NCBI GenBank assembly: GCA_030447545.1
Contig: JAUJOV010000002.1
Coordinates: 1 to 64,000, forward strand
From: Sphingomicrobium sp.
GTDB lineage: Bacteria > Pseudomonadota > Alphaproteobacteria > Sphingomonadales > Sphingomonadaceae
Direction of reading: 5' to 3'
DNA: 64,000 nt
Positions 1-64,000 of the stretch are shown here, piece after piece. The notes beneath the pieces are model-generated. The model was given only the letters and a program-made list of their open reading frames with translations. It did no database searches and was not told the origin of the DNA. Both the position numbers and the translations under genes were made by a program. How positions within the stretch are numbered: the stretch's first letter is position 1; each line of letters begins with the position of its first letter.

Positions 1-1
1 T

Positions 2-871
2 TGCCGCGACTTCTTCGTGTCCACCTGGGACGAAGCGCAGGCGCTCGGGGAGGTGCCCGTCGACTGCGCGCTTGTGGTCTTTCACGGCGTCGGCCCTGAC
101 GATCTGGATGCGGCGCTCGAATCACGCGCACGGCCGATTCTCAACAGCCCCGAGCAGGTGACGAGGTGGAAGGAGGCCGCGCCGGGCCGCCCCTGTGACG
201 TGATGATCGACACGGGCATGAACCGGCTGGGGCTGAGGCCGGACGAGGCCGCATGTGCCGAGGGCCTGGAGGTCGACACCTTGCACAGCCATCTTGCCTC
301 AGCCGACGAGGGCTCGGCCATGAACGAGCGGCAGCTGAAGCTCTTCCGCGAGCTTTGCCCGGTCGTGCCGGCGCGGCGCTACAGCCTCGCCAATTCCGCC
401 GGCATCTGCCTCGGGCGGGACTACAGCTTCGACCTCGTGCGCCCGGGCCTCGCGATCTACGGCGGAATCCCGCGGCGTGAGGCCGAGGGCGCGATCCGCC
501 AGGTCGCGCGGGTCGAAGCGCAGGTCGTGCAGCGGCGCACGATCCGCGCCGGCGAGACCTGCGGCTATGGCGGCACCTTCACGGCGCAGGAGGACAGCGA
601 GGCCGCGATCCTCAACATCGGCTATGCCGACGGCTATCTGCGCGGCTTCTCCTCGACCGGATCGGCCTTCGCGGGCGAGTTCGCGCTTCCGGTGCTCGGC
701 CGAGTGTCGATGGACCTGATCGCGGTAGGCTGCGCAGCCGTGCCCGAGCTCAGGGAAGGCGAGTGGGTCGAGATCGACTACGACCTTCGGAGCGCGTCCG
801 CGGCGTCGGGCCTCGCCCAGTACGAGTTGCTGACCTGCCTCGGCTCGCGCTTCGAGCGGCGCTGGCTCTGA
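2..871 (+). CDS. alr: Alanine racemase, 5' end outside window
   Basis: PLP-dependent fold-type III racemase that interconverts L- and D-alanine for peptidoglycan. The open frame runs in from the left edge; the visible 289 codons lack the N-terminal part of the TIM barrel with the PLP lysine. Visible family features are MIDTGMNRLG, the HSHLASADE stretch (usual HtHfa.aD), ANSAG, DLVRPGLAIYG, and CGYGGTF, whose Tyr (codon 566-568) aligns with the catalytic Tyr of the C-terminal beta domain. NIGYADGYLRG and VLGRVSMDL complete the C-terminal domain. The 3' end overlaps the convergent nth frame by about 120 bp. Family assignment is secure; the true start cannot be seen. Confidence 0.95.
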   Translation, partial: CRDFFVSTWDEAQALGEVPVDCALVVFHGVGPDDLDAALESRARPILNSPEQVTRWKEAAPGRPCDVMIDTGMNRLGLRPDEAACAEGLEVDTLHSHLASADEGSAMNERQLKLFRELCPVVPARRYSLANSAGICLGRDYSFDLVRPGLAIYGGIPRREAEGAIRQVARVEAQVVQRRTIRAGETCGYGGTFTAQEDSEAAILNIGYADGYLRGFSSTGSAFAGEFALPVLGRVSMDLIAVGCAAVPELREGEWVEIDYDLRSASAASGLAQYELLTCLGSRFERRWL

Positions 872-1511
872 CCTCCGGCGAGGCCGTCTTCGGCTTGTAG
901 CGGCACAGGTCGGCGACGCTGCAGCGCCAGCATTCGGGCAGCCGCGCCTTGCAGGTGTAGCGGCCGTGCAGGATCAGCCAGTGGTGCGCGTCGTGCCTGA
1001 ACGGCTGGGGGACGAGCTTGTCGAGCCGCGCCTCGACCTCCTCGGGAGACTTGCCGGGAGCGAGGCCAGTGCGGTTTGCGACCCGGAAGACGTGCGTGTC
1101 TACCGCGAAGGTCTCCTCGCCAAAGGCGGCGTTGAGGACGACGTTGGCGGTCTTGCGGCCGACCCCCGGCAGGTCCTCGAGCTCCTCGCGGGTGCGCGGC
1201 ACCTCGCCGCCGTGCCGCTCGATCAGCGCCTGCGAAAGCGCGATCACGTTCTTCGACTTGGTGTTGAACAGGCCGATGGTCTTGATCGCCTCGCGCAGCG
1301 CGTCCTCGCCGAACTCGACCATCTGCCGGGGCGTCTTCACGCGCCTGAACAGCTCGCGCGTGGCGATGTTGACGCTTGCATCGGTCGCCTGAGCGGAGAG
1401 CACCACCGCCACCAGCAAAGTGTAGGCATTGACGTACTCGAGCTCGGTGGTCGGGGAGGGGTTCTCCTCGGCCAGCCTGCGGAAGAATTCGAACGCCCGG
1501 TCCCGCTTCAC
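750..1511 (-). CDS. nth: Endonuclease III (base-excision repair DNA glycosylase/AP lyase)
   Basis: Removes oxidised pyrimidines and cleaves AP sites. The helix-hairpin-helix LPGVGRKTANVV carries the catalytic Lys and is followed by VDTHVFRVANR with the catalytic Asp. The 4Fe-4S loop CKARLPECWRCSVADLC has the standard C-x6-C-x2-C-x5-C spacing. The GTG start at 1511 overlaps the dapB stop (GTGA), so the two are translationally coupled. The product is 253 aa against about 211-220 for the family: after CRYKPKTASPEV the frame continues as an Arg/Ser-rich tail antisense to the end of alr. That tail may be an artefact of a lost base near 880-890. Confidence 0.93.
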   Translation of the reverse strand: MKRDRAFEFFRRLAEENPSPTTELEYVNAYTLLVAVVLSAQATDASVNIATRELFRRVKTPRQMVEFGEDALREAIKTIGLFNTKSKNVIALSQALIERHGGEVPRTREELEDLPGVGRKTANVVLNAAFGEETFAVDTHVFRVANRTGLAPGKSPEEVEARLDKLVPQPFRHDAHHWLILHGRYTCKARLPECWRCSVADLCRYKPKTASPEVRASAARSASRGRSATRTGRGPTPRTRSEGRSRSRPTRLP

Positions 1512-2215
1512 TGTGCGTCGATGACGTCGCGCATCGAGTAGAGGCCGGCGGGCTTGCCGATGAGGAAGCGCGCCGCGGCGAGCGCTCCGCGGGCGAAGAT
1601 CATCCGGCTTTCGGCACGGTGCGACAGGATCACGCGTTCCTGCGGGCCGAGGAACATCACGTCGTGGTCGCCAGCGACTGTGCCGCCGCGGATGCTCGAA
1701 ATGCCGACGGCGCCGACCACTCGCGGGATGCAGCCGGTCCGGCTCGTCTCGAAACTGTATGCACTGCCCCGCCCACGGTTCGCCGCCTTGCCGAGCTGCA
1801 GCGCCGTCCCCGACGGGGCGTCGATCTTCTCCGAATGATGCGCCTCGACGATCTCGATGTCCCATTCGTCGCCGAGCACTCGGGCCGCGCGCTCGACGAA
1901 GTCGGACAGGAGCGCCACACCGAGCGAGGTGTTCGCCGCGCGCAGCACCGCGACCTCGGCGGCCGCCTCGGCGATCGGGCCTTCCGCCATGTCATCGAGC
2001 CCGGTCGTGCCGATCAGGATCGGAATGCCCGCGGCGGTTGCTCGGCCAAGGCTCGCCTCGAGCGCCGCGGGGGCCGAGAAATCGACCAGCACGTCGCCGC
2101 GGTCCGGGTCGAGGAGGAAGCCCGAATCCTCGGCGACTGCAGCGGCGATCGCCTGGCCCATCCGGCCGTTCGGAGCGAACAGGCTGATGCGGATCGGCTG
2201 CTGGTCGGTGCGCAT
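1508..2215 (-). CDS. dapB: 4-hydroxy-tetrahydrodipicolinate reductase
   Basis: NAD(P)H-dependent step of the diaminopimelate/lysine pathway, cytosolic. 235 aa from the ATG at 2215. The nucleotide loop reads APNGRMG, where the family norm is GagGRMG. The catalytic signature HHSEKIDAPSGTAL contains the paired His and the Lys of the active site. A second family block, SSIRGGTVAGDHDV, follows. An in-frame upstream extension to 2284 is Arg-rich and unlike the family, so the internal ATG was chosen. The stop overlaps the nth start by 4 bp. Other genes of this pathway in the window are asd, dapE and two dapF copies. Confidence 0.95.
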   Translation of the reverse strand: MRTDQQPIRISLFAPNGRMGQAIAAAVAEDSGFLLDPDRGDVLVDFSAPAALEASLGRATAAGIPILIGTTGLDDMAEGPIAEAAAEVAVLRAANTSLGVALLSDFVERAARVLGDEWDIEIVEAHHSEKIDAPSGTALQLGKAANRGRGSAYSFETSRTGCIPRVVGAVGISSIRGGTVAGDHDVMFLGPQERVILSHRAESRMIFARGALAAARFLIGKPAGLYSMRDVIDAQ

Positions 2216-2225
2216 GGCGCGCTGC

Positions 2226-2971
2226 TTAGCGGAGCCGCTCCTGCAAGGCGAGCGCGGCCGCGGGCGCGCGGATCTTCGCTCCATCGATCATGAAGATGAG
2301 GCGTCGCCGCCCGTCGTGCGACCAGCCCGTGGCGCGGGCGGCGAACGCCTCGAGCGCCGCATCGTCATAGCCGGTCGGCACCTCCTCGCGCGTGCGCTGC
2401 AGCCGCGCATAGGCGAAGCTCGCCGTGTCGATGTCGATCATCGGGAATTCGTCGTCGTCGCTGAACACGACCGCGACGTCCTGCTCGCGGCAGAGGTCGA
2501 AGAACTTGCTCGTCGCGGAAGCTTTCGTGGCGCGGCTCGAGCGCGTGGCGAAGCGGGACCCCGTCGAGCTCGCGCGGCAGGAGCTTCAAGAAACCGGCAA
2601 TGTCCTCGCGGTCGAACTTGCGGCGTGCCGCGAGCATCCACAGGATCGGGCCGAGCTTGTCGCCAAGCGCGGCGAGCCCCTGCGCGAAATAGACGCCGAG
2701 GCCCTCGCCGGCCTCGCACAGCTTCGGGCGGGTGACGCGGTATCGCGAGCCCTTGACCGCGAAGCGGAAGCCGTCGGGCACCGCCGCGGCCCACGCCGCC
2801 CAGCTTGCCGGGCTCTGGCGGCCGTAGAAGGTCGCGTTGATCTCGATCGCCCCGAACTGCCGCGACGCATATTCGAGCTCCCGCCGCTGCGGCAGCGGGC
2901 GGATAGAAGGTCCCCCGCCACGGCGGGTAGCTCCAGCCGCCGATGCCGATGCGGATGTGGCCTGTGTTCAC
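2226..2971 (-). pseudogene. DUF72 (YecE-like) protein, frameshifted
   Basis: TIM-barrel family of unknown biochemical role. The N-terminus from the GTG at 2971 reads HIRIGIGGWSYPPWRGTFYP, the classic DUF72 opening. The middle (about 2560-2780) is in another frame: PDGFRFAVKGSRYRVTRPK and LGPILWMLAARRKFD, the latter being the LGPiLwQlpP.fk.d motif. The C-terminus (2226-2468) is in a third frame and includes a TASFAYARLQR block. At least two indels are therefore needed, near 2880 and near 2480-2510. The reading order of all blocks is normal, so this is probably an intact gene with sequence errors. It ends 10 bp upstream of dapB on the same strand and may be cotranscribed. Confidence 0.8.
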
Positions 2972-3177
2972 TGCGGCTTTCGCCTCCTTCGCGAATGGAC
3001 CATGGCTGAGTTCACCTGCACGATCTCCGTTTCTCCACTCGAACGCCATGAGATCAGCAACCGTGAAGCGGCTAGGGCAGATGATCGTCGGACGTTCGCT
3101 CCGTGAGCGCAGATTGGCCGGCTCATCGTTCAGCCTTCGTTACTGCAAGGCGGTGCGGCAGAAATCGGGGATTTTCG

Positions 3178-3740
3178 ATGATACGCGTTCTGCTTTGTGC
3201 CGGTCTTGCTGCCCTTGCCGCCGTTGCTCCGGCGCAGTCCGCGATCCCCTCGTGGGGCGCGAATTCGACGCTGTCGGCGCGCCTTCTCGCCGCGCACAAT
3301 GCCGAACGGCCCGCGTGGGGTCGCTCCGCTGCAATGGGATCCGGCGCTCGCGCTGGCGGCGGCTTCCTATGGGCCGACGCTTGCCGCGATCGGCCGGCTC
3401 CAGCACTCGCCCAAGGCATCCCGCCCCGGCAGCGCGAGAATCTGTGGATGGGCAGCCGCGGCGTCTACAGCCCCGAGCAGATGGTCGGCAACTGGGGCGC
3501 GAGCGCGGCTACTTCCAGCCGGGCACCTTTCCTTACGTGAGCCGCACCGGCAACTGGGTCGACGTGTCCCACTACACCCAGATGATCTGGAGCAGCACGA
3601 CGCGGGTCGGCTGCGCCGTCCATCGCAGCGCGCGCATGGACTATCTGATCTGCCGCTATTCGCCTCCGGGGAACATCGACGGCCGCTCGTCGGCTGACCG
3701 ATCGCTGATCGGGGTTCGCGTGCGGCGCATCTGCCGCTAA
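3178..3740 (+). pseudogene. CAP/SCP-domain secreted protein, frameshifted
   Basis: Cysteine-rich secretory/PR-1-type extracellular domain protein. It starts at the ATG 3178 with the signal peptide MIRVLLCAGLAALAAVAPAQ. Family blocks appear in order but in different frames: AAHNAER (about 3295), LQWDPALALAAASYG (about 3330) with LQHSP, ENLWMGSRGVYSPEQMVGNW (about 3435), then HYTQMIWSSTTRVGCAVH and YLICRYSPPGNIDG (about 3570-3680). At least three indels are needed. The conserved His and Glu of the CAP cavity (QHSP, GENLW, HYTQ) are all present. Probably functional in the organism; the sequence is corrupt here. Confidence 0.82.
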
Positions 3741-3750
3741 GCGGCGGCGC

Positions 3751-4751
3751 ATGAGCGTGCTCGTCACCGGGGCTGCGGGCTTCATCGGAGCGGCGGTCGC
3801 CCACGCGCTCCTCGCGCGCGGCGAGCGCGTCATCGGTATCGACAATCTCAACGACTATTACGATCCGGGCCTGAAGCAGGCGCGGCTGAAGCGGCTGACC
3901 GGCGACTTCGGCGGCGCGTTCGAGTTCCGCAAGGCGGACTTCGCCGACCCCGACGCGCTCAGCCACGCCACGGACGGGGCGGATTTCGACCGCATCGTCC
4001 ACCTCGGCGCGCAGGCCGGGGTTCGCTACAGCCTGGAGAACCCGAGCGCCTACGTCCAGTCGAACCTCGTCGGCCACGGCAACATGCTCGAGCTCGCCCG
4101 CGCGCGCGCGCATCGCGCCACTTCGTCTACGCATCATCCTCGTCGGTCTACGGCGGCAACAAGAGCCTGCCGTTCCGGGTCGAGGACCGGGTCGACCATC
4201 CGCTCTCGCTCTACGCCGCGACCAAGAAGGCCGACGAGCTGATGAGCGAGACCTATTCCAACCTGTACCGCCTGCCGAGCACCGGGCTTCGCTTCTTCAC
4301 CGTCTACGGCCCGTGGGGGCGGCCCGACATGGCGATGTGGATCTTCACGCACGCGCTGTTCGCGGGCGAGCCGCTGCCGCTCTACAACGGCGGCGAGATG
4401 CGGCGCGACTTCACTTATATCGACGACATCGTCGCGGGGGTGATTGCCTGCCTCGACAGACCGCCTGCCGATGACGGCGCAAGCAAAGCGGGCGGAAGCA
4501 CCGGCCCCCATGCGCTCTACAACATCGGCAACAACCGCAGCGAAGACCTGATGCGCGTGATCGAGCTGCTCGAGCAGGCGACGGGCAGGAAGGCGCTGCT
4601 CGACCCGCAGCCGATGCAGCCGGGCGACGTCAAGGACACGTTCGCGGACATCAGCGCGATCGAGCGCCACCACGGCTTCAGGCCGGCGACGAGCATCGAC
4701 GAGGGGATGCCGCGCTTCGTCCATTGGTACCGCGACTATCACCGGCTCTGA
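3751..4751 (+). pseudogene. NAD-dependent epimerase (UDP-glucuronate 4-epimerase type), frameshifted
   Basis: SDR-family nucleotide-sugar epimerase, likely for surface polysaccharide precursors. The N-terminus has the GAAGFIG Rossmann loop and IDNLNDYYDPGLKQARL, a block typical of the UDP-glucuronate 4-epimerase branch. After LELARAR the frame changes inside a CG dinucleotide run at about 4096-4112. It resumes as HFVYASSSSVYGGNKSLPF, with the catalytic YAATKK, then GLRFFTVYGPWGRPDMA and RDFTYIDDIV. One indel in the CG run restores a protein of about 333 aa, normal for the family. It ends 12 bp from the convergent rcdA-like gene. Substrate is inferred from family signature only. Confidence 0.88.
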
Positions 4752-4763
4752 GCGGCGGGCCGA

Positions 4764-5261
4764 TCAGCCCAGATTGCCGCCGAGGCCGCGCTCGAGCCGA
4801 CCCATCAGCGCTCGGGCGGGGCTCGCCGGCGGCTCCTCGCCGACCACGCCGTCGTCGATGCGCTTGATCCGCTCGTAAAGATCGCTGCTCGCGGCGATCA
4901 GCCGCCGCGCGACGTCGGGTAGCTTGTCCACCACTTCGGGATCGCTCGGCTGCGCCTGGCCGAGCCGTCGTTCGGGGCGGCGGCCCTCGTGGCCGGCGAT
5001 CTCGCCCGTCTCCACTGCGCGCTGGGTGAGCAGCCAGGCGACGATGTGCATGATCCGCGTGGTCACCTTGAGCGACTCGCAGGCGAAGCTCACGCGGACG
5101 AACGGCTCGAGCGAGTCGCGGTCCTCGCGTCCGCCTTCGTCGAAATAGGACCGCGCCTCGTCGGCAAGCAGCATGGCTTCGGTGTAGAGGCTGTCGATCA
5201 GGCGCGAGGTGATCCGCACCTCTGGCTGCCGGGGCTCGTTCGAGTCGTTCATCAGCAACAT
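4764..5261 (-). CDS. rcdA: DUF1465 / RcdA-like cell-cycle adaptor
   Basis: DUF1465 is the family of RcdA, the ClpXP adaptor that helps degrade CtrA in Caulobacter. 165 aa from the ATG at 5261, chosen because AGGA lies 9 bp upstream; the in-frame ATGs at 5270 and 5252 have worse spacing. Family blocks are TSRLIDSLYTEAMLLADEA, FVRVSFACESLKVTTRIMHI and VAWLLTQRAV, a helical bundle, followed by a polar C-terminal tail. It sits with two DUF465 genes and dksA, a grouping I recall as common in sphingomonads. Together with chpT at 26.4 kb it suggests an intact CtrA regulatory circuit. That it acts as a CtrA adaptor here is inferred from the family. Confidence 0.78.
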   Translation of the reverse strand: MLLMNDSNEPRQPEVRITSRLIDSLYTEAMLLADEARSYFDEGGREDRDSLEPFVRVSFACESLKVTTRIMHIVAWLLTQRAVETGEIAGHEGRRPERRLGQAQPSDPEVVDKLPDVARRLIAASSDLYERIKRIDDGVVGEEPPASPARALMGRLERGLGGNLG

Positions 5262-5348
5262 CAGTGCCATTCCTGACGGGCGGTGAAAACGCCCGATGCG
5301 CGCGTGAGCCGCCCCACGGCGCGCCATGTCCCGCGTTGGGACAGGATT

Positions 5349-5547
5349 TCAGGCGATGATGTCGGGCGTGTTGCGGTCCATGATCAGCTCGATCTGGTCC
5401 TTGAGCAGGAGCTTGCGCTTCTTCAGCCGCGCGACCTCGATCTGGCCGAGCGAGGACGCCTGCGGCGGTCAGTTCGGCGAGGCGCTGGTCGAGCTGCCTG
5501 TGCTCTGCCTTGAGCGCCTGGAGATGTTCCTGCGTCGCCTGATCCAT
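5349..5547 (-). pseudogene. DUF465 (YdcH-like) small coiled-coil protein, one frameshift
   Basis: Starts at the ATG 5547: MDQATQEHLQALKAEHRQLD, then QRLAELTAAG. One base is out of register near 5456-5462; in the next frame it continues SSLGQIEVARLKKRK, LLLKDQIELIMDRN and ends TPDIIA with TGA at 5349-5351. The repaired product is about 65 aa, normal for this family of short helical-hairpin proteins. Function of the family is unknown. A second, intact member is transcribed divergently about 165 bp away. Confidence 0.8.
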
Positions 5548-5711
5548 GGGGCTCGGGTCCTAGCCGAGGCTCGCGCTGCCGTCGTGGTCCACCTGCTGCG
5601 ACGAGCGGCGAGCAGGGCTCGGCGGACGCACGTCAGCCAGGCGAGACAAACGCCGCGAAAAGTGTTTTACTCGGGAGTCGTCAGTCCAAGTCGAAGAAAG
5701 GAATGGCACCG

Positions 5712-5873
5712 ATGGACAAGGCCCATGTCGAGGAGCTCTCATCAAAGCACGCTGCTCTGGACGCCCTGATCGACGAAGAAGAGCACCGTCCGCTCCCCGA
5801 CATCATTCGCCTGCACGAACTCAAGAAGGAAAAGCTCAGGCTCAAGGACGAGCTCGCCGGCCACTTCCACTAG
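5712..5873 (+). CDS. DUF465 (YdcH-like) small coiled-coil protein
   Basis: 53 aa, too short for ordinary ORF cut-offs. It reads MDKAHVEELSSKHAALDALI, then DEEEHRPLPDIIRLHEL and KKEKLRLKDELAGHFH. The pattern of a first amphipathic helix, a short Pro turn, and a second Lys-rich helix L-K-K-E-K-L-x-L-K-D is the DUF465 signature. Start 5712 is preferred over the in-frame ATG at 5703 because AAAGGA ends 9 bp before 5712 but touches 5703. A rho-independent terminator overlaps its stop codon. Role unknown. Confidence 0.85.
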   Translation: MDKAHVEELSSKHAALDALIDEEEHRPLPDIIRLHELKKEKLRLKDELAGHFH

Positions 5874-5885
5874 GGCCGGCTTTTT
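5856..5885 (+). terminator. Rho-independent terminator overlapping the DUF465 stop
   Basis: GCCGGCC (5856-5862) pairs with GGCCGGC (5874-5880), an 11-nt loop includes the TAG stop, and TTTTT follows at 5881-5885. It ends transcription of the plus-strand DUF465 gene and faces dksA, which ends at 5913 on the other strand. Confidence 0.85.
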
Positions 5886-5912
5886 GCGGGACGGCCAATC
5901 GCGCCGCGGCCG

Positions 5913-6377
5913 CTAGTCGTCGCGCGAAACCTTTTCGATCCGCTCGTGGCGCTCCTGCGCCTCCAGGGTCATCGTTGCGATCGGCCGGGCCTCGAGGCGG
6001 CCGAGCGAGATCGGGTCACCCGTCACTTCGCAATAGCCATATTCGCCTTCGTAGAGGCGGCGCATCGCGCAATCGATCTTGGCGATCAGCTTGCGCTGGC
6101 GGTCGCGGGTGCGAAGCTCGATCCCCCAGTCGGTCTCGCTCGACGCGCGGTCGGCAAGATCGGGCTCGCGAAGCGAATCGATCTGGAGCTGCGCCATGGT
6201 CGCGCGCGACTCCTCGATGATCGAATCCTTCCAGTCCTTCAGCTTGCGCAGGAAGTAGGCCCTGTGCAGGTCGCACATGAACTCTTCCTTTTCCGAAGGA
6301 CGGTAGCTCGTCGGCAGGATGATCCGGTCAAACGGAACCGGTGTATCGCCGTACAGGTCGACAAGTGCAGTCGCCAT
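5913..6377 (-). CDS. dksA: DksA-type RNA polymerase-binding transcription factor
   Basis: Binds the RNA polymerase secondary channel and works with ppGpp in the stringent response. 154 aa. The coiled-coil carries the tip motif DLADRA, which matches the D-x2-D-x-A tip of E. coli DksA. The C-terminal globular part reads EYGYCEVTGDPISLGRLEAR followed by PIATMTLEAQERHER. Only one of the four zinc-ligand cysteines of E. coli DksA is present (in GYC), so this is a single-cysteine, probably zinc-free, alphaproteobacterial form. The stop codon is part of a CTAG. Confidence 0.94.
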   Translation of the reverse strand: MATALVDLYGDTPVPFDRIILPTSYRPSEKEEFMCDLHRAYFLRKLKDWKDSIIEESRATMAQLQIDSLREPDLADRASSETDWGIELRTRDRQRKLIAKIDCAMRRLYEGEYGYCEVTGDPISLGRLEARPIATMTLEAQERHERIEKVSRDD

Positions 6378-6704
6378 AAATCCCTCCCCAACTCAACCAG
6401 CGGCCCCCCACGGGCCGTTGGCACCCCCAGTTCGCGCCCCGCCAGCTGCGGCCGGGCCCAACCGGTGCAGCCGGAAGTGGATTACATCGCCATTCGCGTA
6501 CTTGGACGCAGGTGGCGGACTATCCCCGACTGCAGCCTATAATTACCCCTCTCTGCCTTAACAAGCGCTGTCACCGCGGGGGTGCAGAAATGGCAAATCT
6601 GTTGCCAAATTAGCGCATTGGCGCGCTCGGTCCGTTCGGCGCCTGCGAGAGGCGGATCGTTACGGGGCCATTGTGGAAGACGCCGCCGCGTTAGATTTCG
6701 TGGC
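6378..6704. other. Intergenic region between divergent dksA and the PPK2-like gene
   Basis: About 330 bp without a convincing gene. A minus-strand frame of 74 codons (6482-6706) has no family features, no good ribosome site and an unlikely composition. The region must hold the promoters of the two divergent genes. I see no clear sigma-70 consensus; the AT-richer stretch TATAATTACCCC near 6538-6549 is the best -10-like element. Confidence 0.5.
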
Positions 6705-7439
6705 ATGGGGGTGGTGCTAAGCCGATATGAACAACGCGCGGCGTTCGGCGGTGATCATGCCGCCGCGCTCGCCGCGCTGCACGACCGGCTCGCTGTCGTG
6801 CAGCTGGCGCAGCTGGTCCACGGCGGCCGGGCGATCGTCCTGTTCGACGGCTGGCAGGGCAGCGGACGCCGGGCGGCGCTCAAGCTGCTCGCAAGCGCGC
6901 TCTCGACCCATGTGGCCTGGCAGTGCATGCGGCCGGCGCGCACGGCACTTCGGACGGGCGGCACTGGCTCGCAGGCTACTGGTCGCGGGCGCCTCGCGGC
7001 GGGGCAGACCAGCATCTTCCTCGGCAGCTGGCACACCGATGCCATCGAGGCGCGCCTGGGCGGCGGGCTTGGCGACAAGGAATGGGCGCGCACCTGCGAC
7101 GAGATCAATGAGTTCGAAGCGCAGCAGACCGACCACGGCACTGCGCTGTTCTTCCACGTGAGCCCGCACGTCCAGGCGGCGCGCCTGAGCACGCGGGCAG
7201 CCGATCCGTGGCTGCGCTGGACGATGAGGGCCGAGGAGGCGGGCGGGGCCGCCGCGCGCGACTGCGCGGAGGCTCTGTGGGAGCAGCTCCTCACGCGCAC
7301 GGACACGCGCTGGGCCGGCTGGACGATCATCGAGGGCAGCGACGAGGCCTCGGCCGGCGTTGCGGCCCTGGAAGCGATTGCCCGCGGGCTTGAAAAAGGT
7401 CGTTCCCGCCGAACCACCGGCGGCCGACGAAAGAGATAG
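6705..7439 (+). CDS. Degenerate polyphosphate kinase 2-like protein
   Basis: Resembles PPK2-family P-loop kinases, which transfer phosphate between polyphosphate and nucleotides. 244 codons from the ATG at 6705. The Walker A region reads IVLFDGWQGSGRRAALKLL, where functional PPK2s have FEGrDAAGKGG; the P-loop Lys is Arg. The lid/Walker B region reads SIFLGSWHTDAIEARL, lacking the usual DRSWYNR. TALFFHVSPHVQAARL matches the kFwLHIs.eeQ..R block. Between about 6935 and 6990 the frame is shifted and then restored: the alternative frame there reads GTSDGRHWLAGYWSR, which fits the family better. Probably a non-catalytic or altered PPK2 homologue. Confidence 0.65.
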   Translation: MGVVLSRYEQRAAFGGDHAAALAALHDRLAVVQLAQLVHGGRAIVLFDGWQGSGRRAALKLLASALSTHVAWQCMRPARTALRTGGTGSQATGRGRLAAGQTSIFLGSWHTDAIEARLGGGLGDKEWARTCDEINEFEAQQTDHGTALFFHVSPHVQAARLSTRAADPWLRWTMRAEEAGGAAARDCAEALWEQLLTRTDTRWAGWTIIEGSDEASAGVAALEAIARGLEKGRSRRTTGGRRKR

Positions 7440-7470
7440 TGGCGCTCGGCGGAGCCAAGCGCCACTCTTT
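7438..7470 (+). terminator. Rho-independent terminator after the PPK2-like gene
   Basis: AGTGGCGCT (7438-7446) pairs with AGCGCCACT (7458-7466), followed by CTTT. The stem begins inside the TAG stop codon. The T-tract is short, so strength is moderate. Confidence 0.65.
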
Positions 7471-7518
7471 GAGCCAGGTGTCGCCGGACGGGCGCAGAGG
7501 CCCGCCCGCGCCGAAGGC

Positions 7519-8520
7519 CTAGCTCCTGCGTTCGCCGAACGAGGGCTGCGGCTGCCGCGCCAGGGGATCTTCGCTGCCGAACTGCGATGATCTCTTGCGA
7601 GAAGCCGCTCGACGACCGCGCGGCTCCAGCCTGCCACTCACCGCCCTGCGACGCGCCTTGCTGCTGCGCCTGGTCGCCGGACTGCTCAAGCTTCTGGTCA
7701 GCCTGCTCGACCAGCTGGTCCTTCTTCTCGCGAAGCTGCGAGGTGACCTGCTCCTTCTGCTCGCTCGCCAGCTCGCGCGCCCGTGCGCCCGCGTCGCCGA
7801 GCTTCTCCTGCTCCTGCCTGCTGATCGGCAGCGTGGAGCCGAACGCCGCGCCGACCGCAGCAGCGATGATTCCGCCGACGAACGGATTGCTGCTGTACAT
7901 CTCCTGCGTCTTGCTGGCCGCGCGGCGCGCCGTCGGCCCAGTTGCGGCCGTTGCATTGCTCGTGGCGTTGCTCGCCGAGTCGACCCACGCGCGCCGCTTC
8001 TGGCGGAACGATTCGGTCGTGTCGTCGAGCCGCTGCCGGTAGCTGTGGTCGTCCTCGTCGGACGGCGTTCGCACATCAGGAAGTTCGACCGGGCGACGTC
8101 ACGCCGGCGCTGGAAGGCCATCTCATCCTCGTCGTCGCGCCATTCCACGCTCGACATATGGGCGACATAGTCGCGATGGTGGATGTCGTGGCCGCCGAGA
8201 TCGAAGTCGTCGGAATCGTTCGAGCTTCGCGAGCTGCCCGAGCTGATCGTGGGGAACTTGGCGTCCTTGTCGCTGACCAGCCAGATCGCGCCGGCAGCAA
8301 TCAGCCCGAGCGCCATCGGATTGCGGCGCGCGCCCTCGATCAGATAGCGCGCGTCGACATCGTTCTGGTCGGCCTTGTCGAGCAAGGCGTTGAAGACGTT
8401 GCGCAGGGTCATCTGGTCGCCGATGCGGTCGACCGTCTGGCTCATGTCGTCCTGCGTGCGCCGGATGTCGGCTTCGATCGCCGCGGGATCGTCATTGGTG
8501 GTCATGGTCGTGTCGGTCAT
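7519..8520 (-). CDS. DUF3618-domain membrane-associated protein with two compensating frameshifts
   Basis: Starts at the ATG 8520: MTDTTMTTNDDPAAIEADI, then RRTQDDMSQTVDRIGDQM, the DUF3618 signature (IE.dI..TR..m..TvdaIg..l), followed by a short hydrophobic segment ALGLIAAGAIWLV. Around 8060 the frame changes to DVRTPSDEDDHSYRQRLDD, through YSSNPFVGGIIAAAVGAAFG (second hydrophobic segment) and a Gln/Glu/Lys-rich coiled coil EKLGDAGARARELASEQKEQ. Near 7590 it returns to the first frame and ends SEDPLARQPQPSFGERRS. Repaired length about 333 aa. It is the third gene of an envelope-stress-like module with the holin-type and DUF883 genes upstream. Confidence 0.75.
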   Translation of the reverse strand: MTDTTMTTNDDPAAIEADIRRTQDDMSQTVDRIGDQMTLRNVFNALLDKADQNDVDARYLIEGARRNPMALGLIAAGAIWLVSDKDAKFPTISSGSSRSSNDSDDFDLGGHDIHHRDYVAHMSSVEWRDDEDEMAFQRRRDVARSNFLMCERRPTRTTTATGSGSTTRPNRSARSGARGSTRRATPRAMQRPQLGRRRAARPARRRRCTAAIRSSAESSLLRSARRSAPRCRSAGRSRRSSATRAHGRASWRASRRSRSPRSFARRRTSWSSRLTRSLSSPATRRSSKARRRAVSGRLEPRGRRAASRKRSSQFGSEDPLARQPQPSFGERRS

Positions 8521-8988
8521 CGTGTGTGCTCCGTATGGAGGTCGCCGCGAGCAATGTCCGGCGTCCGTTCGGTGCGTTGGCTGCGCTCTGGGGCAGATGC
8601 GTGTCGCGCATCTTCTTCGAAGCCGAGCTGTACAGGACATAGGCGAGCCCGAGCGTGGCAGCGCCGACGATCAAGGTGGCAAGAGCCACATTGTCGATCG
8701 CCTGTCCGAGCAGGAAGGCAAGGCCCATCAGCAAGACGCCAAGGCCGGCCATTCCGACCACCGCCGCTCCGACAAGGCCGCCGACGGCCGTTTTCATCTC
8801 GGCCGTGGATTCGCGGATTTCCGCCTTGACCAGCTTGAGCTGCTGCTCGGCCAGGTGGGATCCCTGAGTGGCGAGCTGCTTCACCAGGTCGACGATATTC
8901 TCGCCGCCGGAGGAAGGCGCGCCAGCACCCGTCGAGCCGATCGCCTGTCGTTCGCCGGCTTTGCCAAAGTGGGGTCCCGGCGGATCAT
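8492..8988 (-). pseudogene. Phage-holin superfamily III (YqjE-like) membrane protein, frameshifted near its start
   Basis: Short integral membrane protein of the Phage_holin_3_6 type. The ATG at 8988 overlaps the upstream DUF883 stop (ATGA). One missing base within the first codons moves the body to another frame: GPHFGKAGERQAIGSTGAG, then ENIVDLVKQLATQGSHLAEQ, the family opening. Two transmembrane helices follow: VGGLVGAAVVGMAGLGVLLM and VALATLIVGAATLGLAYVLY. It ends at 8492, overlapping the DUF3618 start by 29 bp. Gene order DUF883-holin-DUF3618 matches the yqjD-yqjE type envelope module. Confidence 0.75.
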
Positions 8989-9486
8989 ACGAACTCTCCT
9001 CCGGCCGGCTGCGCGACGTCAGGCGCGGAGGCGCGGAACATCGGCTCGTCGACGCGGGGTGGAGGGCCCTGGTTGGCCGCGCTGAATTCCATGGAAGCGT
9101 CGGGCGCTCCAGCCTTGAACAGCCGCGCCGCGGCGAAACCCGCTGCAGCGCATGCCGCAAGGAAGGTGGTCGGGTTGTCGCGCGCGAATGTGCGCACGTC
9201 GTTCACGAGCTCGCGCGAGTCCTTCTGCTCGAGCGTGTCGGCGAAGCGCTGGATCTGACGTTGCGCCCTGCTGGAACGCCGAGCGCAACCACTCGGGCGA
9301 GCCTTCATCAAGCTCATTTGCGGCGCGTTCGATCGCCGAGGATGCCGACCGCGCCTGGGTCGCCGCGGTGTCCTTGCGCGCGTCGAGTTCGCTGTGAACT
9401 CGGTTCTTGGCCTTGCTGCCCAGTTCCTGCGCGTCGGAGCGCAGTTCGCCTGACAGGCCCGGCTCGTTGTTGGACGGTGAATTCAT
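8985..9486 (-). pseudogene. DUF883 (YqjD/ElaB-like) protein, frameshifted
   Basis: Starts at the ATG 9486 behind AAGGGAGAACC. The N-terminal half is a hydrophilic helix, SELDARKDTAATQARSASSA followed by IERAANELDEGSPEWLRSAF. Near 9270 the frame changes to QRQIQRFADTLEQKDSRELV, then ARDNPTTFLAACAAAGFAAA, the DUF883 C-terminal membrane anchor with its usual R-x-N-P. In E. coli YqjD anchors to the inner membrane and binds ribosomes; whether this homologue does is unknown. First gene of a three-gene operon with overlapping ends. Confidence 0.78.
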
Positions 9487-9518
9487 GGTTCTCCCTTTCA
9501 GTTCAGCTCTATGTAACC

Positions 9519-9543
9519 AACCGGCCTGGCCCCCGATGGTTTC
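9519..9543 (-). promoter_or_regulatory. Possible EcfG-type general stress promoter (one mismatch) for the DUF883 operon
   Basis: Read on the minus strand: GAAAC, 17 bp, GTT, 33 bp upstream of the DUF883 ATG. The alphaproteobacterial EcfG consensus is GGAAC-N16/17-GTT, so one base of the -35 box differs. Envelope modules of this kind are frequent general-stress targets in sphingomonads, which makes it plausible. The match alone is weak. Confidence 0.3.
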
Positions 9544-9631
9544 GGGCCGCCGCAGCCGTTCTGCCCAGTCGTTTCGGATGCGGCAAGGCACTTGCAGGGC
9601 AGAGGAGCAGAATTCAACTCCTTCCGGGAGC

Positions 9632-9672
9632 AAAGAAAAAGAGCCCGCCCGGCATGTGCCGGACGGGCTCTT
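9632..9672 (-). terminator. Strong rho-independent terminator for the DUF4136 lipoprotein gene
   Basis: AAGAGCCCG.CCGGCA (9639-9654) pairs with TGCCGG.CGGGCTCTT (9657-9672) with one internal mismatch and a 2-nt gap. On the minus strand the stem is followed by a T-rich run (complement of caaagaaaaa, 9631-9640). It is 40 bp past the end of the lipoprotein gene. Confidence 0.88.
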
Positions 9673-9711
9673 CCTTGAACGCCGTGTTCAGCGGGTCTGA
9701 ACCCGTCTGCG

Positions 9712-10524
9712 TCAGCCCCGTGGGCGCGCCGGGACGGTGATCTTCACCGTTTCGCCGTTGCGGCCCGGGAAGTTGGTGAACATCGCCTCGATCAGGTTCG
9801 GGACGAGCACTCCAAGCTCGTCGGTGCCCGAGCGGGCGACCGCCTTGCCGTCGAACAGCGGCGCATTGTCGGCGCGCCGGACGATGTCGAGGTCGAGCTC
9901 GCTCTCGTAGACCGTGCGGGGGCGGACGGGGACGCCGCCGCCGTAGCCGCCATAGCCGCGGCGGTAGGCGCCGGAGCGGCCGTAGCCGGGATAGCCGCCA
10001 TAGGCGTAGCGGCCGTAGCCGGGATAGCCGTAACGGCTGCCGTAGCGGCTGTAGAACGGATCAAAGAAGGGGTCGCGCCAGCCGTAGAAGAACGGGTCGC
10101 GATAGCGGCCGTAATAGCCGTAGCGCGAATAATAGGGCTGGCCGTAGTAGCCGCGGTAGAGCGGGTCGGCATAGCCGCCGTGGTACGGATAATCCATGCC
10201 CGAGCCGTACATCCGGTCCTCGCGGTACTCGGTCTCGCCCTCGCTCACGTGGTAGCGAACCTTGACCAGCATGTCGGCAGCGGCCGTGCTCGGCGCCTGG
10301 CGATAACCGCGGGCGGCAAGATGCTGCGACACGATGGATGCATAGCGCTGGAACTCGAGGCCCGACTGAACGCCGTCGGCCGGAACGACGAAGAAGCTCT
10401 GGCCCTGCGGGATGGGCATGGCCGAATAGCGGGTAACGTTGGCGGGGAGGCCGGTTGCGCAGGCCGACACGCCAAGCGCCGCCACGCCCAGCAGAGCGGC
10501 GGCGGCCAGTTTATGGATACGCAT
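9712..10524 (-). CDS. DUF4136 lipoprotein with Tyr/Gly-rich insert
   Basis: 270 aa. A lipoprotein signal with lipobox VSAC is at residues 19-22 (MRIHKLAAAALLGVAALGVS precedes Cys22). The DUF4136 domain is split: N-terminal strands with FFVVPADGVQSGLEFQRYAS and AADMLVKVRYHVSEGETEY; C-terminal strands with ESELDLDIVRRADNAPLFDG and VLVPNLIEAMFTNFPGRNGE. Between them, roughly residues 110-200, lies a low-complexity stretch of Tyr, Gly, Arg and Pro with short near-repeats such as YGRYAYGGYPGYGRSG. Outer-membrane periplasmic location is inferred from the lipobox. Monocistronic, with its own terminator downstream. Confidence 0.85.
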   Translation of the reverse strand: MRIHKLAAAALLGVAALGVSACATGLPANVTRYSAMPIPQGQSFFVVPADGVQSGLEFQRYASIVSQHLAARGYRQAPSTAAADMLVKVRYHVSEGETEYREDRMYGSGMDYPYHGGYADPLYRGYYGQPYYSRYGYYGRYRDPFFYGWRDPFFDPFYSRYGSRYGYPGYGRYAYGGYPGYGRSGAYRRGYGGYGGGVPVRPRTVYESELDLDIVRRADNAPLFDGKAVARSGTDELGVLVPNLIEAMFTNFPGRNGETVKITVPARPRG

Positions 10525-10601
10525 TTCACACCTCGAGAATAAGCCTTGGCTTGGAGCGGCTTATAGCACGCGTGCGGCTGAACTGTCGATGAAGCGAGGC
10601 C

Positions 10602-11615
10602 TCAGCGGGACAGTCCGACCGCCCGGTACGCATCAACGATCAAGGGGGCGCCAAGCTCCGCCGCGCGCCCCGAGTCCGCGGCGAGGATCCGGTCGAGCTC
10701 GGCGGGATCGCCGCGAAGCTCCTCGAGCCGGGTGCGCAGCGGCGCGAGCAGCCCGATCAGCGCATCCGCGAGGGCGGGCTTCAACGCGCCGAAGCCCTGG
10801 CCCGCGAACCTGCCGAGCACGTCCTGCGGAGTCTCGCCGGTGACGGCTGCATAGATGCCCACGAGGTTCTTCGCCTCGGCGCGCGGCTCGAGCAGCGCCG
10901 GATCCTCGGGCAGGGGGTCGGCGTCGGTCCTGGCCTTGCGGATCTTCTGCGCGATCACATCGTCGCTGTCGGTGAGATTGATCCGGCTCATGTCCGATGG
11001 GTCCGACTTGGACATTTTCGCGCTGCCGTCGCGAAGGCTCATCACCCGAGCCGCGGCGCCTCCGCCGATGAACGGCTCGGGCGGCACGAACAGCTCGACA
11101 TCGAAGTCGGTGTTGAACTTGACCGCGATGTCGCGGGCGAGCTCGATGTGCTGCTTCTGATCCTCGCCCACGGGCACATGGGTCGCGCGGTAGAGCAGGA
11201 TGTCGGCGGCCTGGAGCACCGGATAGGTGTAGAGGCCGACGCTCGCGCCCTCGCGGCTCTTGCCCGACTTCTCCTTGAACTGAGTCATACGGTTGAGCCA
11301 GCCGACCCGCGCGGTGCACTGGAGAAGCCATGCAAGCTCGGCGTGGGCGGGGACGGCGCTCTGGGCGAACAGGACCGAGCGCGCCGGATCGATTCCGCTG
11401 GCGATCAGCGCGGCGGCCATCTCGCGCACGTTCGAGCGCAGCGCGGCGGGCTCGACGTCGACCGTGATCGCGTGGAGGTCGGCAAGGAAGAACAGGCACT
11501 CCGCCTCGTCCTGCATCCTCACCCAGCGCAGGATCGCGCCCAGCAGGTTTCCGAGGTGAAGGCCGCCGGTCGGCTGAATGCCCGAAACCACGCGCATGGC
11601 TGTCGGGGCGCTCAT
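10602..11615 (-). CDS. trpS: Tryptophanyl-tRNA synthetase
   Basis: Class I aminoacyl-tRNA synthetase charging tRNA-Trp. 337 aa from the ATG at 11615. The HIGH signature is [14 protein letters not shown] (residues about 15-28) and the KMSKS loop is [10 protein letters not shown]. Other family blocks are FLADLHAIT and [12 protein letters not shown] followed by [15 protein letters not shown]. The start codon overlaps the murJ stop (ATGA), so it is translationally coupled behind murJ. An upstream in-frame extension to 12599 is antisense-like shadow sequence and is not part of the protein. Confidence 0.97.
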
Positions 11616-13174
11616 CCCGCGACCTTCTTGCGCCGGAGGAGCACGAGCAGGTCGTCCCGGTCCATTCCGCCCGTCAGCCAGGCGAGCGCGAAATAGACGA
11701 TCGAGCCCGCGCCGATCAGCGCGATCGTGCCGAGCAGGCGCTCGCCGACCGAGCCCGCGAACAGATCGTCGAGCAGTCCCCCCACGAGCCAGATGGTCGC
11801 GCCCATCGCCAGCGCTGCGGCGAGCTGCTTGGCAAGCCGCGCCCCAAGCCAGGCCTCGACCCGAAAATGCCCGCGCGCTGCAAGAAGAACGTACAGCGCG
11901 AGCGCGTTGAGCCAGGCCGCGGCGGAGGTGGTCAGCGGCAGGATCGCGATCCCGACCTCTTCGATCCAGATGAAGTTGGCGGCGACGCCGAGCGCAAGCG
12001 TGACGAGCGTCACCACCACGGGCGTCTTCATGTCCTTGCGCGCATAGAAGCCCGGCGCCAGCACCTTGATCATCACATAGGCGGGAAGGCCGGTGACGAG
12101 GATCGACAGGACCAGCGCCGAGGTCGCGGCATCGGCCGCGGTGAACCGCCCGCCCTCGAACAGGACGGTCATGATCGGCTCCGCCGCGACGGCCAGCGCG
12201 ATCGTCGCGGGGATGGTCAGAAGCATCGCAAGCTCGGTTGCCCGGCCCTGGATGACGGCTGCCTGGCGCTCCTCGCCGAGGCCGAGGTGGCGGCTGATCG
12301 CCGGGAGGATCGCCGTGCCGATCGCGGAGCCGACCAGGGCGAGCGGCAGCTGGTTGAGGCGGTCGGCTTGGCTCAGATAGACGAAGCTGCCCTCTGGCAG
12401 GCGCGTGGCGAAATAGGCGTAGAACAGCTGGCTGATGTAATAACCGCCGGCGCCGATCGTCGCGGGAAGGATCAGGATCAGAAGCTCTTTCACCCGCGGG
12501 GTGAGCCGCGGCGGGCGCAGCCTCAGCGTCAGCCCCGCGCGCCGCGTGGCAATGACGGTCAATCCCAGTTGGAGGACGCCGCCGACCAGGACCGCCCACG
12601 ACATTGCCAGAGCGGTCTCCCTGCCGCCTTGCGGAACCAGCGCCAATGCGCCGACCAGCGCGATGTTGAGCAGCGCGGGAGCAAAGGCGGCGGCGACGAA
12701 GCGCGACAGCGAGTTGAGGATCCCGCTGAACAGCGAGACCATGCTGATGAAGATCAGATAGGGGAAGGTGATCCGGGTCAGCAGCACGGTGAAGGCAAAC
12801 TTGTCGGGATCGCTGGTCCAGCGTTCGCTCGCGACCGCGATCACGACGGCGGGCATGGCGATGACGAAGACGGCGGTGATCAGAATCAGGATCGGGAGGA
12901 AGACCGCCTGTACCTCTTCGGCGAAGAGCTTCGCTTCCGCAACGTCGCCCTCCTTGCCGATGCGGCGCGCGAACAAGGGCACGAATCCCTGGCTGAACGC
13001 GCCTTCGCCGAGCAGCCGCCGAAGCAGGTTCGGCAGCTGGAAGGCCCAGATGAACACCTCGGCCGCGGCCGTCGCGCCCATCACTCGGGCAAACACCATC
13101 TCGCGGGCAAAGCCGAGGATTCGGCTGACCAGCGTCAGCCCGCCGATCGTGCCGCCCGCCTTGAGGAGGTTCAT
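11612..13174 (-). CDS. murJ: Lipid II flippase MurJ (MviN)
   Basis: 520 aa polytopic inner-membrane protein of the MOP superfamily that flips lipid II for peptidoglycan assembly. It opens [20 protein letters not shown] and [20 protein letters not shown], then [20 protein letters not shown], all near-invariant in MurJ. About fourteen hydrophobic segments follow. It forms a coupled pair with trpS downstream; secB ends 24 bp upstream on the same strand, so secB-murJ-trpS may be one transcript. Confidence 0.97.
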
Positions 13175-13198
13175 CGCTTCAGGCGCGCTGCTTGGCGC

Positions 13199-13771
13199 TC
13201 AGGCCTGGCCGGTTTCGCCGCCCGGAGAGGGCGATCCTTCGCCCGTGCCGCCGGCGCCGTTGCCGCCCGCGCCATTACCATCGGCAGCGCCACCGAGCTG
13301 TCCCTGCTGCCCCTCGACCTGCGCCATGTAAGCCGCCTCGAAGTTGATCGGATCGAGCAGAAGCGGCGGAAAGCCAGTCTGCTGAGTGGCTTCTGCCACG
13401 ATCTGGCGAGCGAATGGGAAGAGCAGGCGCGGCGCCTCGATCAGCAGGAACGGCCCCATCGCTTCCTCGGGCAGGTTGCGGATGGCGAACAGGCCGCCGT
13501 AGCTAAGCTCGATCATGAACTGGACGCCGCGGTCGGACCGTGCGGAGACGTCGAGCTTGATCACAACCTCGTGCACGTCTTCGGAAATGCGGTTCGGCTG
13601 GATCCCGAACCCGACATCAACCTGCGGCTGCTCCTGCCACTGGAACACGTGCGGCGAGTTCGGGCATTCGACCGACAGGTCCTTCACATATTGCGCAAGC
13701 GCCGCCGCCTGAGGCGCGTCCGGGTCCTGGCCGGCGCCGTTTCCGCTGTTCAGTGAATCCTGGTCGGCCAT
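13199..13771 (-). CDS. secB: Protein-export chaperone SecB
   Basis: Tetrameric cytosolic chaperone that delivers preproteins to SecA. 190 aa from the ATG at 13771; an upstream in-frame Arg-rich stretch to 13882 was rejected. Family blocks: AQYVKDLSVECPNSPHVFQW, then EVVIKLDVSARSD and FMIELSYGGLFAIRNLPEE, FLLIEAPRLLFPFARQIVAE, and GGFPPLLLDPINF-like FPPLLLDPINFEAAYM. The last 30 residues are a Gly/Asn/Ala/Pro-rich tail. It is divergent from the Tim44-like gene, a neighbour pairing seen in many alphaproteobacteria. Confidence 0.96.
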   Translation of the reverse strand: MADQDSLNSGNGAGQDPDAPQAAALAQYVKDLSVECPNSPHVFQWQEQPQVDVGFGIQPNRISEDVHEVVIKLDVSARSDRGVQFMIELSYGGLFAIRNLPEEAMGPFLLIEAPRLLFPFARQIVAEATQQTGFPPLLLDPINFEAAYMAQVEGQQGQLGGAADGNGAGGNGAGGTGEGSPSPGGETGQA

Positions 13772-13980
13772 CTTGCTTCGCCTCGATCTCGAATGGGGAC
13801 TGCTTTGAAACGGGGATGCGGACCCGCTTCGGGCCGCGCGCGTTCGTTGGCGGCGACTAGCAGTCGGCCATCGGGCGCGCAATGGCGGGGCCGATCGCGG
13901 CGGCTCGGGACGAGGCTTTGAATCTGCGCGGATCGCGCACTATGTTCGTCGTTGCGAATTGAAGGACCGGGACCCAGGCG

Positions 13981-14634
13981 TTGACCGTCATCATCATCCT
14001 TGCGCTGGTCGCCCTGTTCATCGGGCTCAGGCTGTACAGCGTGCTCGGCGAGCGCACCGGGCACGAGCAGCAGCCGATCCTCAAGCCGGCCGAGCCCGAT
14101 GCGCTGGTCGAGCCCAGGATGAGCCGCCCTTCCGTGGTTCAGCCGCCGGCCAGCGACGGCAGCGACCTCGCCTTCCTTCCGACCGCCGGTCCCGGCGTGC
14201 GTGCGCTGCTCGCCGCCGACCCGAGCTTCGACGTCGCCCGCTTCCTCGAGGGCGCCAAGGCCGCCTATCAGATGATCCTCGAGGCCTTCTGGCGCGGCGA
14301 CCTTGCGGCGCTTCGCCCGCACGTCGACGACAATGTCTACGAGGCGTTCGCGACTGCAGTGAGCCAGCGTGAGAAGGACGGCCTCACCCTCGACAACCGG
14401 CTGGTCAACATGGACCAGGCGCTGATCACCGCCGCTTCGGTCGAGCGCGACATTGCGGGGGTCACGGTCCGCTTCGAGGCCGACATCGCCGCGATCACCC
14501 GCGATTCCGACGGCCAAGTCGTGGCCGGCTCGATGAGCGACGCGGTCCAGACGCGCGATTTGTGGACATTCCGCCGCTCGCTCGCTTCGCGCGATCCCAA
14601 CTGGCTCCTGATCGAGACCGACGAGGAAGAGTGA
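13981..14634 (+). CDS. Tim44-like domain inner-membrane protein
   Basis: 217 aa. It begins with an uncleaved membrane helix, VIIILALVALFIGLRLYSVL, then a polar Pro-rich linker, then a Tim44-like domain from about residue 80: DPSFDVARFLEGAKAAYQMI, LEAFWRGDLAALRPHV, and RFEADIAAITRDSDGQVV to RDLWTFRRSLASRDPNWLLI. The domain is shared with mitochondrial Tim44 and bacterial TimA. The apparent start is TTG at 13981 and no strong ribosome site is visible. The last codons overlap the mltA GTG start, so the pair is coupled. Confidence 0.86.
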   Translation: MTVIIILALVALFIGLRLYSVLGERTGHEQQPILKPAEPDALVEPRMSRPSVVQPPASDGSDLAFLPTAGPGVRALLAADPSFDVARFLEGAKAAYQMILEAFWRGDLAALRPHVDDNVYEAFATAVSQREKDGLTLDNRLVNMDQALITAASVERDIAGVTVRFEADIAAITRDSDGQVVAGSMSDAVQTRDLWTFRRSLASRDPNWLLIETDEEE

Positions 14635-15833
14635 AGCGCGTCACAAGAGCGCTGGCGCTCGGGTCCTTTCTGATTCTTGCCGCCTGCGCGACGCGGCCGG
14701 TCCCCGCGCCCACGCAGCCGCCGGCGCCTGCTCCAGCGCCAGCCCCTGCTCCTGCTCCGGCTCCGGCACCCGTGGTGGTCACTCCGCCGCCGCCCGCCAA
14801 TGCGATTGCAGCGGGCGTGAGCCTTGCCGGCGCACCGGCGTTCGCAAACCAGTTCGCCGCGGCCCGCGCCCTTGCGGCGTTCCGGATGAGCTGCCCGGTC
14901 GTGACGAGGCGCCGCGACCAGTCGGGCCTCACTGCCACTGCCGACTGGCGTGCAGTGTGCGCCGAAGCCGCCAACGTCGCTCCGGAGAACGCGTCGAGCT
15001 TCTTCCTCAGCCGCTTCGACTGGCTTCGCGTGGGTGACGGGAAGGCGTTCGCGACCGGCTATTACGAGCCGGAGATCGCGGGATCGCGAGTGCCTCAACC
15101 GGGCTATGTCCCGATCTATCGAAGGCCGCCGGACCTCGTGCGCTGCACGCGTCCCGACGGGCAGACCGGACGCGGCCGAATCGACCAGACGGGAACCTGC
15201 GTCCTCTACTTCACGCGCGCCGAGATCGAGGACGGGGCGCTTGCCCGAAATGGGCTCGAGCTCGCCTGGGCAGCCGACCCGAGTGAGCTGTTCTTCCTCC
15301 AGATCCAGGGGTCGGGCCGGGTGCGCTTCCCCGACGGCGGCGTGATGCGCATCGGCTATCACGACCAGAACGGCCGCGAATATATCGCAATCGGCCGGCT
15401 GCTGCGTGAACGCGGGATCCTTCCGCCGGGCGGCGCCTCGATGCAGGCGATCGTCGCGTGGATGAAGGCCAACCCGGAGCAGGGCAGGGCGCTGATGCGC
15501 GAGAACCTGTCGTACATCTTCTTCCGCGAGCTGACCGGGCCAGGGCCGCTCGGCGCGATCGAGGTGCCGGTGAGCCCGCGCGCGACCGTCGCTGCCGACC
15601 CGAACTTCGTGCCCTTGGGAGCGCCGGTGTTCCTCGCGCTCGACCGCCCCGAGGCCTACGGCTTCTGGGTCGCGCAGGACACGGGCGGAGCAATCAAGGG
15701 TGCCAACCGGTTCGACACCTACTGGGGTCACGGCGCCGAGGCGACCAGCATCGCGGGCGGAATGGCCGCCAATGGAGTCGCATGGGTCCTGGTCCCCAAG
15801 GGCTCCGCTTATCGTGCGGTCACTCAGCCCTGA
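14631..15833 (+). CDS. mltA: Membrane-bound lytic transglycosylase MltA
   Basis: Cleaves the MurNAc-GlcNAc bond of peptidoglycan with 1,6-anhydro product formation. 400 aa from the GTG at 14631 (GTGA overlap with the previous gene). Lipoprotein signal with lipobox LAAC (ALGSFLILAAC), then a Pro-Ala tandem repeat linker of about 35 residues. MltA blocks: FATGYYEPEIAGSRVPQPGY with VPIYRRPPDL, FFLQIQGSGRV, and the 3D domain DTGGAIKGANRFDTYWGHGA with the catalytic Asp region. A downstream Smr gene overlaps its end. Confidence 0.95.
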   Translation: MKRVTRALALGSFLILAACATRPVPAPTQPPAPAPAPAPAPAPAPAPVVVTPPPPANAIAAGVSLAGAPAFANQFAAARALAAFRMSCPVVTRRRDQSGLTATADWRAVCAEAANVAPENASSFFLSRFDWLRVGDGKAFATGYYEPEIAGSRVPQPGYVPIYRRPPDLVRCTRPDGQTGRGRIDQTGTCVLYFTRAEIEDGALARNGLELAWAADPSELFFLQIQGSGRVRFPDGGVMRIGYHDQNGREYIAIGRLLRERGILPPGGASMQAIVAWMKANPEQGRALMRENLSYIFFRELTGPGPLGAIEVPVSPRATVAADPNFVPLGAPVFLALDRPEAYGFWVAQDTGGAIKGANRFDTYWGHGAEATSIAGGMAANGVAWVLVPKGSAYRAVTQP

Positions 15834-16353
15834 CGAAGCCGAGCTCTGGGCTCGCGTAACCGCAAGCATCCGGCCGCTCTCGCGCGAACCTGACGTCAAG
15901 ACGCCGCAGCAGACGAAGCTTGCGGCCGATCAGCCGAGGATAACGCTGAAGCCCAAAGGGGCGGGGCCGCGCAGGCCGGCTCCGCCTCCACCGCCGCCAC
16001 CGCCGCCACCGCCGCCCGGCACGACGCTCGACGAGACATGGGATCGAAGGCTGCGGTCGGGGTCGCTCCAGCCCGACCGGATCGTCGATCTTCACGGCCT
16101 CCACCTCGACGCCGCCTGGCAGGCAATCGACCTCGCGCTGGAACGGGCGGTCGAGGCGGGCGAGCGGCGGGTGCTGCTGATCACCGGCCACCATCGGCCC
16201 GGCGAGCCGCCGGTACGCCGCGGGCGGATCCGGGCGGCGGTCCATGACTGGCTCGCCGCGTCGCGCCACGCCGGCCGGATCGCCGCCGTCCGCGGCGCCC
16301 ATCCGAGGCATGGCGGAGGCGGCAGCCTCTACATTGTTCTGAGGCGCCGCTGA
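15814..16353 (+). CDS. Smr (MutS2 C-terminal-type) domain nuclease-like protein
   Basis: 179 aa from the GTG at 15814, overlapping mltA by 20 bp. N-terminal basic region, a run of twelve prolines at about residues 58-69, then the Smr domain: DRIVDLHGLHLDAAWQAIDL (the LDLHG block), RRVLLITGHHR (the ITGKG block, with His replacing the usual Gly-Lys-Gly), and HGGGGSLYIVLRRR at the end. Smr domains are often nicking endonucleases or RNA-cleaving. Here the cellular target is unknown. Confidence 0.86.
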   Translation: MRSLSPDEAELWARVTASIRPLSREPDVKTPQQTKLAADQPRITLKPKGAGPRRPAPPPPPPPPPPPPGTTLDETWDRRLRSGSLQPDRIVDLHGLHLDAAWQAIDLALERAVEAGERRVLLITGHHRPGEPPVRRGRIRAAVHDWLAASRHAGRIAAVRGAHPRHGGGGSLYIVLRRR

Positions 16354-16432
16354 GGGCTGCACCCATTGTTAACGCTTGCACCGTAACGGCTGAGGTGCGG
16401 CAAACCGGCCGCCCCAAGGCGCGAACCACTTC

Positions 16433-18115
16433 ATGAAAGAAGGCACCGCCCAGAAGATCAGCAACGCGCTTCTTTCGGGCGCGGCCGGCTTTGCCTCGTT
16501 CGTCTTCTCGCTCAGCGCCTTCCTCTACATCAGCGAGCTCGACGAGCAGATCGTCGCCTCGCTCGTCGCAGGCACCTTCTGCCTGCTGATCAGCTACATC
16601 GCGTCGGAGCGGCCGAACAGCGAGAGCGCCCGAGCGCTCGAGGCGCTCGGCGAGCGGCTGCTTGCGGTCGAGGACGGCGACTTCCTCTCGCCCACGCCGC
16701 GGATCGTGCACAGGACGCTGCCCAAGCTGGCCACTGCCGTGGACGCATTGTTCATCGAGGTGCGCTCATCGATCGACAACGCCCATGCGCTGGGCATGTA
16801 CGATCCGGTGACCTCGCTTCCCAACCGGCTGCATTTCCGCTCGCAGGCCGACAAGCTGCTTGGCGAAAAGCGCAGGGACAGGCGGTCGGCGATGCTGTTC
16901 GTCGACCTCGACCGGTTCAAGATGGTCAATGACAGCCTCGGCCATGCGCGCGGCGACCAGCTGCTGGTCATGGTCGCCAACCGGCTGCGCGTCGTCGTCA
17001 CCGCGCAACTCACCGAATCCCCGGCGCGAAGGCCGCTTCTTGCTCGCCTCGCGGGTGACGAGTTCACCTTGTTCTTCCCGGAAATCGAGTGCGCGGCCGA
17101 GGTCGAGCGGGTCGCCCGGCGGATTGCCGTCGCAATCGCCGAGCCGTTCGAGCTCCACGGCCACAGCGTCGACGTCGGCGCGTCGATCGGAGTCGCTGTC
17201 GGCCCCGACCATGGCAGCACGATCGAAGCGCTGATGCGCGCTGCCGACATCGCCATGTACCGCGCCAAGTCGCTCGGCGGCGGCCAGCATTGCCTGTTCG
17301 ATGACCAGCTCGCGTTCGAGCACCAGCAGGAGGTCGAGACTCAGAAGGCGCTCACCGAGGCGGTCCAGCGGGGCGAGTTCAAGCTGGCCTACCAGCCGCA
17401 GCTCAGCCTGGTGACCGGCGAGCTCGTCGGAACCGAGGCGCTGCTGCGCTGGCACCACCCGCGCGACGGGCTTCGGCTGCCGGACAGCTTCGTCCCTGTG
17501 GCCGAGAGCACGGGGATCATCGCCGAGATTGGCGAGTGGGCGATCGCCGAGGTCGCCTCGACGCTTGGCCAGTGGAGGCGCCGGGGGCTCGCTCGGCGGA
17601 TTGCGTTCAACGTCAGCCCGCGCCAGCTCGATCGCGCCGACTTCTTCCTTCGCCTGCGCCAGGCCTTCGCCGAGCACGAGGTACCCTTGTCGTTGATCGA
17701 GCTCGAGTTCACCGAGACGGCGGCGATGCGGGCAAGCGAAGCGGTCGTGGCGGAAATCGCCGCGCTTCGCGCCGACGGTGCACGGATCGCGATCGACGAT
17801 TTCGGCACCGGCTATTCGAACATCGCGCGGCTGCGCTCAATGCCGCTCGACCGGGTCAAGCTCGACCCGACGCTGATTGCCGACATCGACCAATGCCACA
17901 AGGCGCGAGTCGTCGTCCAGGCGCTGATCCAGCTGATCCAGGGGGTCGGCTGCGAGATCGTCGCCGAAGCCGTCGAGACTTGCCCGCAGGCCGACATTTT
18001 GCGCGCGATGGGCTGTCACACGATCCAGGGCTTCGTCTTCGCCAAGCCGATGTTCGAGGACGAATATCTCGCCTGGACCCGCGACTCGCACGGTGCGGCA
18101 GCCTCGGTCGCTTAG
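16433..18115 (+). CDS. GGDEF-EAL cyclic-di-GMP signalling protein
   Basis: 560 aa. Two N-terminal membrane helices (residues about 12-32 and 39-58) are followed by a short helical linker, a GGDEF domain (about 125-285) and an EAL domain (about 300-550). The diguanylate cyclase signature reads AGDEF instead of GGDEF, a substitution often still active. The phosphodiesterase domain keeps the catalytic set: GTEALLRWHHP, FNVSPRQL, LEFTETAAM, DDFGTGYSN, VKLDPTLI and VAEAVET. It is therefore most likely a c-di-GMP phosphodiesterase, with the GGDEF domain catalytic or GTP-sensing. It stands alone in its transcript. Confidence 0.93.
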   Translation: MKEGTAQKISNALLSGAAGFASFVFSLSAFLYISELDEQIVASLVAGTFCLLISYIASERPNSESARALEALGERLLAVEDGDFLSPTPRIVHRTLPKLATAVDALFIEVRSSIDNAHALGMYDPVTSLPNRLHFRSQADKLLGEKRRDRRSAMLFVDLDRFKMVNDSLGHARGDQLLVMVANRLRVVVTAQLTESPARRPLLARLAGDEFTLFFPEIECAAEVERVARRIAVAIAEPFELHGHSVDVGASIGVAVGPDHGSTIEALMRAADIAMYRAKSLGGGQHCLFDDQLAFEHQQEVETQKALTEAVQRGEFKLAYQPQLSLVTGELVGTEALLRWHHPRDGLRLPDSFVPVAESTGIIAEIGEWAIAEVASTLGQWRRRGLARRIAFNVSPRQLDRADFFLRLRQAFAEHEVPLSLIELEFTETAAMRASEAVVAEIAALRADGARIAIDDFGTGYSNIARLRSMPLDRVKLDPTLIADIDQCHKARVVVQALIQLIQGVGCEIVAEAVETCPQADILRAMGCHTIQGFVFAKPMFEDEYLAWTRDSHGAAASVA

Positions 18116-18173
18116 CGAGTGGCTGAACCTCCACCACGCATCGCTTCAACGCCGGCGCGCCGCCGGCTGCGCG

Positions 18174-18761
18174 CTAGGCCTGGGCTTCGGGCGCGTAGAA
18201 GAGGATCAGCCGGCGCCGGTAGGTCGGGCTGAACTCCGGCTCGTCGTTGCGCTCGAAGCGCGGCGCATCGGCCAGCTCTTCCTTGGTGATGTCGAGCACG
18301 TAGCCGCCCTTTTCCTCGTCATAGTCGAGCAGCGGCCACGGCAGCGGGAAAAGGCTCGAGCCGAAGCTGAATGCGCCGCCGAAGCTCATCACCGCATAGG
18401 CGACCCGGCCGGTGTACTTGTCGACCATGAAATTTTCGATCGTGCCGATGCGGCTGCCGTTGCGGTCCACGACCGCGGTTCCCTCGACCTTGTTCGAAGC
18501 GATCAGGCGCATGTTCTCGTCGGTTTCCAGCCGAAGCTGAAAATCGTCTTCCGAGCTGTCCGGCTTCATCAACTGGCGTGCCGCGACTGCTGCGCCCGCG
18601 ACGGCAGCCGCCGCGCCGACGCCGATACCGATCTTGTTCCAGTTCCAGCCGCCTTGCGTGCCGTGCTTGCGCTTCTGCGCCAGCTTTTTGTCGGAAGAAG
18701 CTCGCTTCGAGCTCTGATCGGGGCGGTCCATGGTGAAATCCCCGGCTGTGTCGCGTGTCAT
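18174..18761 (-). CDS. PRC-barrel domain protein
   Basis: 195 aa. A Lys/Gln/Arg-rich cytosolic N-terminus, one hydrophobic segment (IGIGVGAAAAVAGAAVAARQ), then a PRC-barrel: NMRLIASNKVEGTAVVDRNG, SRIGTIENFMVDKYTGRVAY, AVMSFGGAFSFGSSLFPLPW and PRFERNDEPEFSPTYRRRL. A GGAGAATGAG ribosome site lies just before its start. Immediately upstream is a perfect GGAAC-N17-GTT EcfG-type promoter. Proteins of this type in sphingomonads are commonly stress-induced; the exact role is unknown. Confidence 0.85.
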   Translation of the reverse strand: MTRDTAGDFTMDRPDQSSKRASSDKKLAQKRKHGTQGGWNWNKIGIGVGAAAAVAGAAVAARQLMKPDSSEDDFQLRLETDENMRLIASNKVEGTAVVDRNGSRIGTIENFMVDKYTGRVAYAVMSFGGAFSFGSSLFPLPWPLLDYDEEKGGYVLDITKEELADAPRFERNDEPEFSPTYRRRLILFYAPEAQA

Positions 18762-18799
18762 CTCATTCTCCTTTTTTTCTCAATGCTTACCATTGGGGG

Positions 18800-18824
18800 A
18801 ACCAGCCGCCGGTGGCGCTGTTCC
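18800..18824 (-). promoter_or_regulatory. EcfG-type general-stress promoter upstream of the PRC-barrel gene
   Basis: On the minus strand GGAAC is followed by exactly 17 bp and GTT, a full match to the EcfG sigma-factor consensus of alphaproteobacteria, 39 bp upstream of the PRC-barrel ATG. The site continues GTTCC, so it is a GGAAC/GTTCC inverted repeat that reads the same consensus on both strands. On the plus strand it faces no gene. Confidence 0.65.
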
Positions 18825-18904
18825 CCGACGCGCGCCCGACCGGCCTTCGCTCGGGATCGGCTCCAGTCGGGCATCGGCAACGCTCGTGGCGCGGGTTCGT
18901 CCGC

Positions 18905-19981
18905 TTAGACCCGGTCCTCGTCACGAACGATGCGATCGCGGTCGCGATCATGGTCGCGATTATAATCATCCCGGCGCGCGCCAGCACCTGCAGCGATGAG
19001 GCCGAGGCCGAGAGTTCCGCCGCCGATCGCCGCGCCGATTAGCGCCGCGACAAGCCCGGCGAGGGAAATCAGGAACATCCCCCAGGCGACCTTCGACATT
19101 GCGTCCACAGCGGTATCGGTCACTCCGACCGCGGTTTCGCCGGCCTGGTCGGCAACGTTGCCGCCCGTCTGGCGCACATTCGCCCAGGCCGCATTGGCCT
19201 GCGCCTCCCAGCGCCGTGCGGCCGCCTCGGCTTCCTCGCGCGACATGCCCGCGCGCTCCGCCAGCGCCGTCACCAGCGCCTCGCGCTCCTGCGGCGAAAG
19301 CGCTGCGTTCGGCCCCTGGAACAGCCGGTTGACCAGCCGGTTGATTTCCGCATCGGCGGTCCCCGGGCGCATCATGATGTTCCTCGCCGCGGTGCCGATC
19401 GCGTCCTGCGCCTGCTGCGCGCTCTGCTGGCCGACGCCGGCCTGGTCGAGAATGGCCTGGGCCTCCTGCTGCGCTCGATCGCGCGCGGCATTGACGTCGG
19501 ACGAGCTCGGGCTCGGCGTGACCGCGCCGCCGGCAGAGACTGCCGCGCCGCCGACGGTGGTGACTGCGCCGCTGGCCACTCGGGCGGTGGTGGTGACGAC
19601 ATTGGTCGCCGCGCCAAGCGCAAACCCGACCGCGCTGGTGGCCAGCCACAGCGTCAGGAGCGAGGTGACTGCCCAGACTGCGAAGCCGTGGAGCGCGCCG
19701 GTGATGCTGCGCGGGATTCCCGCCAGCCGGGCAGCAACGAAACCGCCGATCCCGGTGGCAAGGATGCTGGTCACGGCCCACCACAGCAGGGTGGCCTTGG
19801 GCGCGCCGGCAATCGAATCGCCTTCAGCGATGTCGAGTGACCCCAGGCCGATGCCGAGCCCGAGCAGGCCGAACAGCGCGGTGAGCGCGACGGCAATGAT
19901 TGCTCCGGCGATAATGGCGCCCCACGATACGCGCTTCAAAAGCGCCGGGGCGGGAACGACTAATTCTGTGGCGACGACCAC
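18905..19981 (-). CDS. Polytopic membrane protein of unknown function
   Basis: 358 aa from the GTG at 19981, which follows AGGAGG at 6 bp spacing. Four hydrophobic stretches are visible: residues about 17-45, 68-90, 95-120 and 305-335. The middle (about 155-290) is a soluble Ala/Glu/Gln-rich helical region including ARDRAQQEAQAILDQAGVG and AGMSREEAEAAARRWEAQAN. The C-terminus is a charged Asp-Arg repeat (DRDRDRIVRDEDRV). No enzymatic motif is recognised. It resembles hypothetical membrane proteins I associate with sphingomonad stress loci, but I cannot assign a family. Confidence 0.8.
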   Translation of the reverse strand: MVVATELVVPAPALLKRVSWGAIIAGAIIAVALTALFGLLGLGIGLGSLDIAEGDSIAGAPKATLLWWAVTSILATGIGGFVAARLAGIPRSITGALHGFAVWAVTSLLTLWLATSAVGFALGAATNVVTTTARVASGAVTTVGGAAVSAGGAVTPSPSSSDVNAARDRAQQEAQAILDQAGVGQQSAQQAQDAIGTAARNIMMRPGTADAEINRLVNRLFQGPNAALSPQEREALVTALAERAGMSREEAEAAARRWEAQANAAWANVRQTGGNVADQAGETAVGVTDTAVDAMSKVAWGMFLISLAGLVAALIGAAIGGGTLGLGLIAAGAGARRDDYNRDHDRDRDRIVRDEDRV

Positions 19982-20177
19982 TGGAGACCTCCTCTGTTAA
20001 TGGGCCCCCGTATCCAGCTAATGAATGCGCGGCCGGGTTGGTTCCGGATGCGAGCGTGGGCACGCGCACCAGAAGCAGCCCTGCAGCGCCGACCTGAGGA
20101 TTGCGTGCTCCGTGCCTGCAGCCACCCTTTTTGGGCCCGGAATGTCACCGGCCAAGGTGCAGCGCCGGGCAGCGGCG

Positions 20178-20212
20178 CGCGTCCGCTTTCCACCCAAAGC
20201 CGGCATTTGCCG
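20178..20212. repeat. Short dispersed palindrome (family A), copy 1
   Basis: Core GTCCGCTTTCCACCC followed by AAAGCCGGCAT, an imperfect palindrome with arms GTCCGCTTT and AAAGCCGGC around CCACCC. It abuts the dapE stop codon at 20213. Three related copies are at 34335-34365, 59641-59666 and 61428-61456, always between genes. Confidence 0.6.
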
Positions 20213-21337
20213 TCACCCAAACAGCTTCCGAAGCACCCGCTCGTAGATTCGCGACAGCGCGCGGATGTCCTCGACCGCAGCGCTTTCTCCCCCCTTGTGC
20301 ATGGTCGCGGTGGGCAGGCCGAAGTCGACCACCGGGCACAGCTTGATCAGGAAGCGGCCGTCGGACGTGCCGCCGCTGGTCGACAGCTCGGGCGCGAGAC
20401 CGGTCTCCTCCTGGATCGCGGCGACTACCACGTCGTAGAGCGGTCCCGGGGGCGTCAGGAAGGCTTCGCCCGAAATCCGCGCTCGCACCGTCGCGCCGGG
20501 TGCTTCGCGGCCCGCGACTTCCTCGACCATGCGGACCAGCTCTTCGCCCCGCTGCAGATCGTTGAAGCGGATGTTGAGCTGGGCGGTCGCGGAGGCGGGG
20601 ATGACGTTGCTCGCCGCGGTCGGGGTCGAGACGGCCGTGAACTCGAGGTTCGAGGGCGGGAAGGCCTCGGTGCCGTCGTCGAGGTGGACAGAATCGAGCG
20701 CGGCAATGATTCGAGCGAGCTTCGGCACCGGATTGTCGGCGCGGTGAGGGTAGGCGACATGGCCCTGGATCCCGTGCACGTCGATCCACATGTTGACCGA
20801 GCCGCGGCGGCCGATCTTCACCGTGTCGCCGAGCCGGTCGACCGAGGTCGGCTCGCCGATCAGGATCATGTCGGGGCGGATCTGCCGCTCGGCCAGCCAG
20901 TCGATGATCCGCGGCGTGCCCCAGGTGGCATAGCCTTCCTCGTCGCCGGTGATCAGCAGCGAGACGGTGCCGCCGGCGCCGTCCACGCGCGACAGTGCCG
21001 AGACGAAGGCGGCGATGGCGCTCTTCATGTCGTTGGCGCCGCGGCCGATCAGCCGGCCGTCCTCGATCCGCCCGCCGAACGGGTCGCTGCTCCAGCCTTC
21101 GCCCGGCGGAACCACGTCGAGGTGGCCGGCAAAGCCGAAATGCGGCGATCCGGTCCCGCGGATCGCGACCATGTTTTCGGTCGGGCCGTCGGGCGGCTCC
21201 CCCATCACCCAGCGGTGGACGGTGAAGCCGAGCGGTTCGAGCTCGCGGCGCAGGACGTCGAACACCTCGCCGCTTGCAGGCGTGATGCTGGGGACGTTGA
21301 TCAGGGCTTGCGCAAGAGCGATGGGGTCGATCGACAT
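20213..21337 (-). CDS. dapE: Succinyl-diaminopimelate desuccinylase
   Basis: M20-family dizinc hydrolase giving LL-diaminopimelate. 374 aa, normal length. First metal ligand block FGFAGHLDVVPPGEGW with the His-x-Asp, then GRGANDMKSAIAAFV with the bridging Asp, ITGDEEGYATWGT with the catalytic and metal Glu, GEPTSVDRLGDTVKIGRRGS, and STSGGTSDGRFLIKLCP with the C-terminal block, ending with MHKGGE. Its product is the substrate of DapF. It ends directly at a dispersed palindrome. Confidence 0.96.
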   Translation of the reverse strand: MSIDPIALAQALINVPSITPASGEVFDVLRRELEPLGFTVHRWVMGEPPDGPTENMVAIRGTGSPHFGFAGHLDVVPPGEGWSSDPFGGRIEDGRLIGRGANDMKSAIAAFVSALSRVDGAGGTVSLLITGDEEGYATWGTPRIIDWLAERQIRPDMILIGEPTSVDRLGDTVKIGRRGSVNMWIDVHGIQGHVAYPHRADNPVPKLARIIAALDSVHLDDGTEAFPPSNLEFTAVSTPTAASNVIPASATAQLNIRFNDLQRGEELVRMVEEVAGREAPGATVRARISGEAFLTPPGPLYDVVVAAIQEETGLAPELSTSGGTSDGRFLIKLCPVVDFGLPTATMHKGGESAAVEDIRALSRIYERVLRKLFG

Positions 21338-21364
21338 TCGACGCGCCTAGCAAAGGAACCTGGC

Positions 21365-21865
21365 ATGCCCAAGGTGGACATCGAAAGCGTCAAGCAGACC
21401 AACCGGACTGGCTATCCGCCGCCGTTCGACAGCGACGTCGCGGGCCGATGGTACCGGCGGCTCGGCAAGGCGAGCGGGCTCACCGAGATCGGCGTCAGCC
21501 ACGCCGTGCTCGAGCCAGGCGCGATGTCGGCCCAGCGCCACTGGCATGAGGGCATCGACGAGTTCGTCGTGATCCTCGAGGGCGAAGCGGTGCTGGTCGA
21601 GGATGACTGGGAGACGGTGATGCGAGCCGGCGATTGCGCGGCCTTTCCGAAGGATGTGCCGAACGGCCACCATCTGGTGAACCGGAGCGACCGCCGCTGC
21701 GTGCTGCTCGCGATCGATAGCCGGCGCGGCGAAGGCGACTGCCACTATCCCGACGTCGATCTCCACTATGAAGCGGCCGCCAACCGAATGACGCACAAGG
21801 ACGGAACGCCCTATCCTCCCCAGGAGCGCAGGTCCGGGGGAGGGGGACCGCTCACCGAAGAGTGA
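21365..21865 (+). CDS. Cupin-domain protein
   Basis: 166 aa single-domain cupin from the ATG at 21365, which has AAGGA upstream. Motif 1: SAQRHWHEGIDEFVVILEGE, with two His and one Glu as metal ligands. Motif 2: AGDCAAFPKDVPNGHHLVN, with the last metal His. It is divergent from dapE. The last 16 or so residues (PPQERRSGGGGPLTEE) are encoded by a dispersed palindromic repeat. Substrate unknown. Confidence 0.87.
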   Translation: MPKVDIESVKQTNRTGYPPPFDSDVAGRWYRRLGKASGLTEIGVSHAVLEPGAMSAQRHWHEGIDEFVVILEGEAVLVEDDWETVMRAGDCAAFPKDVPNGHHLVNRSDRRCVLLAIDSRRGEGDCHYPDVDLHYEAAANRMTHKDGTPYPPQERRSGGGGPLTEE

Positions 21866-21893
21866 GTGGTGGAGGGGGTTGCCCCCTCCGTCG
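21812..21893. repeat. Dispersed palindromic repeat (family B) covering the cupin 3' end
   Basis: Contains TCCTCCCC, then GGGGGAGGGGGACCGCTC and GTGGTGGAGGGGG, followed by TTGCCCCCTCC. A close relative lies at 34822-34876 just after the RNase P RNA gene. The copy here overlaps the last codons and stop of the cupin gene. Confidence 0.6.
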
Positions 21894-21934
21894 CCCCTTC
21901 GGGTCGCCGCCTTCCCCGCTGAAGCGACGGAGGA

Positions 21935-22603
21935 TCAGGCGGCCTTGTCGGCTTCGTACTGCTCGATCACCCAGGGCTCGTCCTGCGCCTGGTCGATCCA
22001 TTCCATCACGTGCGGGTGCGACAGGACCGCCTTCATGTAGGCGGCGGCGAACGGCGGCACGGGCACCGAATAGGTGATGAAGCGGGTGACGACGGGCGCA
22101 TACATCATGTCGGTCGCGCACCACTCGCCGAACAGGAAGTCGCCGGTGCCTCCGAACCGGGCCCGTGCCTGTGCCCACAGCTGCATGATCCGGTCGATCT
22201 CGTCCGCGACTTCCTCGCTCAGCTCCTTGGGCGGGTAGCTCCGGCGCACGTTCATCGGCAGGTCGCGGCGCAGGTTGGCGAAGCCCGAGTGCATTTCGGC
22301 GGCCATCGACCGGGCCATTCCCCGCGCCGAAGAATCCTCGGGCCAGTATTTCTCGCGTCCCACACGGTCGGCCAGGAATTCGACGATCGCGAGGCTGTCC
22401 CACACGACGCACTCGCCGTCCCACAGGATCGGCACCTTGCCGAGGGAGGGCGCGAATTCGTTGCCCTGGCGGCGCTTGTCCCACTCGGCGTCGTACAAGG
22501 GCGCGACGAATTCCTCGAACTCCTCGCCCGATTGCCTGACTGCGAGCCAGCCGCGCATCGACCAGCTGGAATAGGCGCGGTTGCCGATGATGAGCTTGAG
22601 CAT
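21935..22603 (-). CDS. Glutathione S-transferase family protein
   Basis: 222 aa. The N-terminal thioredoxin-like half reads MLKLIIGNRAYSSWSMRGWL and GKVPILWDGECVVWDSLAIV (cis-Pro of VPIL and the E/D-S glutathione-contact block, here WDSLAI). The C-terminal half is all-helical. The SSWSMRG start is typical of a GST subfamily with Ser as the potential active residue. Cotranscribed with engB (gap 11 bp). Substrate unknown. Confidence 0.87.
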   Translation of the reverse strand: MLKLIIGNRAYSSWSMRGWLAVRQSGEEFEEFVAPLYDAEWDKRRQGNEFAPSLGKVPILWDGECVVWDSLAIVEFLADRVGREKYWPEDSSARGMARSMAAEMHSGFANLRRDLPMNVRRSYPPKELSEEVADEIDRIMQLWAQARARFGGTGDFLFGEWCATDMMYAPVVTRFITYSVPVPPFAAAYMKAVLSHPHVMEWIDQAQDEPWVIEQYEADKAA

Positions 22604-22614
22604 TGCTCTCCTTT

Positions 22615-23253
22615 TTAGGAAGTCGCGGCTTGAAGGATTGCCGTTCGTAACTCGGCGATCCCCTCGCCGGTTTCGCTCGACGTGGAAATCAGCCGCGGAT
22701 GGGCCGCGACATGCCTTGCAGCTTGCGCCGCCGTGCGCTCGGCCACCTCGGCGAGCGCGGCCGGCTTCACCTTGTCCCCCTTGGTCATGACGAGCTGGTA
22801 GCTGACGGCCGCCGCGTCGAGCATTTCCATGATCTCCAGGTCCGGCGGCTTGATCCCGTGGCGCGAGTCGACCAGCACGATCGCCCGCCGAAGCACCGAG
22901 CGCCCGCGCAGATAATCGTTCACCAGGAACCGCCAGCGCCTGCTGAGGTCCTTGGGCGCTTCGGCAAAGCCGTAGCCGGGCATGTCGACGAGGCGGATCT
23001 GCGGCGGCTGGCCGACGTCGAAGAAATTGAGCTCCTGCGTGCGACCCGGGGTGTTGGAGGTCCGCGCCAGGCCCTTGCGGTTGGTGAGTGCGTTGAGCAG
23101 CGAGCTCTTGCCGACGTTCGAGCGGCCCGCGAACGCGATCTCGGGATAGTCGGGATCGGGCAGGAACTTGAGGGCGGGGGCCGACTTCAGGAATTCGACG
23201 GGCCCGGCGAACAGCTTGCGCGCGCGCTCCGCGAGGTCCGAATCTTCATCCAT
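22615..23253 (-). CDS. engB: Ribosome-biogenesis GTPase EngB (YihA/YsxC)
   Basis: GTP-binding protein needed for 50S subunit assembly. 212 aa from the ATG at 23253; an in-frame 12-residue extension was not used. G1 GRSNVGKSSLLNAL, G2 region TSNTPGRTQELNFF, G3 DMPGYGFAEA, G4 TKGDK (usual TKxD) and G5 STSSETGEGI. RWRFLVNDYLRGR is the family switch-region block. First gene of an engB-GST pair. Confidence 0.95.
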   Translation of the reverse strand: MDEDSDLAERARKLFAGPVEFLKSAPALKFLPDPDYPEIAFAGRSNVGKSSLLNALTNRKGLARTSNTPGRTQELNFFDVGQPPQIRLVDMPGYGFAEAPKDLSRRWRFLVNDYLRGRSVLRRAIVLVDSRHGIKPPDLEIMEMLDAAAVSYQLVMTKGDKVKPAALAEVAERTAAQAARHVAAHPRLISTSSETGEGIAELRTAILQAATS

Positions 23254-23338
23254 ATCGCGGGCGCGTCTAGCCGCTTTTGCGGCGGACACGCACCTGTTTC
23301 GGTTGGAACGCTGCGCTCGGCACTCCGTTTGAGGGCCG

Positions 23339-24384
23339 ATGACGGACGCGCACGGACATCAGGCGAGCTCTCCGTGGCAGATGCCGCGGCCCGCGTGGAA
23401 GGACATCGCGAGCCGAACCTGGCAGCGCACGTGGGACGACAATGTCGGCCTCGTCGCCGCCGGCGTCGCCTTCTACGCCTTCATCGCTTTGCTCTCGGTG
23501 CTGGGTGTGATCGTCCTCATCTACGGTTTCGCCGCGGAGCCGCAGACGGTGGTCAGGAACGCCCGTGCACTGACCGCGGTCCTGCCCGACGACGTCGCGG
23601 TGCTCGTCGGGCAGCAGCTTATGGGCGCCGTGCAGACGTCCCAACAGACCAAGGGCCTGGGCATCCTCGGCGCCGTCATCGCGGCGCTCTACGGCGGCAC
23701 CAACGGCGCGGCGGCGATCCTGACCGCGCTCAACATCGCCTATGAGGAGAAGGAAAAGAGAAGCCTGCTGCGCTTCTACCTGATCTGTGCCGGCATGGCG
23801 CTGCTCGCGATCGCACTGGCGCTGCTGGCGATGGCCCTGACGGCGGCGATCGCCTACCTCCAGACCCGGCTGCCGAGCGCGTCGCCCGCTGCCGAAGTGG
23901 CCGGCAGGGCGGTCGGCTACGTGGTGCTCGGGCTGATTGTCGCGGTAATGGCAGCGACGCTCCGGCCACGCTCTATCGCTTCGGGCCGTCGCGCGAGGAT
24001 GCGCGCTGGAAGTGGATCACTCCCGGCTCGCTGTTCGCCGCCGTGACCTGGCTGCTGTTGAGCTCGGCCTTCGGTTTCTATTTGTCCGAACTGAGCGATT
24101 ATAACGCCACCTACGGCTCGCTTGGCGCAGCGGTCGCCCTTCTGACCTGGCTCTATGTGTCGGCCTACGCCTTCATGTTCGGAGCCGAGCTCAACAGCGA
24201 GATCGAGCACCAGACCGCGCAGGACAGCACGACCGGCGAGCCGGAGCCGATGGGGCAACGCGGCGCCTGGGCGGCCGACAATGTGGCAACCGACGACAAG
24301 GTGGAGGATCGGCCCGAGGAGCAGCGCGAAGGCGAGAAGCTGACCGCGGGCGCTCCGCAGGTCGCCGACGAAGAGAAAGGCTAG
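23339..24384 (+). pseudogene. YihY/UPF0761 (BrkB-type) inner-membrane protein, one frameshift
   Basis: Polytopic membrane protein family once annotated as RNase BN. It begins at the ATG 23339; the family opening is RTWDDNVGLVAAGVAFYAFI, then LGILGAVIAALYGGTNGAAA and AILTALNIAYEEKEKRSLLR. After VAVMAATLA, near 23955, the frame slips. It resumes as LYRFGPSREDARWKWITPGS and then AAVTWLLLSSAFGFYLSELS, NATYGSLGAAVALLTWLYVS and FGAELNSEIEHQT. All conserved blocks survive, so one indel restores a protein of about 348 aa. Its TAG stop shares the CTAG at 24381-24384 with the convergent rpoH stop. Confidence 0.88.
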
Positions 24385-25286
24385 GCCGCCGGAAGCAACC
24401 TTTTCTCGCCGGCCAGCCTGATCAACACGGCCTGGAGCTTCTCAAACGCGCGGACCTCGATCTGGCGGATGCGCTCGCGGCTGACGCCGTAGACCTGGCT
24501 CAGCTCCTCGAGCGTCTTGGGCTCGTCGGCCAGGCGCCGCTCGGTCAGGATGTGCTTCTCGCGCTCGTTCAGCGTCTCGAGCGCGGTCATCAGAAGCTCA
24601 TGCCGCACGCGGCTCTCCTGGTCCTCCGCGAGCCGCTCGTCCTGGAGCGGGCCGCTGTCGACCAGAAAGTCCTGCCACTGGTTCTCGCCGCCTTCGTCGC
24701 CTTTGAGCGAGACGTTGAGCGAGGTGTCGCCGCCCATCGCCATGCGGCGGTTCATCGACACGACTTCTTCCTCGGTCACGCCGAGGTCGGTCGCGATCTT
24801 GGCGACGTCCTGGGGCTTCAAATCGCCTTCCTCGAACGCCTCGATCTGGTTCTTCATCCGGCGCAGGTTGAAGAACAGCTTCTTCTGAGCGGCGGTGGTG
24901 CCCATCTTCACCAGGCTCCACGAGCGCAGGATGAACTCCTGGATCGAGGCGCGAATCCACCACATTGCGTAGGTCGCCAGGCGGAAGCCGCGGTCGGGCT
25001 CGAACTTCTTCACGCCCTGCATCAGCCCGATATTGCCCTCGGAGATCAGCTCGCTGACCGGCAGGCCGTAGCCGCGGTAGCCCATGGCGATCTTCGCGAC
25101 GAGCCGAAGGTGCGAATTGACCAGCCTGGCTGCAGCCTCGGTGTCGCCATGCTCGCGCCAGGCCTTGGCAAGCATATATTCTTCCTCGGGGCTGAGGATC
25201 GGGAATTTCTTGATCTCCGCCAGATAGCGGTTGAGCCCGGCCTCTCCGCCGCCGGCGGGGATCGAGACGATATTATTCTGTGCCAT
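24381..25286 (-). CDS. rpoH: RNA polymerase heat-shock sigma factor RpoH (sigma-32)
   Basis: 301 aa from the ATG at 25286. Region 1.2: YLAEIKKFPILSPEEEYMLA. Region 2: SHLRLVAKIAMGYRGYGLPV, DLISEGNIGLM-like ELISEGNIGLMQGVKKFEPD and FRLATYAMWWIRASIQEFIL. The RpoH box QKKLFFNLRR follows. Region 4 has the helix-turn-helix TLEELSQVYGVSRERIRQIE. Directs heat-shock and, in sphingomonads, part of the envelope-stress response. Lies downstream of rluD (57 bp) on the same strand. Its stop overlaps that of yihY. Confidence 0.97.
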   Translation of the reverse strand: MAQNNIVSIPAGGGEAGLNRYLAEIKKFPILSPEEEYMLAKAWREHGDTEAAARLVNSHLRLVAKIAMGYRGYGLPVSELISEGNIGLMQGVKKFEPDRGFRLATYAMWWIRASIQEFILRSWSLVKMGTTAAQKKLFFNLRRMKNQIEAFEEGDLKPQDVAKIATDLGVTEEEVVSMNRRMAMGGDTSLNVSLKGDEGGENQWQDFLVDSGPLQDERLAEDQESRVRHELLMTALETLNEREKHILTERRLADEPKTLEELSQVYGVSRERIRQIEVRAFEKLQAVLIRLAGEKRLLPAA

Positions 25287-25342
25287 CGAAGTCCGTCGTC
25301 TCCCTGGGCCGGTCGCTCTTGGGCGTCCTAGCGTTCCAAATC

Positions 25343-26296
25343 CTATACCAAAAGGGCCGTGAACAGTTCCTGCATGTCCGGTGGCATGCCACTTGTGAAC
25401 GACAGGCGGTGCTTCGTTACGGGGTGAACGAACCCGAGTTCGGCCGCGTGCAGCGCCTGGCGCTCGAAGTTCAGCCTTTTCAGCAGCTCTCGGCCATTCT
25501 TTCCGGAACGGCCGTACACCGGGTCGCCGAGCAGGGGGTGGCCGAGCGAGGCCATGTGCACGCGCACCTGGTGGGTTCGGCCGGTCTCGAGCCGGCATTC
25601 GACCAGGGCTGCGTCCCTGAAGACTTGCAGCCGTGTCCAGTGAGTTACGGCGCGTTTTCCGCGGTTGTCGTGGACGATCGCGATCTTCTTGCGATTGGCC
25701 GCCGAGCGGGCGAGCGCGGCGTCGACCGTGCCTTCTGCGGCCTTGGGCACGCCGCTGACGATCGCGAGGTAGCGCCGCTCGATCGAGTGGGCGGCGAATT
25801 GCCTGGCGAGGCCCTCGTGCGCAACGTCGGTCTTGGCGACGACGAGCAGGCCCGACGTGTCCTTGTCGATCCGGTGGACGATGCCCGGCCGAGCGACCCC
25901 GCCGATGCCCGACAGGCCTTCGCCGCAATGGTGGAGCAAAGCGTTGACCAGAGTGCCGTCGGGGTTCCCCGCCGCCGGATGGACGACGAGGCCCGCGGGC
26001 TTGTCGACGACCAGCAGATGCTCGTCCTCGAAGATGATCCTGAGCGCGATATCCTGCGGTTCGTTGTGCGCGGGCTCGGGTGCGGGCACGGCGAGGCGGA
26101 AGACCTCGTCGCCGCGAACCTTCGTCGCGGGATCGCGGACTGCGCCAGCACTGTCGGACTGCAGCGATCCGCTGCGGATCAGCGCCTTGAGCCGTTCGCG
26201 CGAGAGCGTCGGGACGGCGTCCGCAAGCGCGCGGTCGAGCCGCCACCCGGCGTGCGCCGGCCCAAGCCTGACAATCATGTCCTGCTGTTCCCCCAC
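25343..26296 (-). CDS. rluD: RluA/RluD-family 23S rRNA pseudouridine synthase
   Basis: 317 aa. An N-terminal S4-like RNA-binding domain (GWRLDRALADAVPTLSRERL through KVRGDEVF) is followed by the catalytic domain: EDEHLLVVDKPAGLVVHPAA, GIVHRIDKDTSGLLVVAKTD with the catalytic Asp, RRYLAIVSG, and ECRLETGRTHQVRVHMASLG then HPLLGDPVYG. RluD versus RluC is inferred from length and motif; the target uridines cannot be read from sequence. Divergent from chpT. Confidence 0.9.
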   Translation of the reverse strand: MGEQQDMIVRLGPAHAGWRLDRALADAVPTLSRERLKALIRSGSLQSDSAGAVRDPATKVRGDEVFRLAVPAPEPAHNEPQDIALRIIFEDEHLLVVDKPAGLVVHPAAGNPDGTLVNALLHHCGEGLSGIGGVARPGIVHRIDKDTSGLLVVAKTDVAHEGLARQFAAHSIERRYLAIVSGVPKAAEGTVDAALARSAANRKKIAIVHDNRGKRAVTHWTRLQVFRDAALVECRLETGRTHQVRVHMASLGHPLLGDPVYGRSGKNGRELLKRLNFERQALHAAELGFVHPVTKHRLSFTSGMPPDMQELFTALLV

Positions 26297-26390
26297 AGCG
26301 GCGATATGGGCGATGATTTCGGCACTTCAATGACTGGTCTCAGGAGCGATCTTGCGCGGGTTTGAACTCTGCCGCACAAGCTGCGTCGCA

Positions 26391-27047
26391 ATGAACGCGG
26401 TCGATCTTGCAAGCCTGCTCTGCTCGCGCCTTTGCCACGACCTGATGTCGCCGGTCGGGGCGCTCAACAACGGCATCGAGCTGATGACCGGCGAGGACGA
26501 CCCCGAGATGCGCGAGCGCTGCCTCGAGCTGCTCGCCGACAGCGCCCGCGCGACCGCCAACAAGCTCAAGTTCTTTCGCCTGGCGTTCGGCGCGGCCGGT
26601 GGCTTCGGCGAAATGGTCGAGACTCGCGAAGCGAGGCAGGCGGTCGAAGGGATATTCGGCGCCGAGCGGCGCATCGAGCTCGGCTGGCTGGTCAGCGACG
26701 CGACCCTGCCCAAGGGGGCGATGAAGCTGCTCCTCAACCTCGCGCTGCTCGCCGGCGATGCACTGGTGCGCGGCGGCCGGCTCGATATCGGCGCGGAAAG
26801 CACGAGCGAAGGTCTCGAGCTCGCGATCCGTGCCGAGGGGCCGCGGATCATCCTCGACCCGACGTTTCGCGACGTGCTGGCGAACGGTGCGCCTGCCGGC
26901 ACGCAGGTCGAGCCGCGCGCGGCCGCAGCCTGGCTCGCTCACGAGCTCGCAAACGAAGCGGGCGGGTCGATCCAGCTGTCCGACGCCTCGTCGGACGTGC
27001 TGGTGATCGGCGCGTTGCTCCCCAAGCGCCACAGCGCACAGGGATAA
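26391..27047 (+). CDS. chpT: ChpT histidine phosphotransferase
   Basis: Dimeric phosphotransferase that relays phosphate from CckA to CtrA and CpdR in the alphaproteobacterial cell cycle. 218 aa from the ATG at 26391. The phosphoacceptor helix reads LLCSRLCHDLMSPVGALNNG with His at residue 16. A degenerate ATPase-like second domain ends LAHELANEAGGSIQLSD. It precedes the che cluster by 73 bp in the same direction. With the RcdA-like gene at 4.8 kb it implies that the CckA-ChpT-CtrA pathway exists in this organism. Confidence 0.9.
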   Translation: MNAVDLASLLCSRLCHDLMSPVGALNNGIELMTGEDDPEMRERCLELLADSARATANKLKFFRLAFGAAGGFGEMVETREARQAVEGIFGAERRIELGWLVSDATLPKGAMKLLLNLALLAGDALVRGGRLDIGAESTSEGLELAIRAEGPRIILDPTFRDVLANGAPAGTQVEPRAAAAWLAHELANEAGGSIQLSDASSDVLVIGALLPKRHSAQG

Positions 27048-27120
27048 CGGCGCATTAACACCTCTCGCGATAAGCATCTTTCCGAAACGGACTTACGTCC
27101 GGTGGGGGGACCGCGCGCCG

Positions 27121-29436
27121 ATGGACGATCTGATCAGCGAGTTCATTGCCGAATGCAGCGAGATGCTCGAGGCACTGGGCGGGGAGATCGTCGCCTGGGA
27201 AGCGGCGCCCGAGGACCGCGCGCGGCTCGATTCCATCTTCCGCTTCGTCCACACGGTCAAAGGCAATTGCGGCTTCTTCGACTTCCCGCGCCTGGAAGCG
27301 CTTAGCCACGCGGCCGAGGACGCGCTTGCCGACGTCCGCGCCGGCCGCCGCCAAGCCGATGCGCCGCTGGTCAGCGCCGTGCTCGCCGTGATCGACGGCA
27401 TCGGCGAGATGATCGCGGCGATCGATGCGGGCGAAGAGATGCCCAGCGGCGACGACAGCAATCTGATCGACGCGCACCAGCGCGGCTCAGACGGGCCGGT
27501 CGTGCCGGTGGCGGCGTCCGTCGCCTAAGCGCAGACGATGGCCGTCGCGCCACGCAACATCCGGCTGTCGGTCGATCTGCTCGACCGCATGATGAGCGGC
27601 GTTTCCGACATGGTGCTCGCACGCAACGAGCTTGCGCGGCGGCTTCGCGAAGCGTCGGGCGATGTTGCGGTCGACGGCGCGTTCGAGCGCCTGTCGTCGA
27701 TCATCGCCGAGATGCGCGACGCGATCACGCGCACGCGCATGCAGCGGATCGAGAACCTGTTCGTCGCGATTCCCCGAATGGTCCGCGACCTGTCGGCCGA
27801 GCTCGGCAAGCAGGTGCTGGTCGACATCGAGGGGGGCGACGTCGAGCTCGACCGCGAGATGATCGAGATGATCCGCGATCCGCTCACGCACATCATCCGC
27901 AACGCGATCGATCACGGGATCGAGACTCCGGCCGAGCGGCTGAAGGCCGGCAAGCGCGAAATCGGCCTGCTGTGCGTCGCCGCGCGGCAGTCGGGCAACC
28001 AGATCCTGATCGACATCGAGGACGACGGCCGGCAGGAAGCTGGTCGACAAGGCCGTCGCCGCGGGCGTTCTCGACAAGGACGAAGCCGCGCAATTGTCCC
28101 CGCGCGAGCAGCTCGCCTTGATCTCGAGGCCGGACTTTCGACCGCGCGCGAAGTCACCGCCATTTCCGGCCGCGGCGTCGGCATGGACGTTGTGCGCTCG
28201 AACGTCGAGCGGATCGGCGGCATCGTCGAGGTCGACAGCACGCCCGGCCAGGGCACGCGAATGACCCTGCGCGTCCCGCTCACGCTCACCATCATCCCCG
28301 CGCTGACGGTCTCGGTGGCAGGGCCAGCATTTCGCCATTCCGCGGTCGGCGATCGACGAGATCGTGCGCGCCAACGAGTCGGTCTCGGTAACGCTCGAGC
28401 GGGTAGGGGGCGCGGGTGTCGCCACGATCCGCGGCCGCCGAAGTGGCGCTGGCCGACGTGCTTGGGCTCGACAGCACGGTAAGCGACACGGAGCGCACTC
28501 TGGTCGTGCTGCGCCCGTCGGGCGGCGACATCTATGCGCTGGCCGTCGACCGCATCCACGATCACGAAGAACTGGTGGTGAAGCCGGCCGCGCCCGCGGT
28601 GATGGCCACCGGCCTCTACGCCGGCACGACGCTCGCCGACGACGGAAGCCCGATCCTGTTGTTCGACCCCGCAGGGCTGGCGCAGGTCGGCGGCGTGAAG
28701 CTCGAGGTGCAGGAACGTTCCGCGCGGATCGCCGAAAGCCCGGTTGCAGCCGCTGCCAAGGAAACTCCGGTGCTGCTGTTCCGCGGGCTCGACGGGGGAC
28801 GCCGCGCGATGCGGCTGGCAGTGGTCGACCGCATCGAGGAAGTGGCGGCGAATTGCGTCCGGCCCGGCGCCGGCCAGCTTCGCGTGCAGCTTGGCGAAGC
28901 CATTCTTCCGCTTGCCGGGGTGAACGGCGCGCTGGCCGCCGACAAGGTGCGGCTGTTCCGTCTCAACGATGGCGCGCACGAGATCGGCTACGCATTCCAG
29001 GAAGTCATCGACCTGTCGGTGATCGGCCGCGAAGTGATCCAGGCCGCGTCGCCGGGCGAGGTGTCCGGCGTGACGCTGATCGCCGGCGAGCCGGCGGAGC
29101 TGGTCGATGCGCACTGGCTGTTCGCGCATCACGTCGGCGCCGGCGCACGCGCGGCCGATCAGACCTGTGTGCCGCCTCCCGGCCGACGACGCGTGGATGC
29201 AGAACATGCTCCGGCCGATGATCGAGGCGGCGGGCTATCGCCTGGTCTCCGAGGCCGACGAAGCCGAAGCTGACGTCGCCATCCTGTCGGACACCAGTGT
29301 GGCCGCCGAGGCCGCCGCGGCGCGCACCATCCGGCTGCGCTCCGAGCCGGCTCCGCCTCGGACAAGGACGACACCATCTATCGCTATGACCGCGCGGGGC
29401 TGTTGATGGCTCTGCAGTCAGCGGGGGAGGCGCTGA
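27121..29436 (+). pseudogene. cheA: Chemotaxis histidine kinase CheA, interrupted by a stop and several frameshifts
   Basis: P1/Hpt at residues 1-110: IFRFVHTVKGNCGFFDFPRL with the phosphoacceptor His. An in-frame TAA at 27526-27528 separates it from P3 (IRLSVDLLDRMMSGVSDMVL). P4 kinase: HIIRNAIDHGIE (N box), frame lost at 28030-28110 around the DDGRG box (the alternate frame reads KLVDKAVAAGVLDKDEAAQL), then STAREVTAISGRGVGMDVVR (G2). CheW-like P5 follows in other frames, with breaks near 28330, 28440 and 29170. A final segment LPADDAWMQNMLRPMIEAAG resembles a receiver-like tail. No P2 domain is evident. The end near 29436 is approximate. Probably one intact gene in the organism. Confidence 0.85.
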
Positions 29437-29900
29437 TGTCGGATCTTCTGCTGATCGTCACCATCGGCGGCGAGCGCGTGGCGCTTGCCGCGGCCGCGGT
29501 CGAGTCGGTGGTCGAACTCGACACCTTGATCCCGGTGCCGCGCGCTGCGGCGCATGTCGCCGGCCTGTCGGCGCTGCGCAGCCGGGTGCTGACGGTGATC
29601 GACTGCATGCGCTCGCTCGAGCTTGGGCAGACCGACTGCGCCGACGGCATCCGCGAAGCCGCGGTCGTCGAACTCGACGGCCATCATTACGCGCTGATCG
29701 TCGACCTGGTCGAAGACGTGGTCGAGGCGCTGTCCGAGCCGGTGAGCGTGCGCGCCGCAATGGGCGCGGGCTGGGAGCGCGTGTCGAAAGGCATGGTCGA
29801 GACCGAGCAGGGGCCGCTCCTGCTGGTCGATGTCGCCGCGCTGGTCGCCGGCGCCGAACGCCAGGCGGCCGCCAAGCTCTTCGTTACCGTTAGCGTTTAA
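29436..29900 (+). CDS. cheW: CheW chemotaxis coupling protein
   Basis: 154 aa from the ATG at 29436, overlapping a TGA that may end cheA (TGATG). CheW fold blocks: LLIVTIGGERVALAAAAVES, LIPVPRAAAHVAGLSALRSR, VLTVIDCMRSLELG, AAVVELDGHHYALIVDLVED and GPLLLVDVAALV. Couples receptors to CheA. No methyl-accepting receptor gene is in the window. Confidence 0.92.
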   Translation: MSDLLLIVTIGGERVALAAAAVESVVELDTLIPVPRAAAHVAGLSALRSRVLTVIDCMRSLELGQTDCADGIREAAVVELDGHHYALIVDLVEDVVEALSEPVSVRAAMGAGWERVSKGMVETEQGPLLLVDVAALVAGAERQAAAKLFVTVSV

Positions 29901-29929
29901 CAATGATCGAACTGGAGCGAGTGCTTACA

Positions 29930-30295
29930 ATGAAGACCTGTCTGATCGTCGACGACTCCAAGGTGATCCGGAAGGTCGCCCGGCACATTCTTGAGACGCT
30001 CGAGTTCGACGTCGAGGAAGCCGGTGACGGCCGCGAAGCGCTGTCGCGTTGCGAGGCGAAGATGCCGGATGTGGTGCTGCTCGACTGGAACATGCCGGTG
30101 ATGAGCGGCATGGAGTTCCTGCGCATGCTTCGCCAGCGCGGCCACGAGGACCAGCCCAAGGTCGTCTTCTGCACGACCGAGAACGACATGGCGCATATCC
30201 GCGCCGCGCTCGAGGCCGGGGCCGACGAATATGTGATGAAGCCCTTCGACCGCGAAACGCTGCACATCAAGCTTCAGCTCGTCGGCGTCGCCTGA
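29930..30295 (+). CDS. cheY: CheY response regulator
   Basis: 121 aa single receiver domain. Acidic pocket Asp8-Asp9 (LIVDDSKV), phosphoacceptor Asp52 (VVLLDWNMPVMSG), the switch Thr in VVFCTTEND and Lys in YVMKPFD. Start 29930 is taken because the nine extra codons from 29903 have no family counterpart. Lies 30 bp after cheW. Confidence 0.93.
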   Translation: MKTCLIVDDSKVIRKVARHILETLEFDVEEAGDGREALSRCEAKMPDVVLLDWNMPVMSGMEFLRMLRQRGHEDQPKVVFCTTENDMAHIRAALEAGADEYVMKPFDRETLHIKLQLVGVA

Positions 30296-30306
30296 AAGCC
30301 TTGACG

Positions 30307-31416
30307 GTGGAGCGGGCGCTCGCCAGTTCGCGGGACCGCCGGCCGGACCCGCTCAGGACCACTCGCAGGATCCGCCTGATGATCGTCGACGATTCGATCG
30401 TCGCTCGGTCGGTGCTGTCGCGGATCGTCGAGAGCGACGAGGATTTCGAGCTCGCCGCGGTTGCGGGCACGGCCGAGGACGCGATCGACGCGCTCCAATC
30501 GGTGCGTGTCGACACCATCCTGCTCGACCTTGAAATGCCGGGCGCGGGCGGGCTTCGCTCGATCCCGCGGATCCTCGATTCGGCCTGCGGCGCGAACATC
30601 ATGATCGTCTCCTCGACCGCCGAGGAGGGCGCCGAGGAGACCGTCGCCGCGCTTGCCATGGGCGCCGCCGACGCGCTTCCCAAGCCGGGCACGGGCCGCT
30701 TCAACGGCCGCTTCTCCGAAGTCCTGCTCGCGCGCCTCAAGGCGCTCGGCTATTCCGAGCAGACGCGCAGCGCGGCCCCGGTTATGCCGGGCAAGCTGCT
30801 CGCTTCGCCGCTTCGCGCAATGTCGCTGGACGCGATCAAGCTGCTTGTGATCGGCGCTTCGACCGGCGGCATCCACGCGCTCAACAGCTTTTTCGAGGAG
30901 CTTCCCAGGCGCATCGGAGTGCCGATCCTCGTCACCCAGCACCTGCCGACGCCGTTCATGGGCGTGTTCGCGCGCCAGCTCGCGATCGCCGCCAAGCGGG
31001 AATGCCTGGTTGGCGAAGACGGCATGCAGCTTCTTCCCGACCGGATCATCATCGCTCCGGGCGACGCGCATCTGACGCTCGTGGCTGGGCCCGGCGGCGC
31101 AGTCGTCCGCCTCGACCCGAACGCCGCCTGCTCGGGCTGCATGCCCTCGCTCGACCCGATGTTCGAGGCGGCCGGCGCCTTGTTCGGAAGCGGCGCGGCC
31201 GGCGTGGTGCTGACCGGCATGGGGCGCGACGGAGTCCAGGGCGCGGCTCGGCTGGTGGCTGCGGGCGGCTCGATCCTCGCGCAGGACCAGGCGAGCTCGG
31301 CGGTATGGGGAATGCCGCGCGCAGTGGTCGAGGCGGGGCTCGCCTCGGCGGTCATGTCGCCCGACAAGCTCGCCCGCCGCGTCGGCTCGCGCGTCGGGGA
31401 TCCGTCGTGCAGATAA
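30307..31416 (+). CDS. cheB: CheB protein-glutamate methylesterase/deamidase
   Basis: 369 aa. Receiver domain: LMIVDDSIVARSVLSRIVES, phospho-Asp in TILLDLEMPGAGG, KPGTG. Catalytic domain from about residue 175 has the Ser-His-Asp triad: IGASTGGIHAL, VTQHLPTPFM and LTGMGRDGVQGA. The start is uncertain: GTG 30307 or TTG 30301; the first 20 residues are unusual and Arg-rich. Its end overlaps cheR by 10 bp. Confidence 0.94.
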   Translation: MERALASSRDRRPDPLRTTRRIRLMIVDDSIVARSVLSRIVESDEDFELAAVAGTAEDAIDALQSVRVDTILLDLEMPGAGGLRSIPRILDSACGANIMIVSSTAEEGAEETVAALAMGAADALPKPGTGRFNGRFSEVLLARLKALGYSEQTRSAAPVMPGKLLASPLRAMSLDAIKLLVIGASTGGIHALNSFFEELPRRIGVPILVTQHLPTPFMGVFARQLAIAAKRECLVGEDGMQLLPDRIIIAPGDAHLTLVAGPGGAVVRLDPNAACSGCMPSLDPMFEAAGALFGSGAAGVVLTGMGRDGVQGAARLVAAGGSILAQDQASSAVWGMPRAVVEAGLASAVMSPDKLARRVGSRVGDPSCR

Positions 31417-32318
31417 GCGACAGCTCCAGCCGGATCCTTGCCGGCCTGCTCGAGGCGCGCACCGGGCAGCAGCTGACCATGAGCCGCCGCTGGCGCATCG
31501 AAACCGCGCTCTCGTCGCTCCTGCGCGACCGCGGCATCGCAACGCTCGACGAGCTGATCACGATTCTAGTCATGGGGAAGGAGCCGGGATTGTCCGACCA
31601 GGTCGTCGAAGCCTTGCTCAACAACGAGACCTATTTCTTCCGCGACCGCACGCCGTTCGACATGCTCGCCCGGCACGCTTTGCCGGCGCTTGCCAGCCGC
31701 CGCGAGGGCAAAAGGCGGCTGCGCATCTGGTCGGCCGGCTGCTCGAGCGGCCAGGAGGCCTATTCGCTCGCCATGCTGTTCGCCGAAAACCCGCAAGCCT
31801 GGCGCGGCTGGACCATAGACATCCTCGGCACCGACGTATCGAGCTCGGTAATCAACAAAGCGAACGACGGCATCTACACGCAGTTCGAGGTGCAGCGCGG
31901 CCTTGCGATCACGCAGACGGTGCGCTGGTTCGAGGAGTGCGACGCGGGATGGCGCATCAGCGATCCGCTGCGCAAGTCGGTGCGCTTCAAGGTCCACAAC
32001 CTGCTCGATGCTGCGCCCGAGCGCGGCGAGTTCGACATCGTCCTGTGCCGCAACGTGCTGCTCTATTTGTGCGCGGAAAAGCGGGCACAGGCATTCGATC
32101 GGCTCGCCTCGGCAATGTCCGTGGACGGCTGGCTGATGCTCGGCGCCGGCGAGACGGTGATCGGCCAGACGGCGAAGCTCGCCGCCGACCCCGACACGCG
32201 CGGGCTCTACCGGCTCGACAAGCGTGGCGAGGCGTCCGACCGCCGCTCGGGCGACGAACGCAGGACAGTCGCCCGCGCACAGGTCGCCGGCCGCGGCGCC
32301 GTGGGGGGCTTGACCTAG
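31407..32318 (+). CDS. cheR: CheR chemotaxis methyltransferase
   Basis: 303 aa from the GTG at 31407. N-terminal helical domain, then NNETYFFRDRTPFDML, the SAM-binding block IWSAGCSSGQEAYSLAMLFA, TDVSSSVINKANDGIY, DIVLCRNVLLYL and LMLGAGETVIG, all typical of CheR. Transfers methyl groups from SAM to receptor glutamates. Last gene of the cheAWYBR run; a short Arg-rich tail follows the domain. Confidence 0.94.
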   Translation: MQISDSSSRILAGLLEARTGQQLTMSRRWRIETALSSLLRDRGIATLDELITILVMGKEPGLSDQVVEALLNNETYFFRDRTPFDMLARHALPALASRREGKRRLRIWSAGCSSGQEAYSLAMLFAENPQAWRGWTIDILGTDVSSSVINKANDGIYTQFEVQRGLAITQTVRWFEECDAGWRISDPLRKSVRFKVHNLLDAAPERGEFDIVLCRNVLLYLCAEKRAQAFDRLASAMSVDGWLMLGAGETVIGQTAKLAADPDTRGLYRLDKRGEASDRRSGDERRTVARAQVAGRGAVGGLT

Positions 32319-32346
32319 CCCCTGCTGCTGTGCGCGAGTGCGCACC

Positions 32347-33036
32347 ATGCTCGACATGGACATGATCGACACGCCCTCGCCGAACTTTGACGAGCGTGCG
32401 CTGCCGGTCTCGATGATCGTTCTTCACTACACCGGAATGCCCGACGCCCAATCCGCACTCGCCCGGCTGGCCTCCCCCGAGGCGCGGGTTTCGTGCCATT
32501 ACCTGATCGACGAGGACGGCACCGTCTACCGAATGGTCGACGAGGAGAAGCGCGCCTGGCACGCGGGCAAGTCGCGCTGGCGCGGGATCGGCGACGTCAA
32601 TTCGGCGAGCGTCGGGATCGAGATCGTCAATCCGGGCCACGAGTTCGGCTATCGCCCCTTTCCGGACGAGCAGATCGCTGCGCTCATCCCGCTGCTCGCC
32701 GACATCAAGGAGCGCCACGGCGTCAGCCGCGGCAATGTCGTCGGCCATTCCGACGTCGCTCCCGCGCGCAAGGAGGACCCGGGCGAGCTGTTCCCGTGGG
32801 AGGCGCTGGCCAAGCGCCGCCTGGCAATGCCGAGCCCGACGCGCGGGCTGATCGACCCTTTCTGGACCGACGCCGCTTTCCTGCTCGCCCTCGAGCGCTT
32901 CGGCTATGACGTGAGCGATCCGCAAAAGGCGGTGATCGCCTTCCAGCGCCGCTTCCGCCCGGATCGCCTCGACGGCATCGTCGACGGCGAATGCCGGGCC
33001 AAGCTCCTGTCGCTCTTGCTGCCCCGGCCGCAGTAA
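32347..33036 (+). CDS. N-acetylmuramoyl-L-alanine amidase (Amidase_2) with peptidoglycan-binding domain
   Basis: 229 aa. Amidase_2 zinc ligands: MIVLHYTGMPDAQSAL (first His), RAWHAGKSRWRG (second His) and GHSDVAPARKEDPG (third ligand with the K-x-D-P-G block of AmpD/AmiD). The C-terminal 70 residues form a PG_binding_1-like domain: LALERFGYDVSD, AVIAFQRRFRPDRLDGIVDG. No signal peptide, so it is probably cytosolic and AmpD-like, recycling anhydro-muropeptides. The start could be GTG 32338, ATG 32347 or ATG 32356. Confidence 0.88.
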   Translation: MLDMDMIDTPSPNFDERALPVSMIVLHYTGMPDAQSALARLASPEARVSCHYLIDEDGTVYRMVDEEKRAWHAGKSRWRGIGDVNSASVGIEIVNPGHEFGYRPFPDEQIAALIPLLADIKERHGVSRGNVVGHSDVAPARKEDPGELFPWEALAKRRLAMPSPTRGLIDPFWTDAAFLLALERFGYDVSDPQKAVIAFQRRFRPDRLDGIVDGECRAKLLSLLLPRPQ

Positions 33037-33165
33037 CAAGTTTCTGTCGCCCCATTCTTGCGCTTCGACCCGGAGGGCGCATTGCGCTGAATTGCATAAC
33101 GTCTGCGCCTCGCGGGCGTGCTAAGGCAAGATGTGATATGTTCCGTGAGGCATGAAGGACTTGGG

Positions 33166-34311
33166 TTGAGCAACAATTTCCAGGAAGGTCTGGGGGACAC
33201 CGCCGCGCGCACCCAATCGGAGCACCGGCTCGACAAGCTTCGCGGCCAGGGGGGCATCTTCGTCGATGCGGTCCGCCTCACGCGGATGCCGATGATCGTC
33301 ACCGATGCGACATTGCCCGGAAATCCGATCATCTTCGCCAACGCGGCGTTCCTCTCCATGTCCGGGTACGAGCTCGAGGAAATCACCGGCCAGGACCCGC
33401 ACTTCATGAACGGCCCCGCGACGGATCCGGAAACCGTCCGCAGGTACGAAGCAGCCATGGCGCAAGGGCGGGACGAGAACGTCGAGATCCTGCAGTATCG
33501 CAAGGACGGAGTCCCGTTCCTTGCGATGCTTTTCGCCAGCCCGCTCGATGACGGCCACGGCAAGGTGCTTCACCACTTCCTGTCCTACCTCGATATCACG
33601 CGCCGTCACGAGGCCGAGAAATCGCTGCGGCAGCTGGCCGAGGAGCTGGAGGCGAAGGTCAAGGCGAGGACCGCCGAGCTGAGCGAGGCCAACACCATCC
33701 TGCAGCGGCTGGTCCAGGAAAAGGAGATGCTGCTGGCCGAGGTCAACCACCGCGCCAAGAACAGCCTCTCCATTGCCTCCTCGCTGCTCGGCATCCAAGG
33801 CCGGCGGCACTCGGACCCCGATGTGAGAGCATTGTTCGCAGAGGCCCAGGACCGGCTGATGGCGATGTCGCGGGTGCACGACCTGCTCAGCAAGTCGGAG
33901 ACCTCCCAGCGGGTGAACCTGGCGACCTACCTCAGCGACCTTTGCGAAGCCCTGCGCCCCATAACCGAACGAGATGACTGCATCGTGCTTACCGCCGAGA
34001 GCGACGACTCGATCCTCCTGCACGCGGACGTCGCGATCCCGTTGGGCATCATCGCCACCGAACTGATCACCAATGCCGTCAAATACGCCTTCCCGCCGCC
34101 GCAGTGCGGCACCATCGTCGTGTCGGCAAATCGGCGCGGTGAGTCGGAGATCGAGTTCCGGGTCCGCGATGACGGACGCGGGATGGGCGAGGCGCGCGAG
34201 GGCTCGCTGGGCTTCGGCCTGGTGCAAACGCTGGTCAAGCAGCTGTGTGGCGAGTTGCGCGTCGAGGGCGAGCCTGGCGTGAGCGTGACCGTCACATTCA
34301 AGGCGGCTTGA
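33166..34311 (+). CDS. PAS-domain sensor histidine kinase (HisKA_2/HWE type)
   Basis: 381 aa from the TTG at 33166, which has AAGGA at 6 bp spacing. PAS domain (about 35-145): NPIIFANAAFLSMSGYELEE, ITGQDPHFMNGPATDP, VEILQYRKDGVPFLAMLFAS, a layout like LOV domains, but the flavin-adduct Cys position (G-R-N-C-R-F) holds Pro. A coiled coil leads to the kinase: LLAEVNHRAKNSLSIASSLL with the phospho-His, ELITNAVKYAFP (N box), VRDDGRGM (G1) and GFGLVQTLVKQLCGEL (G2). Kinases of this type feed the PhyR-EcfG general stress response in alphaproteobacteria. The partner response regulator is not in the window. Confidence 0.9.
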   Translation: MSNNFQEGLGDTAARTQSEHRLDKLRGQGGIFVDAVRLTRMPMIVTDATLPGNPIIFANAAFLSMSGYELEEITGQDPHFMNGPATDPETVRRYEAAMAQGRDENVEILQYRKDGVPFLAMLFASPLDDGHGKVLHHFLSYLDITRRHEAEKSLRQLAEELEAKVKARTAELSEANTILQRLVQEKEMLLAEVNHRAKNSLSIASSLLGIQGRRHSDPDVRALFAEAQDRLMAMSRVHDLLSKSETSQRVNLATYLSDLCEALRPITERDDCIVLTAESDDSILLHADVAIPLGIIATELITNAVKYAFPPPQCGTIVVSANRRGESEIEFRVRDDGRGMGEAREGSLGFGLVQTLVKQLCGELRVEGEPGVSVTVTFKAA

Positions 34312-34334
34312 TACAAGCGGACGCGGCCGTTCCA

Positions 34335-34365
34335 GACTCCGCTTTCCACCCGAAGCAGACATCCG
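34335..34365. repeat. Short dispersed palindrome (family A), copy 2
   Basis: Core TCCGCTTTCCACCC followed by GAAGCAGACATC. Arms TCCGCTT and AAGCAGA surround the loop. Lies between the PAS kinase and the RNase P RNA. Confidence 0.6.
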
Positions 34366-34422
34366 GCGCTTCCCCCGTTCGCACCCCTCCCAAATGCGCC
34401 GCCTTTGCCCTATATCTGCGCT

Positions 34423-34820
34423 GCCAGAGGGCCGGGCGGCCGCGGGGGAGACTAGTCTTCCCCGAGGAAAGTCCGGGCTCCACGGAACGACGGTGCCGGG
34501 TAACGCCCGGCGGTGCGCCGAAGCCTTGGCGAAGGTGCATCAGGGACAGTGCCACAGAAAGCATACCGCCCGGCTTGGGCCGGGTAAGGTCGAAAGGGTG
34601 CGGCAAGAGCGCACCGCGGTCCTGGCAACAGGCCCGGCACGGTAAACCCCACCGGGTGCAAGACCGAATAGGGGCGGCAAGGAGCTTCTGGCTCCGGGGC
34701 TTGTTCCGGCCCGCCGCCCGGGTTGGTTGCTTGAGGGGCGGGGCGACCCGTCCCCTAGAGGAATGGTCGCCGCTTCCGCTTCCAGCGGGAGTACAGAACC
34801 CGGCTTACAGGCCCTCTGGC
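34423..34820 (+). ncRNA. rnpB: RNase P RNA (type A)
   Basis: About 398 nt. The 5' arm GCCAGAGGGCC (34423-34433) pairs with the 3' arm GGCCCTCTGGC (34810-34820), forming P1. Conserved elements in order: GAGGAAAGTCCGGGCTCC (from 34464, P4/CR-I), ACAGAAAGCATACCGCC, GGTAAGGTCGAAAGGGTGCGG-type J/P region, GTAAACCCCACC, AGAGGAATGGTCGCC (near 34760), and ACAGAACCCGGCTTACAGG near the 3' end. Catalytic RNA that matures the 5' ends of tRNAs. Confidence 0.96.
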
Positions 34821-34821
34821 A

Positions 34822-34876
34822 ATCCTCCCCGGCAGGCCGGGGGAGGGGGACCGCGCAAAGCGCGGTGGAGGGGGCT
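34822..34876. repeat. Dispersed palindromic repeat (family B), second copy
   Basis: TCCTCCCCGGCAGGCCGGGG, then GAGGGGGACCGCGC, AAAGCGCGGTGGAGGGGGC. Two nested hairpins are possible (CCCCGGCaGGCCGGGG and CCGCGCaaaGCGCGG). Matches the copy at the cupin 3' end. It follows rnpB by one base and may act in its termination or processing. Confidence 0.6.
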
Positions 34877-34911
34877 TTCGGCACCTCGCAAACCCTCTTA
34901 CTTGAGACCCG

Positions 34912-35445
34912 ATGGCCAGGCAGAAGAGATCCGACGATTGGGGTTTCCCGCGCTGGCGCGCCTACGGCAGCGGCCGCGGCGCGGCCCGGGTGCGGCTGTG
35001 CGACCGCGACGGCTGCGACAGGCCAGGCGACCGGCCTGCGCCCAAGGCTCCGAACAGTCGCGAGCGCTGGTATTTCTGCGAAGCCCATGCGGCCGAGTAC
35101 AACAAGAACTGGAACTACTTCGCCGGTCTCGACCCCGAAGAAGCCGCCAGGCGCGCGGCCGACGAGGAGCAGGGCGCCTCGGGCTTCCGCCGTTCGGCGC
35201 ACTGGCAATGGGGCGGCCCCGGCGACGGATCCCGGAGCCGCGACGAGATGCGTGCGCTCGACGCGCTCGAGCTCGACAGCGACGCCGAGTTCAAGGACGT
35301 CAAGGCCGCCTACCGCCGCCTCGCCAAGGAGAACCACCCGGACGTGAAGCCCGGCGACGAGGAGGCCGCCGGCCGCTTCCAGAAGGTGCAGGCAGCCTAC
35401 GACGTGCTTCGCAAGTCCGAAGAGCGGAAGAACGGCAAGGCCTGA
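34912..35445 (+). CDS. DnaJ-domain (J-domain) protein
   Basis: 177 aa. The C-terminal third is a J-domain: ALDALELDSDAEFKDVKAAY, RRLAKENHPDVKPGDEEAAG with the HPD tripeptide, and RFQKVQAAYDVLRKS. The N-terminal region has cysteines and a His arranged as C-x4-C...FCEAHAAEYN (LCDRDGCDRPGDRPAPKAPN, RWYFCEAHAAEYNKNWNYF), a possible metal site. Arrangement resembles J-proteins conserved in alphaproteobacteria near bolA/sufE-type genes. Would act as an Hsp70 co-chaperone; client unknown. Confidence 0.88.
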   Translation: MARQKRSDDWGFPRWRAYGSGRGAARVRLCDRDGCDRPGDRPAPKAPNSRERWYFCEAHAAEYNKNWNYFAGLDPEEAARRAADEEQGASGFRRSAHWQWGGPGDGSRSRDEMRALDALELDSDAEFKDVKAAYRRLAKENHPDVKPGDEEAAGRFQKVQAAYDVLRKSEERKNGKA

Positions 35446-35449
35446 CGGT

Positions 35450-35866
35450 TCAGGCGGCGAGGCGCTCCGCGGTCTGCCTGACGAGCGCGATCATGTTTGG
35501 AACGCCCTGAGTGCGGTTGGCGCTCAAATGCTTTTGCAGCTCGAACGGAGCTAGAGCGGCTGCGACGTCCATGCCCGCGACCTTGTCCGGGGCTTTGTCC
35601 TGCACCGCCGAAAGCACCAGCGCGACGATGCCCTTCGTGATCGCGGCATTGCTGTCCGCAAGGAAATGCAGCCGCCGGTCGTCGCTCGTGGTCGGATAGA
35701 CCCACACCGAGGCCGAGCAGCCGGGCACCTTCGTCGCGTCCGTCTTCAATGCCTCGGGCATCGGCTCGAGCTTTCGCCCCAGGTCGATCAGCAGCCGATA
35801 GCGATCCTCGCGGTCGAGCAGCTGGTACTCGTCGAGCACATCTTCGATGGGCGGAAGGCCGGTCAC
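35450..35866 (-). CDS. sufE: SufE-family sulfur acceptor
   Basis: 138 aa from the GTG at 35866. SufE fold: EYQLLDREDRYRLLIDLGRK, then DATKVPGCSASVWVYPTTSD, in which the Cys of VPGCSASVW is the persulfide carrier, and GIVALVLSAVQDKAPDKV. Accepts sulfur from a cysteine desulfurase such as SufS for Fe-S cluster assembly. It is the last gene downstream of the Psp genes on the minus strand (35 bp gap), and may be cotranscribed with them. The start is uncertain. Confidence 0.88.
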   Translation of the reverse strand: MTGLPPIEDVLDEYQLLDREDRYRLLIDLGRKLEPMPEALKTDATKVPGCSASVWVYPTTSDDRRLHFLADSNAAITKGIVALVLSAVQDKAPDKVAGMDVAAALAPFELQKHLSANRTQGVPNMIALVRQTAERLAA

Positions 35867-35900
35867 GGGCGCGAGATAGTGCTCCTGTGCCCGACTGTCA

Positions 35901-36179
35901 TCAGAGGTGTCGCAGCGCTTCGATCTCGTGGCGGAGCAGCGGATTGCCGTCGGTAGCGATACGCTCCAGCACATGGACGCGTTGCCGCAACTCATCAATT
36001 TCCGGGCTGCGCTGCGGCTGCTGCGGGCCGACCGGGTGAGGAGCGAGCGCCGCGGTGGCTCCCGCCTCGAGCACCGCGACTTTCTTCTTCAGCTTCCGGT
36101 TCACGTACACCAGCCGCACCACGCACAGCGTGAGTGCAATAGTGATCAACAGCATCATGAAGAATTCGTCTTCTGACAT
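35901..36179 (-). CDS. Small membrane protein with PspB-like coiled coil (Psp locus gene 6)
   Basis: 92 aa. One N-terminal transmembrane helix (MMLLITIALTLCVVRLVYVN), a Lys-rich stop-transfer (RKLKKKV), a Pro/Gln linker, then a C-terminal coiled coil ending DELRQRVHVLERIATDG and HEIEALRHL. The last segment is closely related to the tails of the next two upstream genes and of PspB/PspC. It is the last small gene of the Psp run. Function not known; a Psp membrane partner is the best guess. Confidence 0.72.
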   Translation of the reverse strand: MSEDEFFMMLLITIALTLCVVRLVYVNRKLKKKVAVLEAGATAALAPHPVGPQQPQRSPEIDELRQRVHVLERIATDGNPLLRHEIEALRHL

Positions 36180-36206
36180 CTGCGATTCCCCTTGTTCTGA
36201 CTTTCC

Positions 36207-36446
36207 CTAGCGGTCGCGGAGCTCCTCGATCTGCCTGCCGAGGCTGTTCTCCTTCTCGACCGTGATCCGTTCGAGAACCTTGAGACGTTCCTTGAGCTCG
36301 GAGACTTCTTCGCGAAGCCGCAGCGTCTCCGCTCCTGCCTCCGGGTTCGCTGGAGCCGAGTGGCGGGACTGGTATCTCGCCTTGAGCACCATCGCGATCA
36401 TCGCCAGCGCGACGATCGCCACGACCATGATCTGGCCACCGCTCAT
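36207..36446 (-). CDS. Small membrane protein with PspB-like coiled coil (Psp locus gene 5)
   Basis: 79 aa: transmembrane helix IMVVAIVALAMIAMVLKARY, short Pro/Ala linker, coiled coil REEVSELKERLKVLERITVE and RQIEELRDR. Overlaps the end of the previous gene by 4 bp (ATGA), so the two are coupled. Architecture equals PspB (TM plus coiled coil) although overall similarity to pspB is confined to the tail. Confidence 0.74.
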   Translation of the reverse strand: MSGGQIMVVAIVALAMIAMVLKARYQSRHSAPANPEAGAETLRLREEVSELKERLKVLERITVEKENSLGRQIEELRDR

Positions 36447-36727
36447 TGAACCTTGTCTCCGCTCTTCAGCCGCGGCTTGTCGCGCAGCGCCTCGATTTGC
36501 GCGGCGGTCTGCATGCCGCCGTCAGTGACAATCTTTTCAAGCACCCGGACGCGCGCTTCAAGCTCGGCGTTGCTGGCGGCGTACTGGGCCGCTTTTTCGG
36601 CAGCCAGACTGGCCTCTAGCTCCAACTTCCTTTCCTTGAGCCTCATCCAGCGGGTCATAATGGCAGTGAGAGCCATGATCGGAAGGCCGATGACGATCAG
36701 TGCTATGAAGACTTGGCCTGGTCCCAT
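36443..36727 (-). CDS. Small membrane protein with PspB-like coiled coil (Psp locus gene 4)
   Basis: 94 aa: transmembrane helix VFIALIVIGLPIMALTAIMT, basic segment RWMRLKERKLELEASLAAEK, coiled coil NAELEARVRVLEKIVTDGG and AQIEALRDKPRL. Lies 22 bp after pspC. The sequence GQVFIALIVIGLP resembles the PspB helix (IPILFIGLPW). Likely a PspB paralogue. Confidence 0.75.
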   Translation of the reverse strand: MGPGQVFIALIVIGLPIMALTAIMTRWMRLKERKLELEASLAAEKAAQYAASNAELEARVRVLEKIVTDGGMQTAAQIEALRDKPRLKSGDKVQ

Positions 36728-36748
36728 GTCGCATCCTCCGTTGGGCGC

Positions 36749-37138
36749 CTAGCGCAGCTGCTCGATCTCGCGCGCGAGCGAGCGGTTCTCGGTCGTCACA
36801 TAGCTCTCCACGTCGGCGAGCCGGCGGTCGATGTCCTTGAGCCGTAGCCGGATGTCGCGGGCAGTGCTGGCCGGCGAGGCGCGTACCGCGCGCCAGAACT
36901 CGCGCTCCTCCCTGTCGCTGCTCTCCAGCTCGCGCGGCTTCTTGGGCGCGACGACGCCGGCGATGAAATAGACGGGCAGGATGGATCCGCTGCTCAGGAC
37001 GATGGCCGCGACCATGCAGATCCGCACGAGGGTGACGTCGAACCCGGTGTAATCCGCGATGCCTGCGCAGATTCCCATGATCTTGCCGTTGCGCTTGTCG
37101 CGGTAGAAGCGCGTCCGGCTGGGGGGCTGGTAGGCCAT
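36749..37138 (-). CDS. pspC: Phage shock protein C
   Basis: 129 aa. PspC domain at residues about 8-70: RFYRDKRNGKIMGICAGIAD, YTGFDVTLVRICMVAAIVLS and LPVYFIAGVVAPKKP. A C-terminal cytosolic helix ends DIDRRLADVESYVTTENRSL AREIEQLR in two parts, the same tail signature as its small neighbours. In E. coli PspC with PspB senses membrane damage and releases PspF from PspA. Lies 3 bp from pspB. Confidence 0.93.
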   Translation of the reverse strand: MAYQPPSRTRFYRDKRNGKIMGICAGIADYTGFDVTLVRICMVAAIVLSSGSILPVYFIAGVVAPKKPRELESSDREEREFWRAVRASPASTARDIRLRLKDIDRRLADVESYVTTENRSLAREIEQLR

Positions 37139-37141
37139 GGC

Positions 37142-37444
37142 TTACTCTCCGCTCCTGATCCGGCTCGTGCTGCGGGCGCGGCTGCGGACGGCGCTCAGCT
37201 CTTCCTCGATCCGGGCAGTCTGGTCGGGGAGGCAGTGCTGCCGCCAGTTGGGGTTCTCGGCGGTCATGATCCGTTCGATCGTGCACAGCCGGTCGTCGAG
37301 CCGCCGTGCGAGGTCGTGCAGCTCGTCCAGCAGCTTTTCGTCGGTCATCGTGAGGGTCTTCGCCTGCTTCCACTTGGTCACGTAGTGAAAGATCAGCCAC
37401 GGCAGCCCGATGAACAGGATCGGTATGACAATAAGCTCTTCCAT
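37142..37444 (-). CDS. pspB: Phage shock protein B
   Basis: 100 aa. N-terminal helix VIPILFIGLPWLIFHYVTKW, the canonical PspB opening (lFvlf.gPiWLilHY), then KLLDELHDLARRLDDRLCTI and ERIMTAENPNWR coiled coil. Six bp from pspA. The last 25 residues are Arg/Ser-rich. Confidence 0.92.
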   Translation of the reverse strand: MEELIVIPILFIGLPWLIFHYVTKWKQAKTLTMTDEKLLDELHDLARRLDDRLCTIERIMTAENPNWRQHCLPDQTARIEEELSAVRSRARSTSRIRSGE

Positions 37445-37450
37445 CGCTTG

Positions 37451-38119
37451 TTATTCCCCCTTGCGCCTGAGCGCGGCCTTCATGGCCTCAAGTTCCGCGT
37501 CCACTTTCTCGGCGGATCTCAGCTCTGAGATTTCCTCCTCGAGGCTCTTTGGGCCTGTCATGCCCAGCGCGTCGGCGCGCCCTTCGGCGAAGTCGGCGCG
37601 CCGCTCGAGCAGCTCGAACTTGCTGAACGCGTCCTCGGTGCGGCCGCTGTTGAGGATCTCGCGCGCCTTGGCACGGGTCACGGCGCTTTCGAGCCGCGCC
37701 GCGATCGCATTCTGGCGGGCTCGCGCCTCGCGCAGCTTGGCCTGGAGCTTGGCGATGTCCCCCTCATAGCCCTTGAGCGTCTCGTCGATCAGGTCGATCT
37801 CGGCTTTCAGCCCGGCGGCCATGTCGGCCGCCTTCTGCCGCTCGACCAGCGCCGCCTTGGCGAGGTCCTCCCGGTCCTTCGACAGCGCAAGCTCGGCCTT
37901 TTCGGTCCAGCTTGCCTGAAGCTCCTCGAGCCGCTTCATCGCGCGGCGCATTTCCTTGCCGTCGGCGATCGACCGAGCCGCCTGCGCGCGGACCTCGACC
38001 AGCGTCTCCTCCATCTCGAGGATGATCATCCGGATCATCCGCGCCGGGTCCTCCGAGCGGTCGAGAAGCTCGGTCATGTTGGCCGCGAAAATGTCCCGCG
38101 TACGGGAAAAGATGCCCAT
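37451..38119 (-). CDS. pspA: Phage shock protein A
   Basis: 222 aa. PspA/IM30 family member, an ESCRT-III-like peripheral membrane protein that protects the inner membrane and inhibits PspF. Opens MGIFSRTRDIFAANMTELLD with RSEDPARMIRMIILEMEETL, followed by a long coiled coil rich in KAELALSKDREDLAKAALVE-type heptads. First gene of the minus-strand Psp run, preceded by a sigma-54-type promoter at 38166-38181. Confidence 0.96.
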   Translation of the reverse strand: MGIFSRTRDIFAANMTELLDRSEDPARMIRMIILEMEETLVEVRAQAARSIADGKEMRRAMKRLEELQASWTEKAELALSKDREDLAKAALVERQKAADMAAGLKAEIDLIDETLKGYEGDIAKLQAKLREARARQNAIAARLESAVTRAKAREILNSGRTEDAFSKFELLERRADFAEGRADALGMTGPKSLEEEISELRSAEKVDAELEAMKAALRRKGE

Positions 38120-38165
38120 CCTAAGTCACTCCGCAATCGTAACAGGCCGTCACGCAAATTCCTTA

Positions 38166-38181
38166 TACAAGAGCCGTGCCA
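38166..38181 (-). promoter_or_regulatory. Sigma-54 promoter of the psp genes
   Basis: Read on the minus strand: TGGCACG, 4 bp, TTGTA. The sigma-54 consensus is TGGCACG-N4-TTGCW, so only one base of the -12 box differs and the GG/G spacing is exact. It lies 47 bp upstream of the pspA ATG, and PspF, a sigma-54 activator, is encoded divergently next to it. Confidence 0.85.
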
Positions 38182-38183
38182 GT

Positions 38184-38238
38184 TTCCGGGAATGGCCGGA
38201 AAAAAGGAAATCCCGCCGTTTTCCGGGACTTCCGGCGG
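38184..38238. promoter_or_regulatory. Putative PspF upstream activating sites
   Basis: TTCCGG (38184-38189), 6 bp, CCGGAA (38196-38201) form an inverted repeat. TTCCGG occurs twice more at 38222-38226 region and 38230-38235, within a second palindrome CCGCCG...CGGCGG (38213-38238). The sites sit directly upstream of the sigma-54 promoter, between pspA and pspF, where enhancer sites for an activator are expected. Assignment to PspF is by position. Confidence 0.6.
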
Positions 38239-38284
38239 CGAAATAACTTGCCAACAGATGGGCCTTGCCACCAACTGTCGGCGC

Positions 38285-39329
38285 ATGGAGCGGGCCAGTC
38301 AATTCGTCGGGCAAAGCCTCGCCTTTCTCGACGCGGTCGAGCGGACAAGCCGCGCCGCGCCGCTCAACCGCCCGGTGCTTGTGATCGGCGAACGCGGCAC
38401 CGGCAAGGAGCTGATCGCCGAGCGGCTCCATCGTCTCTCGCCGCGATGGGCGGGACCGCTGGTGATCATGAACTGCGCGGCGCTGCCCGAAAGCCTGATC
38501 GAGGCCGAGCTGTTCGGCCATGAGGCAGGCAGCTTCACCGGGGCGACCAAGACCCGCCACGGGCGCTTCGAGGAAGCCGACGGCGGCACCCTGTTCCTCG
38601 ACGAGCTCGGCACCCTGTCGATGCCGGCGCAGGACCGGCTGCTTCGAGCGGTCGAATATGGCGAGGTGACCCGCATCGGCGCGTCCAAGCCGATCCACGT
38701 CGACGTGCGCATCGTCGCGGCGACCAACGAGAACCTCCCGGCGCTGGTCGACCAGGGCAAGTTCCGCGCCGACCTGCTCGACCGCTTGTCGTTCGAGGTC
38801 GTGACCCTTCCGCCGTTGCGCGCGGAGCGGCGACGTGCCCTTGCTCGCCGATTTCTTCGGGCGGCGAATGGCGGTCGAGCTCGACTGGCCCAGCTGGGCG
38901 GGCTTCTCGCCGCGCGCGCTCGCAGCGCTCGAGGCCTATCCCTGGCCCGGCAATGTGCGCGAATTGCGCAATGTTGTCGAACGTGCCGTCTACCGCTGGG
39001 AGGACGCCGAACGGCCGGTCGATGCGATCCAGTTCGACCCGTTTCATTCTCCCTGGGCTCCTGCGCCAGACGCGGCTTCGGGCGCGCAACCCTACGGCGA
39101 GCGGTCTTCACCAGCGGCCGCGGTGCCGACCGCCGAGCCGGCCGCTCCGCCGCAATCCGCCGCCGACTTCCGCGCGGCCGTCGCGGAATACGAACGGACG
39201 CTGCTTCAGAATGCGCTCGCCGCCAACCGCTACAACCAGCGCGCGACGGCCTCGGCACTCAACCTGAGCTACGACCAGCTGCGCCACGCGCTCAAACGCC
39301 ACAAGCTGATGGAGGCCGACGCCGCGTGA
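38285..39329 (+). pseudogene. pspF: PspF sigma-54-dependent activator, one frameshift
   Basis: AAA+ enhancer-binding protein. From the ATG at 38285: QFVGQSLAFLDAVERTSRAA, Walker A GERGTGKELIAERLH, the sigma-54 contact loop GSFTGATK (usual GAFTGA), Walker B GGTLFLDEL, then RIVAATNENLPALVDQGKFR. Near 38826 one base shifts the frame; it resumes DVPLLADFFGRRMAVELDWP, YPWPGNVRELRNVVERAVYR, and a C-terminal Fis-type helix-turn-helix NQRATASALNLSYDQLRHAL. No N-terminal receiver, as in PspF. Repaired length about 347 aa. Divergent from pspA. Confidence 0.9.
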
Positions 39330-39371
39330 CCGCGAATGGAAGGTGAATTGCGGCGCGAACGGGCGTATCCC

Positions 39372-39881
39372 TGAAAAGGCGGGCTGAAATTGGCGTCGCA
39401 GTCGCTACCCTGACCGTGCCCGCGTCCGCTCAATTGGTGGTCACCGTCGGCAGCACGCTGGCCGAGGAGCTTTCGGGCCGCACAATCCCGAAACCCCACG
39501 TCCGAGGCTCGACGCGTGCGACCGCGCGCTGAGCCAGGAGGCGCTCACGTTCGGACAGGCTCTGACCCACGTCAACCGGGGGATCGCGCATGGTCGATGG
39601 GACCGCGAGGCGGCAGAACCGACTTCCAGACCGCAATTGCGATGGACCCGAAGCACCCGGGCCTGGCTCAACATGGCGATCCTGCAGGTCAATGGTGGCG
39701 ATTCCGCCGGCTCGATCCCACTGTTCAACCGCGCGCTGGAGCTCGGACCCGCGGAGGTCGCCTATTACGGCCGCGGCCTCGCCCATGAGCAGCGTGGCAA
39801 CATGGTCGCGACGCCGACCTGAACCGCGCCGCATCGCTGCTGGGACAAGCCGGCCGAGGAGGTGAGGTTACGCGGCGCTAG
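39372..39881 (+). pseudogene. Secreted TPR-repeat protein, heavily frameshifted
   Basis: Recognisable blocks lie in several frames: a signal-peptide end ATLTVPASAQ (about 39395-39425), DACDRALSQEALTFGQ (about 39500-39550), HVNRGIAHGR, FQTAIAMDPKHPG, WLNMAILQVNGGDSAGSIPL and FNRALELGPAEVAYYGRGLA, then DADLNRAASLLGQAGRGG with TAG at 39879-39881. The repeats fit TPR motifs. At least four indels are present and the start codon is not visible. Its stop shares CTAG with the convergent gene. Confidence 0.6.
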
Positions 39882-40428
39882 GCGCCAGGAGCGGAACGCG
39901 GTCATCGCGTAGAGCATCGGGATCGACAGCATGGTGTTGACCCGCGACGTCAGCATCGCCGTGCGCGCCGACTTCGCCTCGCAGCGTCGTCCGCCTCGAC
40001 CAGCCCCAGCGCGCGCTTCTGGTTCGGCCAGATGATGAACCAGACGTTGAACGCCATGATCAACGCCAGCCACATCCCGGTCCGATCAGCCGGAAACCTT
40101 GCTGAAGGTGAGCGCCTCGACCAGATAATGCTGCACCAACGCAAAAGCAGCGCCCCGGTGATCACCGTGAACAGCGCGCCAGCGGAAGTAGAACGGCCTT
40201 GGGCGCAATTTCGACACGCCGGCTTCAGCTCGGCGGGGATCGCCGGACCGGGATCTGCACGAAGTTGAAATAATAGAGCAGGCCGATCCAGACGATCCCG
40301 AAGAAGACGTGAAGCTGCAGGACGGCCGATGCGTTCACCTCGTCCACGTGGAAAATGGCCATCAGGGCAATCGCCAGGACCAGGCCGATTCCCAGCGTGG
40401 CGTTTAGATTCTCGAGTAGCTTGCCCAT
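39878..40428 (-). pseudogene. PuuD-like (urate oxidase N-terminal family) membrane protein, heavily frameshifted
   Basis: Starts at the ATG 40428 behind GGGGGAAG: NLNATLGIGLVLAIALMAIF, VLQLHVFFGIVWIGLLYYFN and FVQIPV. Later blocks in other frames: VITGALLL, GMWLALIMAFNVWFIIWPNQ and KRALGLVEADDA, then ARTAMLTSRVNTMLSIPMLY AMTAF in two parts. The F-N-V-W-F-I-I-W-P-N-Q-K-R block resembles the membrane domain of PuuD urate hydroxylases (DUF989). No c-type cytochrome motif (CxxCH) follows, so electron-transfer chemistry cannot be assumed. Three or more indels are present. Confidence 0.6.
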
Positions 40429-40567
40429 CACTTCCCCCTGTGATCGCGTCGCGTGGGTTTTACGGCCAGGATCCGGCTGACCGCAAGCATCGGGCGGTGA
40501 ACGCCGGACCCTCGCGCGGGGCCGCTCGTTTCCCCTGGTGACACCCCAAACGAAGAGAGAGAGAGCC

Positions 40568-41226
40568 ATGGCCTTCCGGCTGCCCAACCTGCCTTTTGCC
40601 GGTGACGCGCTCGCGCCGCACATGTCCGCCGAGACGCTCGAGTTCCACCACGGCAAGCACCATGCGGCCTACGTGAAGAAGACCAACGAGATGATTGAGG
40701 GGAAGCAGGGTCTGAGCGGCGCTTCTCTGACCGACGTGGTGCGCAGCGCCGGGAGCAGGGCGAGACAAAACTGTTCAACAACAGCGCGCAGCTGTGGAAC
40801 CACAGCTTCTTCTGGCAGTGCCTCGCGCCCGCGGACGGCCAGAGGCCGAGCGGCAGGCTCGGGAAGATGATCGACGATGGCTTCGGCGGGGTCGAGCCGA
40901 TGCTGCAGAAGCTGACCGACGAGGCGGTCAACCATTTCTCCAACGGCTGGGCATGGCTGCTGCTCGACCGCGATCAGCTCAGGATCGCCTCGCTTCACGA
41001 TGCCGACACGCCGCTGGTCCACGACGGCATGGTGCCCTTGTTCACGCTCGATGTGTGGGAGCACGCCTATTACATCGACTATCGCAACGAGCGGCCCAAG
41101 TTCGTGAACTCGGTGCTCGCGAACATCGTCAACTGGGAGTTCGTCGCGCAGAACCTCGACGGGCGGGGATCGGATCGCGCGGACCAGGATCCGGCGAGCG
41201 CGCGCGAAGCGGAGCTTACGCCTTGA
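40568..41226 (+). pseudogene. sodB: Fe/Mn superoxide dismutase, one frameshift
   Basis: Dismutates superoxide. From the ATG at 40568: AFRLPNLPFAGDALAPHMSA, ETLEFHHGKHHAAYVKKTNE with the first metal His. After DVVRSA, near 40751, the frame shifts; it resumes LFNNSAQLWNHSFFWQCLAP (second His), HFSNGWAWLLLDRDQLRIAS, and PLFTLDVWEHAYYIDYRNER (Asp and third His). The downstream part can be read as an open frame from 40867. All four metal ligands are present, so one indel restores about 219 aa. Its end overlaps the convergent ABC permease by 11 bp. Confidence 0.9.
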
Positions 41227-42025
41227 GCCGGTAGCCGGTGCGGAAGATCCAGGCGACCGCGCCAAGGCAGGCGAGCAGGAAGACCAAAGTCGCCGCGAGG
41301 CTCATCCCGAACGCGACCTCGGCCGTGCCGAAGAAGGTCCAGCGAAAGCCGTTGATCAGGTACACCACCGGGTTGAACAGGGTGACCGTTCGCCATGGCT
41401 CAGCCAGCATGTCGATCGAATAGAAGGCGCCGCCGAGGAAGGTCATCGGAGTGACCACCAGCAGCGGGATCACCTGCAGCTGCTCGAAGCCCTTGGCCCA
41501 AATGCCGACCATGAAGCCGAATAGCGAAAAGCTGATCGCGACCAGCGCGAGGTAGAGCAGCATCGCCAGCGGATGCTCGACCCGCACGTCGACGAACAGA
41601 TGCGCAGTGAGCAGGATCACCAGCGCGACGATCATCGACTTGGTCGCCGCCGCGCCGACATAGCCGAGCACCGTCTCGAGCGGCGACAGCGGGGCGGACA
41701 GGATTTCATAGATGGTGCCGGTGAACCTTGGCATGTGGATGCCGAAGCTCGCGTTGAAGATGCTTTCGGTGAACAAGGTCAGCATCATCAGCCCGGGCAC
41801 GATGAAGCTGCCGTAGTCGACGCCGCCCACTTCGCTGATGCGGCTGCCGATCGCGGAGCCGAACACGATGAAATAGAGCGATGTGGTGATCACCGGCACC
41901 GCAAGGCCGGTCCAGAGCGTGCGCCGGAATCGGTGCATCTCGAACTTGTAGATCGCCCAGACGCCGCGCGAGTTCACAGGGCTGCCCCCCATCACTCGCG
42001 CGAAAGCGGGGTCCCGCTTGTTCAC
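41216..42025 (-). CDS. ABC-2 type transporter permease
   Basis: 269 aa, six predicted membrane helices. Family blocks: [76 protein letters not shown] and [20 protein letters not shown]. The GxxFxS/D motif before the last helix pair is typical of NodJ/YadH-type ABC-2 exporters. Partner of the ATPase gene immediately upstream (stop/start overlap ATGA). Substrate unknown. Confidence 0.92.
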
Positions 42026-42963
42026 GCAGCCTCGCTCCTCTGCTCGCGGATCAGCCCGACGAAGATCTCCTCGAGGCTCGACTGGCGGGTCTCGAGGTCC
42101 TTGAACGCGATGCCGACGTCTCGCATCGCCGTGAGCAGCGACGGGATCCCGGTGCGCTCGGAACTGGCGTTGAAGCGGTAGGTGAGGGTGCGGCCCTCGG
42201 CGCCCAGCTCGAGGCTCCAGTCGGCAAGCTCCGCAGGCATCGCCTCGAGCGGCTCGGCCAGCTGAAGCTTCAGCTCCTTGCGGCCGAGCTTGCTCATCAG
42301 CGCCTGCTTGTCATCGACGAGGATCAGCTCGCCCTGGCGGATCACCCCGACGCGATCGGCCATTTCCTCGGCTTCCTCGATGTAGTGGGTGGTGAGGATG
42401 ATGGTCGTGCCCTTGTCGCGCAGCGCGCCGGACCAGCGCCCACATGTCGCGGCGAAGCTCGACGTCGACGCCTGCGGTCGGCTCGTCGAGGAACAGGATG
42501 TCGGGTTCATGGGCGAGCGCCTTGGCGATCATCACCCGCCGTTTCATCCCGCCCGACAGGTCCTTGATGATCGCCCGGCGCTTGTCCCACAGCGACAGGT
42601 CGCGAAGCAGCCCCTCGATCAGCTCGGGGGCCGGTGCCTTGCCGAACAATTCGCGGCTGAACGCGACCGTGCTCCACACCGGCTCGAACTGGTCGGTGTA
42701 GAGCTCCTGCGGCACCAGGCCGATGCGGCTGCGCGCGAAGCGGAAGTCGCGCTGCCAGTGCCGCCCTTCGACCAGCACCTCACCGGCGGCCGCGTTGACG
42801 ATGCCGCACACGATGTTGATCAGCGTCGTCTTGCCCGCGCCGTTGGGCCCCAGCAGAGCGAATATCTCGCCCGGCCGGATGTCGAGGTCCACCGGCTTGA
42901 GCGCCTGCGTGCCGCTCGCATAGAGCTTCGCAGCCCCCGGATCGACAGGATGGCGCCGGTCAT
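42022..42963 (-). pseudogene. ABC-2 exporter ATP-binding protein, two compensating frameshifts
   Basis: Starts at the ATG 42963 ([11 protein letters not shown]), which overlaps the yciB stop. Near 42935 the frame moves to [20 protein letters not shown] and [20 protein letters not shown] (Walker A), [10 protein letters not shown] (Q-loop), [20 protein letters not shown] (signature) and [17 protein letters not shown] (Walker B). Near 42435 it moves again to [20 protein letters not shown] (H-loop) and a C-terminal DrrA/YadG-like domain. The total length is a multiple of three, 313 residues. Drives the adjacent permease. Confidence 0.9.
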
Positions 42964-43587
42964 TCGACCGGCCCGGGCTCCGCCGGCTGCGCGCTCTCGC
43001 GGTTCAGCCCGTGCTTGATCAGCATCGGCACGTTGGCGATGGCAAACACGAAGGTGAGGGGGATCGCGCCCCACAGCTTGAAGCTGACCCAGAAATCGGT
43101 CGGCGAATTGCGCCACACCGCCTCGTTGAGCGCTGCCATCGCAAGGAAGAACAGCGCCCAGTTGCGCGTGAGCTTGCGCCAGCCCTCGTCGTCGAGGCCG
43201 GGATAGGAGCTTTCGAGCACCATCTTCAGCAGCGGCCGCCCGGTCATCTGCCCGAAGCCGAGCAGCGCTGCGACGAACAGGTAATAGACGGTCGGCTTCA
43301 TCTTGATGAAGGTCTCGTCGTGGAGCCACAAAGTGATGCTGCCCATCACCACGACCATGATGCCCGAGAACCACAGCAATGGCGAGATCTTGCCGAAGCG
43401 GACCTGTGAAAACAGCATGGCGGCGATCATCGCGATCATGAAGGCGCCGGTCGCGAAGAAGATCTTCGCCGGCGCCTGGCACCGGAGCGAAGAAATTGGC
43501 GACGAAGAAGACGACCAGCGGGCCGAGGTCGATCAGCAGCCGCGTCGCGCCGCTGGGTTCGGCAGCGGTTTTTCTGGTTTCGCTCAT
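42960..43587 (-). pseudogene. yciB: YciB/IspZ septation-associated membrane protein, one frameshift
   Basis: Starts at the ATG 43587 (overlaps ftsY stop): LLIDLGPLVVFFVANFFAPV, the family opening. The frame slips near 43470-43480 and resumes KIFFATGAFMIAMIAAMLFS, KISPLLWFSGIMVVVMGSIT, LWLHDETFIKMKPTVYYLFV and ALNEAVWRNSPTDFWVSFKL. Five helices. Involved in cell envelope and septum integrity in E. coli. Part of the coupled run mtaB-ftsY-yciB-ABC genes. Confidence 0.9.
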
Positions 43588-44500
43588 TCGGGCGGCAGCC
43601 CCGCGATCGCGCGCGCCACCGCGCGAGCGTCGAACGGCCTCAAGTCATCCGCCTGCTCACCGACGCCGATGGCGTGGATCGGAAGCCCGAACTTCTCGGC
43701 CGCCGCAACCAGCACCCCGCCGCGCGCGGTGCCGTCGAGCTTGGTCATGATGAGCCCCGTCACGCCCGCGCTCTCGCGGAACACCTCGACCTGGGCAAGG
43801 GCATTCTGCCCTGTCGTCGCGTCGAGGACGAGCAGCACGTCGTGTGGCGCTTCGGGGTTGAGGCGGCCGAGCACGCGGCGGATCTTCGACAGCTCGTCCA
43901 TCAGATGGGATTTGTTCTGGAGGCGGCCGGCGGTGTCGACGACCAGCACGTCCTCGCCGGTCGCGGTCGCCTGTTTGACGCCGTCGAACACGATCCCGGC
44001 AGCATCGCCTCCTTCCTTTCCGGCAATCACCGGAGCGACGATGCGCTGCCCCAGATCTGGAGCTGGTCGATCGCCGCTGCGCGGAACGTGTCGCCCGCGG
44101 CAAGCAGAACGCCATAGTCTTGCTCCCTCAGCCAGTGGCCGAGCTTGCCGATGGTCGTCGTCTTGCCCGAGCCGTTGACGCCAATCACGAGGATCACGTG
44201 CGGGCGCGGAAAGCCCCATACTTCCAGCGGCCTGGCGACCGGAGCCAATATTCTTTCGATCTCCTCGGCAAGGATGGAGCGGAGCCCGCGCTCGTCGAGG
44301 CGCTCGAACTTTTGCCGGGCGATCGCCTCGCGCACGCGGTGCGACGCCTCGGGCCCCAGGTCGGATGCGATCAGCGCCTCCTCGATGTCCTCGAGCGTCG
44401 CCGTGTCGAGCGCGGCGCGGCTGGTGAGCCCGGTGAGATTGTCCGCGACCCGCTCGGCGGTCTTGGAAAAGCCGCCGCGCAGGCGGTCGAGCCAGCTCAT
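43584..44500 (-). pseudogene. ftsY: Signal recognition particle receptor FtsY, one frameshift
   Basis: SRP receptor GTPase for cotranslational membrane insertion; works with Ffh at 49-50.5 kb. Starts at the ATG 44500: [21 protein letters not shown] domain, then GTPase G1 [30 protein letters not shown]. At about 44045-44055 the frame slips, resuming [48 protein letters not shown] and the closing IHAIGVGEQADDLRPFDA. About 305 aa after repair; the acidic A domain is very short. As an essential gene its break almost certainly reflects sequence error. Confidence 0.93.
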
Positions 44501-45680
44501 GCCCAGATCCCGACGAGCGCGTCGCCACGCGCGTCGGTGATGCGCACCGGGCCGATCTGCCCGCGCGAGGCGCCATCCACCAGGACCGGAGCAAAGCCGT
44601 TGCTATGGCCCTTGCCCGCGCCTCGATCAGCACGGCCTGCGTCGAGCCGACCAGGCCGTCGAGCCAGCGCGACCGGCGCTCGGCCGCAGCTCGGCGAAGT
44701 CGCGCCGCGCCAGCCTTCACCAGCTCGCGCGGCAGCTGCGGCATTCGCGCCGCCGGCGTGTCCGGCCGCGGCGAGAAGGGAAGACGTGGGCCGCGATGAC
44801 GTCGCAATCTTCCAGCAATTTCAGGCTGTTCAGAACCATTTCCTCAGTTTCGGTGGGAAATCCCGCGATCAAGTCCGCGCCGATCGTCGCGTCGCTGCGC
44901 GCGGCCTTGATCCGCTCGACGACCCGCACTGCGTCGGCGCGGCTGTGCCGTCGCTTCATGCGCTTGAGGATCATGTCGTCGCCCGCCTGGAGCGAGAGAT
45001 GGAAGTGCGGCATCAGCCGCGGTTCGCCGGCGATCAGCTCGAACAAGGCGTCGTCGATCTCGATGCCGTCGAGCGACGGTCAGGCGCAGGCGCTTCAGGC
45101 GCGCCTCGGCCGCGAGTAGGCCCTGGCACAGGTGGCCAAGGCGCATCCTAGGGTCACGGCGTAGTCGGTGATGTCGACGCCGGTCAGCACGATCTCCTTC
45201 GCGCCGCGGTCGATCTCGCGGGCGACGGCATCCGCGATGGCTTCGAACGGGAGCGAGACGCTGGGCCCGCGCGCCTGCCAGATCGAGCAGAAGGTGCAGC
45301 GGTGATCGCAGCCGGTCTGGACCGCGACGAAGCTCTTCACCTGGTGAACGAAGGCCGCGGGAACGGGCGGTGGCGTCATGACGTCACCTGGCGAGGAAGC
45401 TGCTGAGCTTGTGGGTATTTGCGACGACCCGCTCCACCTCCGGCATCGCCTCGAACGAGCCGGGGTCGAGCTCGGCCGCGCAGCCGGTGACGAGGATCCG
45501 CGCATCCGGGCGCTCTCGGCGGGCGCGGCGGATCGCCTGGCGCGTCTGCCGCACCGCCTCTGCGGTGACGGCGCAGCTGTTGACCACCACCCAGTCCTCG
45601 TCCGGCGGAGCGGTGCGCGCGATCGTCTGGCTCTCCGCGAAGTTGAGGCGGCAGCCGAGCGTGATCGTCTCCGCGCTCAC
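44497..45680 (-). pseudogene. mtaB: tRNA threonylcarbamoyladenosine methylthiotransferase MtaB, several frameshifts
   Basis: Radical-SAM methylthiotransferase that modifies t6A37 of tRNA. GTG start at 45680 overlaps the dapF stop. N-terminal UPF0004 domain: ETITLGCRLNFAESQTIART, VVNSCAVTAEAVRQTRQAIR and LVTGCAAELDPGSF. Frame changes near 45400 to VKSFVAVQTGCDHRCTFCSI (CxxxCxxC cluster), IVLTGVDITDY. Later PHFHLSLQAGDDMILKRMKR, IGADLIAGFPTETEEM, then two further breaks near 44800 and 44600 before the TRAM-like end [20 protein letters not shown] ending at the ftsY start (ATGA). A truncated second copy of its 5' third lies at 47.2-47.5 kb. Confidence 0.87.
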
Positions 45681-46481
45681 GCGCGAACGCCTTCGAGGTC
45701 GATCTCGCCCTTGAATGCGTAGGTGGCGCCGCCGCGCATCCGGATCGGCTCGCCCGGTGCCCAGTCTATGCTGAGAGCTTCCGCCCGGCATGCTCACCTT
45801 GGCTGGCGATTGCGTCCGCTTGCCGAGGATCGCCGCGACCGCCGTCGCGCAGGCGCCGGTGCCGCAGGCGCGCGTCAGGCCCGACCCGCGCTCCCAGGTG
45901 CGAAGGCGGATGCCGCCGGGCCCCACCTCGGCGACATTGACGTTGATGCGCTCGGGGAAGACTGGGTCGTGCTCGATCCTCGGCCCAAGTTCGTCGAGCT
46001 CGATCGCGGCCACATCCTCGACGAAGAACACCAGGTGCGGGTTGCCGACATTGAGCGCGACCGGATGCTCGAGATCGCCCCAGGCGATCGGCACCGGGTT
46101 GGTGCTCATCGCATAGCTCATCGGCACCTGGTCCCACTCGAAGCGAGGCTCGCCCATCGCGACTTCAACGTCGCTGCCGTGCCCCATGCCGCCGACCAGC
46201 CCGCCGCCGGTCTCGATGCTCATGGCGCCGGTCAGCGCGACGACGCAGCGCGACGCATTGCCGCAGCTTTCGACCTCGATGCCGTCATGGTTCCAGATGC
46301 GCATCTTCAGGTCGGCCGCGCTCGACGGCTCGAGCAGGATCAGCTGGTCGCAGCCGATGCCGGTGCGCCGGTCGGCGACGGACCGCGCGACCACCTCGTC
46401 CACGCCGAGCGGCTGCTCGCGCGCATCGAAGATCACGAAGTCGTTGCCGAGCCCGTGCATCTTGTGAAACGTGACTGCCAT
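45677..46481 (-). pseudogene. dapF: Diaminopimelate epimerase, copy 1, one frameshift
   Basis: Converts LL- to meso-diaminopimelate. From the ATG at 46481: AVTFHKMHGLGNDFVIFDAR, then ESCGNASRCVVAL with the first catalytic Cys, NPVPIAWGDLEHPVALNVGN PHLVFFV in two parts, RINVNVAEV, WERGSGLTRACGTGACATAV with the second catalytic Cys. One indel at about 45778 disrupts PGGKLSIDWAPGEPIRMRGG; the correct frame then ends EIDLEGVRA. Closely related to the intact copy at 47540-48343 but with roughly twenty amino-acid differences. Confidence 0.9.
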
Positions 46482-46524
46482 GGCTTGCGGGCGCCTTGGC
46501 AGCATCGCCCAGGGAGTGTCCACC

Positions 46525-46590
46525 GCTCGTCATTGCAAGCGCAGCGGCAATCCAGCCTAGTGCAGTTCTGGAGGCTCCTCGCAATGACGG
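46525..46590. repeat. REP-type palindrome between dapF copy 1 and the small gene
   Basis: CGTCATTGC (46528-46536) and GCAATGACG (46581-46589) form outer arms; TCCAG (46551-46555) and CTGGA (46568-46572) form inner arms. The left half, cattgcaagcgcagcggcaa followed by tccag, closely resembles a repeat widespread in alphaproteobacterial genomes (cgtcattgcgag..gcgaagcaatccag). Absent at the equivalent position of unit 2. Confidence 0.75.
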
Positions 46591-46594
46591 AGCA

Positions 46595-47164
46595 ATGCAA
46601 AGAGCCGCCAACGAAGTGATGCAGTCGGTGATCTTCTCGGCCGTGCTCGATGCCATCGCGGCGCTGAAGGCCGGGTCGAAGGGCCTGCCCCAACCAGCTC
46701 CTGCGTGACGTCCAGACGATCCACCCCAACGTGACCTTCGCCGATTTGCCCAAGGAGCTTCAGGATGCGATCGTCGCAAGCACTCGGGCAGCGTTCAGCC
46801 AGCTGCTGAAGGAAGGCTATGCCGTCGGCCCGCGCCATCAGCAGCAGGCCGCTCGGCCGCTGGATTGGGTGCCCGAGCGGCGCGGGCCAGCGGCGCGGAC
46901 CGGCGCGGCCGGCCGCAAGCGTCCCGGCGGCCCTCGAAGGACCCGGAAGGGCGGGCCTCGCAGGGCCCACGCGAAGGCAGCGGCCCCGGGTCCCGGCAGG
47001 GCCCGCGCGGCCCGGGCGGCGGCCCGTCGCGCCCGCGCAAGCCTCCCAAGGGCAGCCGCGGCTTTCGTAGCTGTTCGTCAATGCGACGCGGACTCGGAAT
47101 GATCCAGTTCGGCGGCAGTCGCCTTCGGCTCCACGCAAAGACGGGGGCGCGTCTCATCGAGTAA
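46595..47164 (+). pseudogene. Small Pro/Arg/Gly-rich protein, copy 1, frameshifted
   Basis: Starts at the ATG 46595: MQRAANEVMQSVIFSAVLDA, then IAALKAGSKGLP. An inserted base near 46688-46694 breaks the frame; it continues NVTFADLPKELQDAIVAST RAAFSQLLKEGYAVGPRHQQ in the next frame. The basic tail also changes frame (around 46890). The 3' end is uncertain because the copy runs into the duplication junction; the equivalent of the copy-2 stop is lost. See copy 2 for the intact form. Confidence 0.65.
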
Positions 47165-47543
47165 CCGCATGGTCGCAGCCGGTCTGGACCGCGACGAAGC
47201 TCTTGACCTTGTGCATCAAGCCTGCAGGCACGAGCGGCGGCATGACGTCACCTGGCGCCAGGCTGCTGAGCTTGTGGGTATTTCCGACCACTCGCTCCAC
47301 CCCTGGCATCGTCGCGAAGGAGCCCGGGTCGAGCTCGGCCGCGCAGCCGGTGACGAGGATCCGCGCATCGGGCCGCTCGCGGCGGGCGCGGCGGATCGCC
47401 TGGCGTGTCTGGCGCACGGCCTCGGCGGTCACCGCGCAGCTGTTGACGACCACCCAGTCCTCCCCGCGCGGAGCGGTGCGCGCGATCGTCTCGCTCTCGG
47501 CGAAGTTCAGCCGGCAGCCGAGCGTGATCGTCTCGACGCTCAC
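47154..47543 (-). pseudogene. Truncated mtaB copy 2 (5' third only)
   Basis: GTG start at 47543, overlapping the dapF copy 2 stop. ETITLGCRLNFAESETIART, LVTGCAAELDPGSFATMPGV and HKVKSFVAVQTGCDH match the N-terminus of mtaB. The match ends at the radical-SAM cluster: the sequence runs GCDHAVTR and stops, where the full copy has GCDHRCTFCSIW. It lacks the SAM-binding cluster, so no activity is possible. It marks the left edge of duplication unit 2. Confidence 0.85.
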
Positions 47544-48343
47544 GCGAACGCCTCGAGATCGATCTGGCCCTGGAACACATAAGTCGCGCCGCCGCGCATC
47601 CGGATCGGCTGGCCCGGTGCCCAGTCAATCGTCAGAGCGCCGCCGGGCATCGTCACCTTCACGGGCGTTTGCACCCGCCTGGTGAGGATCGCAGCGACGG
47701 CCGTCGCGCAGGCGCCGGTGCCGCAGGCGCGCGTGAGACCCGATCCGCGCTCCCAGGTGCGAAGGCGGATGCCGTCGGGGCGGACCTCGGCGAGGTTGAC
47801 GTTGATGCGCTCGGGGAACACTGGGTCGTGCTCGATCCTCGGGCCGAGCTCGTCGAGCTCGATCGAGTCCGTCTCCTCGACGAAGAACACGAGGTGCGGG
47901 TTACCGACGCTGAGCGCGACCGGATGCTCGAGTTTGCCCCAGGCCATCGGCACGGGGTTGGTGCTCATCGCATAGCTCATCGGCACCTGGTCCCACTCGA
48001 AGCGAGGCTCGCCCATCGCGACTTCAATGTCGCTGCCGTGCTCCATGCCGGTGACGAGGCCGCCGCCGGTCTCGATGCTTTTGGCGTGGGTCAGCGCGAC
48101 GACGCAGCGCGATGCGTTGCCGCAGCTTTCGACCTCGATCCCGTCATGGTTCCAGATGCGCATCTTCAGGTCGGCCTGGCTCGACGGTTCGAGCAGGATC
48201 AGCTGGTCGCAGCCGATGCCGGTGCGCCGGTCGGCGACGGACCGCGCGACCACTTCGTCCACGCCGAGCGGCTGCTCGCGCGCATCGAAGATCACGAAGT
48301 CGTTGCCGAGCCCGTGCATCTTGTGGAAGGTCCGCCTGGCCAT
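47540..48343 (-). CDS. dapF: Diaminopimelate epimerase, copy 2 (intact)
   Basis: 267 aa from the ATG at 48343 (MARRTFHKMHGLGNDFVIFD). Both catalytic Cys are present: ESCGNASRCVVAL and TRACGTGACATAV. Normal family length. Differences from copy 1 are scattered and mostly conservative (SSQADLK for SSAADLK, PMAWGKLEH for PIAWGDLEH, KVTMPGG for KVSMPGG). It is followed by the mtaB remnant on the same strand and is divergent from the small gene at 48381. Confidence 0.95.
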   Translation of the reverse strand: MARRTFHKMHGLGNDFVIFDAREQPLGVDEVVARSVADRRTGIGCDQLILLEPSSQADLKMRIWNHDGIEVESCGNASRCVVALTHAKSIETGGGLVTGMEHGSDIEVAMGEPRFEWDQVPMSYAMSTNPVPMAWGKLEHPVALSVGNPHLVFFVEETDSIELDELGPRIEHDPVFPERINVNLAEVRPDGIRLRTWERGSGLTRACGTGACATAVAAILTRRVQTPVKVTMPGGALTIDWAPGQPIRMRGGATYVFQGQIDLEAFA

Positions 48344-48380
48344 CGCCCGGCGCACTTAGGCAGGGCCAAAGGGGAGAGCA

Positions 48381-48833
48381 ATGCAAAGAGCCGCAAACGA
48401 AGTGATGCAGTCGGTCATCTTCTCGGCCGTGCTCGACGCCCTTGCGGCGCTGAAGACCGCCTCCGGGGGCCTCCCCAACCAGCTCCTGCGCGACGTCCAG
48501 GCGATCCACCCCAACGTGACCTTCGCCGATTTGCCGAAGGAGCTCCAGGACGCGATCGTCGCGAGCACTCGCGCCGCGTTCAGCCAGCTCCTGAAGGAAG
48601 GCTATGCGGTCGGCCCGCGCCATCAGCAGCAGCCCTCGCGCCCGCTCGACCGGGTGCCCGAGCGGCGCGGGCCAGGACCGGACCGGCGCGGCCCTCCGTC
48701 CGACCGTCGCCCGCGAGGCCCGGGCGGCCCTCGCAGGGATCCCGAAGGCAGCGGGCCGGGCAGGGGCCCGCGCGGTCCCGGCGGCGGCCCGTCGCGCCCG
48801 CGAAAGCCCAAGGGCAAGCCGCGCCTCGGTTGA
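48381..48833 (+). CDS. Small basic Pro/Arg/Gly-rich protein, copy 2 (intact)
   Basis: 150 aa, from the ATG at 48381 behind GGGGAGAGCA. Residues 1-80 are helical: MQRAANEVMQSVIFSAVLDA, DVQAIHPNVTFADLPKELQD, AIVASTRAAFSQLLKEGYAV. The last 65 residues are almost only Pro, Arg, Gly, Asp and Lys (for example RPRGPGGPRRDPEGSGPGRG), a disordered, basic tail of the kind that binds RNA or nucleic acid. No known domain recognised. It lies 167 bp upstream of ffh in the same direction; a role near the ribosome or SRP is only a guess. Confidence 0.75.
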   Translation: MQRAANEVMQSVIFSAVLDALAALKTASGGLPNQLLRDVQAIHPNVTFADLPKELQDAIVASTRAAFSQLLKEGYAVGPRHQQQPSRPLDRVPERRGPGPDRRGPPSDRRPRGPGGPRRDPEGSGPGRGPRGPGGGPSRPRKPKGKPRLG

Positions 48834-48917
48834 TTTCCGCAGCGCCTGCGGCTAGGGCGCGCTCGTCGTTTTCGACACAACATCGATGTCCGCGCCACGG
48901 GAAGAGCCCGACGCGCA

Positions 48918-48947
48918 CGCCGGCCGACGAGGTTTCGTCCGCCGGCG
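48918..48947 (+). terminator. Hairpin between the small gene and ffh
   Basis: GCCGGC (48919-48924) pairs with GCCGGC (48941-48946), extended by inner ACGA/TCGT pairs, followed by CATTTTG. Could be a terminator for the small gene; the T-run is interrupted. A second small hairpin, CCGCAgcgccTGCGG, lies at 48838-48852 just after the stop. Confidence 0.45.
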
Positions 48948-48999
48948 CATTTTGCGTTGAGGCTCACCTATGGCCGTGCGATCGATGCGGGAGATGTGA

Positions 49000-50493
49000 A
49001 TGTTCGATAGTCTGAGCGACCGGCTCGGCACCGTCTTCGACCGGCTCCGCGGGCGCGGCGCGCTTAGCGAGGCCGACGTTCGAGCGGCGATGCGCGAGGT
49101 CCGCGTGGCGCTGCTCGAGGCCGACGTCGCGCTGCCCGTCGCCCGCGACTTCGTCGACAAGGTGACCGAGCGCGCGGTCGGCCAGGAAGTGATCCGCTCG
49201 GTCACTCCCGGCCAGATGGTCGTCAAGATCGTCCACGACGCTTTGGTCGAGACGTTGGGCTCGGAAACCGCCGAGCTCAACCTCGACGTCAATCCGCCGG
49301 CGGTGATCCTGATGGTCGGCCTTCAGGGCTCGGGCAAGACCACGACGACCGCCAAGCTCGCCCGCCGCCTCGCCGAGCGCGAGCGCAAGCGCGTGCTGAT
49401 GGCTTCGCTCGACGTCGCCCGCCCGGCTGCGCAGGAGCAGCTCGCGGTGCTTGGCCGCCAGACGGGCGTCGAGACGCTGCCGATCGTCCCGGGCCAGCCG
49501 CCGGTCGAGATCGCCGCGCGAGCGCTCCAGGCGGCGCGGCTCCAGGCCTATGACGTCGTCCTGCTCGACACCGCGGGGCGCCTCCACGTGGACGATGCAC
49601 TGATGGGCGAGATGAAGGCGGTCGCTCAAACCTCCAAGCCCACCGAGACCCTGCTGGTCGTCGATGCGCTGACCGGCCAGGACGCGGTCAACGTCGCCAA
49701 GGGCTTCTCGGCCGAGGTCGACCTTACCGGCGTGATCCTCACGCGAATGGACGGCGATGCCCGTGGCGGCGCTGCGCTGTCGATGCGTGCGGTCACCGGC
49801 AAGCCGATCAAGTTCGCTGGCGTCGGCGAGGCGCTCGACAAGCTCGAGGCCTTTCATCCGGAGCGCGTCGCAGGACGCATCCTCGGCATGGGCGACGTCG
49901 TCAGCCTGGTCGAGCGCGCGGCCGAGACGATCCAGGTCGACGAGGCGGAGAAGCTCGCGGCCAGGATGGCCAAGGGCAAGTTCGACCTCGACGATCTGTG
50001 GTCGCAGCTCCGCCAGATGCAGCGCATGGGGGGCCTTGGAGCGCTCGCTTCGATGATGCCCGGCATGAAGGGCATGAAGGGCGCGATGGACAAGGCGCAG
50101 GACGGCAAGGCGCTGGTCCACATGGAAGCGATGCTCTCGTCGATGACGGCCAAGGAGCGCTCCAAGCCCGAGCTGATCAACGCCAAGCGCAAGATCCGCA
50201 TCGCCAAGGGCAGCGGAACGACCGTCCAGGAAATCAACAAGTTGCTGAAGATGCACCAGGAAATGGCGAGCGTGATGAAGCGGCTGAAGAGGATGGGGGG
50301 CTTAGGCAAGCTCGCCGCCATGTTCGGCGGCAAGGGTGGACTTGGGGGCGGCCTCGAAGGCGCGCTGGGCGGCCTTGCACCGGGCGCGCTTCCGCCCGGC
50401 GGGCTCGGGCCAGGCGGGGGAGCAGCGCTTCCCGGGCTTGGCGGGCCTGGGTTCAACCTTCCGCCGGGTTTCGACAAATTCTCAAAACGCTAG
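49000..50493 (+). CDS. ffh: Signal recognition particle protein Ffh
   Basis: 497 aa. N domain from the start (MFDSLSDRLGTVFDRLRGRG), GTPase: G1 GLQGSGKTTTTAKLA, DVARPAAQEQLAVLG, LLDTAGRLHVDDALM, TRMDGDARGGAALS. Met-rich M domain from about residue 325: MQRMGGLGALASMMPGMKGM and RIAKGSGTTVQEINKLLKMH. The C-terminal 50 residues are a Gly/Pro/Leu-rich tail (GGLGGGLEGALGGLAPGALP). Binds SRP RNA and signal sequences and docks with FtsY. Begins the plus-strand ffh-rpsP-rimM run. Confidence 0.97.
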   Translation: MFDSLSDRLGTVFDRLRGRGALSEADVRAAMREVRVALLEADVALPVARDFVDKVTERAVGQEVIRSVTPGQMVVKIVHDALVETLGSETAELNLDVNPPAVILMVGLQGSGKTTTTAKLARRLAERERKRVLMASLDVARPAAQEQLAVLGRQTGVETLPIVPGQPPVEIAARALQAARLQAYDVVLLDTAGRLHVDDALMGEMKAVAQTSKPTETLLVVDALTGQDAVNVAKGFSAEVDLTGVILTRMDGDARGGAALSMRAVTGKPIKFAGVGEALDKLEAFHPERVAGRILGMGDVVSLVERAAETIQVDEAEKLAARMAKGKFDLDDLWSQLRQMQRMGGLGALASMMPGMKGMKGAMDKAQDGKALVHMEAMLSSMTAKERSKPELINAKRKIRIAKGSGTTVQEINKLLKMHQEMASVMKRLKRMGGLGKLAAMFGGKGGLGGGLEGALGGLAPGALPPGGLGPGGGAALPGLGGPGFNLPPGFDKFSKR

Positions 50494-50519
50494 ACGAACA
50501 TACTGAAAGGACAACGTAA

Positions 50520-51260
50520 ATGGCTCTTGCAATCCGGCTCGCCCGCGGCGGCGCGAAGAAGCGGCCTTATTATAGGATCGTGGTGGCGGACAGCCGCTCC
50601 CCGCGCGACGGCCGCTTCATCGAGAAGCTCGGCACCTACAATCCGCTGCTGGCCAAGGACTCGCCCGATCGGGTGAAGCTCGACGGAGATCGCATTTCCC
50701 ATTGGCTGTCGGTCGGCGCCCAGCCGTCGGACCGCGTCCTGCGCTTCCTCGACGCGGCGGGCATCCGCGAGCGCGCGGCGCGCAGCAACCCGAAGAAGGC
50801 CGAGCCCGGCGAAAAGGCCAAGGAGCGCGCCGAGCAGCGTGCGTCGCGTGAGGCCGAGCTGGCCGAGGCAGCGGCTGCGGCGGAAGCTGCGCCCGCCCAG
50901 GAAGCGGCTCCGGCAGAGGAAGCTGCTCCGGTCGAGGAAGCGGCCCCCGCCGAGGAAGCGGCCCCCGCCGAGGAAGCGGCTGCTCCGGCCGAGGAAGCAG
51001 CTGCTCCGGCCGAGGAAGCCGCTGCTCCAGCTGAGGGAGAGGCTGCTCCAGCTGAAGAAGCGGTTCCCGCTGAAGCCACGGCTGAGTCGACCGACGAGCC
51101 CGCCGAGGGTGCGGTCGAAGACGCTGCTCCGGAGGGTGCCGAAACTCCGGACCAGGAAGCGGCGACCGCCGAGGCCGAAGGCGTTTCCACCGAGGAGCCG
51201 GCCGAAGGCTCCGTCGAGGCTGCTCCGGCCGAGGGTGCCGAGAACGCCAAAGCCGAGTAG
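50520..51260 (+). CDS. rpsP: Ribosomal protein bS16 with long acidic Ala/Glu/Pro repeat tail
   Basis: 246 aa; the bS16 domain is the first 80 or so residues: [40 protein letters not shown] and [21 protein letters not shown]. coli bS16 is 82 aa. The remaining about 150 residues are tandem variants of A-P-A-E-E-A and A-E-E-A-A-P, encoded by imperfect 15-18 bp repeats from about 50890 to 51070, then a more varied acidic tail ending EGAENAKAE. Tails on bS16 occur in alphaproteobacteria but this one is unusually long. ATG 26 bp after ffh, with AAAGGACAACGTAAA before it. Confidence 0.95.
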
Positions 51261-51268
51261 GGCCGCGC

Positions 51269-51748
51269 TTGGAACGCATCGCCCTTGCCGCCGTCGCGGG
51301 CGCGCATGGCGTCAAGGGCGAGCTTCGCCTGAAGCTGTTCAGCGAGAGCGCCGAGAGCCTCGCGCGGCACGAGCGACTGCTGGTCGGAGGCGTCGAGCGC
51401 CGGCTGCTCGACCTCCGCCCCGGCGGCAAGGGTGCAACCGCCCGGTTCGAGGGGATCGCCGATCGCACTGCGGCCGAGCAGCTGCGCGGGGCATTGGTCG
51501 AGGTCGACCGCTCGGCCCTGCCGCCGCTGGACGAGGGTGAATACTACCATTCCGACCTGATCGGCCTGCCGTGTGTCGACCGCGAGGGCGGCGCCGTCGG
51601 CACGGTCGCCGCCGTCGAGAATTTCGGCGCCGGCGACCTGCTCGAGATCGAGCTCGAAGGCGGCCGCCGTTCCCTGATCCCGTTCAGGGCAGGAATCGCC
51701 GACCTCCAGGAGGGCCGGATCGTGCTCGACCCGGAATTCCTTGCTTAA
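51269..51748 (+). CDS. rimM: 16S rRNA processing protein RimM
   Basis: 159 aa, TTG start at 51269, 8 bp after rpsP. N-terminal RimM barrel: [20 protein letters not shown] with the GxhGvrGe motif. C-terminal PRC-barrel: [40 protein letters not shown] and LIPFRAGI. Binds uS19 during 30S maturation. Its TAA stop shares TTAA (51745-51748) with the convergent oxidoreductase. Confidence 0.95.
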
Positions 51749-52701
51749 AGCTTCTCGAACTGCTCGCTGAGCACGGGCTTGCGAAGCAGCGGCTGCCGCT
51801 TGGCGATGTCGTTGCGCATGGTGGTCGCGGCGACCCCGCCGTCACCCATGGCGTGGCTGATCTGGTCGAGGCCGATAACGACGTCACCGGCGGCATACAG
51901 GCCCTTGACGCTGGTGCGCTGGCGCGCGTCCACGCCGACGCACCCGTCGGCGCTGAGGCGCGCTCCGAGCTGCTCGGCGAGCTGGGTGTGCGTATCGGAG
52001 CCGAGCGCCGGATAGACGCTGTCGAACGCGAAATGGCCTTCGGCAGTGTCGACTACGATGCAGTCGCCGTGGACGGCGATGGCCTCGGCCGGACCGTCAA
52101 TCGACTTGATCCCCGCCTCATCGAGCTTCTGGTGATCCTCGGGGCTGAGCCGAAGCGCTGTGTGCGGGGCAATCAGCGTGACGTCGGCGGTGTAGCTTCG
52201 GATGAACAGGGCTTCGGCAACGCCGTGGCTGTCGCTTCCGATCACGCCCACCTTCTTGTCGGTGACTTCGTAGCCGTCGCAGATCGGGCAGTAGCGGATG
52301 AGGCCTCGGGACAGGGCCTCGTCGTGAAGCTCCGGGTCCATCGGCGGCTTGCGGTTGGTCACCCCGGTTGCGAGGAGCACCGTGCGGGCCCTCACACCGC
52401 CTGAGCCCCAGGTCGCGGTGAAGAGACCGCTGTCGTTATCCCGTTCGAGCTTGGTGACGAACTCGGTGACGATCCTGGCGCCATATTTCTGCGCCTGCTG
52501 GCGCATCAGTTCGAGCAGCTGCTTGCCGTTTATGCCGTCGGGGAAGCCTGCGTGATTGTGGCTGCACGGGATCCACGAGGCGCGGCTCTTTCCCCCATCC
52601 ACGACCATGATGTCGAGGTGGAAGCGGGCGAGGTAAACCGCCGCGGTGAGCCCCGCCGGTCCGCCGCCGATGATCAAACAATCGAGCACCTTATCGTTCA
52701 T
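51745..52701 (-). CDS. Thioredoxin reductase-like FAD/NAD(P)-dependent oxidoreductase
   Basis: 318 aa. FAD loop [20 protein letters not shown], redox pair Cys-Pro-Ile-Cys in [14 protein letters not shown] (residues about 137-140), NAD(P) domain [19 protein letters not shown] (GxGxx loop altered to GSDSHG), and [20 protein letters not shown] for the FAD ribityl. The TrxR fold and CxxC pair are clear, but the pyridine-nucleotide loop is not the standard GGGDSA. It may use an unusual electron donor or thiol partner. It sits on the opposite strand between rimM and trmD. Confidence 0.88.
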
Positions 52702-52751
52702 CCGGGCCCAATGGATTGTCGGCCTGCCAGTTCCCGACTAGCGCCGCGGTC

Positions 52752-53501
52752 ATGACGTTCCGCGCGTCCGTCCTGACGCTCTACCCGGAGATGTTCCCGG
52801 GGCCGCTGGGCATCAGCCTCGCCGGCCGGGCGATGCAGGACGGCCTGTGGAGCCTCGAGACCGTGCAGATCCGCGACTTTGCCGCCGACAGGCACCGCAG
52901 CGTCGACGATACGCCCGCAGGCGGCGGGGCCGGGATGGTGCTTCGCCCGGACGTGCTCGCCGCGGCGCTCGACAGCGTCGCCGCCAGCGATCCGAGCCCG
53001 CGGCCGATGCTCGCGCTCACGCCGCGTGGGCGTCCGCTCACCCAGGCTCGCGTGAGGGAGCTTGCGGCAGGCGAGGGCGTGATCCTGCTGTGCGGCCGCT
53101 TCGAGGGCTTCGACGAGCGGATCTTCGAGGCTCGCCCGCTCGAACCGGTGTCGGTCGGCGACTATGTGCTCTCAGGCGGCGAGCTTGGCGCGATGGTCAT
53201 CCTCGATGCTTGCGTGCGGCTTCTTCCCGGGGTAATGGGCGCGGCCTCCAGCGGAGAGGATGAGAGCTTCGAACAGGTGCTTCTCGAATATCCGCACTAT
53301 ACCCGGCCTGTGACATGGGAAGGGCGCACGATCCCCGAAGTGCTGCGATCGGGGGATCATGCGAAGATCGCTGCGTGGCGAGAGCAACGCGCGGTCGAAG
53401 ACACACGGCTAAGGCGGCCGGACCTGATCGAGCGCCACCGGGGCGCATCGCAGGCACCGCCCTCTGGCGCGCAGCGGGAAAACGAAGGCAAGGACACATG
53501 A
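52752..53501 (+). CDS. trmD: tRNA (guanine-N1)-methyltransferase TrmD
   Basis: Makes m1G37 in tRNA. 249 aa from the ATG at 52752; a GTG 36 bp earlier gives only a nonconserved lead. Family blocks: [60 protein letters not shown] with the SAM knot [20 protein letters not shown], and [20 protein letters not shown] with EVLRSGDH. The stop overlaps the rplS start (ATGA). Confidence 0.97.
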
Positions 53502-53920
53502 ACCTCATCGAGACTCTCGAGCGCGAGGCCATCGACGCGCTGACCAGGGACAAGGCAATCCCCGAATTCCGCCCCGGCGACACCCTGCGCGTCGGCGTGA
53601 AGGTGATTGAGGGCGAGCGCACCCGAGTCCAGAATTTCGAGGGCGTGTGCATCGCCCGCTCGAACAAGGGCGTGGGCTCGAGCTTCACCGTGCGCAAGAT
53701 CAGCTTCGGCGAGGGCGTCGAGCGCGTCTTCCCGCTTTATTCGCCGGCGCTCGAATCGATCGAGGTGGTCCGCCGCGGCGTAGTCCGCAGGGCCAAGCTC
53801 TACTACCTTCGCGGCCGCACCGGAAAGTCGGCCCGGATCGCCGAGCGCCGCGACATGCGCCGCGATGTCGAAGGTGGCCGCGGCGCGGAGACCGAGGCTC
53901 CGGGCGGCGGACAGGCCTGA
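53498..53920 (+). CDS. rplS: Ribosomal protein bL19
   Basis: 140 aa. [20 protein letters not shown], then [40 protein letters not shown] and [20 protein letters not shown]. The C-terminal 20 residues form a Gly/Glu-rich tail. Coupled to trmD. A hairpin terminator follows 15 bp downstream. Confidence 0.97.
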
Positions 53921-53934
53921 CTGGCCAACAAATG

Positions 53935-53974
53935 ACATGGCCTGCGTCGCGAGTGCCGCGGCCATGTTGTGTTT
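53935..53974 (+). terminator. Terminator after rplS
   Basis: ACATGGCC (53935-53942) pairs with GGCCATGT (53960-53967), with TGTGTTT after. The loop of 17 nt contains CGCGAGTGCCGCG. The T-tract is interrupted by G, so it may be of moderate strength. Confidence 0.6.
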
Positions 53975-54001
53975 CGCATGACTGCCAGTACCGTCCGCTG
54001 G

Positions 54002-54644
54002 ATGCGTAAACTGCTGTTGTTCCTGGTGCTGCTGGCCGCAGCGCCCGTCCTCTCGCCCGCCGCCGCCCGCGACCTGCCGATCGAGCGTGTCTTTCAGAGC
54101 CCCGCGCTGAGCGGCCCGACTCCGCGCCTTGCGCGGCTGTCGCCCGACGGGAAGCTGGTCACGCTTCTGCGCAACCGCGCTGAGGACCGGGACCGCTTCG
54201 ACCTGTGGGCGATCGACACCGCCACCGGCCAGGCGCGAATGCTTGTCGATTCGATGAAGCTCGGCACGGGCGCCGAGCTGTCGGAGGAAGAGAAGATGCG
54301 CCGCGAGCGCGCGCGCATCGCCGGCACCAAGGGCATCACCGAATATCAGTGGGCGCCCGACTCGCGCTCGATCCTCGTTCCGCTCGACGGCGACCTCTAC
54401 GTCGCACGCCTCGACGGCAGCGTCCGCCGGCTGACCGAAACCAAGCAGACCGAAATCGATGCGAAGGTCTCTTCAACCGGCCGCTATTTCTCCTTCCTGC
54501 GCGACCAGGACGTCGGAAAAGCGGCCGTTCGAGCTGATGGTCTATCCTGGCGCCGCTCACTCGATCCCGGGTGAGGCGAACCGAACGCACATGTGGCTGA
54601 CCATTACCCGCTTCCTCGATCGGACCGTGAAGAAACGGCCCTAG
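54002..54644 (+). pseudogene. S9 (dipeptidyl-peptidase IV-like) peptidase with large internal deletion
   Basis: From the ATG at 54002: signal peptide MRKLLLFLVLLAAAPVLSPA, then the start of the DPP4 beta-propeller: RLARLSPDGKLVTLLRNRAE, FDLWAIDTATGQARMLVDSM, TEYQWAPDSRSILVPLDGDL and AKVSSTGRYFSFLRDQD. Directly after, at about 54515, in another frame, comes the very C-terminus: RPFELMVYPGAAHSIPGEAN and HMWLTITRFLDRTVKKRP. Roughly 500 residues, including most of the propeller and the catalytic Ser and Asp, are missing; only the catalytic His region remains. Full S9B enzymes are about 700-760 aa. A non-functional remnant or an assembly collapse. Confidence 0.85.
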
Positions 54645-55507
54645 CCCGGCGAGCGCCTCCACAAGCCGTCCAGCTCGCGCATCGTCTCGGGCGTCAGCTC
54701 GACCCGAGCAGCGGCCACGTTCTGCTCGAGGTGCGCGATTGAGCTGGTGCCGGGAATCGGCAGCATCGCTGGCGAGCGGGCAAGCAGCCAGGCGAGCGCC
54801 AGTTGCGACGGAGCAAGGCCCAGCCGGCCGGCGATTGGCTCCAGCGGTCCATCCGCTGCACAGAGCCGCCCATCCCCAAGCGGAAACCACGGAATGAAGC
54901 CGATTCCGCCGGCTTCGCAGTAGTCGAGCACTGCTTCATGCTCGCGGTCGGCCAGATTGTAGCGGTTCTGTACGGTCGCAATCGGCGCCACGCCGCGCGC
55001 CCGCTCGATCTGCTCGACGCTGACTTCGGACAGGCCGATATGCCGCACCTTGCCTTCGCGCTGCAGCTGAGCAAGCGCGCCGACCGACTCCTCCAGCGGC
55101 ACCGCGGGATCGACGCGATGGAGCTGGTAGAGGTCGATCCGCTCCACCCTCAGCCGCTCGAGGCTGCCTTCGCAGGACGCGCGTATCTCGGCCGGCGACC
55201 CCTTCGTCCGCGTCTGCGCCCAGTCGCGCGCACGGCGATCGATCCCGCACTTGGTGGCGATCACCAGGCCGGGCGGGTAGGGCGCCAGCGCCTCGGCGAT
55301 CTTCCGCTCGTTGATCTGCGGCCCGTAGGCTTCCGCGGTGTCGATGAAATCCACGCCGAGCTCGACCGCCCGGCGAAGCACCGCGAGAGCGCCCGCCGGA
55401 TCGGCCGGCTGCCCATAAACGTCCGGCCCGACGAGACGCATCGCGCCAAAGCCGAGGCGGCGAACCTCCATGTCGCCCCCGATCCGGAAGGTCCCGGCGA
55501 AGTCCAT
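54641..55507 (-). CDS. Aldo/keto reductase
   Basis: 288 aa. TIM-barrel AKR with the catalytic tetrad visible: VDFIDTAEAYGPQINERKIA (Asp and Tyr), LVIATKCGIDRR (Lys), IDLYQLHRVDPAVPLEESVG (His). The NADPH-binding end has IPIPGTSS-type LPIPGTSSIAHLEQNVAAAR. LRVERIDLYQLHRVD and VPLEESVGALAQLQREGKVR are typical of the YajO/Tas-like branch. The stop shares CTAG (54641-54644) with the convergent S9 remnant. Substrate unknown. Confidence 0.93.
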   Translation of the reverse strand: MDFAGTFRIGGDMEVRRLGFGAMRLVGPDVYGQPADPAGALAVLRRAVELGVDFIDTAEAYGPQINERKIAEALAPYPPGLVIATKCGIDRRARDWAQTRTKGSPAEIRASCEGSLERLRVERIDLYQLHRVDPAVPLEESVGALAQLQREGKVRHIGLSEVSVEQIERARGVAPIATVQNRYNLADREHEAVLDYCEAGGIGFIPWFPLGDGRLCAADGPLEPIAGRLGLAPSQLALAWLLARSPAMLPIPGTSSIAHLEQNVAAARVELTPETMRELDGLWRRSPG

Positions 55508-55524
55508 GCGAGCGCGCCCGCGGC

Positions 55525-56913
55525 CTATCGCGGAAAGGCGGCGAGCAGATCCCGAGTGAAGCTGGCGAGGTCGAAACTCACCCCGGTGCCATCGAACCCG
55601 CGCCGCACGATCACCAGCGAGCGCGAGGGGATCACGACAAGGTACTGGCCCCGGTTCCCGCGCGCCGCGATCGCATCCCGAGGAAGTCCGGAATCGCTCG
55701 GGAAGGTCCACCAGGTCGCGCCATAGCCATAGCCGCTGGCCGGCTGGGCGGACGAGTGCTTTCCAACATAGTCGCGCCAGCCCGCCGGCAGGATGCGCTG
55801 CCCGTTCCACATGCCGTCGTTCATATGCAGCAAGCCCAGCCGCGCGAGATCCCTCGCCGTGGTCCACACCTGGCTCGACATGACGAAGTGCCCGCGCCAG
55901 TCAGTCTCCGGCACCGTGCGGGTCATCCCGATCTTCCACAGCAAGGATTCGAACGGAAAGCGCATCGACTTCTCGCCGTCGCCGAGGACGTGCTGGAGGC
56001 CGCGGATGGCAAGAACGGTGTCATTGTTGGCGTAGCGAAACACGCTTCCGGGTTTCGACACCAGCGGCCACCCCGCCGCCTGGTCGGCGACTGCAACTCC
56101 GCCGAAGTAGAGCGCGTGGGTCTGGTTTCCCGGATAATCGCTGTGAAGCCCGCTCGCCATCCGAAGCAGCTGATCGGTGGTGATCGCCTGGCGCGGGTCG
56201 CCGGGGCGCTGCCATTCCGGGACGGGCGCGGGCGCCGCGACATCGATCAGTCCTTGCTGGACCGCCGCGCCGACCACCGTGCCCGCAATGCTCTTGCCGA
56301 CAGACCAGGTCCGCTGGGAAGAGTGCATGGTGAAATCCGGCCGATACTGCTCGCTGACGATCCGCCCGCCCCGGACAATCACCACCGCCGTCGTTTCGCT
56401 GCCCTGCCCATAGCTGCGCCGATCGAATGCGTGGCCGACGACGCGCCGCATCGCGCCGGCATCGCCGTCGCTGCTCGCGGTCGCATTGCGATCGCCCATC
56501 GGCCACGGCTGAGCATCGAGGTTCGGCGGCGTGACGCCAATGCGCGGCACGCTCTTCGCGGCCTCGGCGCCCGCTCCGATCGGAAGCTGAGTGCAGCCAA
56601 GGCTCGGGCGCCAGACCGCGATCCTCGGCGGCATCGCGTCGTCATAGGGCACGCTCACCGTTCGGCGCTGGCGATCGACGTTGGCGGTGAGCGTCGGGAA
56701 GATCGGATTGAGCTCGCTGTACGTGCCCCTCAGATCGTCGGCGGCCGTCTGCTCTTCCGAAAGGCCGCCGTTGAACAAATTGCTGCAGATGAAAGCCGCT
56801 TTGTAACCCGCCGCAAGCGCCCTGACATAGGCCGGCCGGTCCTGCTGGGCGGCGGCCCCGGCGGACAGCAGAAGCGCGCACAGCGGCGCCGCTCGCAAGA
56901 TCGTCAGTCGCAT
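55525..56913 (-). CDS. Serine hydrolase of the beta-lactamase/PBP-like (class C fold) family
   Basis: 462 aa with signal peptide (MRLTILRAAPLCALLLSAGA, cleavage after AQ likely). Catalytic S-x-x-K in RTWSVGKSIAGTVVGAAVQQ, second motif Y-x-N in FRYANNDTVLAI. Other blocks: TTDQLLRMASGLHSDYPG, FVMSSQVWTTARDLARLGLL and YGYGATWWTFPS. The family contains esterases, D-aminopeptidases and 6-aminohexanoate-dimer hydrolases; this one resembles the last by the long N-terminal extension, but substrate is not readable. Lies 17 bp upstream of the AKR gene on the same strand. Confidence 0.9.
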   Translation of the reverse strand: MRLTILRAAPLCALLLSAGAAAQQDRPAYVRALAAGYKAAFICSNLFNGGLSEEQTAADDLRGTYSELNPIFPTLTANVDRQRRTVSVPYDDAMPPRIAVWRPSLGCTQLPIGAGAEAAKSVPRIGVTPPNLDAQPWPMGDRNATASSDGDAGAMRRVVGHAFDRRSYGQGSETTAVVIVRGGRIVSEQYRPDFTMHSSQRTWSVGKSIAGTVVGAAVQQGLIDVAAPAPVPEWQRPGDPRQAITTDQLLRMASGLHSDYPGNQTHALYFGGVAVADQAAGWPLVSKPGSVFRYANNDTVLAIRGLQHVLGDGEKSMRFPFESLLWKIGMTRTVPETDWRGHFVMSSQVWTTARDLARLGLLHMNDGMWNGQRILPAGWRDYVGKHSSAQPASGYGYGATWWTFPSDSGLPRDAIAARGNRGQYLVVIPSRSLVIVRRGFDGTGVSFDLASFTRDLLAAFPR

Positions 56914-57098
56914 CGTCACTCCACTGTTGGCTGCGGGTGCGCGCCCCGCTCATGCGCCTGATGTCACAGAAGATTTTCGCGGGAAAGAACAGCCTGGAAT
57001 AATCCTGCCGCGGCTCCGCCCGCCTGCCGCCGGCCGCTTCGACTGGACAAGCCCCGCCGCTCCCCCATATCCGCCCTTCGACAGTGGAGGCGTTTTTC

Positions 57099-58001
57099 AT
57101 GGGCTATCGGATCGCGGTCGTCGGGGCGACGGGCAACGTCGGGCGGGAGATGCTCAATATCCTCGCCGAGCGGCAATTCCCGGTCGACGAGGTCGCAGCG
57201 CTCGCCTCCGCGCGCTCGACCGGCGACATGATCGAATTCGGCGAGTCCGGCGAGCAGCTCAAGGTGAAGAACCTCGAGCATTTCGACTTCGCCGGCTGGG
57301 ACATGGCCCTGTTCGCCGCGGGCTTTTCCGGCTATGCCAGGAAGAACATTATCGCCAACCCGAACTGCTCGACCGCGCAGCTGGTCGTGGCTTTGAAGCC
57401 GTTGCACGACGCGGCGAAGATCAGGCGCGTGGTGGTCTCGACCTATCAGTCGGTCTCCGGCTCGGGGAAGGGCGGAATGGACGAGCTGTTCGAGCAGTCG
57501 CGCAACATCTTCGTCGGCGATCCCAGCCAGCCGTCGCATTTCACCAAGCAGATCGCCTTCAACGTCATTCCGCATATCGACGTCTTCCTCGACGACGGCT
57601 CGACCAAGGAAGAGTGGAAGATGGTGGTCGAGACCAAGAAGATCCTCGACCCCTCGATCAAGGTCACCGCGACCTGCGTGCGGGTGCCGGTGTTCGTCGG
57701 CCACAGCGAGGCGGTGAACGTCGAGTTAGAGCGCGAGCTCTCAGCCGACCAGGCGCGCGACATCCTGCGCGAGGCGCCGGGCCTCATGGTGGTCGACAAG
57801 CGCGAGGACGGCGGATATGTGACGCCGGTCGAATGCGTCGGCGACTATGCGACCTTCGTCTCGCGCCTGCGCGATGACCCGACGGTCGAGCACGGGCTGT
57901 CGATGTGGGTGGTCAGCGACAACCTGCGAAAGGGCGCCGCGCTCAACGCGGTGCAGATCGCCGAACTGCTCGGCCGTAAGCATTTGAAGAAAGCGGCCTA
58001 G
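57099..58001 (+). CDS. asd: Aspartate-semialdehyde dehydrogenase with a missing internal segment
   Basis: Reduces aspartyl phosphate to the semialdehyde, the branch point to lysine/DAP, threonine and methionine. ATG 57099 with GGAGG 8 bp upstream; 300 aa against about 340 normally. NADP loop GATGNVG at residues 9-15. The text then jumps from WDMALFAAG directly to FSGYARKNIIANPNCST. The segment expected between them (about 40 residues, containing the phosphate-binding Arg block SSAFRMD) is absent, and the frame is kept. The catalytic Cys is at residue 90 rather than about 130. The rest (VVVSTYQSVSGSGKGGMDEL, VPVFVGHSEAVNVELEREL) is normal. Confidence 0.9.
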   Translation: MGYRIAVVGATGNVGREMLNILAERQFPVDEVAALASARSTGDMIEFGESGEQLKVKNLEHFDFAGWDMALFAAGFSGYARKNIIANPNCSTAQLVVALKPLHDAAKIRRVVVSTYQSVSGSGKGGMDELFEQSRNIFVGDPSQPSHFTKQIAFNVIPHIDVFLDDGSTKEEWKMVVETKKILDPSIKVTATCVRVPVFVGHSEAVNVELERELSADQARDILREAPGLMVVDKREDGGYVTPVECVGDYATFVSRLRDDPTVEHGLSMWVVSDNLRKGAALNAVQIAELLGRKHLKKAA

Positions 58002-58277
58002 CCATTCCGGCTGACGACCCGTCATCACGCGCGGCTCGACCCGCGCATGCTCGCCCAATGTGAAAACAGGCCAGGCGCTTCGGACCGCATCCTCAACTCC
58101 GGGAACGCTCGTGCGGTGAGCGCATTGATTTTGTAGAGCTGATACTGGCGCAACACTCTCTGCGAACAGAGCGCCATGGCTGCGCCGGAGAGCTCGAGGA
58201 ACCAAGCGCGAGACAGCGCCGGCGACGCCCGAGCGCACCGGCGGTTTTCGCAAAGGACCGACTACAGGAGATTCAAG

Positions 58278-59009
58278 ATGGCTGATCGTACCTTGCTGTT
58301 ATTGGCGAGCGTGAGCCTTCTCGTCGCTGGCTGCGCAGATGCCGACGAAGCCCGAGACACAGGTGCAAACGAAATGGCGGCGGCCGGCCCAGCCGGCGCA
58401 AGCGGAGCGGCAACCGCGCTAGGAGACGCGCAGGATGGCAGTCTTCTGACACTCGGCGGAACAGTCGTCGCGACCGCGCCGGACTGGTTCCGCCTGAAGA
58501 CGCGTGACCAGGAGCTGATTGTCGAGATGGACGATTGGGACTGGTATCAAGAAGGACGGGCGCTGAAGGTCGGCGATGAAGTGACGGTTACCGGCAGGGT
58601 CGACAAAGGGCTCTGGGAGCAGAGCAAGATCGAAGCCAGCAGCGTCTTTGTGCGAAACCTCGGCGTTTCGTTCGTGGCCAATGGGGCCGACGAGGAGGAG
58701 CGTACCGCCGCCCTCGTGCAGGTTGGCACGGCTAGTACCTCGGCCCAGGGTTATGTGAGCAACATTGAGGGACAAGAGTTCACCGTAGGCTCGACGACGG
58801 GCCCGGTCCGGGTGGACATCAGCCAGCTCGATAGCAAACCGAAGCTGAAGGCGGGCGATCGTGTGTACACCTGGGGCAGCCTTGACGTGGATGCCGTCGA
58901 AGGGGTCGAGATGATGGCGCAAGGTTTGGCCGTACTGTCGGCCGATCGAACCAAGAAGGACTCGTCCGGTGCGCCTAAGCAGGGGAAGGTGTCCAACATC
59001 GTTGGCTAA
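58278..59009 (+). CDS. Lipoprotein with two OB-fold-like domains
   Basis: 243 aa from the ATG at 58278, behind ACAGGAG. Lipoprotein signal with lipobox VAGC (LLLLASVSLLVAGC). Two similar beta-rich modules follow: residues about 55-125 (LGGTVVATAPDWFRLKTRDQ, LKVGDEVTVTGRVDKGLWEQ) and about 160-225 (QGYVSNIEGQEFTVGSTTGP, LKAGDRVYTWGSLDV). Each has the G-x-V...F-x-(L/V)...V-G-D-x-V pattern of OB/BOF domains that bind ligands in the periplasm. Specific function unknown. Upstream 275 bp hold no gene that I can see. Confidence 0.75.
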   Translation: MADRTLLLLASVSLLVAGCADADEARDTGANEMAAAGPAGASGAATALGDAQDGSLLTLGGTVVATAPDWFRLKTRDQELIVEMDDWDWYQEGRALKVGDEVTVTGRVDKGLWEQSKIEASSVFVRNLGVSFVANGADEEERTAALVQVGTASTSAQGYVSNIEGQEFTVGSTTGPVRVDISQLDSKPKLKAGDRVYTWGSLDVDAVEGVEMMAQGLAVLSADRTKKDSSGAPKQGKVSNIVG

Positions 59010-59161
59010 GCCAAGGCCTCATACTGTGGTGCGCAAGTGACACAGCCCGACCCCCGCCACGCCGATCTTCTGCGGCACGTCCCCGCGCAGGTTCTGAGTG
59101 GCAGCGATTGTGCGGGAGCAATGAATCACCGAATGGACACTTCGCCGATCGTCGCAGGGCG

Positions 59162-59545
59162 GTGATCCGCATCCTGACCACAGGTTGGTTCTATTTGGCG
59201 CTTCTCGCTGGGGCGGTGCTGGTGAATTCGGGAGGGTACCTGCTGACGCTTTGGCACGAGGAAACCGTTTTCGACGAGGCAGTGCATTTTTACACGAGCT
59301 TTGCAGTAGTGGCAGGCATTGGCCGGGTTGCCGCGGGCAGGCGAGTATTCGCAGGCAATGCTTCGCCCTGGTTTGTGCTGCTCATCCTCGGTGTCGTCCT
59401 GGGCGTTCTCTGGGAGCTCTTCGAGTGGGCCATAGGCATCATCGGGAGTCGCCGCGACACGATGATCGATCTTGGCATGGACGTTGCGGGAGCCGCGCTT
59501 GCGTCGGCTTTGATCGCATGGCTGCGACGCGAAGAAGGCAAATGA
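59162..59545 (+). CDS. YjdF/DUF2238-like membrane protein (short)
   Basis: 127 aa from the GTG at 59162. Four hydrophobic helices. Conserved polar residues within membrane segments: WHEETVFDEAVHFYTSFAVV, VLGVLWELFEWAIGIIG, and RRDTMIDLGMDVAGAALASA. The W-E-x-F-E and D-x-x-x-D patterns recur in the larger protein at 61632-62282. The arrangement resembles the DUF2238 (YjdF) and VanZ-like membrane proteins. Function unknown. Confidence 0.7.
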   Translation: MIRILTTGWFYLALLAGAVLVNSGGYLLTLWHEETVFDEAVHFYTSFAVVAGIGRVAAGRRVFAGNASPWFVLLILGVVLGVLWELFEWAIGIIGSRRDTMIDLGMDVAGAALASALIAWLRREEGK

Positions 59546-59640
59546 GCACTGTAGCCGACGCCTTTTTCCAGCCAGGGCGGACCATCCACTATTGGATGTC
59601 AAACTGCACTCTCGGGAGTGCGCGAATGCGACCACCTCAA

Positions 59641-59666
59641 CGCCCGCTCCCCACCCATTGCGGACA
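59641..59666. repeat. Short dispersed palindrome (family A), copy 3
   Basis: CGCCCGCTCCCCACCC followed by ATTGCGGACATT; the right arm matches copy 4 exactly at TTGCGGACAT. Lies in the 169-bp gap before the amidohydrolase gene. Confidence 0.5.
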
Positions 59667-59714
59667 TTAGGCCGATAGCTCACAACTGATCATTTCAGGC
59701 GTCAGGGGGATCGG

Positions 59715-61386
59715 ATGCGCCAGCACTTGTCAGCTATCATTGCCATCTCGATGATTGCCGCGTCACCCGCTGATGCTGCGCCTGACATCGTGATTACCGA
59801 CGCGAAGCTGTTCACCGGCAATTCGGTAACGCCAGCGGCGAAACTCCAAGCGGTTGCAGTCGAAAATGGTCGCATCACCTTCGTCGGCAGCACGTCGCAG
59901 GCAAGAAAGCTTGCAGGCCAGGGCACCCGGCTCATCGATGCGGGCGGCAGGCTGCTCACCCCCGGCTTGATCGATGCTCACGTGCATGCCGGACCCCGGC
60001 TCACGGGTCAGGACGTCGCGCTTCCCACCCAAATGTGGCCGGGGCCGAGCGGCGACCAGGTGATCGACGCGGTGCGCCGCGCCGCGCCGAAAGGCGATGG
60101 CTGGCTTATGGGCACCATCGGGCCTGCGACGCTGAGCGAAGCGCGCGACTGGCGGGCAGCGCTCGACGCAGTCGCGCGGGGACGGCCCGTGCGGCTGCGG
60201 GCTTGGTGGGGACACGGTACCATCCTGAACAGCCGAGCGATGCAGCTGCTCGGTATAAGGGACGGAAATTCCGGATCCGATCGGCGGCTGGTACGGCCGT
60301 ACGCCCGACGGGCGCCTGAACGGGCTTGTGCGCGAACAGGCCGAGGTGATCGTGGACCGTCAGCTGACGCAGGCCGTTCCACTGGCGACGTCGGCCGAAG
60401 CGCTGCGCCAGGTGGCCGATCGCTATGCCGGCTGGGGGGTGACCACAGTGCACCAGATGGCGCACGACTACCGCCTGGGCGACGCCCTCCGGGCGGTCGA
60501 AGCAGCCAAGCCACCGATCAAGTGGACGATCTACGGCTGGGGCTGGCCAGTTCGCTCTCCGGCCGATGCCTGGCTCGACTTTGCGCCAAGCCGCCAGCTG
60601 CCGTCAAACGTTCGCACTGGCGGCATAAAGTGGGTCCTGGACGCGACGCCGATCGAGCGGGACGCGCTCATGTGCGCTGATTACTCGGACCGGCCCGGCC
60701 ACCGCGGACGCTCGAACTATTCCGATCAGCAGCTGCGCGCGATCCTGGCGCAGGGTTTGTCTCGACCGCAGCAGCTCGCGCTGCACGTCGCCGGCGATGG
60801 CGAGATGGCGCGGCTGCTCACAACCATGGAAAAGCTCGCCCCCGCCGGCCGCTGGCGCGCGAAACGGGTGCGCATCGAGCATGGTGACGGCCTGACTCCC
60901 GACCTGTTGCCTCTTGCCAAACGGCTTGGCGTGGTCGTCGTCCAGAACCCGCTGCACGTGCTGCCGGACCCCGACGAAACGGGGCGCCCGTGGCTAATCA
61001 ACCGCCTGGGTGGGGAGCGGGCACGCAACTTCCAGCTGTTGCGCTCGCTGGTCGAGGGGGGAATTCCGCTAGCGCTGGGCTCGGATGCTTTCGGTGATGT
61101 CGCAAACCCGTTCCTCAACATGATGTTCGCGATCAAGTACGAGAGGAATCCCAAGGAAGCGCTGAGCCGTGAGCAGGCGCTGAGCGCCTATACCGCGGGC
61201 GCGGCCTTTGCCGAGCGCGAAGAGCGCCGCACGGGGCGCATTGCCGTTGGAATGGCAGCGGACATGGCGCTTCTCAGCCAGGACGTGCTGACTGTACCCC
61301 TCGCCTCGTTACCCGCGACACGCAGTTTGCTGACGGTTGTTGACGGGCAAATTGTTCACGAAGATCCGGCCATCGAGCAGCGCTGA
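59715..61386 (+). pseudogene. Secreted amidohydrolase (YtcJ-like), one frameshift
   Basis: Signal peptide MRQHLSAIIAISMIAASPAD, then DIVITDAKLFTGN, LIDAGGRLLTPGLIDAHVHA (first metal ligands H-x-H). At about 60265-60275 the frame shifts; it resumes IGGWYGRTPDGRLNGLVREQ and on through GIKWVLDATPIERDALMCAD, LALHVAGDGEMARLLTTMEK, KRVRIEHGDGLTPD, VVVVQNPLHVLPDPDETGRP, IPLALGSDAFGDVANPF and the closing GRIAVGMAADMALLSQD. All metal-site blocks of the amidohydrolase-3 family are present across the shift. Repaired length about 557 aa. Substrate unknown. Confidence 0.87.
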
Positions 61387-61427
61387 GCGACTTAGTGCCG
61401 AGCTTGGACAGACTCTGCCGCGCCTGA

Positions 61428-61456
61428 CGTTCGCTTTCCACCCGTTGCGGACATCA
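61428..61456. repeat. Short dispersed palindrome (family A), copy 4
   Basis: GTTCGCTTTCCACCC followed by GTTGCGGACATC. Arms and loop correspond to copies 1-3. Lies 42 bp after the amidohydrolase stop in a 245-bp gap with no gene. Confidence 0.6.
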
Positions 61457-61631
61457 CTGCGGGGGTTGTGTGGTCACGAGAGCCGCGGGCACCGTTCCTA
61501 CTGCTGCGCGTTTGGCCGCGAAATGGAGCCGGGGACTTCTTCACCGATCGATCTGCAATTCAGCGCGCCTGCGCGACTGCACCGAGCTAGCCGTGGCGCG
61601 TGAGCCCCCTCAGGCCGCGGGTCCTCGAAGC

Positions 61632-62282
61632 ATGCGGCGAGCGCATCTGGCGGTACTGCTGGTCCTTCAGCTGGTCATGGCAGTCCAGCTGGTTCTGCTG
61701 GTCGTACGCCATGAGGTGCCTCAGGCCGTCTTCGTCGCGGGTATCATGGCCGTGACCCTTGCGCCGGCCGTCTTCCGGCGCCGGCTGGCGGTCGAGATCC
61801 CGTCCGAGATCGAAGTAGTGGCGGTGCTGTTCGTCTTCGCCACGCTCTTCCTCGGCGAGGTGCGGGACTATTATGAACGCTACTGGTGGTGGGACATGAC
61901 GCTCCACACGGGTTCCGGCCTGCTCCTGGGGATGCTCGGCTTCATGATCGTCTACGTGCTGAATGAAGACCGGTACGTCGATCTCCACATGCGCCCGGCA
62001 TTCGTTGCGTTGTTCGCCTTTTTCTTCGCGCTCGGCATCGGGGCTTTGTGGGAGGTGTTCGAGTTCGGCATGGACAGGGTTTTCGGTACCAACATGCAGC
62101 CCGCAACGGCCCGTGACCCGTCCGGGCTTACCGATACCATTCACGACCTGATCGTCGACACGGTCGGTGCGGCGGTCGTCAGCCTGTTCGGCTGGCGCTA
62201 TCTCGCTCGCGCGCGAAGGGCATACGTCGATACCTGGGCCAAACGCTTTATCGAGCGCAACCCGCGGCTGTTCGGCGATTAG
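61632..62282 (+). CDS. YjdF/DUF2238-like membrane protein (long)
   Basis: 216 aa from the ATG at 61632. Five to six hydrophobic segments. Conserved features: DYYERYWWWDMTLHTGSGLL, FALGIGALWEVFEFGMDRVF, and DTIHDLIVDTVGAAVVSLFG. These parallel the short protein at 59162 (acidic D/H in the first helix, W-E-x-F-E, D-x-x-x-D). A loop between the last two blocks (GTNMQPATARDPSG) is unique to this one. Function unknown. A strong terminator follows. Confidence 0.75.
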   Translation: MRRAHLAVLLVLQLVMAVQLVLLVVRHEVPQAVFVAGIMAVTLAPAVFRRRLAVEIPSEIEVVAVLFVFATLFLGEVRDYYERYWWWDMTLHTGSGLLLGMLGFMIVYVLNEDRYVDLHMRPAFVALFAFFFALGIGALWEVFEFGMDRVFGTNMQPATARDPSGLTDTIHDLIVDTVGAAVVSLFGWRYLARARRAYVDTWAKRFIERNPRLFGD

Positions 62283-62678
62283 TTCGGCGCCAGTCAGTGG
62301 GCGCTTCCACCCGGCCGCCGGCGCGCACCCGGTGCAATCGTCCCCCTGCGCTCGGCTGCTCGGCTAGAAGCCCTGCCCCTCCGGGTTGAGGCGAAGGTGG
62401 GGCAGGGCTTCCTTTGCGTCGTTCCGGCAGTGCCGCGGGAGGAGTGCGGATCGGCGGCGCTGCTGACAGCTATTTACTCTGCGCGGGTTAGCAGCACGTG
62501 AGCGCGTTTGGTTACCGTCGGATTTGCCACGTCGTGGCCGATCGGGCTGCTGGTGTTCACTAGGGGTTCACTCCAGCGCGACCGCTGGAGGCAGGTACGC
62601 GACAAGGACGGACACATGCGGCCACCCCATTCGTTTTAACTTTAATTCCGCTCTATTTACCTCAGGAGGAAACGGACC
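62283..62678. other. Intergenic region with terminator and probable promoter
   Basis: About 395 bp without a gene. It contains the terminator at 62368-62414, an inverted repeat CTCCAGCG (62571-62578) / CGCTGGAG (62583-62590), and an AT-rich stretch around 62628-62662 (TTTTAACTTTAATTCC, CTCTATTTACC) that probably contains the promoter of the Tyr-rich gene at 62679. Confidence 0.55.
62368..62414 (+). terminator. Rho-independent terminator after the long YjdF-like gene
   Basis: GAAGCCCTGCCCC (62368-62380) pairs with GGGGCAGGGCTTC (62399-62411), a perfect 13-bp stem with an 18-nt loop, then CTTT. Its 86-bp distance from the stop codon is compatible with termination of this gene. Confidence 0.8.
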
Positions 62679-63230
62679 ATGTCCATGTTCACCAAGATGC
62701 TCGCAGCCGGTGCCGGTCTCGCGGCTCTCGCCGCCACGGCTCCTGCCGCTGCGCAATATTCCTACGGCTACCAGAACCCGTACCCGAACCCCTACGCCTA
62801 CGGTCAGCAGCGGTACGGCTACAACCCCTACGCCCAGCAGCGGCAGCAGTACGGCTACGGCAACCCGTACGGCGGCTACGGCTATGGCAACCCGTACATG
62901 GCGCAGGCCAGCCAGATGGCGGTTCAGCGGTGCAACGCGGCCGTCCAGTACAAGCTGCAGAACCGCTCCAGCATGGCATCGATCCTCGGCGTCCTGCTCG
63001 GCGCGCAGACTCCTCAGGGCCGCGTGGTCAGCGTGACCCAGGTCAGCCCCCGCAGCAGTTCGGTGCGCGTGCGCGGCCTCGCCACCAGCGGCCGCTACGC
63101 CTCGTACAGCCCCTATGGGATCGGCGCTTACGGCGCGACCGGCTACGGCTACCAGCCGGACCTCGCGTTCAGCTGCACCGTCGACTACCGCGGCTACGTC
63201 CGCGACATCGACTTCGACCGGCTCCGCTAA
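62679..63230 (+). CDS. Secreted Tyr/Gly/Asn/Gln-rich protein
   Basis: 183 aa from the ATG at 62679, preceded by AGGAGG at 9 bp. Signal peptide MSMFTKMLAAGAGLAALAAT ending PAAAQ. Residues about 28-75 are a low-complexity run of Tyr, Gly, Asn, Pro and Gln with near-repeats (YGYQNPYPNPYAYGQQ, YGYGNPYGGYGYGNPY). The C-terminal 110 residues look folded: VQRCNAAVQYKLQNRSSMAS, GRVVSVTQVSPRSSSVRVRG, DLAFSCTVDYRGYVRDIDFD, with a pair of Cys. The fold resembles families of periplasmic proteins with DUF-type beta domains; no assignment. Strong terminator downstream. Confidence 0.82.
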   Translation: MSMFTKMLAAGAGLAALAATAPAAAQYSYGYQNPYPNPYAYGQQRYGYNPYAQQRQQYGYGNPYGGYGYGNPYMAQASQMAVQRCNAAVQYKLQNRSSMASILGVLLGAQTPQGRVVSVTQVSPRSSSVRVRGLATSGRYASYSPYGIGAYGATGYGYQPDLAFSCTVDYRGYVRDIDFDRLR

Positions 63231-63252
63231 ACCGGTTGAGCTTCGAGCACTG

Positions 63253-63286
63253 GGGAGCGCCGGCCAGCCGCCGGCGCTCCCTTTTT
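63253..63286 (+). terminator. Strong rho-independent terminator after the Tyr-rich gene
   Basis: GGGAGCGCCGG (63253-63263) pairs with CCGGCGCTCCC (63271-63281), 7-nt loop, then TTTTT (63282-63286). It overlaps the last codons of the convergent PQQ dehydrogenase. Confidence 0.92.
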
Positions 63287-64000
63287 ATTGCGCTTGTCCG
63301 GATGCTCCTTGTTCGCTCTGGGGCAGCGCGAAGGCGAAGATCGCCGCGCCGCGCTCGTGGCCGTAGAGGTTGGGTGAGAAGCCCTTGATCCAGCCGCCCC
63401 AGCCGGTCGGCACGGCGACATATTGCCGGCCGCGAACGCTGTAAGTCACGGGGTTCGAGTGGATGCCGGTGCCGGTTCTGAACTGCCACAGCTGCCGCCC
63501 CGAGCGCGCGTCGAGCGCAATGAACATGCCGTCGGGAGTGCCGACGAACAGCAGGTCGCCCGCAGTGCTGAGCAGCGAGGAGACGATCGGGAACTTGTAG
63601 CGCCACTGCCAGGCGAGGGTTCCGTCGGGCCTGTACGCCTTCACTGCCCCGCCGCCCACCTGGCTAGGGACGACGATCGCCTCTCCGCCGAAATAGGACA
63701 GGCCTTCCTTGAACGGCGTCGGATAGGTGCGGAAGGTCGCGCAGGCATCGATGATCGGTGCGTAGAGCAGGGCCGGTCGAGCGGCTGAAGCTCGCATGGT
63801 TCCATTCCTTCGAGCTGGCGGGCCCCGGCAGATCTCGATCCCCGCCCTGGTCGGGTGAACGCGGTTGCTGACCTGGCCCGTCGCCGGGTCGATCCGGCCC
63901 CAGGGTCACGCGGTCGCCGAACTGGGTGACGCTGACCCGCTGGCCGTTGGTTCGGTCGAGGATGAACAGATATCCGTTGCGGTCGAAATGCGCGAGCAGC
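63285..64000 (-). pseudogene. PQQ-dependent dehydrogenase, C-terminal part only, frameshifted; 5' end outside window
   Basis: Beta-propeller quinoprotein alcohol dehydrogenase type. In the frame ending at 63285: LLYAPIIDACATFRTYPTPF, GGGAVKAYRPDGTLAWQWRY, LLFVGTPDGMFIALDARSGR, QLWQFRTGTGIHSNPVTYSV and RGRQYVAVPTGWGGWIKGFS, the W-motif repeats and terminal block of methanol/ethanol-type PQQ enzymes. Upstream the frame is broken near 63785 and near 63900; HFDRNGYLFILDRTNGQRVS at the edge (63930-64000) belongs to the same protein. No C-terminal cytochrome c domain follows. Substrate cannot be told. Confidence 0.87.

Follow-up and report, generated by a model that had tools for sequence, protein, structure and literature searches.

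A PspC-like tail in a tandem family of small membrane proteins encoded in the Psp operon of sphingomonads

What are the three small, unnamed genes that follow pspC in the psp (membrane-stress) operon of a Sphingomicrobium species, and why do their products end alike? The window analysed here is a 64,000-nucleotide stretch of DNA in which pspA, pspB and pspC are followed by open reading frames of 94, 79 and 92 aa. An earlier note on this DNA held that all five small membrane proteins behind pspA share one C-terminal coiled-coil element, perhaps for docking PspA, or for assembling a multi-subunit membrane sensor, and knew of no described Psp system with five such subunits. The locus bears on a disputed matter, namely how PspB and PspC sense membrane damage and relay it to the membrane-repair protein PspA; the available parts of two papers (PMC5596341 and PMC3068692) place the PspC C-terminus and its contact with PspA differently.

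Part of the novelty claimed for the system falls away, since a pspFABC operon with additional PspB-like genes is already in print: 'PspB duplicates' in psp operons were noted in 2024 in one clause (Ravi et al., PMC11237479), with AOL22920.1 as an example. The accessible text of that paper does not count or classify the duplicates and mentions neither the tail nor a second locus nor how the genes are distributed across a family. Within the accessible literature, which takes in few subscription journals, we came upon no description of how large and widespread the array is, of its types or PspC-type tail, of its co-loss with pspA or of a second locus without pspB. Here we describe this gene family, trace its tail to PspC and PspB, follow its distribution with pspA, and weigh what it may do.

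The psp locus of the window

All six genes lie on the minus strand where the earlier note had placed them, and the three known ones exceed the cut-offs of their curated models. PspA (37451..38119, 222 aa) scores 258.4 bits against TIGR02977 (cut-off 242.95; 5e-77), PspB (37142..37444, 100 aa) matches PF06667 at 3.9e-24 and TIGR02976 with 79.9 bits (cut-off 51.7), and PspC (36749..37138, 129 aa) scores 125.4 bits against TIGR02978 (cut-off 104; 1e-36). The C-terminal helix of PspC bears the tail RLADVESYVTTENRSLAREIEQLR, which the tail profile matches at 8e-4, and PspB carries the first half of the tail, an R-hxxhE motif (RLCTIE), without the second, IExLR.

The first extra gene (36443..36727, minus strand, 94 aa, type A) encodes an N-terminal transmembrane (TM) helix and a tail (DNA at about 36470–36583; tail profile 3.5e-17). 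It overlaps by 4 nt the second (36207..36446, minus strand, 79 aa, type C; tail profile 6e-14), which has its tail at about 36210–36317 and whose product reads as a PspB below threshold (TIGR02976, 1.9e-4). The third (35901..36179, minus strand, 92 aa; tail profile 9.6e-15, tail DNA at about 35904–36005) is a divergent member with no close relative among the fetched loci (best other match 5.5e-9), and TIGR02976 matches it at 0.055 in the tail part alone. It is followed by sufE, with its stop at 35450. None of the three products passes a curated Pfam or NCBIfam cut-off, the best scores being 17.9 bits for PF06667 (cut-off 25.6) and 21.7 bits for TIGR02976 (cut-off 51.7), and PF04024, the PspC domain, gave no match in any of them at E<=10. 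The letter types A–E used here come from hand-written patterns, with type A as the residual class.

Divergent from pspA on the plus strand lies pspF (38286..39329), split in two frames near 38830 into two PspF-matching fragments (open reading frames 38192–39346 and 38835–39329). A sigma-54-like site, TGGCACGGCTCTTGTA (38166..38181, minus strand), with one mismatch to TGGCACGN4TTGCW, starts 62 nt upstream of the pspA start. Its position is what counts, because sites at <=2 mismatches number 9 in the window and 10.1 are expected. Such a site at <=1 mismatch stands upstream of pspA in 19/94 loci versus 2/94 control windows, a share that does not establish it as a feature of the whole family. A crude scan of 35300–38400 for sigma-70 promoters found none (0.3 expected).

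The extra genes have the marks of real genes. Among close pairs of relatives, pn/ps was below 1 in 162/162 (median 0.31; the pairs are not mutually independent); against five relatives each, the 94 aa gene gave dN 0.19–0.30 and dS 1.0–1.4, and the 79 aa gene dN 0.28–0.49 and dS 1.1–1.4. These substitution patterns show purifying selection on the extra genes. Packing is tight, with 146/280 adjacent pairs overlapping by 1 or 4 nt and 273 lying within 60 nt, and an N-terminal TM-like stretch is present in 362/365 extra genes, with a second in none; both counts are favoured by the rule used to set start codons, which gives preference to short overlaps and to a TM helix. Lysine and arginine are in excess on the C side of that helix in 360/362 proteins (two ties, none reversed), an asymmetry that predicts tails on the cytoplasmic side, shared with PspA and PspF. 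Read from these signals, the predicted architecture shown by the extra proteins is one N-out/C-in membrane helix followed by a cytoplasmic coiled-coil tail. Single-chain AlphaFold2 models, which bear on fold and not on partners, agree with the common fold that the earlier note had expected: the 94 aa protein is modelled as a single helix over residues 3–82 (mean pLDDT 90), and window PspC ends in a helix over residues 89–128, at lower confidence in a model with mean pLDDT 76.

A tail closest to PspC on a protein shaped like PspB

The tail has the consensus LxxxxxxLExRxxVLERIxTDxGxxLAxEIEALR. A regular expression for it matched 346/383 candidate open reading frames behind pspC in related loci, against 0.98 expected when the tails were shuffled, and shuffles and decoys together rule out chance or a generic coiled coil as its source. 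In hhalign comparisons, tail types A–D matched the C-terminal domain of PspC with 93.5–96.5% probability and PspB with 80.2–90.3%, while slices of the PspA coiled coil reached 8.7% at most and reversed decoys 45.6% at most. By sequence, then, the tails resemble the PspC C-terminus most and the PspB coiled coil second. The PspB and PspC tail profiles themselves do not match when compared directly (2.0%). Type E stands apart, at about 1% against both PspB and PspC (1.5% for PspC), and is linked to the family through types A (92.6%) and C (91.2%).

Curated models point the same way. Across 55 members scanned against NCBIfam at E<=0.1, the PspC model matched 31, the PspB model 22 and the best non-Psp family six; weak Pfam matches went to PspB (14), bZIP_2 (10) and ZapB (8). 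Against the E. coli proteins, the tail HMM matched PspB weakly (0.0055) and gave no significant match to PspC (4.9 bits, residues 89–106). The 55 members are those of alignment A1, drawn from 57 selected genes after two short ones lacking a TM helix were left out. The tail alignment A2 holds 49 of 72 non-redundant tails and omits most long-insertion tails and type E, so a family survey by tail profile misses some members. One tail HMM was trained on the very loci it then scanned, where 419/420 matches among 6368 open reading frames fell downstream of pspA; support independent of that scan comes from the NCBIfam search, the search of the window's genome, eight complete genomes and the family survey.

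The two halves of the tail behave differently. The second, IExLR, occurs in 286/365 extra genes versus 1/90 PspBs and is found in PspC as well, where R-hxxhE and EIExLR stand together in the C-termini of this order. PspBs for their part carry an HY..xWK signature after the TM helix in 88/90 and a PxWR end in 59/90, each present in 0/365 extra genes, the former signature having been derived from the PspBs fetched here. Like PspB (PF06667, TIGR02976), the extra proteins are small, with an N-terminal N-out/C-in TM helix and a cytoplasmic R-hxxhE coiled coil, and are encoded in the same operon; like the PspC C-terminal domain (TIGR02978), they carry the tail sequence with both R-hxxhE and EIExLR, yet in the window they lack PF04024 and attach the tail to their own TM helix. 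Because IExLR is common among them and rare in PspB, and HY..xWK is absent, the extra proteins are, as judged by these motifs, PspB-shaped but PspC-tailed. The absence of HY..xWK makes them relatives of PspB rather than PspB proper, an identity also ruled out for the window genes by the curated cut-offs. E. coli PspD likewise sits as a small gene right behind pspC, but it has no tail (no match to the tail HMM at E 1000), which rules out the extra genes as its analogues.

The first half, R-hxxhE, is present in 363/365 extra genes against 16.5 expected from shuffling. It also occurs in 89/94 PspBs, 81/98 PspCs and 79/98 PspAs (counts that, like the scan of 6368 open reading frames above, retain four duplicate loci, L004–L007, copies of L027, L023, L040 and L024 that the later counts leave out), and since PspA has one too, the motif alone is not diagnostic. 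In the extra genes it keeps a heptad register, with R at g, hydrophobic residues at a and d, and E at e; positions -6, -3, +15 and +22 from R, left free in the aligning regular expression, are hydrophobic in 72–100% and fit a/d. According to the consulted text of PMC3653964, R-hxxhE is a trimerization motif that specifies parallel three-stranded coils. The proposal of one tail in all five proteins thus stands for the extra genes and PspC; PspB, which has the R-hxxhE half, shows IExLR in 1/90 cases and is the outlier of the five rather than an equal member.

Distribution of the tail and its link to pspA

We recovered pspA in 289/297 genomes of the order. From the matches listed, 80 pspA loci were picked by hand: the window's family supplied 68 (25 in its genus, 43 elsewhere in the family) and the order's other families 12, with one to three loci per genus outside the window's own. 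Every one of the 68 family loci has extra tail genes behind pspC, from one to eight each with a median of four. Adding the window and 13 named loci (L003, L008–L019), a biased set retrieved through resemblance to the 94 aa gene, gives 82 family loci with 1–9 extra genes each and 362 in total; with such a spread, the five small subunits of the window are nothing special. The named carriers include Sphingomonas cremea, S. alba, S. edaphi, Novosphingobium fluoreni and, with nine extra genes, Croceibacterium salegens, and from these named relatives the family is inferred to be Sphingomonadaceae sensu lato, with the order named likewise. Among the 12 loci of other families, nine have no tail gene and three have one, all in family f8. 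Altogether the tail is found in 365 genes spread over 94 loci; two further fetched stretches (L020, L021), with neither pspA nor a tail match, were left out. Paralog types recur across genera. Type E is absent from the main array in all 25 loci of the window's genus and, where present elsewhere, is the last gene (50/50).

Whole genomes bear out the expected enrichment of the tail beside pspA. In eight complete family genomes, 31/31 tail-profile matches at E<1e-6 lie within the psp operon, versus 2/6 in four f5 or f8 genomes, from other families of the order. A survey of the family with the 38-position tail profile found the tail in 139/149 genomes and 81/89 genera. Seven of the ten blank genomes lack pspA; the three that have it comprise one with a tail gene missed by the profile, one with a type E gene alone and one (G678) with a bare pspABC, no tail gene lying beside it in the fetched stretch. 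We found no tail match in any of the eight pspA-less family genomes identified, nor at E<=0.01 in eight pspA-less genomes of the order, a set that includes the family genome G249, which lacks both. Within the window's family the tail family tracks pspA: it is encoded alongside it and lost together with it.

The strongest sign of this linkage is a second psp locus, present in 22/25 genomes of the window's genus. Its order is pspA2-pspC2-tail gene in 22/22, with no PspB match in any of the 22, and its tail gene is of type E, 76–79 aa long where the start is clear.

Relatives away from psp loci also exist and rule out a strictly Psp-bound tail. Against the window's genome (70% complete), the tail profile matched the three window genes and one open reading frame on another contig at E<1e-10, followed by PspC at 8e-4 and all others above 0.3; the fourth tail lies in a reading frame that, by eye, lacks a TM helix. 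The f5 and f8 genomes examined also contain single tail genes at sites outside psp loci. In a survey of the class, one genome among 192 was a tail carrier from outside the family. A survey of 199 genomes of the phylum turned up eight: two belong to a single family of the same class and bear a pair of neighbouring copies apiece, and six come from beyond the class and bear one copy, or two that lie apart. All eight have pspA at another site in the genome, which may say no more than how common pspA is among their neighbours.

What the array may do

With the relatedness of the tails, their location, topology signal, tight gene packing, purifying selection and co-loss with pspA established by sequence analysis, we propose that the three window genes belong to a small inner-membrane protein family that has multiplied in tandem within the Psp operon of Sphingomonadaceae. 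Through the R-hxxhE core their tails would assemble with one another and with PspC and PspB, probably as parallel trimers, and the assembled tails would add PspA-binding sites at the membrane. PspA would thereby be drawn off PspF and held at the damaged membrane, and the paralog types, which differ in their membrane and juxtamembrane segments, could through these answer to different envelope insults. We put the chance that the extra proteins are membrane anchors that oligomerize with PspC and PspB and dock PspA at about even. For a tail set on several anchors within PspA's own operon, added docking sites that mix with PspC and PspB would be the simplest reading. As far as the available text goes, in Yersinia the cytoplasmic C-terminus of PspC binds PspA in the on-state and frees PspF (PMC5596341), and E. 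coli PspC needs its leucine zipper (residues 77–98) to interact with PspA (PMC3068692). Counting against docking are the mismatch of the PspB and PspC tail profiles, the non-significant E. coli PspC match and weak E. coli PspB match, the near-zero score of type E, the arrayless G678 and the tail relatives outside psp loci. The E. coli zipper, moreover, overlaps the tail match (residues 89–106) only in part, and the portion of PMC3068692 consulted reports that PspB-PspC contact is independent of both zippers.

The same resemblance to PspC could be turned around: the extra proteins might pair with the PspC tail and block access of PspA, so that the array would set an induction threshold and add no PspA anchors. 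Cytoplasmic contact between PspB and PspC is said to silence the response in Yersinia (the title of a 2016 paper cited in PMC5596341), and a type E gene is present at the second locus, which has no pspB. The tails are, however, closer to PspC, the PspA binder, than to PspB, and we regard such damping as possible but rather unlikely. The extra proteins might instead do other work in the membrane, for example as scaffolds of lipid or respiratory enzymes, and be co-transcribed from the Psp promoter for stress timing alone, as stand-alone relatives in the order's other families, the class and the phylum would allow. Co-loss with pspA, a tail gene belonging to the pspA2-pspC2 locus itself in 22/22, a tail closest to PspC's and perhaps the presence of pspA in all eight non-family genomes with stand-alone copies speak against this, and we hold it to be improbable. 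Least credible, and by far, is a reading in which the coiled coils are convergent, or the genes decaying duplicates, and share no function. Heptads are common to short coiled coils, and among the weak Pfam matches bZIP_2 (10/55) and ZapB (8/55) come near PspB (14); but neither reversed decoys nor PspA coiled coils give a comparable match, the 162 close pairs are all constrained, and types that recur across genera fit neither convergence nor decay.

Carried furthest, the docking reading would make the sphingomonad Psp system a combinatorial membrane sensor, in which PspC, PspB and up to nine paralogs swap partners through the R-hxxhE tail, every heteromer docks PspA and has its own membrane or juxtamembrane sensor, composition encodes the triggering insult, and the second locus, with PspA, PspC and one tail protein, is the minimum. 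We offer this as a speculative extension with perhaps one chance in a few of holding.

The family described here has window members that pass no curated cut-off. In it a tail like that of PspC, presumed to be what docks PspA, has been copied onto 1–9 further membrane anchors, with several types kept distinct, and evolution has in this way isolated the tail as a module. The array offers hundreds of natural tail variants together with a three-gene version, pspA2-pspC2-tail gene. For bacteria in which, according to the available text of PMC11165598, surface sphingolipids replace LPS, the run of small tail proteins suggests an enlarged set of putative PspA docking sites at the membrane.

Flanks of the psp operon

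Opposite the operon, pspF (38286–39329, plus strand) is interrupted near 38830 and lies in two reading frames. In a comparison of 94 psp loci, the window alone yields two PspF fragments; its genome is a draft, 70% complete. Because the split is confined to this one locus in a draft genome, a sequencing or assembly error is a likelier explanation than true loss of the gene. At the other end, the three small genes of the array are followed in the same direction by sufE (minus strand, start about 35866, stop 35450; PF02657, 4.6e-35). An ORF of about 135–139 aa occupies the sufE position in many loci of the window's family, among those listed.

Psp variants in the genus and beyond

Of 25 genomes from the window's genus, 22 carry a second Psp locus composed of pspA2, pspC2 and a tail gene of type E (L111–L113, L115, L119–L136), and none of these 22 loci contains a PspB match. 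The longest pspA2 ORFs span 257–294 aa, compared with 222 aa for pspA. Two genomes of the genus encode longer proteins with weak similarity to PspA (L116:2208–3110 and L117:2495–3265; TIGR02977, 1e-30 and 1e-24). The N-termini of both are hydrophobic. Within family f8 of the same order, pspC is separated from the lone tail gene by an ORF of 78–84 aa that matches PspC weakly (7e-10 to 1e-8; L094, L100, L101).

Tail copies outside psp loci

The window's own genome holds a fourth tail copy on another contig (L106:3948–4424, minus strand). No TM helix is visible in this ORF, which overlaps an opposite-strand ORF that, on inspection, looks like a putative methyltransferase. Eight further proteobacterial genomes contain small genes that combine a TM helix with the tail at sites remote from psp, one or two per genome (L137–L148).
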